From a virus: a stretch of DNA of 20,546 nucleotides. The position numbers and the translations under genes are program-made. The stretch lies in IMG/VR virus record IMGVR_UViG_3300035701_000357, positions 1 through 20,546 of that record. One strand, given 5' to 3'. The notes beneath the pieces were generated by a model. The model was not told where the DNA came from and searched no databases. It saw only the letters and a program-made list of their open reading frames with translations. Shown here one piece after another: positions 1 to 20,546 of the stretch (positions are counted from its first letter, which is position 1; each line of letters starts with the position of its first letter).

Positions 1-219
1 TTAGCGCCGTCAAACCAGTTGAATTCATCATCAAATCCAAACTTTAAATTGGTACCACCTTCTAATTATGCAAATGATCCAGAAAAAGAATTTGTATACA
101 TCAGTGGAATCAATTTTCATGATGACAATTTAAATGTTGTTATGAAGACACAATTAGCACAACCGTTTATGAAGCGCCCGGGTGACGCTGTACGGTTTAA
201 GGTGAAATTTGATATGTGA
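1..219 (+). CDS. C-terminal end of an unidentified phage protein (5' truncated by window)
   Basis: The frame is open from the first base of the window, so this is the last 72 codons of a longer gene; the TTG at 19 is probably not its start. The visible part is hydrophilic, has no cysteines, and ends in a basic/aromatic strand-like stretch (KRPGDAVRFKVKFDM). The alternating hydrophobic pattern suggests a beta-rich structural protein, but I do not recognise the family. It lies just upstream of a gp4-like gene. In T4 the neighbours of gene 4 are structural or head/tail completion genes, which is only weak context. Function is left open; that it is coding is fairly secure from length, frame and codon style. 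Confidence 0.6.
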   Translation, partial: LAPSNQLNSSSNPNFKLVPPSNYANDPEKEFVYISGINFHDDNLNVVMKTQLAQPFMKRPGDAVRFKVKFDM

Positions 220-240
220 ATTATCGATGCTAATTTCTTG

Positions 241-378
241 ATGCGTGATATCTTGATCGTGCTTCTTGAAATTAAGAATGGCGTTCGAACAAATCCAACC
301 GGTAGAGGAATGATTCCTCGTATCATGGTCTTAAAATGTGACATTTGTGAAATAACATATCAGAATACAAAATTTTGA
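241..378 (+). CDS. Possible 45-aa protein with one CxxC motif
   Basis: A 45-codon ORF fills the gap between the truncated first gene and the gp4-like gene. It is in the same frame as the first gene, whose TGA at 217-219 separates them. It has one C-x2-C pair (KCDIC) near its end and a basic centre. No clear Shine-Dalgarno precedes the ATG at 241. In-frame ATGs at 310 and 325 are alternatives, and GAGGA at about 305-309 would suit the one at 325 only at a long spacing. It could be a small zinc-binding protein or non-coding spacer. I do not recognise it. Confidence 0.3.
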   Translation: MRDILIVLLEIKNGVRTNPTGRGMIPRIMVLKCDICEITYQNTKF

Positions 379-412
379 CAGGTGACGACCTAAGAAAAGA
401 ACACATAATCTA

Positions 413-805
413 ATGCCAAAACGTTCAAAAAAGAAAAGTCATTATCACACAGGAACGTATCCTTCTATAAAAGGAGGTGAATGTTCTTATCGTAGTGGGT
501 GGGAACTTGCGTACATGCAGTATCTAGACTCCAATCCAGACGTAGCGTCATTTGAATATGAAACTTTAAAACTTCCATACATTAGCAATTACAAAACTGC
601 TCGTGTGAAATGGTACATTCCAGACGTTTTGGTGAATTATGTTAATGGTGAAAAGAAGCTTGTAGAGATTAAACCAAAAAAGAAAACCGAGCAGGCACAG
701 ATTGTGAAGAAGGCAGAGGCCGGTAGAGTATGGTGCAGTGAACACGGAGCAGTCTACGAATTTATAACAGAAATCGAACTCAAGCAACTAGGGCTCATGA
801 AATAA
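413..805 (+). CDS. 4: gp4-like head-completion protein / TnsA-type PD-(D/E)XK nuclease fold
   Basis: A 130-aa basic protein with the layout of a TnsA-like endonuclease fold: helix with YRSGWELAYMQYL (E31), then KWYIPDVLV (D71), then LVEIKPKK (E85, K87). The E-D-ExK set is complete, so a working metal-dependent nuclease site is possible. T4 gp4, a head-completion protein of similar length (about 150 aa), shares the YRS.WE...L and PD...EIKP pattern; it acts after DNA packaging, before tails are joined. That assignment is from family knowledge, the residues are seen directly. The start is the first ATG, 3 nt after a CATAAT box, and has no good Shine-Dalgarno. It could instead be a standalone TnsA-like nuclease with a recombination role, since the next genes are recombination genes. 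Confidence 0.72.
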   Translation: MPKRSKKKSHYHTGTYPSIKGGECSYRSGWELAYMQYLDSNPDVASFEYETLKLPYISNYKTARVKWYIPDVLVNYVNGEKKLVEIKPKKKTEQAQIVKKAEAGRVWCSEHGAVYEFITEIELKQLGLMK

Positions 806-830
806 TTTTACTCGTGTCAACGTGTGGGCT

Positions 831-836
831 TATAAT
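831..836 (+). promoter_or_regulatory. TATAAT box 5 nt before the resolvase start
   Basis: A perfect TATAAT, continuing as TATAATACTT, lies immediately before the ATG at 842 in a gap with no Shine-Dalgarno. If used as a -10 or phage late promoter element, transcription would begin at or next to the start codon, giving a leaderless or near-leaderless mRNA. No TTGACA-like -35 is present at the right distance, so this remains a suggestion. Confidence 0.3.
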
Positions 837-841
837 ACTTC

Positions 842-1426
842 ATGGCAAAAACCGGTCTTGTATTAGGTTTAGACGTTTCAACGAGTATCACCGGTCTTGT
901 GTTGTTAGATAACGTAATTGATTTTGATCCAAAAAAAAATATAGTTCATTATGAACCAATAGAGTTCAAGGGATGTACTACATTTTGGCAAAAATGTGAT
1001 AAGATCAAGTCACAACTTGATAAGCTTTACATTCAACAACCAAATGTTGAAAGTTTCTTCATAGAAGAACCAATGAAGAGATTCGCTGAGGGATTTTCTA
1101 GTGCTGAAACAATTAGCGTATTACAACGATTTAATGGGATAGTTTGTTATCTTGTTAGAGAAGTTTGGAAAATTGATCCCGTATACATAAATGTGTCATC
1201 AGCAAGAAAATCAATAGGAATCAAAGTCACAACAAAAGCAAAAGCCGGGGGTAGAAATGCCAAACAACAAACGTTTGATCATGTTACTGCTGGTGACTTA
1301 AATCACATTGTTTGGCCTACAAAGAAACGTAGCGTAAATACTGTTGATTGGGCAAAAGATGTCGTAGATGCATTTGTGATAGCTCGAGCAGGTATCATTC
1401 TGAACAATTCAGGTGTTGTGAAGTAA
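842..1426 (+). CDS. RuvC-like Holliday-junction resolvase
   Basis: A 194-aa protein with the RNase H-fold signature of RuvC-type resolvases: an N-terminal beta strand LVLGLDVSTSITG carrying D11, a second acidic strand FFIEEP with E75/E76, and a C-terminal helix with D173 and D176 (KDVVDAFVIA). These match the four acidic metal-binding positions of the family. Length is close to cellular RuvC (about 170 aa). Role: cut branched recombination or replication intermediates before packaging, a job done in T4 itself by the unrelated gp49. It starts at an ATG with TATAAT just upstream and no Shine-Dalgarno, and is followed after 9 nt by the primase gene. Family assignment is strong; the substrate is inferred. 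Confidence 0.85.
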   Translation: MAKTGLVLGLDVSTSITGLVLLDNVIDFDPKKNIVHYEPIEFKGCTTFWQKCDKIKSQLDKLYIQQPNVESFFIEEPMKRFAEGFSSAETISVLQRFNGIVCYLVREVWKIDPVYINVSSARKSIGIKVTTKAKAGGRNAKQQTFDHVTAGDLNHIVWPTKKRSVNTVDWAKDVVDAFVIARAGIILNNSGVVK

Positions 1427-1435
1427 CTTGATATT

Positions 1436-2431
1436 GTGTCTATTTCTACGTTAAGCGATAAAGTAAAGTTCATTGAAAATGTGTTTGGTTCTGGAAAACT
1501 AGCACGTAATGAAAAGAACTTTGATATTAGGTGTCCAATTTGTGCACCTCGTGATCCAAGTAAACGTAAGTTAGCAATCAAAATCGATGATGATCAAAAT
1601 CATTGTTGGACATGTGGCTGGCGCGCGAGAACACTTGCACCATTATTAGCAAAGTATGCTAGTAGAGAAAAGCTACGTGAATACATTGATCGTTTTATAC
1701 CGGAGACAAATAAACGATTCATTGAAAACGTTTTAGAACAAAAAAGTAAAGTTGAATTACCTAATGACTTTAAATTGTTGGTAACTCTCGATGAATCAGA
1801 TCCTGATGTGAAGTCTGTTAAACAATATTTGTCTGAAAGAGGATTAACAGAGCGAGATTTTTGGTATTTCCGTATTGGAATATCGGATGAATTACGTTGG
1901 AAACGTCGAGCAATTGTGCCATCATTTGACGCAAATGGTGACGTGAATTATTTTGTTGCCCGAACAATTGATAAAAAGAAATATCCCAAATATGATAATC
2001 CAGATATTGAAAATAAACTTCATATTATCTTTAATGAAATGAACATTAATTGGTCAGAAAGATTAGTGTTGTGTGAAGGTGCATTTGATATGTTTAAATG
2101 TGGTGACAATGTAGTTCCATTATTAGGCTCAACTTTAAATGAAGAATCTGCATTATTCAACTCAATTTTAATAAACAATACACCTGTAGCAATTGCTCTT
2201 GACGCAGATATGTGGTACACAAAGACACCAAAATTAGCTAAAAAGCTTACAGAATATAATGTTGATGTTGTGATTGTTGATACTCGATCATTCGATGATC
2301 CAGGTAGCACTACAAAAGATCGATTTAATGAAGCATTATTACTTGCAAGACCTTTTGATTGGTTTGATTCGTTTAAAACACGCCTTGATCACGCTGTTGG
2401 TATGAGTATATCCATTAGTAATGATTATTGA
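1436..2431 (+). CDS. 61: DNA primase (zinc-finger plus Toprim, gp61-like)
   Basis: A 331-aa protein with an N-terminal zinc-binding domain (C33, C36 in CPIC; C57, C60 in CWTC), and a Toprim core whose motifs are LVLCEGAFD (E214) and AIALDADMW (D256, D258). The order and length fit phage DnaG-type primases and T4 gp61 (342 aa). It makes RNA primers for lagging-strand synthesis at the replisome, normally with a gp41-type helicase; no helicase gene lies in this window. The start is a GTG, since no ATG lies upstream in frame and the zinc domain begins soon after. No clear Shine-Dalgarno is seen. It follows the resolvase by 9 nt, suggesting cotranscription. Confidence 0.85.
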   Translation: MSISTLSDKVKFIENVFGSGKLARNEKNFDIRCPICAPRDPSKRKLAIKIDDDQNHCWTCGWRARTLAPLLAKYASREKLREYIDRFIPETNKRFIENVLEQKSKVELPNDFKLLVTLDESDPDVKSVKQYLSERGLTERDFWYFRIGISDELRWKRRAIVPSFDANGDVNYFVARTIDKKKYPKYDNPDIENKLHIIFNEMNINWSERLVLCEGAFDMFKCGDNVVPLLGSTLNEESALFNSILINNTPVAIALDADMWYTKTPKLAKKLTEYNVDVVIVDTRSFDDPGSTTKDRFNEALLLARPFDWFDSFKTRLDHAVGMSISISNDY

Positions 2432-2466
2432 ACAATTTGTAAATTAGCCGTAGTATTAAATTATTA

Positions 2467-3129
2467 ATGATTAGAATATGTCACTTTGCTGATGTTCACA
2501 TCAGAAGTCTTTCTCGCCATGCAGAATATGTTCAGGTTTTTACTGATCTTGTAAAGCAATGTAAGGAGAAAAATATTGAACACATTTTTGTGGGAGGAGA
2601 TATCTTTCATACAAAAACGCAAAATCTTTCACCTGAATACATTGATTTTATGACATGGTGGTTGACAGAATTAACATCTGTTTGCGACGTACATCTTACA
2701 CTTGGAAATCATGATGGAAATTTAGTGAATGCATCTAGACAAGATGCAGTGTCACCAATTGTAAAAGCCCTTAAAAATCCAAAAGTACATCTTTACAAAA
2801 AAAGTGGAATGTATGAATTTTCACCTGGTTACGTTTGGTGTGTTTTTAGTTTGTTTGATGAAGATGGTTGGAAAGACGTTAAACCAATAGAGGGAAAAAT
2901 CAATATTGCATGTTATCATGGTCCTGTTTGGGGTGCCGCAACAGAAACTGGTTGGGAAGTTGAAGAAGGATTAAAAATTGATGACTTTCGAGCATATGAT
3001 TTTTGTTTTTTGGGTGACATACACAAATTTCAATTCTTAGACTTTCGTGATTGTGAATTTGTAATAGATGAAAATGACTTAGATCAATACCCTGGTGCTG
3101 AAATATTAGAAAGAATAAGTGATGGGTAA
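2467..3129 (+). CDS. 47: Mre11/SbcD-type nuclease, catalytic domain only (gp47 N-terminal part)
   Basis: This 220-aa ORF holds all phosphodiesterase motifs of Mre11/SbcD/T4 gp47: FADVH (D9, H11), GGDIFH (D45), LGNHD (N81, H82, D83), CYHGP (H151) and GDIHK (D184, H186). The nuclease site is therefore complete. What is missing is the C-terminal part that normally follows in the same polypeptide (T4 gp47 is about 340 aa): the ORF stops soon after GDIHKFQFL, and the expected continuation, PWIAYPGSTIQQNYG, appears at once in the next frame as the start of the gp46-like ORF. The stop TAA at 3127 overlaps the downstream ATG at 3122 by 8 nt, which would allow coupled translation. Role: with gp46, resects DNA ends for recombination-dependent replication. 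A sequencing indel or +1 frameshift could also explain the break. Confidence 0.88.
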   Translation: MIRICHFADVHIRSLSRHAEYVQVFTDLVKQCKEKNIEHIFVGGDIFHTKTQNLSPEYIDFMTWWLTELTSVCDVHLTLGNHDGNLVNASRQDAVSPIVKALKNPKVHLYKKSGMYEFSPGYVWCVFSLFDEDGWKDVKPIEGKINIACYHGPVWGAATETGWEVEEGLKIDDFRAYDFCFLGDIHKFQFLDFRDCEFVIDENDLDQYPGAEILERISDG

Positions 3130-5698
3130 GATAAAAATCAAAACCAAAAAACCATGGATTGCTTATCCTGGTAGTACAATTCAACAAAACTATGGAGAAG
3201 ATCTTTCTCATGGATATCTTGTGTGGGACATTCATGATCGTGATAATTTTGGTGTTAAATTTTATGAACTTATAAATCCTACACCTTATGTCACAATTGA
3301 TTGGACAGGTGATGTTGAATCAACGATTAAGTTTGCTAGTTCGAACTTTCCACAAAAAAGTCGTTTTCGTATTCGTAGTAAATCACAATTAGCACAAAAA
3401 GATACAACAGATTTATCGTCAAGATTATTGAGTGAATTACTTGCTTCAGATGTAACGTTTAAATATGATCAGAAGGCAGATCGTAGTATCATAACAACTG
3501 ATATTTCAACTATATTAAAGGAAGATCTTAGAAATCCTGATGTAATAATCAAATTGTTTAGCAAGTATCATCATGACAAAAACATACCTGCTGATGAGTG
3601 GCAAAAAGTTTATGATTTTGTTAAGCAATATGTTGCTAGCGTTAACGCTGAAGAAATCGTACGAAATACAAAATGGTCATTACGTCATTTGAAATTTGAT
3701 AATACGTTTACGTATGGAACTGATAATGTTATCAATTTTGATAAGTTGAATGGAATCATTGGAATTTTTGGTCCTAATCGTTCTGGAAAATCATCTATTG
3801 TTGGAACGATTATGTATGCTTTATTCAATGGAACAGATCGTGGTTCAATAAAAAATATTCACGTTGTTAACATAAGAAAACCTCATTGTTATTCACGTGC
3901 AATCATTAGTGTAAGTGGTGTAGATTATGTGATTGAACGTCAGACAACTAAAAGTGAAAATAAATATGGACAAATTAATGCTAACACTGCGTTAAACGTT
4001 TTTCGAATTGATAATGGCGAAGCGATCGATTTGGCGGGCGAACAAAGAACTGATACTGAAAAAATTATTAGAAATATAATAGGAGAACCTGAAGACTTTT
4101 TGTTAACATCGTTGTCAGCTCAGGATGAGATCAAATTGTTTATTTCATACGGATCTACAAAGCGTCGTCAAATCTTGGCTAAATTTCTAGACTTAGACAT
4201 CTTTGATAAGATGTATGACTTGGCAAGAAATGATTTAAATGCCACGAAAGCAATTATAAAAAATTATCCAGATCGTGACTGGGGTGTTTTAAACAGTGAA
4301 TTGGTTCTTAAAGTAAAAGAATGTGATGATGGAATTCAAAATCGTAGCACTTTGTTACAAGAACACCAAGAAAAACTTGATGATTTACGAATCAAGTTGG
4401 CAGACAATAAAGAGTTTATACCAGTAACAAAATTACAAGTTGATGCTCAACGTCTTCGTGTTGATCAACTTAATAAACAATTGAATAGTCAGACAACACA
4501 ACTTAATGAGATAAAAGATCAAATTGAAAAATTGACAACAAAGATTAAAAAAATTGATGTTGTTCAAAAAGAAAATAATGTTCTTGATCTCAAGATTCGC
4601 TTAACTGCATTTAGAGAACTTGAAACGTTTGTCAATCATTTACGTCATGTACATGAAATTGAAACATCAACGTTTAATTCACATGAAAAATCATTAAAAA
4701 TATTGTCTGATGTACCTTGTGGTGATCAATTTCCAACTTGTAAGTTCATTAAAGATGCTCACGTTAACAAAGAAAAAATTGATGAACAAAGAATAAAAAC
4801 GTCTACTGCTCTTGAAAGTTTGAAAAAAGCTGATGAATCGTTAGATGTTTTACGTCAAGAAGGTATTGCTGAGCAAATTGAAAAAATAGAGCAATTGAAT
4901 GATTTGTGTAATCGTTTTCAACTTGAAATATCAACAAAACACATTGAACTTGTTAAAATTGAAATAAGTTTGAACGCTACAAAACCAAATCTTGATTCAG
5001 CAATCATTCGTTTAAACGAACTTGAAAATGCATTAAAAAATGAACAAAATGCTGAAGTTGTTTCATTACGTTCAGAGATTGATAATCTTACGTTAGATAT
5101 CAAAAAATTAGATGCAGAAAAACTTGATTTTGCAACAGAGCGAGGCAAAGTTCGAACAACGATTGACAAATACAAAGAAGAAAAATTACAGCGTGATGAA
5201 AAGTTACAACACATGAAAACGTTTGAATTAGTTGTTCAAGCGTTTTCACGTAAAGGAATTCCTAGTGTTATTACAACTTCTCAATTGCCAATTATTAACG
5301 CTGAAATTGCTAGTATTTTACATGGTATAGTTGATTTTACAATAGAATTAGAGATCAATGATGATAATGATGCTACAGAAATTTATATCAATTATGGTGA
5401 TAGCAAAAGAATAATTGAATTGTGTAGTGGTATGGAAAAAATGATTGCATCAATTGCAATTAGGGTAGCACTAATCAACATATCGTCTTTGCCAAAAACC
5501 GATATGTTCATTATTGACGAAGGATTTGGTGCTCTTGATGATGCTAGTGTAGAAGCATGTAATCGTTTATTAGTTTCATTGAAACGATATTTTCGTTTGA
5601 TACTGATGATTAGTCATGTCGATGCCGTGAAAGACATCGCTGATAATGTAATAGAACTAACAAAATTTGAAAATGATGCAAAGGTTCTTTATGCTTAA
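3122..5698 (+). CDS. 46: Mre11 C-terminal region fused to Rad50/SbcC ATPase (gp46-like)
   Basis: An 858-aa chimera. Residues about 10-61 are the end of an Mre11 fold (PWIAYPGSTIQQNYGEDL and a strand ending VTIDW). About 62-195 resembles an Mre11 C-terminal/linker region. Rad50 then begins at LRHLKFDNTFTYG: Walker A GPNRSGKSS at 217-225, long coiled coils from about 390 to 700, signature LCSGME around S769-G770, Walker B FIIDEGFGALDD with D799/E800. The coiled-coil apex carries two cysteines as C533-x6-C540 (PCGDQFPTCKF) instead of the usual zinc-hook CxxC. ATG 3122 is chosen over GTG 3119; it overlaps the catalytic ORF by 8 nt. Role: ATPase clamp for the DNA-end-processing complex. The family is certain; the domain boundary between the two genes is unusual. 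Confidence 0.9.
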   Translation: MGKIKIKTKKPWIAYPGSTIQQNYGEDLSHGYLVWDIHDRDNFGVKFYELINPTPYVTIDWTGDVESTIKFASSNFPQKSRFRIRSKSQLAQKDTTDLSSRLLSELLASDVTFKYDQKADRSIITTDISTILKEDLRNPDVIIKLFSKYHHDKNIPADEWQKVYDFVKQYVASVNAEEIVRNTKWSLRHLKFDNTFTYGTDNVINFDKLNGIIGIFGPNRSGKSSIVGTIMYALFNGTDRGSIKNIHVVNIRKPHCYSRAIISVSGVDYVIERQTTKSENKYGQINANTALNVFRIDNGEAIDLAGEQRTDTEKIIRNIIGEPEDFLLTSLSAQDEIKLFISYGSTKRRQILAKFLDLDIFDKMYDLARNDLNATKAIIKNYPDRDWGVLNSELVLKVKECDDGIQNRSTLLQEHQEKLDDLRIKLADNKEFIPVTKLQVDAQRLRVDQLNKQLNSQTTQLNEIKDQIEKLTTKIKKIDVVQKENNVLDLKIRLTAFRELETFVNHLRHVHEIETSTFNSHEKSLKILSDVPCGDQFPTCKFIKDAHVNKEKIDEQRIKTSTALESLKKADESLDVLRQEGIAEQIEKIEQLNDLCNRFQLEISTKHIELVKIEISLNATKPNLDSAIIRLNELENALKNEQNAEVVSLRSEIDNLTLDIKKLDAEKLDFATERGKVRTTIDKYKEEKLQRDEKLQHMKTFELVVQAFSRKGIPSVITTSQLPIINAEIASILHGIVDFTIELEINDDNDATEIYINYGDSKRIIELCSGMEKMIASIAIRVALINISSLPKTDMFIIDEGFGALDDASVEACNRLLVSLKRYFRLILMISHVDAVKDIADNVIELTKFENDAKVLYA

Positions 5699-5999
5699 TT
5701 TAATCTGGGAACAATATCATCAAGATAGATTAATAGCAAATCATCCACAGGGATTTTTGATAATCATACCAAAGAATGAGGCGACCTCAGTTCCATTAAG
5801 TTGTCCAGTCTGTGACATATTGTTCCGTTCTCGTGATGACGAGATGGCATATCAAGAATTCAAGTGTTGTGATATATGTGCTATGCAATGGGCTCATGCA
5901 AGAAAAACTGAATGGAATGAAGGATGGAGACCTTCGCCCGAGCAAGTTTTAGAGTCAATTAAAAATCGCCCACCTCCTTTTATTATTCTAGATGTTTGA
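5691..5999 (+). CDS. Small zinc-knuckle protein of unknown function
   Basis: A 102-aa protein with two cysteine pairs, C38-x2-C41 (CPVC) and C59/C60...C63 (CCDIC), spaced like a zinc ribbon or treble-clef finger, followed by a Trp-rich helix (MQWAHARKTEWNEGW). I chose ATG 5691 over the ATG at 5667 because AAAGG at 5680-5683 sits 7 nt before it and the overlap with the gp46 stop (ATGCTTAA) is then 8 nt, the same geometry as at 3122-3129. It is probably translated together with the recombination gene upstream. It may bind nucleic acid or a protein partner; I do not recognise a named family. Confidence 0.7.
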   Translation: MLNLIWEQYHQDRLIANHPQGFLIIIPKNEATSVPLSCPVCDILFRSRDDEMAYQEFKCCDICAMQWAHARKTEWNEGWRPSPEQVLESIKNRPPPFIILDV

Positions 6000-6041
6000 C
6001 TAGATCAATGCGTAAGTGTAATACAATTGATACACATAGTC

Positions 6042-7064
6042 ATGTATCGATATTTAACGCTTGATGAAATTCATCAACAAATTTTTGAGAAACATGGTAA
6101 TGTTGTTAAAATTAGAGATAAAACGTATATTAGTGTAAGTAAAAAAGCAACGTTTATTGATTGTGATTATGGCGAATGGGTAACGAAAGTTAACATTGTT
6201 TTAAGTGGTCATGGACACACAAAAAGAGGAAGACAAAAAACGTTTGACTCTATACGTTTAACGCCAAATAAAATTACACAACATATGAAATTTTTGTGGG
6301 ATGGCGTTGCAACATTTGATGAATCTACATATGTAAATCGTGAAACACCTGCTCGATTTATTGATAAAGATTATGGTGAGTGGTGGGTTAAACCGCTTCA
6401 TGTAATGGGAGGAACGGGTCGACATCCTAAGCGTGCTAGAGCAAACACGGTGTCTTCTAGAAAGCTTTCTATTGATACGATCATTGATCGTATACGAAAA
6501 GTTCATGGTGACAATATCATAATGTGTTTAGACACCTATTGTGGTACACGTAAAAAAGCAAAATTTATCGATAAACAATATGGTGAATGGTGGACATCAC
6601 CTAGCAGTGTTATGTCGGGGCGTGGTCATCCCGCTGGCAAATTAAAAAAAGCAATTATGACAATGCGTTCTTTTAAATCTGTTAAACATTGGAAAACTAA
6701 CGAAATTTGCTATCCTGCATCGGGATTTGAATACGCTGTTTTGGTTTGGTTGTGTATGAACAAATATGATTTTGGTTGGCAAATTCCGATACAATTACCA
6801 ATGTTGACTCCAAAATTAAAACGATCCGTTATTTACAATGTTGATTGTTTTATAAAAAGCGGACCATTTGCAAATACATTTATTGAGATAAAGGGTACGT
6901 GGTCACGTCGACAAAATAACGACGGAGGGTATGCAAAATGGGAATGGTTTCATGCAAATTACCCAAACTCTCAATTGTGGATGAGAAAAGATTTGATTAA
7001 GCTTAATATTATCGATGACAATAGATCCTATTTAGAAAAAGCGAGACTAAATGACAAAAATTAA
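6042..7064 (+). CDS. Probable mobile endonuclease: three DNA-binding-like repeats plus PD-(D/E)XK-type domain
   Basis: A 340-aa basic protein. Residues 1 to about 200 contain three copies of a 68-69-residue unit with the core A.FID.DYGEWW..P..V..G.GHPKR, the FID motif following alanines at residues 36, 104 and 173. Such repeats recur in phage proteins of the DUF723/endonuclease type and probably contact DNA. The C-terminal part has E230, D268 (YNVDCF) and E282-x-K284 (FIEIKGTW), a plausible nuclease site. It sits alone between recombination and packaging genes and its end overlaps the next ORF by 14 nt, as expected for a late-inserted free-standing homing-type gene. ATG 6042 is preferred over TTG 6027; neither has a clear Shine-Dalgarno. 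Nuclease activity and mobility are inferred. Confidence 0.68.
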   Translation: MYRYLTLDEIHQQIFEKHGNVVKIRDKTYISVSKKATFIDCDYGEWVTKVNIVLSGHGHTKRGRQKTFDSIRLTPNKITQHMKFLWDGVATFDESTYVNRETPARFIDKDYGEWWVKPLHVMGGTGRHPKRARANTVSSRKLSIDTIIDRIRKVHGDNIIMCLDTYCGTRKKAKFIDKQYGEWWTSPSSVMSGRGHPAGKLKKAIMTMRSFKSVKHWKTNEICYPASGFEYAVLVWLCMNKYDFGWQIPIQLPMLTPKLKRSVIYNVDCFIKSGPFANTFIEIKGTWSRRQNNDGGYAKWEWFHANYPNSQLWMRKDLIKLNIIDDNRSYLEKARLNDKN

Positions 7065-7437
7065 TTATGCAGCTTTGGGCCAGGCTATTGACACAACATG
7101 GGGCCGATCAAGCACGCCAAAAACAGCGTCATATTCTGTAAAGATATCGTTAATGGGTCCTGATAGATTGCTGGTATCTTACGCAGCAGTTGTTAATTTT
7201 GGAACAGAACGTCAAATGATTGAGATGAAACGTGCATATGCCTCTGAGTCAGAGTCAATTGTTAATGAAGTAATCAAGCGTGTAAAATCAACATATAAAG
7301 AGTTAACAGGTTCAACGTTAAGTGCAAAATCTTCAAAAGAAGGTCATGTTGATTCATTAGAAATCATTAATCTAAACATTCATAACGCTAAAAGAACAGC
7401 TTATTATCGTCGTAAAGCCATATTTGAATTAGGATAA
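7051..7437 (+). CDS. Hypothetical protein upstream of terminase
   Basis: A 128-aa soluble protein with no cysteines, a central strand-rich part (YSVKISLMGPDRLLVSYAAV) and charged helices after it (ESIVNEVIKRVKSTYKEL). It lacks a recognisable helix-turn-helix, so it does not look like a typical small terminase subunit although its place, 3 nt before the large terminase gene, is where one could be. The ATG overlaps the end of the endonuclease gene by 14 nt. The close spacing to the terminase ATG suggests the two are translated from one message. Function unknown. Confidence 0.72.
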   Translation: MTKINYAALGQAIDTTWGRSSTPKTASYSVKISLMGPDRLLVSYAAVVNFGTERQMIEMKRAYASESESIVNEVIKRVKSTYKELTGSTLSAKSSKEGHVDSLEIINLNIHNAKRTAYYRRKAIFELG

Positions 7438-7440
7438 TTC

Positions 7441-9063
7441 ATGGCTTCGAGTAATACATTTTCTCGAGAAGAACAAGTAAAAGAGATCATTAAATGCGGT
7501 AAAGATCCTGCTTATTTCATAAAAAATTACGCAAAGATTCAACACCCCACGCGTGGAACAATTTTATTTGAAACGTATGATTTTCAAGATGATTGCGTAC
7601 AATCATTTGTTGATCATCGATTTAATATCATTTTAAAATCTAGACAACTTGGGATATCAACAATTAGTGCTGCATATGCAACATGGGTAGCAATCTTTCA
7701 AAAGGACAAAAATATTCTTGTTATCGCTACTAAATTAGCAACAGCACAAAATTTTATTAAAAAAGTGGCTGTGATTTTGCAAAGCTTACCAAAATGGTTG
7801 TTATTACCAAGATTTGAGCCATCTAAACAACAGATTGGATTCAGTAACGGTTCACAAATTAAAGCAGTTCCAACTTCTGATGATGCTGGTCGTTCAGAAG
7901 CATTATCTTTGTTGATTATTGACGAAGCTGCACATATTAGAGATTTTGATGAAATTTGGACTGGTTTATATCCCACCGTAAGTACAGGTGGTCGTGCGAT
8001 AATATTGTCATCTCCAAAAGGAATTGGTGGACAATATTATCGCTTATGGACAGAGGCTGAAGCTGGTGTTAATGAATTTAATGCAATAAGATTACCTTGG
8101 ACAGTTCATCCTGAACATGATCAGGCATGGTTTGTGAATGAAACAAAAGGCTTTTCAAAACGTGAAATTGCACAAGAATATTTGTGTGACTTTTTAACGT
8201 CTGGTGATACCTTCCTACAACCAGAAGATCTTGAAAATCTAAGAGTTCAGATTGTTAGTCCAATTGAGAAATCAGGTCACGATAACAATGTTTGGATTTG
8301 GTCACATCCAATTCCTGGACGTTCATATGTTATTTCAGCTGACGTTGCCCGTGGCGATGCAAGAGATTTTTCTACATTTCATATCATTGACACGAAAGAT
8401 AGTGAAGTCGCCGCGGAATATATGGGTAAAGTTCCACCAGAAAAATTGGCCGATATGTTGGCCGACTGGGGGAAAAAGTATAACAATTCACTAATCATTC
8501 CGGAAAATAACACATTTGGATATTTTGTTTGTACAAAATTACGTGACACCATTGGATATAAACAATTGTATTATCATGGTCATAAAGGTGATCCATTCGC
8601 ATACATTCCAATTGATCAAACAGAAAATCCTGGATTTCCAACAAATCAAAAAACGCGAGTTCAAATATTAACAAAATTAGAAGAACTCATAAGAAATAAA
8701 CAACTTAAAAGTTATTCTCAAAGATTGTATGATCAATTACAAGCATTCATATGGCAAGGAAATAAACCACAAGCATCAAAAGATAGTTATGATGACTTGA
8801 TTATGAGCTTAGCAATTGGATGTTGGCTTGTAGAAGGCAATGCTGGATTGAATGATCAAGCTGTTGCAATGTCATATGCAATTTTAAAAGCTACTACAGT
8901 TTCTCGTCGTGATTCTTCACAGATGCCAAATGACATTAACGTAATTAAACCACTTGTTAATCCACAAATTAAAGGATTCAACCCACATACCGCTCATAGA
9001 CCACGTCATGCATCACAAGTAAGAAATGCAGATCTTAGTGACTTTACGTGGTTATACAAATGA
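7441..9063 (+). CDS. 17: Terminase large subunit (gp17-like packaging ATPase/nuclease)
   Basis: A 540-aa packaging motor protein. ATPase domain: Walker A-like SRQLGIST at residues 67-74, Walker B LLIIDEAAH with D161/E162, coupling motif LSSPKG near 190-194. RNase H-like nuclease domain: D301 (ISADVARGD), E355 (IIPENN) and D451/D452 (SYDDLIMSL). In T4 gp17 the Walker A is SRQLGKTT; here the lysine position is isoleucine, so the arginine at 68 probably does its work, as in other terminases with a deviant P-loop. It cuts concatemeric DNA and pumps it into the prohead through the portal. AGGA lies 6-7 nt before the ATG. At 540 residues it is a little shorter than T4 gp17 (610). Confidence 0.96.
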   Translation: MASSNTFSREEQVKEIIKCGKDPAYFIKNYAKIQHPTRGTILFETYDFQDDCVQSFVDHRFNIILKSRQLGISTISAAYATWVAIFQKDKNILVIATKLATAQNFIKKVAVILQSLPKWLLLPRFEPSKQQIGFSNGSQIKAVPTSDDAGRSEALSLLIIDEAAHIRDFDEIWTGLYPTVSTGGRAIILSSPKGIGGQYYRLWTEAEAGVNEFNAIRLPWTVHPEHDQAWFVNETKGFSKREIAQEYLCDFLTSGDTFLQPEDLENLRVQIVSPIEKSGHDNNVWIWSHPIPGRSYVISADVARGDARDFSTFHIIDTKDSEVAAEYMGKVPPEKLADMLADWGKKYNNSLIIPENNTFGYFVCTKLRDTIGYKQLYYHGHKGDPFAYIPIDQTENPGFPTNQKTRVQILTKLEELIRNKQLKSYSQRLYDQLQAFIWQGNKPQASKDSYDDLIMSLAIGCWLVEGNAGLNDQAVAMSYAILKATTVSRRDSSQMPNDINVIKPLVNPQIKGFNPHTAHRPRHASQVRNADLSDFTWLYK

Positions 9064-9093
9064 TTGTATACTTAACATGTATAGAGGATATTC

Positions 9094-9387
9094 ATGACGA
9101 TCAATATTAATGATTTACGTAAAATAATCAAAGAAGAGATTTATGATCTTAGCGAAGCAGTTGATCATGCTGGTATTAGAGATGTCGTTAATGGTGCTAG
9201 CAAATTACTCGCTGCAGTAGAAGCGTTTAAAGAAACAGCACCTCATTCAGCAATTAATGCTGTAACACCTCATATAAATCAACTTGAAAAAACATTAGAA
9301 GATATGGTGAGCTCTCCGGGTTCATACGTTGCTAAGCAAAAAGCAGAACCAAAAAAGGTATCACTTAAGGCTATCAAGCACCAGTGA
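9094..9387 (+). CDS. Small protein with N-terminal LRKIIKEEI motif; possible internal head protein
   Basis: A 97-aa protein preceded by AGAGGA, 7 nt from the ATG. Its first 16 residues end in an amphipathic helix-like DLRKIIKEEI, which contains an (L/I)-x-E sequence at 12-14 of the sort cut by T4-type gp21 protease. Similar N-termini occur in three other small genes of this window (14917, 15402, 20402). The rest is helical and ends in a lysine-rich tail (KAEPKKVSLKAIKHQ), as in DNA-associated core proteins. It lies between terminase and portal. Role as an internal or prohead-core protein is inference; the family is not recognised. Confidence 0.7.
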   Translation: MTININDLRKIIKEEIYDLSEAVDHAGIRDVVNGASKLLAAVEAFKETAPHSAINAVTPHINQLEKTLEDMVSSPGSYVAKQKAEPKKVSLKAIKHQ

Positions 9388-9400
9388 TGAACATTTTATC

Positions 9401-9430
9401 TTATTTGTGCTATACGAACTGCACAGATAA
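9401..9430 (+). other. Stem-loop in the gap before the portal gene, within a larger inverted repeat
   Basis: TTATTTGTGC (9401-9410) and GCACAGATAA (9421-9430) form a 10-bp stem with one G-U pair and a 10-nt loop. Around it AGGCTATCA (9368-9376) and TGATAGCCT (9441-9449) are perfect 9-base inverted repeats, so the whole 9368-9449 stretch can form a long two-part hairpin. There is no T-run after it, so a simple intrinsic terminator is unlikely; an RNA processing site or regulator of portal translation is possible. This 85-nt gap holds no other gene. Confidence 0.45.
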
Positions 9431-9472
9431 CATATTATCGTGATAGCCTCAACTTGAATAGAGGGGCACAAA

Positions 9473-12400
9473 ATGGCAAAACAAGAACCAAAAAGCCTTT
9501 TTAGACGTTTAAGCGCATTATTTCGCTCTGGTCCCGTTGTTAAAAGAAAAATACGAGGGTTAGATACTACACTTGCGATTGCTGATAAAGCAAAGTCGTC
9601 AGGAACACTTCTATTTCAAAAATCCTTGTCGCCGACGTATGCGACGATAACATCAAATGCATACAATCTCTCAGAGCGAATGATGAGGTATCAAGATTTT
9701 CAAGAAATGGAATATTGTGTATCATTTCAAACACTTATACCAACTGTTGATGGATTTGTAGAGATTGGAGAGCTTGCTAGTAGGTGCCTAGAAGATCAAA
9801 ATTACACCTTCATAGTGTACTCTTTTGATCATGAAAAGAAACAAATCGTTCCTACGATTGGAAAACAAGCTCGTTTAACTAGAACTGATCATGCGTGGAA
9901 AGTAACGTTTGATAATGGTAAAGAATTAATAGGTACGTCAAATCATCGATTAATGTTGCGAGATGGAACTTATCGAGAAATTGGTGATCTGAAGCCTGGA
10001 GATGCAATGATGCCTTTTTACCGCAAAGACCTGTTTGCGAATGCTGAAGAAGGCACAAAGGGTTACTCGTGGGTCTACACGATGGATGATAGGTTCAAAG
10101 GTTGGACCAAGGAACACCAATTGATCGCTGAATGGATTGCGGGACGCAAGCTTGCTGAAGACGAGTGTGTCCATCACATCAATTTCGATAAAATAGATAA
10201 CAGGCCAGAAAATCTGCGGATCATGACGAATTCTGACCACAATTCGTACCATGCCGCGATCAATAATGGCATGAAGTGGGCACCTGAGAATCATGAATGG
10301 ATCGAGCAGTTCAAGAAGAACCATGCAACGTGGATGCGAGATAATGCCCCGACCGCTCGACGCGACGTGACATTTGGTCGTATTTTAGAGATTAGTGAGT
10401 GTTTTGATTTTGATTTGATTTCAATATGTCGAACACTTGATGTTGATCGTAACGTTATCTATTCTAGGCTCGCAGATCATGGATTTGCAAACTATGATAG
10501 CTTTGTACAAGCGTATCGTCAAGGTGCTGAACTATTAGAAAATAAGAGATCTCTTCGTACTAGTGATTTATCAATAGAAAAAATCTTAGCCTTGATCGAA
10601 GAGCCAGATACAAAGCAATCATTGTGCATTAAATTGGGTTGTACTGTAAATGTTTTCAACAAATTCCTAGATAGAAAATTAGTGAAAAGTTGGATTCAGT
10701 TACGAACTGAATTAGGTTGGGAGCCGGCGACATTTCGTTCAGGCGGGTGCCCTAAGGGAAGCAATGGCAACGACCTAACGTTCAAACAGATTTGCGATGC
10801 TTACACCCCTGGTCTTACGCTACCTCGACTCGCAGATACGCTGGGCGTCAACAAGAATACAATCATCTCTCGGCTCGCGCAGCAAGGCCATGAGCGCTAT
10901 ACAGAGTTCCAGACATCTTACGCTAATTGCAAGGTCGTTTCAGTCGAGTACGTTGGAGTGTTGCCCCTCTACGATCTCACCGTTGATGGTTATAAGAACT
11001 TTGCAACTGACAGTGTTATCTCACACAACACACCTGAGCTTGCGGCAGCGTTAGACATATATGCAGATGAAACATGTGCGCAAGATGAAAAAGGGCGAAT
11101 TCTTCATGTTTATTCTGAAAATGAAAAGATCAAAGAAAACTTAGAAGATCTTTTTTATAACGTATTGAACGTAGAATTTAATCTTAGATCCTGGGCAAGA
11201 AATCTGTGTAAGTACGGTGATTTCTTTCTTTATAATGACGTTTCACCAACATATGGTGTTGTGAATTCATTTCCAATACCTGTTAATGAAATAGAGCGTG
11301 AAGAAAATTATGATCGTGATGATCCTTTTGCTGTTCGTTATCGGTGGGTAACACTAGGAAATCGTACACTTGAAAATTGGGAAGTAACACATTTTAGACT
11401 TCTTGGCAATGACATGTTCTTGCCATATGGTTCTTCCATCATTGAACCTGCTAGACGAATCTGGAGACAATTGATTTTGATCGAAGACGCGATGTTAGTT
11501 TATCGTGTTGTAAGAGCACCTGAACGTAGAGTTTTTTATGTTGATGTTGCAAACGTACCACCAGAAAATGTACCTATGTACATAGAAGAACAAAGAAAAA
11601 ATCTCAGAACAAACCAGGTTGTAGATAGTACCACTGGAAGAGTTGACTTGCGTTATAACCCACTTAGCGTTGACGAAGACTACTTTATTCCTGTCAGAGG
11701 AAATGATTCCGGCACGCGTATTGAAACTCTCGCAGGTGGAAATAACACAGCAGCCGTCGAGGACGTTGCGTATATTCAAAAGAAGTTGTTTGCTGCATTA
11801 AAGATTCCAAGAGCATATCTTGGATACGATGAAATGTTATCTTCAAAGGCGACTCTTGCGCAGGAAGATATTCGATTTTCACGAACAATTGCTGTCATTC
11901 AAAAAACAATTATTGCTGAATTAAACAAGCTTGCAATTATTCATTTGTATGCTCACGGATTTGACAATGAAGATCTTCAAAATTTTACATTAAGACTTTC
12001 TAATCCTTCTACTGTTGCACAACAACAAAAACTTGAATTATGGCGTGCAAAGTTTGAAATTGGAGGCTCTTTGCCAGAAGGAATGGGAAGTGCTGAATTT
12101 GTTCAACAAGAGATCTGGGGTCTTAGCATAGAAGAGATTGAAAAGATCAACGCACAAAGAATGAAGGAAAAGGTTCAGAACGCTAAGATTGAAGCAGCGG
12201 CTGCTGGTACAACCGGCGACGAAGGTGGAGATGATATTGGTGGAGGTGGAGATGATTTATTTGGAGGCGGCGGAGGGGAAGAGGAAGCCGCTGGAAATGA
12301 GGAACCAGGTGGTGAAATACCTCCTGAAGAAAATGCAGGTGAAGAACCTGAAGAAGAAAAATACAATAAAGAATTATTGACATCTATTGATGATAATGAA

Positions 12401-12871
12401 GATGATGAAGAATTTAGTCTTAAAATGTCGTCAATGAATGATTCTGAAAAACCCGTGAAAGTTCAACCTCAATTAAAACGAGCTTTATATAATAACTCTC
12501 GTCATAGAACACACGGAGCTTCAAAAACACATATGCCTGATTTTGTTAAGATGACTGGTGTTGATAGTCGTTCAATGAAAGATCCAACTGATTCTGATTT
12601 TATTAAGTCAGTTGTTTCAAATCCATTTGGTGAATCTACGTCTCGTGTTAAGTCTCCATTTTCAGGATTATCACCTGATGTTTGGTCTTCGCTTAAACAC
12701 ATGCAGGCATCATTTAAGAATGATATGAAAACAACCTCTCAAGGTTTTTCATCTGGTGTTTTAACAGAAAGTGATGACTCTATTGAATTAAACGTTAACA
12801 ATGAAGATCTTCCTGATGAAGATGAAGTACTTATCATTGAGGGAAGCGATAATAGTGTTGAGGAAGATTGA
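9473..12871 (+). CDS. 20: Portal protein (gp20-like) interrupted by an in-frame intein
   Basis: A 1132-aa ORF: N-extein 1-81, intein 82-519, C-extein 520-1132. Joined, the exteins give a 694-aa portal. Family marks in the C-extein include LRSWARNLCKYGDFF, the clip/wing region, and LSSKATLAQEDIRFSRTI, typical of T4 gp20. After about residue 905 comes a Gly/Glu-rich low-complexity linker (IGGGGDDLFGGGGG) and a roughly 200-residue charged tail absent from T4 gp20 (524 aa). The portal is the dodecameric ring at one vertex that nucleates head assembly and is the channel for DNA. AGAGGGG lies 7 nt before the ATG, a strong Shine-Dalgarno. Because head assembly needs the portal, intein splicing should be essential for this phage. 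Confidence 0.95.
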   Translation: MAKQEPKSLFRRLSALFRSGPVVKRKIRGLDTTLAIADKAKSSGTLLFQKSLSPTYATITSNAYNLSERMMRYQDFQEMEYCVSFQTLIPTVDGFVEIGELASRCLEDQNYTFIVYSFDHEKKQIVPTIGKQARLTRTDHAWKVTFDNGKELIGTSNHRLMLRDGTYREIGDLKPGDAMMPFYRKDLFANAEEGTKGYSWVYTMDDRFKGWTKEHQLIAEWIAGRKLAEDECVHHINFDKIDNRPENLRIMTNSDHNSYHAAINNGMKWAPENHEWIEQFKKNHATWMRDNAPTARRDVTFGRILEISECFDFDLISICRTLDVDRNVIYSRLADHGFANYDSFVQAYRQGAELLENKRSLRTSDLSIEKILALIEEPDTKQSLCIKLGCTVNVFNKFLDRKLVKSWIQLRTELGWEPATFRSGGCPKGSNGNDLTFKQICDAYTPGLTLPRLADTLGVNKNTIISRLAQQGHERYTEFQTSYANCKVVSVEYVGVLPLYDLTVDGYKNFATDSVISHNTPELAAALDIYADETCAQDEKGRILHVYSENEKIKENLEDLFYNVLNVEFNLRSWARNLCKYGDFFLYNDVSPTYGVVNSFPIPVNEIEREENYDRDDPFAVRYRWVTLGNRTLENWEVTHFRLLGNDMFLPYGSSIIEPARRIWRQLILIEDAMLVYRVVRAPERRVFYVDVANVPPENVPMYIEEQRKNLRTNQVVDSTTGRVDLRYNPLSVDEDYFIPVRGNDSGTRIETLAGGNNTAAVEDVAYIQKKLFAALKIPRAYLGYDEMLSSKATLAQEDIRFSRTIAVIQKTIIAELNKLAIIHLYAHGFDNEDLQNFTLRLSNPSTVAQQQKLELWRAKFEIGGSLPEGMGSAEFVQQEIWGLSIEEIEKINAQRMKEKVQNAKIEAAAAGTTGDEGGDDIGGGGDDLFGGGGGEEEAAGNEEPGGEIPPEENAGEEPEEEKYNKELLTSIDDNEDDEEFSLKMSSMNDSEKPVKVQPQLKRALYNNSRHRTHGASKTHMPDFVKMTGVDSRSMKDPTDSDFIKSVVSNPFGESTSRVKSPFSGLSPDVWSSLKHMQASFKNDMKTTSQGFSSGVLTESDDSIELNVNNEDLPDEDEVLIIEGSDNSVEED
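9716..11029 (+). mobile_element. Intein with HNH homing endonuclease, inserted in the portal gene
   Basis: A 438-aa class-1-type intein. Block A: C82 at the N-junction (Y/CVSFQTLIPT). Block B: GTSNHRLM at 154-161 with the TxxH histidine H158. HNH domain: ECVHHINFDKIDNRPENL with H234/H235, then a conserved IMTNSDHNSYH. C-terminal block F: LPLYDLTVDGYKNFATDS. Block G: VISHN with terminal His-Asn, followed by Thr as the +1 nucleophile (SHN/TPEL). All residues needed for splicing are present. Between the HNH and block F are helix-turn-helix-like modules. GC content jumps within the element: about 40% at the start, 42-60% over the HNH part, 27-38% over 10380-10680, about 52% over 10740-10980. Confidence 0.95.
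10370..10927 (+). repeat. Repeated helix-turn-helix-like modules inside the intein
   Basis: The first (10370 to about 10531) and last (10778 to about 10927) modules are clearly related in protein sequence: compare LDVDRNVIYSRLADHG with LGVNKNTIISRLAQQG, each followed by a Y..F...Y end. A weaker middle module (about 10562-10710) has the pattern LCIKLGCTVNVFNKFLDRK. Each looks like a small DNA-binding helix-turn-helix, probably giving target recognition to the HNH nuclease. The first and last copies differ sharply in base composition (about 27-38% against 52% GC). Confidence 0.6.
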
Positions 12872-12913
12872 AAGAGACGATACCAAATAATGGTTCGTTA
12901 GGATAGAAATTAC

Positions 12914-13771
12914 ATGTCAAAGTCACATAATAAAAAAAGAAATGTTGGATTGTTATACGAATTTCTTGTTAGTGTAATTTCTCGTTCACTGGTTGATGGT
13001 GACAAGAAAAAATCAGCACAAGCTTTAAAAATTCTAAGAAAACATTTTAAACAAGGAACTGAACTTTATAAAGAGTTTCGATTGATCAATTCATTGATTA
13101 AGACGACCGTTAGTTCAGAATCAGTTGCTGCAAACATTTTAAGCGAAGCCAGAGCTGCTGCTAGATCACATGATGTTGAAAAACTTGATAGACAAAAATC
13201 ATTTTTGATTAAAGATGTTAACCATCTTATCAATGATGAGAATTTTTATGATCAACAAGTGAATCGATATCGCACACTAGCAACAATTCAATCATTGATT
13301 AACGATTGGAGATCAAATGATCGTGATATTGCTCGAGTTGCTCAGTATGAAGATAGTGTCATGACGTGGTTAATGACTGAAAAAGAAATACCTGGTTCTC
13401 CGATTTTAACTGAAGAGTCACCAGGAACAAGTCGTTTATTGATGAAAGTCATGATGAAAAAACTCAATGAGAAGTACTCTGGTGTACTTAATGATGAGCA
13501 AAAGTCGTTGATTAGAGCATATGCATTTTCAGCTGCAAACAATGACGAAAGTTCTATAAAGTTAAAATTGTTTGAAGTAAAACAGAAACTTTTAATATCA
13601 ATTGATGAATTTGGTCAATCGAATAAAGAAAATGAATACATTAACAAAAAACTTGTTGAAGCTCGTAATAAACTTTTGAATGAAAAATTTGAAAATGTTG
13701 ATGATGATACAGTGACAAGATTCATGTTGTATACAAAGTTAGCTTCTGAGCTTGGACAGGAAGAGGGATAA
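12914..13771 (+). CDS. Conserved-looking helical protein between portal and protease
   Basis: A 285-aa, almost entirely helical, charged protein beginning with a basic segment (SKSHNKKRNVGLLYEFLVS). It has no cysteine, no membrane segment and no enzyme motif I recognise. In T4 the small prohead-core genes 67 and 68 lie between portal and protease; this gene holds that place but is much longer, so a core or scaffold role is only suggested by position. GTTAGGAT lies about 11 nt before the ATG. Its end carries AGGAAGAGGG, which serves as the ribosome site of the protease gene starting on the very next base after its stop. Confidence 0.75.
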   Translation: MSKSHNKKRNVGLLYEFLVSVISRSLVDGDKKKSAQALKILRKHFKQGTELYKEFRLINSLIKTTVSSESVAANILSEARAAARSHDVEKLDRQKSFLIKDVNHLINDENFYDQQVNRYRTLATIQSLINDWRSNDRDIARVAQYEDSVMTWLMTEKEIPGSPILTEESPGTSRLLMKVMMKKLNEKYSGVLNDEQKSLIRAYAFSAANNDESSIKLKLFEVKQKLLISIDEFGQSNKENEYINKKLVEARNKLLNEKFENVDDDTVTRFMLYTKLASELGQEEG

Positions 13772-14383
13772 ATGAACGATCTTAAGTTATTGAACTCGTA
13801 CGAGGTATTTGAATACACTTCAGATACGATCAAGGAATCGATAGAAAAAAACGAAGGTAAAATTCTAATGAAGGGAATTTTACAAAAAGCTGATGCTCTT
13901 AACCAAAATGGTAGAATTTATCCCATGACAGTCCTTGAGCGTGAAGTGAGAAATTATCAAAAGTTTATCATTGAAAATAGAGCAATGGGAGAACTTGATC
14001 ATCCAGAAAGTTCAGTTGTTAATCTAAAGAACGTTTCTCATGTTGTACGTGAAGCATATCTTGAAAATGGCGTAGTGTATGGTACAGTTGAAGTTTTAGA
14101 CAAGACACCCTCTGGAGCAATTCTTAAAGGTTTAGTTGAGTCTGGCGTTAAACTTGGTATCTCTTCAAGAGGTGTTGGTTCAACACGTAAACAAGGTGAT
14201 TATCATGTTGTACAAGATGATTTTCAGTTAATCTGTTGGGACTTTGTAAGTGAACCGTCTACAAGTGGAGCCTTCATGATACCAGAAGGAAAAGCTATAA
14301 ATCCAGAGGAACTACGAGGATTTTTTAATAAAACAGATCGAATTGACAGGATCCTAAATGACGTCTTGTCTTATCGTGATTGA
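13772..14383 (+). CDS. 21: Prohead maturation protease (gp21-like)
   Basis: A 203-aa serine protease of the herpesvirus-assemblin-like fold used by T4-type phages. Visible marks: the N-terminal GRIYPMTVLEREV segment, the catalytic histidine in GELDHPESS (H77), the catalytic serine in LGISSRGVGS (S131/S132), and a C-terminal CWDFVSEPST strand with D157. Length matches T4 gp21 (212 aa). It sits in the prohead core and, once assembly finishes, cuts scaffold, capsid and internal proteins after (L/I)-x-E. Translation should be coupled to the gene before: the ATG directly follows its TAA and AGGAAGAGGG lies upstream. Its presence makes the (L/I)-x-E sites in neighbouring small proteins meaningful. 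Confidence 0.94.
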   Translation: MNDLKLLNSYEVFEYTSDTIKESIEKNEGKILMKGILQKADALNQNGRIYPMTVLEREVRNYQKFIIENRAMGELDHPESSVVNLKNVSHVVREAYLENGVVYGTVEVLDKTPSGAILKGLVESGVKLGISSRGVGSTRKQGDYHVVQDDFQLICWDFVSEPSTSGAFMIPEGKAINPEELRGFFNKTDRIDRILNDVLSYRD

Positions 14384-14415
14384 GTTGTGGTAATTAATAC
14401 AAAGGAAATATAAAG

Positions 14416-14826
14416 ATGACGCTTGACAATCCAAAAGGTGGCATAGGTTATGCTGCAGAATTTCAATCTTCGGCGCTGCCATGGGTTACGGCTAGCGTTG
14501 CTCCAAACATTTCAGGTGTTAATCCAATGCGTTTAGGTTTTCCAAAAGTTACTCGTTTTGTTACTTTTGCAAATGGAGATGCTGTTACAAAAAAATTAAG
14601 GATCGGTTTCACTCGAAATGGAATGTCAAATGGTTTTTATTATCTTCTTGATGGTGGTCAACAAATTACGTTAGAACTTCGTGTTAAAGAAGTTTACGTT
14701 GCTGGCGATTCAACCAATGCTCCATTTTCGATATGTGCCGGATTAACAAATATAAATTCAAGAGACATGCCTGTATTGTCTGGAACATTACCAAATGGTG
14801 ATGCAGGATGGCTTGGCATCGGGTAA
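14416..14826 (+). CDS. Probable beta-rich structural (decoration-type) protein, possibly truncated
   Basis: A 136-aa protein rich in Gly, Asn, Thr and beta-prone segments (KKLRIGFTRNGMSNGFYYLL, QQITLELRVKEVYV), starting after AAAGGAAATATAAAG, a strong Shine-Dalgarno. No helix-rich region or enzyme motif is seen. Position among head genes plus composition fit a capsid decoration or head-surface protein, but the family is not recognised. The stop at 14824-14826 may be premature: a 25-codon stretch in another frame (14843-14920) reads like the end of such a protein and terminates in an ATGA overlap with the next gene. Confidence 0.7.
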   Translation: MTLDNPKGGIGYAAEFQSSALPWVTASVAPNISGVNPMRLGFPKVTRFVTFANGDAVTKKLRIGFTRNGMSNGFYYLLDGGQQITLELRVKEVYVAGDSTNAPFSICAGLTNINSRDMPVLSGTLPNGDAGWLGIG

Positions 14827-14842
14827 TGTTAATGATAGATAG

Positions 14843-14920
14843 AATTGGTCACTTGGCCCGAGATTTGACCCTCAAAAATTTAGTGCAGATAAAACAGGTA
14901 TAACAATAGGTGTGATATGA
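14843..14920 (+). pseudogene. Out-of-frame coding remnant after the 136-aa structural gene
   Basis: Read from 14843 this gives 25 residues, NWSLGPRFDPQKF then SADKTGITIGVI, ending in TGA at 14918-14920. That stop overlaps the next ATG (14917) as ATGA, the classic coupled overlap. The frame is +1 relative to the preceding gene and has no start; a TAG at 14840 lies just before it and GATAGATAG, a short tandem repeat, precedes that. I read it as the original C-terminus of the preceding gene, cut off by a small indel and a nonsense codon, or by an assembly error. The competing 25-aa ORF at 14826-14903 has less protein-like content. Confidence 0.4.
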
Positions 14921-15348
14921 AAACTTCTCGTGATGAATTAAAAACAATTGTTAAACAGTGTTTGATTGAAATCCTATCAGAAGGAATTGGTGCAAATAAA
15001 TTTTTGGCACCACAAACACAAAAAATATCTGGATTTTCAGAACAAAGAACAAGAATGGGATCACGTCAAGGATTTGATCCCGCGTTAGACACACCAGTAA
15101 AACAACCACCAAACCAATTAAAAGAAGCCATTAGGCGTGAAGCTGGTGGAAATAAGTTAATGGAATCAATTTTTGCTGATACAGCGGCAACTACTATGAT
15201 GGTTAGTGGTGATGGCGGAGCTCCTGTTCATGCCATGACGCAACAAGAACAATTTAGTGGAAACCCAGAACAAGTATTTGGTGAAGAAAGTGCCGGTCGA
15301 TGGGCAAGTTTAGCTTTTGCCGATTCTCCAGTGAAGAAATCAGCGTAA
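14917..15348 (+). CDS. Small head-module protein with N-terminal cleavage-type motif
   Basis: A 143-aa protein starting with RDELKTIVKQCLIEILSEG, an amphipathic helix with (L/I)-x-E sites at L16-I17-E18 and L20-S21-E22. The remainder is polar and low in hydrophobics (QTQKISGFSEQRTRMGSRQG), with a C-terminal AGRWASLAFADSP patch. That last patch resembles the end of the scaffold protein (EADRWARLAGI), which may be a shared docking sequence. AGGTG lies 6 nt before the ATG. It probably is an internal or core protein of the prohead; this is inference from position and the shared motif. Confidence 0.7.
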   Translation: MKTSRDELKTIVKQCLIEILSEGIGANKFLAPQTQKISGFSEQRTRMGSRQGFDPALDTPVKQPPNQLKEAIRREAGGNKLMESIFADTAATTMMVSGDGGAPVHAMTQQEQFSGNPEQVFGEESAGRWASLAFADSPVKKSA

Positions 15349-15401
15349 GTTTGTCGCCGCAACATATTTAGGTTTAGCACATAAACACGAAAGGTGCAAA
15401 A

Positions 15402-15662
15402 ATGTCACAAGTTAAGCTCACCCCAAAATTACTCAAACGTATTATTGATGAAGAAGTTGCTAAGTTCGGCGACATGGAAGATGTTGAAGATCGAGCAGAT
15501 GATACTGAAGAAACAAATGCTGATGAGTATGCTGATGCATTAGAGAAGCACATCGATTATGTCAAGGCACTTAAAGTTGAAGAAGGTCGTTTGATTAAGC
15601 GTCTTAAGACGATCAGAGAAACAAAGCAGCGTTATCTTAAGAAAATTGTTAACGTTGTTTGA
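15402..15662 (+). CDS. Small acidic coiled-coil head-module protein
   Basis: An 86-aa protein starting TPKLLKRIIDEEVAKF, another copy of the shared N-terminal motif with I15-D16-E17, followed by a strongly acidic stretch (DMEDVEDRADDTEETNADEY) and a basic C-terminal helix (EGRLIKRLKTIRETKQRYLKK) likely to form a coiled coil. The acid-then-base layout and small size recall T4 prohead-core proteins gp67/gp68, without proof of homology. GAAAGGTG lies 6-7 nt before the ATG. The 53-nt gap before it holds only this ribosome site. Confidence 0.7.
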   Translation: MSQVKLTPKLLKRIIDEEVAKFGDMEDVEDRADDTEETNADEYADALEKHIDYVKALKVEEGRLIKRLKTIRETKQRYLKKIVNVV

Positions 15663-15689
15663 TTTTGTGATTGGTGAAAGGTAACGAAA

Positions 15690-16229
15690 ATGCCAGGCGA
15701 AGGAAAATATACATCTTACTCAGGATTGAGCAAAGCTGATCAGCTTCCAAAAGCAAACTTTTTGAAGAAGTTATTTGGATCGCATGTAAAGTCAGGTGAA
15801 GGTTTAGATACTGCACCTCCTCAAGTCTTACATGATCCCGCTGATGAAGATGGAATGAGAAAAGATATTATTGCAATTTCAAAAGCTGCAATGCAACCAG
15901 CTCATCAAATTGGTGATATGGGATTTTTTCCCACTGGCGTTGACATGCAGTTTCAAGGAGCTCCTGATATTTCAACTGTCAAGTGGGATTCTGCTGGAGA
16001 TGCTGCAAATCCATATGCACCTGACATTTCTTCACCAGGTCCAGGAAAAACTGAAGGAACCGATAAAGATAAAGATCCACAAATTCAAATAGCTGATTTG
16101 AAACCAAACTATGTTCCAGGCGCTCCGAATACAGGAACTAAATCACCAATCGCAACAGTTGCAAAGATTATTGCTGCGAATATTTTAGGTGTAAAAGCTC
16201 CAAGTGGCGATTCTGGCGGTAATGTGTGA
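15690..16229 (+). CDS. Gly/Pro-rich hypothetical head-module protein
   Basis: A 179-aa protein that looks largely unstructured: repeated Pro, Gly, Asp and Ser (PDISSPGPGKTEGTDKDKD, NYVPGAPNTGTKSP), with a short hydrophobic helix near the end (IATVAKIIAANILGV). It lacks the N-terminal LRxIIKE motif of its neighbours. GAAAGGTAACG gives a good Shine-Dalgarno before the ATG. It is placed between the small core-type proteins and the scaffold gene. A role as a linker or minor head protein is possible; I do not recognise it. Confidence 0.7.
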   Translation: MPGEGKYTSYSGLSKADQLPKANFLKKLFGSHVKSGEGLDTAPPQVLHDPADEDGMRKDIIAISKAAMQPAHQIGDMGFFPTGVDMQFQGAPDISTVKWDSAGDAANPYAPDISSPGPGKTEGTDKDKDPQIQIADLKPNYVPGAPNTGTKSPIATVAKIIAANILGVKAPSGDSGGNV

Positions 16230-16269
16230 TCATGGTGATAATTAAACCTGAAGATTGTTAGGAATTAGC

Positions 16270-18198
16270 ATGAGTAAGCAACTTTACGAAGAAGCACTAG
16301 CCGACGTCAAAAAGATTAAGGAAGTGGCAGAAGCAAATGCACAACGTGCAGTTTTAGATGTGGTTGTACCAAGAATTCGTGACTTAATTGAAAATGAATT
16401 ACTTCGTGAACACAACGTAGATGATGACGAATTTGCAAAACCTGGTTCAGTCGCGCCCGATAATGATGACTTGATAACTGATCTTGTTTCACCGGCTACA
16501 CGATCTGAAGAAATTGGTGATTCTGCGATTGCACCTCCTGATGCTGAAGGTAAGGTAACACTTGATATTGATGCAATGTGTGCTGATCCTGCAGGCGTTT
16601 CAATTGATGCTCCTATGATGGGTGCTTTTAATAATGACGAATATGAGATTAATCTTGAATCTCTCGCAGCATTATCACCTGTTTTGAATGCAACAAAAAA
16701 TGGTGCAGCAAAAGAATTTGAATTAAGAGTTTATCGTTTAGGTGAAATGATCAATAAATTCAAAGGCGCTGGTGCCTTGATTCAAGAATCAAATGGTTAT
16801 CAAGTGAAAATCGCTCAGATGATTTCACGTGTTGAAGATATGTATGACTACTTGCAAGGGTCAATTGTTGATTCTGCTAAGAAAAACTTATACGAAACCA
16901 AACTAGAATCCTACTTCAAGGAACTTAATAAACTCCAGGGGTTAACAATGTCCAAAAAGCACAATAAAAAAACAATGAACGAAGCAGATGTTACTCTAAA
17001 GTTGACAGGACTTCCTGACGACGTTGATCTAGATTCAGTTGGTGTTGATCTCATCACCGGTGAAGAAGATGATCTTGACGTTGACAGCTCAGATGATGTT
17101 GATTCTGAAGAATCAGATGAAGATACTGACGATGAGTTTGGTAGTGATATGGACTTAGGCGATTTAGATATGGGTGGTTCAGAACAAGGAGAAGAAGATA
17201 TGGGTGAGAATCTCAGGCTAAGCGACGACACAATCGTCGAAATCGATGAAAACATGCTACGCCGGGAGATTTTCCGGATTAAGAAGCTTCGTGAAGAAGC
17301 TGTACCTTCTACTGCAGGTCATGCACCTAGTGGTAAAGAACTAGATGACTTTGGTGGTGGTAGCGATGAAGGTAGCCCATTCGATGTAGATATGCCAGAT
17401 TTGTCACCAGCTAAAGCGGCTCGCCCACTAGGTGAGGCTGACGATGAAGATATGGATGAAGCTGATCAGATGGATGAGTCTGATGCTGAAGAGATGGACG
17501 AAGCTGATATGGACGAAGTTGGTAATCGACGCTCGGGTCAAGACTTCGGAACCGATGTTTCTAATGGTCATGAGACCCCAAAGCAGAACATGCCTTATGC
17601 TGAATCAGTATCACGCAGATTGTCTTTTGAGAAGAAACTTCAGGAACGTGCCAAGTCACGTGCCAAGTCAATCAAATTAGAGGCATCAAAATCAAAGAGC
17701 AAACTAAAAGTTGAAGCTCTTAAGAAAGAATATGCACAGGTTTCAAAGCGTTTCAATGAATCGCTTGCTCGTGCAAACAAACTTAATAGACTAGTGGCTG
17801 AATCAGCCAAGAAGTCAAATCGATCTAACCAGAATGGTGGATCTTCAAGGTCAGCGGCGACCGAAAATGCACTCCGCAATAAGTTGGCAGAAACGAATCT
17901 GATCAACGCGAAGCTAATGTTTACCAACAAGCTTTTGCAGAATGAGTCACTCACCTCTCGTGCTAAGGCACAAGTGATCGAGCAACTTGATTCAGCAACA
18001 ACTGTAAGGGAAGCAAAGCTAGTCTACGAAAGTCTTAATAAGGCTCTCGGCGGCACGTCAAAGTCTGTAAATGAGAACAGGGATCGCAAGGTTCTTGGAT
18101 CTTCATCAAGGACAACTCGTCCAGCCTCTACGCAAGCAATCAATGAGGGTTACGAAGCGGATCGCTGGGCAAGACTCGCAGGTATCAATAAGCAGTGA
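16270..18198 (+). CDS. 22: Prohead core scaffolding protein (gp22-like), enlarged
   Basis: A 642-aa acidic scaffold. Residues 1-226 form a helical N-part (QLYEEALADVKKIKEVAEAN). After an internal start at M227 come two long Asp/Glu runs (EEDDLDVDSSDDVDSEESDE and DEDMDEADQMDESDAEEMDE), the gp22-type segment LSDDTIVEIDENMLRREI, and a Lys/Arg-rich coiled coil. The end contains the typical LINAKLMFTNKLLQNESLT, then LDSATTVREAKLVYESLNKA. T4 gp22 is only 269 aa. The protein fills the prohead core and is degraded by gp21 protease. ATG 16270 is chosen over TTG 16255 because TTAGGAAT lies 6 nt before it. The 416-aa part starting at 16948 looks like a complete gp22, so the N-part may be a fused or separately required domain. 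Confidence 0.88.
   Translation: MSKQLYEEALADVKKIKEVAEANAQRAVLDVVVPRIRDLIENELLREHNVDDDEFAKPGSVAPDNDDLITDLVSPATRSEEIGDSAIAPPDAEGKVTLDIDAMCADPAGVSIDAPMMGAFNNDEYEINLESLAALSPVLNATKNGAAKEFELRVYRLGEMINKFKGAGALIQESNGYQVKIAQMISRVEDMYDYLQGSIVDSAKKNLYETKLESYFKELNKLQGLTMSKKHNKKTMNEADVTLKLTGLPDDVDLDSVGVDLITGEEDDLDVDSSDDVDSEESDEDTDDEFGSDMDLGDLDMGGSEQGEEDMGENLRLSDDTIVEIDENMLRREIFRIKKLREEAVPSTAGHAPSGKELDDFGGGSDEGSPFDVDMPDLSPAKAARPLGEADDEDMDEADQMDESDAEEMDEADMDEVGNRRSGQDFGTDVSNGHETPKQNMPYAESVSRRLSFEKKLQERAKSRAKSIKLEASKSKSKLKVEALKKEYAQVSKRFNESLARANKLNRLVAESAKKSNRSNQNGGSSRSAATENALRNKLAETNLINAKLMFTNKLLQNESLTSRAKAQVIEQLDSATTVREAKLVYESLNKALGGTSKSVNENRDRKVLGSSSRTTRPASTQAINEGYEADRWARLAGINKQ
16937..16950 (+). promoter_or_regulatory. 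Internal ribosome-binding site and in-frame start inside the scaffold gene
   Basis: AGGGG at 16937-16941 lies 6 nt before an in-frame ATG at 16948. This is as good a Shine-Dalgarno as those of the true head genes and would give a 416-aa C-terminal product beginning MSKKHNKKTMNEADV. The sequence before it (ESYFKELNKLQG) reads like a protein end. A nested scaffold product of this kind is known for lambda C/Nu3; here it is inferred. Confidence 0.45.
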
Positions 18199-18234
18199 TT
18201 AGGTTCTGATTCAAAAAGACCAAAGGAAATAAAT

Positions 18235-20142
18235 ATGAAATTTTTTACAATAGATCAACTCTCAGCAGGCATCAAAGAAAGACATGTCGGAGCTGAACGC
18301 GCAAGACTAATCGAAAAGTGGAGCCGCACTGGTTTGCTCCGTCAACTTGATGGTAACAAGCGTGAAATGATGGCCCAGCTCTTGGAAAACCAGGCAGCTC
18401 AGGTCCTTAGAGAATCAAACTCTCTATCAACCGGTGGTGGTGCAATGGGATCATCTGGCCAGGTTCAAGGTTTCTCGAACATTGCATTCCCGATTGTTCG
18501 TAGGGTATTCGGTGGACTTGTTGCGAACGAGCTTGTCTCGATTCAACCAATGTCCTTACCTTCAGGCCTAATCTTTTATCTTGATTACACGTATGGATCC
18601 AACGTGGGTGGTGAAGCAGGCGCAGGCTTAAGCAACACTTCAACGTTTGAAACGTATCAGCGTGGTCAGTCAATCTATAACAACCCAACGGGTCGTGGTA
18701 TCCAATCAGGATCTCTCGCATCTGGTGGTATGTACGATCTAGTTAACGTTGGTTATACCAAGGTCCATTCTGGAACGCTCGGTCTCTCAGGATCAAACGC
18801 TGACATTGGTGCATGGACGGGTACTGCCGAAGCATTCGTAACTGGTTCTGCATTAACAGTAGCAACTGATTTCTCAGGTACGAATGCAAGAATGTTGCAA
18901 TTCGATCCACAGGTTGAAGTTGATCTTGGATTGAACTTACTTGACGTAACGTTCGTTCACTTTGCAGTTTCTGGCATCGTGTCAGTTATTCCAAAGGGTG
19001 ACTTCCTCTCTGTTGAGCAGATTGCTCTCTTTGGATTTCAGTCAAATGGTGGAGCAACTTCATGGGGTGAAGCATATCAATCAGGAAAGGGATTGTTTAA
19101 TCTTCGTCGTTTGAACAAGCGTGGAGATTGGAACGGTTCAGTGTTTACTCCTTCACCTCTCAATGGTTCACACATTCAATTGGTTATCAGGCTTACAAAT
19201 GGTGGAGTAGCATCATCGATGAACTCTGCAACGCAGAAGCTTAGCATGGCCATTGGTGATGTTCTACAGTCAACTGACGGTACAGCAGGTGGAATTGGAT
19301 CAGTATTAACGATTCCTTCATTCGAATCTGACTTTGGTTCTTCAGCTTCTCCAGCTATTCCAGAGATTGACATCAAGATTGAGTCTCTTGCTATCGTAGC
19401 AACAACCCGCAAGCTCCGTGCTCGTTGGTCACCTGAGTTGGCACAGGATCTTAATGCGTACCACTCAATGGACGCCGAGGTTGAACTCACGAGTATTCTG
19501 TCTGAACAGATTGCTCTTGAAATTGACCGTGAGATCTTGAATGACCTCGTTACCGAGGCAAACGGCTCGAACCTTTACTGGAGCCGTTCTCCAGGTAAGT
19601 TCGTGAACAAGTTGACGGGTGTTCCTCAGCAACTTGCTTCAAGCCTTAGCATCGGACCGCAATTCACGGGAACTGTTCGTGAATGGTACGAGACCTTGGT
19701 TGAAACGATGATCGACTGTGCAAACCAGATTCACCGTAAGACGCTCCGCGGCTCGGCTAACTTCATTGTTACCGGACCAGACGTCTGCACGATTCTTGAG
19801 AGCTCCGTGCTATACAAGCCGAAGTACTCAATTGACGGCGAGGGTCAGGTTGGTTCTCCGTTCACAATTGGTGCGGAAGCAATCGGTACAGTTTCTAACC
19901 GTTTCACGGTTTACAAGGATCCATACTTCTCTCGTAACCGAGTATTAATTGGTTACAAGGGTGGTAGCTACCTTGAGACCGGGTATGTGTACTCACCGTA
20001 TGTGCCACTCATTGTGACACCAACGATCTTTGCACCTGAAGATTTCACGCCACGTAAGGGTGTAATGACGAGATATGGTAAAAAGATGGTTCGATCTGAT
20101 TTTTACGGAACCGTCACCGTCCTCGACATGAACATAATCTGA
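18235..20142 (+). CDS. 23: Major capsid protein (gp23-like), larger than T4's
   Basis: A 635-aa capsid protein. HK97-fold T4-type marks include RRVFGGLVANELVSIQPMSLPSG, then RKLRARWSPELAQDLNAYHSMDAEVELT, SEQIALEIDREIL and NFIVTGPDVCTILESS. The N-terminal approximately 60 residues look like a removable propeptide: L49-L50-E51 and L58-R59-E60 fit gp21 cleavage, and the second is placed like the T4 site at E65. Compared with T4 gp23 (521 aa), extra residues lie in a Gly/Ser-rich beta region between about 150 and 380, probably an enlarged surface insertion. CAAAGGAAATAAAT before the ATG is a strong Shine-Dalgarno, and the coding sequence is much richer in GC (about 50% in sampled parts) than the replication genes, as expected for a very highly expressed gene. 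Confidence 0.96.
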   Translation: MKFFTIDQLSAGIKERHVGAERARLIEKWSRTGLLRQLDGNKREMMAQLLENQAAQVLRESNSLSTGGGAMGSSGQVQGFSNIAFPIVRRVFGGLVANELVSIQPMSLPSGLIFYLDYTYGSNVGGEAGAGLSNTSTFETYQRGQSIYNNPTGRGIQSGSLASGGMYDLVNVGYTKVHSGTLGLSGSNADIGAWTGTAEAFVTGSALTVATDFSGTNARMLQFDPQVEVDLGLNLLDVTFVHFAVSGIVSVIPKGDFLSVEQIALFGFQSNGGATSWGEAYQSGKGLFNLRRLNKRGDWNGSVFTPSPLNGSHIQLVIRLTNGGVASSMNSATQKLSMAIGDVLQSTDGTAGGIGSVLTIPSFESDFGSSASPAIPEIDIKIESLAIVATTRKLRARWSPELAQDLNAYHSMDAEVELTSILSEQIALEIDREILNDLVTEANGSNLYWSRSPGKFVNKLTGVPQQLASSLSIGPQFTGTVREWYETLVETMIDCANQIHRKTLRGSANFIVTGPDVCTILESSVLYKPKYSIDGEGQVGSPFTIGAEAIGTVSNRFTVYKDPYFSRNRVLIGYKGGSYLETGYVYSPYVPLIVTPTIFAPEDFTPRKGVMTRYGKKMVRSDFYGTVTVLDMNII

Positions 20143-20167
20143 TTAGTTTCAACTAGTTAGAAAGATT

Positions 20168-20202
20168 TGAGGGGCTCCGGAAACGGAGCCCTTCGTCGTT
20201 TT
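20168..20202 (+). terminator. Intrinsic terminator after the major capsid gene
   Basis: GGGCTCCG (20172-20179) pairs perfectly with CGGAGCCC (20184-20191) around a GAAA tetraloop, and the stem can be extended by weaker pairs from TTGAG/TTCGT-type flanks. TTCGTCGTTTT follows. It lies 25 nt after the capsid stop codon and would end the head-gene transcript. Confidence 0.9.
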
Positions 20203-20213
20203 GCAAGGCTGTG

Positions 20214-20390
20214 ATGACTGTAAATAGTTTACATTACCAAGATATTGATTATTGGTATACTGACAACGTGCTGCGTTACGATAGATTCAAATACCGTGCT
20301 CATGACTCCAAGAGTGAAAAACAAATAGCACTTGAAGCCAGCGTCTCAAAAATATGGGGTTGTGGTTCTTTTGTTTTCAAACGTATCTAA
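20214..20390 (+). CDS. 58-aa hypothetical protein
   Basis: A small ORF, ATG 20214 to TAA 20388-20390, with AAGG at 20205-20208 placed 5 nt before the start. The protein is rich in Tyr, Trp and charged residues (DIDYWYTDNVLRYDRFKYRA, ending KIWGCGSFVFKRI), unlike random frame content. Its start lies just past the T-run of the terminator, so it needs read-through or its own promoter. No family is recognised. Confidence 0.5.
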   Translation: MTVNSLHYQDIDYWYTDNVLRYDRFKYRAHDSKSEKQIALEASVSKIWGCGSFVFKRI

Positions 20391-20401
20391 TACTTAAGTA
20401 C

Positions 20402-20546
20402 ATGAAGAAGATATCACAGCAAGAACTCCGTTCTGTCATTAAGTCTGTGATCAAAGAAGCAAGTGAAGATCGTGAGTTCCCATCAATGGACACAGGCTCA
20501 TCATACGATGAAGATTGGGTGAAAGAGTATCCTAAAGATGATGGAT
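20402..20546 (+). CDS. Start of a small head-type protein with shared N-terminal motif (3' truncated by window)
   Basis: The first 48 codons of a gene running off the window. It begins MKKISQQELRSVIKSVIKEA, a clear copy of the N-terminal motif seen at 9094, 14917 and 15402, with I17-K18-E19 as an (L/I)-x-E site, then a polar acidic stretch (DTGSSYDEDWVKEYPKDDG). Upstream is TAATACTTAA, the box also seen before other genes, and no good Shine-Dalgarno. Likely another internal or core head protein, by inference from the motif. Confidence 0.65.
   Translation, partial: MKKISQQELRSVIKSVIKEASEDREFPSMDTGSSYDEDWVKEYPKDDG

What the first reader, a model, noticed from the sequence alone, without database searches (positions are those of the whole stretch)
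2467..5698. Mre11 broken in two, with its C-terminal half fused to Rad50
The catalytic part of the gp47/Mre11-type nuclease ends at 3129, while its normal continuation (PWIAYPGSTIQQNYGEDL) opens the next frame and runs without a stop into a complete Rad50/gp46 ATPase. In Mre11 the C-terminal region links the nuclease to Rad50, so here that region is built into the ATPase. The 8-nt ATG/TAA overlap (3122-3129) recurs at the next gene junction (5691-5698), which suggests real coupled genes. The other readings are a +1 frameshift giving one approximately 1070-aa Mre11-Rad50 protein, or an indel error.
Basis: partly seen in the sequence, partly recalled or inferred. Interest (0 to 1): 0.78.

Follow-up and report, generated by a model that had tools for sequence, protein, structure and literature searches.

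The report
DNA-repair gene split by mobile element
In this phage a single fused DNA-repair gene (Mre11-Rad50) has been cut in two by a homing-endonuclease element that is now gone from this genome, and both halves keep short matching 'tails' that probably let the two proteins snap back together; related phages show every stage of the process.

Summary
In detail: the Mre11 nuclease ORF (2467-3129) stops just after its last metal-binding motif, and the rest of Mre11 opens the overlapping frame (3122-5698) and continues into Rad50. It is not a sequencing error: about 40 related phage contigs are split at the same point. The ancestral state is most likely a known kind of single-gene Mre11-Rad50 fusion; all 133 intact locus rows have a 4-14-residue loop there. 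Every split gene instead carries a tail on the first half (typically acidic, VEIEIDE..L.KYPGAEII) and a basic leader on the second (MGKKIKIKVKK). In several relatives a free-standing homing endonuclease gene lies exactly between the halves; others keep its remnants; in the window it is gone. Split genes are not one clade (AU p=5e-5). In two of them the junction and its exon flanks match another split allele while the rest of the gene matches an unsplit sister: the co-conversion signature of homing. AlphaFold joins tail and leader into one extended hairpin (pLDDT 93-97). Best reading: homing-endonuclease fission neutralised by element-borne assembly tails, as in Aeromonas phage Aeh1 NrdA, but recurrent and stable after nuclease loss. 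Assembly of the two proteins was not tested.

The parts
2467..3129 (+). First half: Mre11 catalytic (metallophosphoesterase) domain with all five metal-binding motifs (DVH, GGDIFH, GNHD, YHG, GDIH)
   Evidence: Pfam PF00149 E 1.2e-11; PHROG SbcD-like; sequence
3049..3126 (+). Acidic tail of the first half (DCEFVIDENDLDQYPGAEILERISDG), absent from unsplit homologues
   Evidence: Alignment of 39 distinct tails; loop of only 4-14 residues in 133 unsplit rows; pN/pS 0.24-0.39
3122..3129 (+). 8-nt start/stop overlap ATGGGTAA between the two halves
   Evidence: Sequence
3122..3148 (+). Basic leader of the second half (MGKIKIKTK), predicted strand that pairs with the tail
3122..5698 (+). Second half: Mre11 C-terminal (capping and Rad50-binding) region followed by Rad50 ATPase
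   Evidence: PF13476 at residues 191-476; phrog_77 SbcC-like E 1.6e-53; 42 related loci
5691..5698 (+). 8-nt overlap ATGCTTAA with the next gene
   Evidence: Sequence

Best explanation
An ancestral single-chain Mre11-Rad50 fusion gene was invaded, just after the codons of the last Mre11 metal-binding motif, by a free-standing homing endonuclease gene (HEG, mostly EDxHD/Vsr-like). The element brought a short coding tail that ends the upstream half and a start codon with a leader for the downstream half, so the gene became two ORFs without an intron or intein. It spreads by homing, and the HEG is later deleted while the split and both tails stay. The window is such a HEG-free relic with overlapping, probably translationally coupled halves. 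The acidic tail strand and the basic leader strand most likely pair into an extended beta hairpin that reassembles Mre11 in trans. Shown here: the split, the tails, the HEG in place in relatives, HEG remnants, co-conversion tracts, polyphyly, purifying selection on the tails. Inferred: strand pairing between separate chains, retained activity, cleavage of the unsplit allele by the HEG, and that the window's own ancestor carried the HEG.
For: HEG exactly between the halves in L006, L018/L037, L045, L271 and a TnsA-like nuclease in LR756508; HEG families by PHROGs. Remnants with different deletion end points in L139, L141, L009. Complete association of split with tail and leader: 43 split rows, 133 unsplit rows, no exception. 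Split genes polyphyletic on a Rad50-only tree: 11 changes, at least 9 forced, AU p 4.6e-5. Co-conversion: L139 and L141 are 91-97% identical to L018 in the 36 nt on either side of the junction but 61-66% to their unsplit sisters L184 and L181, the reverse of the rest of the gene. Tail pN/pS 0.24-0.39. AlphaFold hairpin 189-201/221-233 at pLDDT 93-97, short in unsplit L017. No intron by Rfam.
Against: The window itself has no clear HEG sequence; its HEG past is inferred from relatives (a 52-nt match of the window to the HEG 3' end of L018, overlaps coding sequence and proves little). In its own clade all members are HEG-free, so the split there could have arisen otherwise. The L207-type loci have a non-HEG gene in the gap and uncharged tail strands. 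AlphaFold was given one joined chain, which favours pairing of neighbouring strands. Gains and losses of the split are not separated on the tree.
Confidence: 0.82

Rival explanations
1. A programmed +1 ribosomal frameshift joins the two ORFs into one approximately 1078-aa Mre11-Rad50 protein.
For: Read-through in the window gives a continuous, confidently foldable protein, and most homologues are single-chain.
Against: Among short-gap split relatives the second half lies in all three relative frames (7/7/15 rows), some with spacers of 57-182 nt and in-frame stops; both halves have their own start and stop; the tail that ends the first half is conserved up to the stop.
Confidence: 0.05
2. The long hairpin (tail plus leader) was an ancestral loop of one lineage, and the gene later broke at its tip by ordinary mutation; HEGs merely settled in the existing gap.
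For: PMC2988022 raises the same doubt for split gene 43 of Aeromonas phages; the window's clade is uniformly split and HEG-free; the L207-type gap holds a non-HEG gene.
Against: No unsplit gene with the long loop among 133 rows; split genes are polyphyletic; in L139 and L141 tail, HEG remnant and leader arrived together with co-converted flanks.
Confidence: 0.1
3. The split gene is a decaying pseudogene or an assembly error.
For: HEG debris between the halves in L139, L141 and L009.
Against: Both ORFs and the catalytic motifs are intact in about 40 contigs; L001 repeats the junction; tail codons are under purifying selection; the tail motif is kept between phages whose Mre11 halves are only about 33% identical.
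Confidence: 0.02
4. The halves are rejoined by splicing: a group I or II intron, or a split intein as in 'fractured genes'.
For: Fractured phage genes with split inteins and a Vsr-like HEG between the halves are known (Dassa 2009, cited in PMC10448857; content from my own knowledge).
Against: No Rfam intron match in L018, L006, L198, L271; tail (about 20-29 aa) and leader (about 9 aa) are far too short for intein halves and give no Pfam intein match; in the window there is no room at all, since the ORFs overlap.
Confidence: 0.01

Closest known systems
nrdA-a / mobE / nrdA-b of Aeromonas phage Aeh1 (Friedrich 2007 PNAS; Crona 2011 NAR)
   Same: Gene cut in two ORFs by a free-standing HEG, no intron or intein; extra tails on both halves at the break, one acidic and one basic strand; by title and by the citing papers, the halves assemble through element-derived domains and the enzyme keeps function (PMC3267527, PMC8351571).
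   Different: Different gene and different HEG class (HNH MobE); tails not detectably related in sequence, and charges the other way round. Here the split is recurrent across lineages, the tail module is seen to move with co-conversion, and it persists after HEG loss.
Split genes 39/60 (T4, mobA) and 43 (Aeromonas phage 25, seg-like) reviewed in PMC2988022
   Same: Replication genes in two polypeptides that must reassemble, associated with a HEG.
   Different: The passages read describe no conserved complementary tails and no movement of a tail module between lineages.
Mre11/Rad50 single-chain fusions (Mimivirus R555, Bacillus phage 0305phi8-36 and others; PMC3175470)
   Same: The unsplit relatives here are fusions of this kind, with Mre11 first and Rad50 second.
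   Different: That paper mentions no fission or homing element; here the fusion has been cut inside the Mre11 part.
Fractured genes with split inteins and Vsr-like HEGs (Dassa 2009; own knowledge)
   Same: Similar class of nuclease gene between two halves of a phage gene.
   Different: No intein halves here; reassembly would be non-covalent.

Membership tests
Mre11/SbcD nuclease | Metallophosphoesterase domain with five metal-binding motifs | tested here: met
   PF00149; motifs in sequence; invariant columns in the alignments
Mre11/SbcD nuclease | Mre11 fold including the region after GDIH | tested here: met
   Read-through model matches SbcD and Mre11 structures, E down to 3e-12; the model was of one joined chain
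Rad50/SbcC ATPase | AAA_23/SMC ATPase halves flanking a coiled coil | tested here: met
   PF13476, phrog_77
HEG-split ('genes-in-pieces') gene | Continuous homologue in close relatives | tested here: met
   Unsplit sisters L181, L184, L194
HEG-split ('genes-in-pieces') gene | Free-standing HEG between the halves | tested here: met
   Met in relatives L006, L018, L037, L045, L271; not present in the window itself, where the ORFs overlap
HEG-split ('genes-in-pieces') gene | No self-splicing intron or intein | tested here: met
   Rfam none; tail and leader too short for intein halves
HEG-split ('genes-in-pieces') gene | Halves reassemble into an active enzyme | not testable with these tools
   Only indirect: selection on tails, model
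HEG-split ('genes-in-pieces') gene | Horizontal spread by homing with flank co-conversion | tested here: met
   Mosaic junctions of L139 and L141
Aeh1 NrdA-type tails | Sequence homology of the tails | tested here: not met
   Tail HMM gives no hit to the Aeh1 halves; a resemblance in architecture only
Split-intein fractured gene | Intein halves at the break | tested here: not met
   Lengths and Pfam
Programmed-frameshift fusion | Same relative frame conserved in relatives | tested here: not met
   Three frames, 7/7/15 rows

The most novel reading that the evidence does not exclude
The tail and leader are a portable reassembly cassette carried by the mobile element: each invasion breaks the host gene and at the same time supplies complementary beta strands that restore the protein in trans, so fission is neutral without splicing; the cassette then outlives the nuclease and becomes a fixed part of the Mre11-Rad50 machine.
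Probability: 0.6. Interest if true: 0.85.

Novelty: new variant of a known kind. Interest (0 to 1): 0.72.

Why it matters
One case (Aeh1 NrdA) suggested that element-derived tails might be a general way to neutralise gene breakage by mobile DNA. This family gives many phages with the same break in a different gene, in all stages (unsplit, HEG present, HEG partly deleted, HEG gone), so that idea becomes directly testable by comparison and by simple co-expression. It also shows how a gene boundary inside a protein domain can arise and be kept, and it offers natural split-protein pairs with opposite-charge strands.

Tried and rejected
Sequencing error (L001 and about 40 diverged contigs); programmed frameshift (three frames); intron (Rfam); split intein (too short, no match); a single ancient fission for all (AU test). 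No relative in genome contigs; no PDB sequence hit for the read-through chain. Searches with the L045 and L198 Mre11 halves gave no new relatives. A tail HMM against the Aeh1 halves and all ORFs in hand gave no significant hit outside Mre11, so a suspected link to a similar E-D-[IL]-x-x-Y-L-x-x-G-W motif in proteins of L064 and L067 stays a lead. The promoter scan was at chance level. Crona 2011, Friedrich 2007 and Dassa 2009 are not in the held library, so their content is taken from citing papers or own knowledge.

Full report
What is there. The window (20,546 bases, a virus record with a T4-type portal protein) carries an Mre11-type nuclease ORF at 2467-3129 and, overlapping by 8 nt in the +1 frame, an ORF at 3122-5698 that begins with the rest of Mre11 and continues into a complete Rad50 ATPase. 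The coordinates and both 8-nt overlaps in the finding are exact. Contig L001 (99.7% identical over 5.7 kb, not an exact copy) encodes identical proteins.

What relatives show. Viral-contig searches with each half and with a distant alignment gave loci of two kinds. In unsplit genes (about 1020-1100 aa in one ORF) the stretch between GDIHKxQxLx and the Y-P-G-S/T motif is a loop of 4-14 residues (133 locus rows, mean 8.9), for example GDIHKRQFLGYRDGKPWIGYPGT. In split genes (43 rows, near-copies included; 39 distinct tails) the first half ends in a tail of about 20-29 residues, typically VEIEIDE-DL-KYPGAEIIE, and the second half begins with a leader such as MGKKIKIKVKK before PWIAYPGS. I found no unsplit gene with the long insert and no split gene without tail and leader. 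The unsplit fusion is itself a known kind (PMC3175470; also Microcystis phage Mel-JY01).

What sits in the gap. In L006 and L018/L037 a gene of about 290-300 aa lies exactly between the halves, and its last codons overlap the start of the second half. It resembles Vsr/DUF559/MTES_1575 nucleases weakly and PHROG homing-endonuclease families clearly. A 39%-identical nuclease is at the same place in the very distant L045, another in L271, and a different, TnsA-like nuclease in the 484-kb phage record LR756508 (L198). In L207, L209-L214 and L220 the gap holds a gene that looks to me like a glycosyltransferase (weak assignment). L139/L140, L141 and L009 have no intact nuclease but keep its two ends at 89-95% identity to L018, joined at different points (178|935, 130|976 and 115|998 in the L018 junction fragment). 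Others, the window among them, have only a start-stop overlap or a short spacer.

History. On a tree of the Rad50 part, with the first 60 residues after the junction left out, split and unsplit genes interleave: 11 changes, at least 9 forced by supported branches; a single split clade is rejected (AU p=4.6e-5; for seven split genes in the large clade p=2e-37). L141 (split) is sister to L181 (unsplit), and L139 (split) groups with L184 and L194 (unsplit). In both pairs the 36 nt on each side of the junction, in sequence shared by all alleles, are 91-97% identical to split L018 but only 61-66% identical to the unsplit sister. Beyond roughly 40-100 nt the sister is closer again, and over 2.4 kb of the right-hand arm the L018 type is closer in only 2 of 200 and 4 of 199 windows. 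That is what co-conversion during homing leaves. Tail, nuclease and leader therefore travel together.

Are the tails functional? In split clades the tail codons show pN/pS 0.24-0.39, with synonymous sites near saturation in the HEG-free clades. Leaders are positively charged in 43 of 43 rows (mean +4.1), tail strands negative in 35 of 43 (mean -3.2); the exceptions are the L207-type loci. AlphaFold of the window read-through (frames joined only to model the two halves together) gives pLDDT 90.9 and pTM 0.83, with strands 189-201 and 221-233, a helix 202-207 and a strand 212-216 at pLDDT 93-97 in that zone; the break falls between the last two strands. The unsplit L017 has only a short hairpin, 190-196/202-208. 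The model matches E. coli SbcD and T. maritima Mre11 structures. Pairing between separate chains is inferred, not shown.

Mechanism proposed. A homing endonuclease element targets the highly conserved codons around the last metal-binding motif. Insertion ends the upstream ORF with a tail and starts the downstream ORF with a leader; complementary strands let the two proteins fold together, so the phage keeps its Mre11-Rad50 function. Later the nuclease gene is deleted, leaving overlapping, coupled halves. Cleavage specificity, complex formation and activity are untested.

Comparison. The closest precedent is nrdA of Aeromonas phage Aeh1, split by mobE (annotation and sequences checked). Papers report retained function (Friedrich 2007, cited in PMC5374615 and PMC8351571) and assembly by element-derived interaction domains (Crona 2011, title read in PMC3267527; the paper itself was not available). 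Aeh1 tails are not detectably similar in sequence to these, though they too pair a basic and an acidic stretch, with the order reversed. Full-text searches for homing endonucleases with Rad50 or SbcD/SbcC found no description of this case, within an open-licence library only. Hence: a new and much richer variant of a known kind.

Limits. Nearly all loci are metagenomic contigs; hosts are unknown; row counts include near-copies; gains and losses of the split are not separated; the window itself retains no clear nuclease sequence, and its whole clade is HEG-free.

Noticed in passing
9473-12871: The T4-type portal protein gene is interrupted by an intein-like insert with an HNH endonuclease motif (PF14890 E 2.8e-13, PF13392): a second homing element in the same phage.
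   Followed up: no
6027-7064: ORF with three repeats of the type A-x-F-I-D-x-x-Y-G-E-W followed by a nuclease-like end; matches PHROG families named HNH endonuclease/endonuclease. Possibly another free-standing homing endonuclease close to the split gene.
   Followed up: no
413-805: TnsA-like endonuclease ORF (PF08722 E 8e-15) that also matches PHROGs named head closure; a TnsA-like nuclease is also the gene found inside the split of LR756508 (L198).
   Followed up: no
L207 4650-5594; same place in L209-L214 and L220: In this phage group a gene that looks like a glycosyltransferase, not an endonuclease, occupies the gap between the Mre11 and Rad50 halves: unusual cargo at a homing site.
   Followed up: partly
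4717-4743: The presumed Rad50 zinc-hook stretch reads PCGDQFPTCKF (two cysteines six residues apart) and not the usual CxxC; L045 has PCGSEYSHCKF at the same place.
   Followed up: no

Follow-up and report, generated by a model that had tools for sequence, protein, structure and literature searches.

A short N-terminal leader on hundreds of unrelated proteins of large uncultured T4-like phages, very probably a capsid-targeting propeptide

Introduction

Do otherwise unlike proteins encoded around the head genes of a T4-like phage share an address for the virus head? The question is raised by the window, i.e. the whole stretch of 20,546 nucleotides analysed here (IMGVR_UViG_3300035701_000357:1-20546), which is a 20.5-kb fragment of a T4-like phage from a virus record and in which the genes starting at 9094, 14917, 15402 and 20402 open with the same short N-terminal helix ending in (L/I)-x-E. 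An earlier note on this DNA had read this motif as a possible capsid-targeting and cleavage signal of the T4 kind. In T4, the first ten residues of the internal protein IPIII suffice for head entry; genetic analysis assigned targeting mainly to residues 4 and 7 (Y4, F7) and processing to residues 8 and 10 (I8, E10), and the protease gp21 cuts after L/I-x-E (PMC9026906). The internal proteins of the T-even phages form a highly diverse set whose sole common part is the targeting sequence (PMC3012670). The propeptide of gp23 comprises 65 residues (PMC5694885), and the cut after E65 is also read from the T4 record. In this study, we follow the leader from the four window genes into related phages and weigh its possible functions.

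Leader genes in the head gene block

The gene order of the window is terminase (7441), 9094, portal with a probable intein (9473), 12914, protease (13772), 14416, 14917, 15402, 15690, scaffold (16270), major capsid protein (18235) and 20402, as obtained from simple ORF calls without annotation; some of the records used in this study overlap in origin. The gp21-type protease that the earlier note had placed at 13772 is borne out by its match to the head maturation protease family and by its location between portal and scaffold (Table 1). The probable intein of the portal gene occupies protein residues of about 80-530 and includes the HNH domain. Upstream of the terminase gene, positions 6027-7064 encode a protein in which repeats of the A-x-F-I-D-x-x-Y-G-E-W type occur three times.

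The N-termini of the four leader genes are as first described: MTININDLRKIIKEEIYDLSEA (9094), MKTSRDELKTIVKQCLIEILSEG (14917), MSQVKLTPKLLKRIIDEE (15402) and MKKISQQELRSVIKSVIKEAS (20402). Exactly these four of the 90 window ORFs of at least 40 amino acids contain the pattern [LI][KR]x[ILV][ILV]x(1-5)E within their first 35 residues. Two further sites, absent from the earlier description, are LSE21↓A in 9094 and LSE22↓G in 14917 (arrows mark cuts or candidate cuts). Contig L002, whose capsid gene is 100% identical to that of the window in the best segment, completes the 20402 gene and has a fifth leader gene just past it, MKISVCNLRILVNMLSEA.

The products of the first three genes define families a, b and c. 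Family b is present with leader in all seven large contigs of relatives described below, and family c was likewise found in all seven. In the family a alignment, L8, E15 and E21 are invariant and I12 and E14 are conserved to at least 90%; its second site usually reads [LIV]-x-E, with a middle residue that varies and with A or G next. Among the 27 family b sequences, L8, E18 and E22 are invariant, L20 and G23 reach at least 90% and residue 21 is variable. In AlphaFold models of modest overall confidence, the leader of families a and b forms a helix of its own that stops at residue 22-23: in family a (pLDDT 73), helices span residues 5-22, 25-48 and 51-73 with a break at 23-24, and in family b, a helix at 5-23 (pLDDT 89-94 across residues 1-20) is followed by a low-confidence linker. 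Pfam and PHROG searches with the three families gave nothing useful, and a fold search with the family a model returned no significant match. Families a, b and c, all encoded in the head operon, probably represent core or internal proteins of the head.

Table 1 Features of the window and examples of leader-bearing domain proteins on other contigs (arrows mark candidate cuts)
Feature	Location	Strand	Basis and remarks
Small protein, 97 aa, family a	9094..9387	+	ORF call; between terminase and portal; leader followed by predicted helical hairpin
Family a leader MTININDLRKIIKE↓EIYDLSE↓A	9094..9156	+	Candidate cuts after E14 and E21
Portal (gp20)	9473..12871	+	Interrupted by probable intein with HNH domain; context, outside the signal
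gp21-type head maturation protease	13772..14383	+	PHROG 207 match, E 3.7e-45
Small protein, 143 aa, family b	14917..15348	+	Core gene between protease and scaffold; alignment of 27 sequences
Family b leader MKTSRDELKTIVKQCLIE↓ILSE↓G	14917..14982	+	Candidate cuts after E18 and E22
Small protein, 86 aa, family c	15402..15662	+	Core gene adjoining family b; alignment
Family c leader MSQVKLTPKLLKRIIDE↓E	15402..15452	+	Candidate cut after E17
Scaffold	16270..18198	+	gp22 position; site KIK-E18; assigned by position, no family match
Major capsid protein (gp23)	18235..20142	+	Conserved L-R-E60↓S
Leader gene truncated by window end, MKKISQQELRSVIKSVIKE↓ASED	20402..20546	+	130 aa from ATG when read on L002
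Leader of the 20402 gene	20402..20458	+	Candidate cut after E19 (VIKE↓A)
Leader directly before exonuclease motif	L329:4519-5385		MNLLREYIRELLVE; domain placed by motif
Leader directly before HAD motif	L320:597-1145		MRLLREYIREILSE; domain placed by motif
Leader directly before J domain	L029:10675-11763		MNELRRIIREAMLN; domain placed by motif

The leader in related phages

Relatives were gathered by similarity of their capsid and protease genes, blind to the motif, and seven large contigs of 133-309 kb were obtained nearly whole. The signal is far wider than the four genes of the window showed. When the relatives were searched for other ORFs with this N-terminus, up to about 25 were found per contig, and the alignment across phages gave a leader that is conserved up to residue 14-15, is then lost, and is borne by hundreds of unrelated proteins. 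Two forms can be distinguished, MKITxxQLRxIIxE (MKITKRQLRRIIKEE...) and MKLLREYIRELLxE, with the common core [LI]-R-x-[IL]-[IL]-x-E. The consensus of 116 representatives is MKITxxQLRxIIxE with nothing after it; as the near invariance of E14 in this alignment is partly forced by the selection pattern, we relied on a cleaner test, in which genes were picked by their first four residues only ([MVL][KR][IVL][TS]) and the later columns were then read.

In this set, L8 is found in 82% of the sequences, I11 in 68% (L11 in 15%), I12 in 61% (V12 in 22%), E14 in 68% and E15 in 56%, with little conservation beyond. The information per column amounts to 1.8-2.4 bits at positions 8, 11, 12, 14 and 15 and to about 0.2-0.9 bits from residue 16 on. 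Hydrophobic residues at 8, 11 and 12 together with E14 occur at 94 of 141 gene starts, versus 3 of 349 internal copies of the tetrapeptide (Fisher p 1.4e-60, a value that is merely indicative since related sequences are not independent). A loose pattern within the first 28 residues is found in 12.6% of the called genes versus 1.9% after internal methionines. Shuffling of the first 40 residues gave 0.3-0.7 expected matches per contig, where 13, 15, 25, 10, 14, 4 and 4 were seen.

A further line of evidence comes from the coding DNA. For 93 identical leaders of 15 residues, 68 DNA versions were counted; distinct versions of identical leaders differ on average by 5.6 of 45 bases, all differences being synonymous, even inside one genome. 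This multitude of synonymous versions shows that selection acts on the peptide.

Cleavage-type sites in the leader and in head proteins

At residue 14, [LI]-x-E is present in 72 of the 141 leaders picked by their first four residues, with more peaks at 18 and 22 and about one to three occurrences per position downstream to residue 50. In the MKLLREY leaders, which lack a second site, position 13 carries 0.9 bits and positions 11, 12 and 14 carry 2.6-3.1 bits; these values derive from a larger set that, unlike the first-four-residue set, includes motif-selected loci. Extended leaders of the KITKRQ type have a second site, L19-L20-x-E22, in which residue 21 is variable. The commonest residue after E14 is another E, whereas A or S follows at the T4 sites considered here, so that the second site may be the main cut in such leaders.

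Similar sites are found in the head proteins themselves. The major capsid protein of the clade has [VL]L[KR]E60↓S with E60 in all 87 relatives, and this predicted site, L-R-E60↓S (58-60) in the window, is the counterpart of the E65 cut in T4 gp23. The GIKE sequence at residues 12-15, which had been named as the site of this protein, is not conserved (E in 45 of 87 relatives, D in 22, Q in 8) and was rejected. The proposed scaffold site, KIKE at 15-18, fared better, with E18 in 41 of 52 relatives. In the protease, [LI]-x-E is present in 57 of 63 relatives at the position of I-K-E↓S or A (residues 20-23), directly before the catalytic part; IKE of the window protease is encoded by nucleotides 13829-13837. 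This conserved I-K-E↓S suggests N-terminal self-processing, as suspected in T4 gp21. Two large contigs, G014 and G015, encode the major capsid protein in two tandem copies each.

Proteins and genes carrying the leader

Past residue 28, the carrier proteins fall into 319 clusters, 237 of them singletons; these include some false positives from liberal start choice, and when a stricter pattern is required, 244 clusters still have at least one fitting member. The majority of carriers gave no match to a known family. The exceptions include a DnaJ-type protein, a DEDDh exonuclease, HAD and HD hydrolases, the head of a CCA-type nucleotidyltransferase, a zeta-type kinase and an acetyltransferase. In three examples, the leader directly precedes the domain (Table 1), which was placed by motif as the family scan gave no member names. 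The J-domain example probably contains a WGR domain too. A leader-bearing HD-domain protein (L220:7726-9006) resembles SpoT-like hydrolases and is a candidate effector acting on alarmones. A few carriers (the DEDDh exonuclease and the CCA-type nucleotidyltransferase) could equally be ordinary intracellular enzymes.

The leader is also found on runs of adjacent genes, the longest comprising six genes in contig G007 and five in G008, and in both contigs the number of adjacent leader pairs exceeds that of all 2000 permutations. Among the 76 core families, defined as those in at least five of the seven large contigs, 72 have no member with leader, including helicase, primase, recombinase, ribonucleotide reductase, nucleotide metabolism, terminase, capsid, protease and tail tube. 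Phage proteins in general thus do not bear the leader. Core families with leader are three, namely b and c of the head operon and one further.

Distribution and other leader types

When back-translated, the strict 14-residue leader matched 76 stretches in 2.9 million viral contigs, and a permuted peptide of equal degeneracy matched none. Both gp21 and gp23 of the window type are present in 16 of the 21 tested records behind these matches, the other five being fragments 51-135 kb in length. Across 85,000 genomes of bacteria and archaea, the strict leader has just four matching stretches, located on three contigs; two of the three bins concerned contain this gp21 and gp23, so that the matches are probably phage contigs in metagenome bins. 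The bins Methylococcaceae TMED69 and Halobacteriovorax SP2999 (L334-L337) appear to hold contigs of these phages. The group bearing the tag is made up of large uncultured T4-like phages with dozens of otherwise unrelated leader proteins per genome.

In isolate phages, tblastn searches with the leader or families b and c found almost nothing, and the nearest isolates are without families b and c. Other leaders in the same register are present in two more distant T4-like genomes: Flavobacterium phage immuto, an isolate with kinship to the clade, has FDLKKFLVEN...LLKEG on four proteins, and in the 484-kb phage LR756508, leaders of the MRLSERKLRRIVKEE and MKFKELLKE types are borne by 18 of the 106 genes within the 100 kb that was read. 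Microcystis phage Mel-JY01 offers a few possible cases only. Within LR756508 (160-260 kb; L340, L341), a family of nine or more paralogues has a leader of 9-10 residues of the MKFKELLKE type and a common body. This body contains LYRG, P-x-R-x-S-x-F and, late in the sequence, an E-V motif; it matches no Pfam or PDB profile and is perhaps transferase-like. The idea that they are ADP-ribosyltransferases like T4 Alt found no support in these profiles and is not claimed.

Comparison with T4 and other known systems

The leader shares several features with the T4 capsid-targeting sequence (CTS) of IPI-IPIII and Alt, which is cut by gp21. Both are short N-terminal propeptides or candidate propeptides (10-19 residues in T4) common to otherwise unrelated proteins, with conserved hydrophobic positions and a terminal gp21-type site L/I-x-E, and in both systems a gp21-type protease and the gp22/gp23 system are encoded in the same genome (gp22 by position only) in a head block of like gene order. 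According to the T4 record, IPII and IPIII start with MKTYQEFIAE↓A, gp24 with MAKINELLRE↓S and gp22 with MLKEQLIAE↓A. When aligned by eye, Y4-F7-I8-E10 of T4, i.e. the targeting and processing positions of IPIII, fall on L8-I11-I12-E14 of the leader, order and spacing being in agreement, and gp24 has the same register. The propeptides of gp22 and gp24 share the hydrophobic-hydrophobic-x-E core, but these are structural proteins of one copy each. Judged from these alignments, what the leader has in common with T4 is a pattern and not sequence identity: with MKTYQEFIAE only MK, the hydrophobic positions and E agree, this exact sequence being a T-even trait that the class does not require. In contrast to the ten residues of IPII and IPIII, the clade leader is four residues longer, basic and of different sequence; it often has a second cleavage-type site near residue 22, and the number of genes bearing it per genome is several times higher, with arrays in some genomes and with the leader on whole enzyme domains in several cases.

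Two other systems are comparable in part. In the unrelated phage P1, the N-terminal capsid-targeting signal of DarB suffices to send a reporter into the head, the first 30 residues having been used (PMC9024508); the comparison made here is with this published description. Head propeptides of phiKZ and SPN3US are removed after x-E motifs by a gp21-related protease, as is proposed here for the leader, but are mostly longer than 100 residues, and the phiKZ motif is S/A-x-E.

Possible functions of the leader

The reading as a T4-like capsid-targeting and cleavage signal is supported and was the best-fitting one in every comparative test run. It draws on the sharp end of conservation at residue 14-15, the (L/I)-x-E site with its variable middle, the register shared with the T4 CTS, the near absence of the leader from core genes of replication, metabolism and tail, and its co-occurrence with gp21 and gp23 of the clade. 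Very probably, then, the leader is a capsid-targeting propeptide of the T4 type that the gp21 homologue removes and whose use has greatly expanded, at times to whole enzyme domains. Its most likely role is to bring its carriers into the head, from which they would be injected into the bacterium. The 14-residue amphipathic helix (about 22 residues with the second site) would dock the carrier onto the scaffold core of the growing prohead; the phage's own gp21-type protease would cut behind (L/I)-x-E (at E14, near E21-22 or at both), and the mature protein, released within the head, could leave it together with the DNA. The numerous further genes with leader in these phages would then represent interchangeable head cargo. 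Counting against this reading are the E that most often follows E14, the single site of the MKLLREY leaders, the likeness to T4 in pattern only, the absence of families b and c from the nearest isolates, and the few carriers that may be ordinary intracellular enzymes. For docking, cleavage, presence in virions and injection, which we infer, the searched literature yielded no cleavage data or virion proteomics on this clade, and searches for the motif strings returned unrelated papers only.

Other explanations have to be weighed against this one. The leader might be a helix that docks onto the scaffold or another head protein and is not removed, (L/I)-x-E simply being part of an amphipathic helix. 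The predicted helices (5-22 and 5-23) and possible salt bridges of E14 within them agree with this, but a variable residue between a fixed L/I and a fixed E, recurring at E14, E18 and E22, is what a protease site predicts, the major capsid protein and the N-terminus of the protease have the same form, and conservation stops right after the site; we therefore regard a permanent docking helix as improbable. Targeting elsewhere, e.g. to the inner membrane, the tail or baseplate, or a shared intracellular partner such as RNA polymerase, without any head role, appears less probable still: a basic amphipathic helix can bind membranes and most carriers are of unknown function, but families a, b and c are encoded within the block of terminase, portal, protease, scaffold and capsid genes, the leader has the form of the head propeptides of T4, and it is found together with gp21 and gp23.

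Two explanations that deny a common function to the peptide have a negligible probability. Four short motifs alone are weak evidence and would be open to a chance or compositional likeness of short N-termini rich in lysine, leucine and glutamate; this is ruled out, as neither shuffled N-termini nor internal tetrapeptide controls nor the permuted pattern reproduced the result. The clusters of adjacent leader genes in G007 and G008 would fit the recent spread of one DNA cassette encoding gene 5' ends with no selection on the peptide, which is ruled out by the exclusively synonymous divergence of identical leaders, also within one genome.

Implications

We incline, by a small margin, to a more general proposal. 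T4-like phages overall may use lineage-specific versions of one head-loading code, an N-terminal cut site of the form hydrophobic-x-x-hydrophobic-hydrophobic-x-E, which in the large uncultured clade would by now serve as a general tag and mark tens of interchangeable proteins per genome, some of them enzymes; the injected set could then be listed from the sequence, and the leaders of immuto and LR756508 would be further dialects.

The proteins that enter the cell with the phage DNA are known for very few phages, and the roles of most T4 internal proteins are open. A readable leader would provide hundreds of candidate injected proteins in uncultured phages, mostly of unknown function and some with enzyme domains. 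It might also be of use as a packaging tag in systems other than T4, and it can be tested directly by looking for new N-termini behind E14 or E22. If the proposed function is true, the injected cargo of a phage can be read from its DNA sequence.

Follow-up and report, generated by a model that had tools for sequence, protein, structure and literature searches.

A homing intein in the T4-type portal protein gene of an uncultured phage, and twelve intein insertion sites in the portal genes of its relatives

The window, a stretch of 20,546 nt of viral DNA, contains an open reading frame for a portal protein with a large insert in frame (Table 1). The profile Portal_T4 (PF07230, E 5e-67) matches this ORF from residue 519 on, and the fold of an intein-free relative (L032) resembles the T4 portal 6uzc with a Z score of 18.6. 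The protein is a T4-type gp20, and its uncultured phage is related to the Far-T4 phages; no described group that we found in the literature is nearer. No close relatives were found in cultured phages, plasmids or bacterial genomes, where the best matches were distant, with the exception of one contig (L237, NVTD01000053.1). This contig carries a phage portal with four inteins and is filed under a Wolfebacteria MAG; it is probably viral and was binned with the bacterium.

Table 1. Portal gene of the window and parts of its intein (window positions)
Feature	Position	Strand	Remarks
Portal ORF with intein	9473-12871	+	1132 aa; T4-type portal protein (gp20) plus 438-aa insert
N-extein, portal residues 1-81	9473..9715	+	70-92% identity with relatives; unbroken in intein-free ones
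Intein, 438 aa, Cys1 to His437-Asn438, in frame between Y81 and T82	9716..11029	+	
Block A, from Cys1 (Cys or Ser in relatives)	9716..9754	+	Profile match and alignment
Block B, TSNH (T74xxH77)	9935..9946	+	H77 invariant in 23 aligned site-81 inteins
HNH homing-endonuclease domain (HH..N...DN...NL...H)	10115..10243	+	Pfam HNH_3, E 2e-7
Helical repeat 1, probable helix-turn-helix DNA-recognition unit (intein 217-270)	10364..10525	+	AlphaFold model and alignment
Helical repeat 2 (intein 284-335)	10565..10720	+	Absent from a 376-aa form of the intein; AlphaFold model and alignment
Helical repeat 3 (intein 353-403)	10772..10924	+	AlphaFold model and alignment
Blocks F and G (KVVSVEYVGVLPLYDLTVDGYKNFATDSVISHN)	10931..11029	+	TIGR01443; D420, H437 and N438 invariant in 23 aligned inteins
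C-extein, portal residues 82-694	11030..12871	+	T82 is the +1 nucleophile

At the upstream junction codon 81 (TAT, 9713-9715) is directly followed by TGT for Cys1 of the intein (9716-9718), and at the downstream junction the last intein codon, AAC for Asn438 (11027-11029), is followed by ACA for the threonine at position +1. The Pfam profile Intein_splicing matched the insert with an E value of 2.8e-13, above the profile cut-off, and TIGR01445 (N-terminal splicing region) and TIGR01443 (C-terminal splicing region) matched ORF residues 82-161 (E 4e-7) and 499-520 (E 4e-4), respectively. Since Pfam as well as NCBIfam profiles recognise the insert, a chance resemblance is excluded. The match to HNH_3 (ORF residues 215-257) was likewise above the cut-off, and the residues of a class 1 cis-splicing intein, namely Cys1, T74SNH77, H437-N438 and Thr+1, are all present.

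A scan of viral contigs with the window protein yielded 80 relatives, which were aligned to the spliced 694-aa sequence; sites are numbered on this spliced portal throughout. The insert follows residue 81 without a single extein residue lost or gained, and the exact empty site exists, many relatives being uninterrupted at this position. The preliminary description of this DNA had placed a complete HNH intein at 9716-11029. Judged from the codons at both junctions these coordinates are exact to the base, and profiles, junction codons and relatives bear out the splice residues, the HNH domain and the Y/T junction after residue 81 named there, as well as the lengths of 438, 694 and 1132 residues for intein, spliced portal and precursor. 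The alignment with intein-free homologues that it had proposed gave precisely this junction. It had also held that homologous portals with the same insert lacking splice motifs would speak against an intein. We looked for such homologues and found none: each of the 59 distinct inserts at site 81 begins with Cys (46) or Ser (13), ends with His-Asn and is followed by Thr. By every sequence criterion the window feature is a genuine homing intein.

In the AlphaFold model of the intein (pLDDT 73.5) a HINT splicing domain is built from both ends of the intein, with the HNH domain in the centre. The model aligned with the NpuDnaB intein 4o1r over 134 residues at 1.9 A (Z 20.5). It further contains three four-helix units resembling helix-turn-helix DNA-recognition repeats, the helices of the first one being predicted at intein residues 220-229, 234-241, 245-254 and 260-272; from the model, we infer a role in DNA recognition for these repeats. 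The site-81 inteins fall into two size classes, 437-449 aa with three repeats and approximately 367-379 aa with two, and form one clade in the tree of splicing domains (support 99/89). Their HNH motif is kept in 58 of the 59 distinct sequences, and the 23 aligned ones all have H153, H154, N162, N166 and H175 in the HNH domain.

Very similar inteins at site 81 were found in diverged portals. L038 and L068 have inteins with 96.8% identity; their exteins differ by about 20% away from the site, but the 40 codons around the site are 98% identical. The inteins of L015 and L017 are 98.8% identical, and again the exteins are about 20% different except beside the site. The ratio of divergence near the site (within about 20 codons) to divergence far from it was 0.45 in 17 pairs with similar inteins versus 0.89 in 723 intein-free pairs, and a ratio of 0.4 or lower was reached by 0.3% of these control pairs. 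The 4-fold degenerate positions point in the same direction (0.42 near and 0.56 far, as compared to 0.65 and 0.65 in the controls). The pair L017/L018 was dropped as evidence for transfer because the shared upstream DNA allows for a chimera; it is still one of the 17 pooled pairs. In pairs of which one member carries the intein and the other lacks it, the expected surplus of differences close to the site did not reach significance (8 of 13 pairs, p 0.74). The intein has moved horizontally together with co-transferred flanks, which is the pattern of homing. The HNH endonuclease is presumably the cause of this spread, and general phage recombination without endonuclease cutting could have carried the intein and its flanks as well.

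These transfers bear on the possibility that the intein is a relic which still splices, has a dead endonuclease and is inherited vertically with occasional loss. Shortened or missing HNH domains are found in relatives at several sites, as the homing cycle predicts, and the endonuclease part evolves faster than the splicing part: dN/dS values, available from three unsaturated pairs only, are 0.01-0.03 for the extein, 0.03-0.07 for the splicing part and 0.06-0.26 for the endonuclease part, which is thus under looser constraint than the splicing part. However, the near-identical inteins in diverged portals indicate recent transfer, and at site 81 the HNH residues are invariant and the motif is nearly always kept, as stated above. 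We regard a relic as unlikely.

The preliminary description had further suggested that a portal host places head assembly under the control of protein splicing. In that case the intein would be retained as a switch: splicing that depends on a condition (redox, temperature, metal or timing) would delay or gate the maturation of the portal and hence head assembly. The T4 portal is indeed the nucleus of head assembly (PMC4493910), and other inteins splice conditionally, for example that of mycobacterial DnaB (PMC6195587). The distribution of the intein argues against a switch. An unbiased scan, whose query (portal residues 143-292) spans neither site 81 nor most of the other sites, gave 67 distinct complete portals. 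One or more inteins were found in 28 of them (42%) and the site-81 intein in 23; the other 39 have no intein at any site. The site-81 intein is scattered at random over the portal tree: with 128 spliced portals its state changes at least 40 times as compared to 41 times with shuffled labels, and 15 of the changes are forced by well-supported branches. The truncated contigs L034 and L190 were left out of this tree; including both gave the same result. In L046 and L274, with and without the intein, 1578 nt of the spliced portal are 99.5% identical at the DNA level. From the random presence and this discordant pair, portal function and regulation appear to be independent of the intein. No trigger residue was identified. 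The proposed control of head assembly finds no support here, and we consider a switch quite improbable.

Relatives carry inteins at further portal sites, some of which can be placed on the T4 structure. Sequence alignment matches site 293 with T4 residue 328, which is part of the clip, and sites 351-352 with T4 residues 390-391 of the tunnel loop. The fold comparison puts site 81 between two predicted helices, close to where the wing begins; since the portal model is a weak one (pLDDT 59), the N-terminal sites could be put on T4 only roughly. Left in place at these sites, inserts would probably obstruct the channel or the ring, and splicing is therefore presumably needed. It is hardly conceivable that the insert is a non-splicing HINT or structural insertion domain retained in the portal, given that every splice residue is kept, that the insert is exactly removable and that twelve inserts of 40-50 kDa at the clip or tunnel loop of the relatives would be expected to block the channel. 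An assembly artefact joining unrelated sequences is just as implausible: all records are metagenomic contigs, and L017 and L018, which share the intein and everything upstream and diverge only downstream, could represent a chimera, but the window allele recurs on a second contig (L006, 24 kb) and the same in-frame junction is present in dozens of divergent alleles from separate samples.

We consider it very probable that the window element is a site-specific, currently mobile homing intein, parasitic in its behaviour, and that the gp20 gene is a common target, with 11 further sites occupied in relatives. In the proposed mechanism the HINT domain of the 1132-aa precursor would fold as in other members of the family, and Cys1, the histidine of the TxxH motif, Thr+1 and His-Asn would carry out protein splicing. 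The 438-aa intein would be released, leaving a 694-aa portal subunit able to join the ring. If an intein-free relative infects the same cell, the three helical DNA-binding repeats would direct the HNH domain to the Y81|T82 codons of the unoccupied gp20 gene, where it would cut, and repair by recombination would copy the intein plus some flanking DNA into the empty gene.

In the portals of the group we found inteins at 12 positions, namely after residues 70, 76, 81, 92, 96, 140, 216, 229, 293, 351, 352 and 354. Altogether 94 inteins are carried by 68 of 183 distinct related portals, a share which is skewed by searches that used the intein, so that 42% (28 of 67, see above) is the better rate. 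Several portals are invaded repeatedly: one has five inteins, one four (L237) and four have three each (L039, L227, L294 and the huge phage LR756508, L002). The portal with five (L182, IMGVR_UViG_3300031707_000100, 899-7084) is located on a 33.6-kb contig and has an uninterrupted frame of 2484 aa; its inteins occupy sites 81, 92, 140, 293 and 352, and the HNH domains of those at 92 and 140 are truncated. In L227 the inteins follow residues 70, 76 and 81, with just six and five extein residues in between. Most inteins of the group keep the HNH domain and several have lost it, those without a recognisable one being found at sites 70, 81, 92, 96, 140, 216, 229 and 293. The insertion sites are not significantly more conserved than random positions (P 0.17). 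At some rare sites occupied and empty alleles have different +1 residues: Cys or Ser versus mainly Gln, Ser or Ala at site 76, Ser versus mainly Ala at site 92, and Cys versus Val or Cys at site 140.

Two types of inteins, starting with Pro and with Cys or Ser, occur together in one gene. Inteins starting with Pro and having a Cys in block F were observed at site 140 (L026:5758-6921, L039:7768-9096, L207, L237, L294 and L307), and several more at site 293. Class 3 inteins are characterised by a first residue that is not a nucleophile and a Trp-Cys-Thr triplet. Judging by the Cys in block F, the inteins with Pro1 at sites 140 and 293 may belong to this class; the Trp of block B is present in part of them and the Thr of block G is inconsistent. 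In the tree of splicing domains these Pro1 inteins cluster together, and the two site-70 inteins are placed beside the site-81 clade. Both groupings suggest jumps within the portal gene. At least two intein families have invaded site 293. On balance we favour the view that the portal gene is an intein trap, a gene with twelve sites that is invaded serially (up to five inteins, and in one phage three in a stretch of 11 residues), unites two splicing chemistries in a single polypeptide and sees inteins jump locally from site to site. If so, up to five splicing events per subunit would have to take place before the twelve-part portal ring forms.

Within about 6 kb in the loci no inteins were detected in neighbouring ORFs with a home-made profile, the matches being truncated portals. 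Further inteins were found elsewhere on longer contigs, and the portal is thus not the sole target. The terminase large subunit of contig G021 (L335:655-4998), outside the locus stretch covered by the profile, contains two LAGLIDADG-looking inteins; it lies about 5 kb upstream of the three-intein portal L227 on the same contig. The contig of L011 carries (L333:363-5531) what by eye is a class II ribonucleotide reductase in three ORFs separated by two apparent split inteins; free-standing nuclease ORFs lie between the reductase halves, resembling a "fractured gene" arrangement. In the window itself a free-standing ORF of 345 aa (6027-7064, plus strand) has repeated N-terminal units that match phage HNH-endonuclease families (phrog_559, E 3e-12), and its C-terminal part (YPASGFEYAV ... 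FIEIKGTW) may adopt a different nuclease fold. From these matches it is probably a homing endonuclease adjoining the packaging genes. A TnsA-like nuclease ORF (413-805, plus strand) matches phage head-closure families (phrog_218).

The portal group is a natural and very dense data set on the competition of inteins for one gene. Among close relatives, empty sites, occupied sites and inteins that have lost the endonuclease represent every stage of the homing cycle at once, and families of differing chemistry are found side by side. The overlapping targets at 70, 76 and 81 raise the question of how a second intein would invade a site already broken by the first. Surveys using gp20 as a marker gene are affected as well, as primers and alignments can fail on interrupted alleles, and the portal inteins might be developed into new orthogonal splicing tools.

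The preliminary description had pointed out that phage inteins are better known from replication enzymes and terminases. Portal inteins are, however, already known from six mycobacteriophages of cluster C1 (Kelley et al. 2016, PMC5050341). The likeness lies in an intein within a phage portal protein; the six phages belong to one subcluster, whereas the window encodes a T4-type gp20 of an uncultured Far-T4 relative. The paper on the Far-T4 phages does not mention inteins (PMC4360716). Terminase inteins, described for crAss-like phages (PMC7886860) and phage JA1 (PMC3670811), are likewise phage inteins in the head-packaging module, and those of the crAss-like TerL are of the Hint type like that of the window. 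They reside in another host gene, however, and the neighbouring terminase of the window (7441-9063) is devoid of an intein. In its predicted structure the window intein shares the HINT splicing domain with NpuDnaB (4o1r), SspDnaB (1mi8) and MtuRecA (3ifj; Z 20.4-20.5, 134-136 residues, 1.8-1.9 A), with 15-25% identity, but these structures are without an HNH module. The densest cases that we found in the open-licence literature are the haloarchaeal MCM gene with four insertion sites and the Haloquadratum polB gene with three inteins (PMC10643990). As in the portal group, several clustered sites are occupied independently; in haloarchaeal MCM-d, moreover, invaded alleles have the required +1 residue and empty ones often lack it (PMC10643990), and the same is seen at some of the rare portal sites. 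MCM and polB are replication genes, with LAGLIDADG endonucleases in MCM, whereas the portal is a structural phage protein with mostly HNH inteins, 12 sites and up to five inteins per gene. Among open-licence papers we found no report of inteins in T4-type portals or of five inteins in one gene. What is new is how densely this portal gene is occupied by inteins and how they are stacked; the window intein itself is of a well-known kind.
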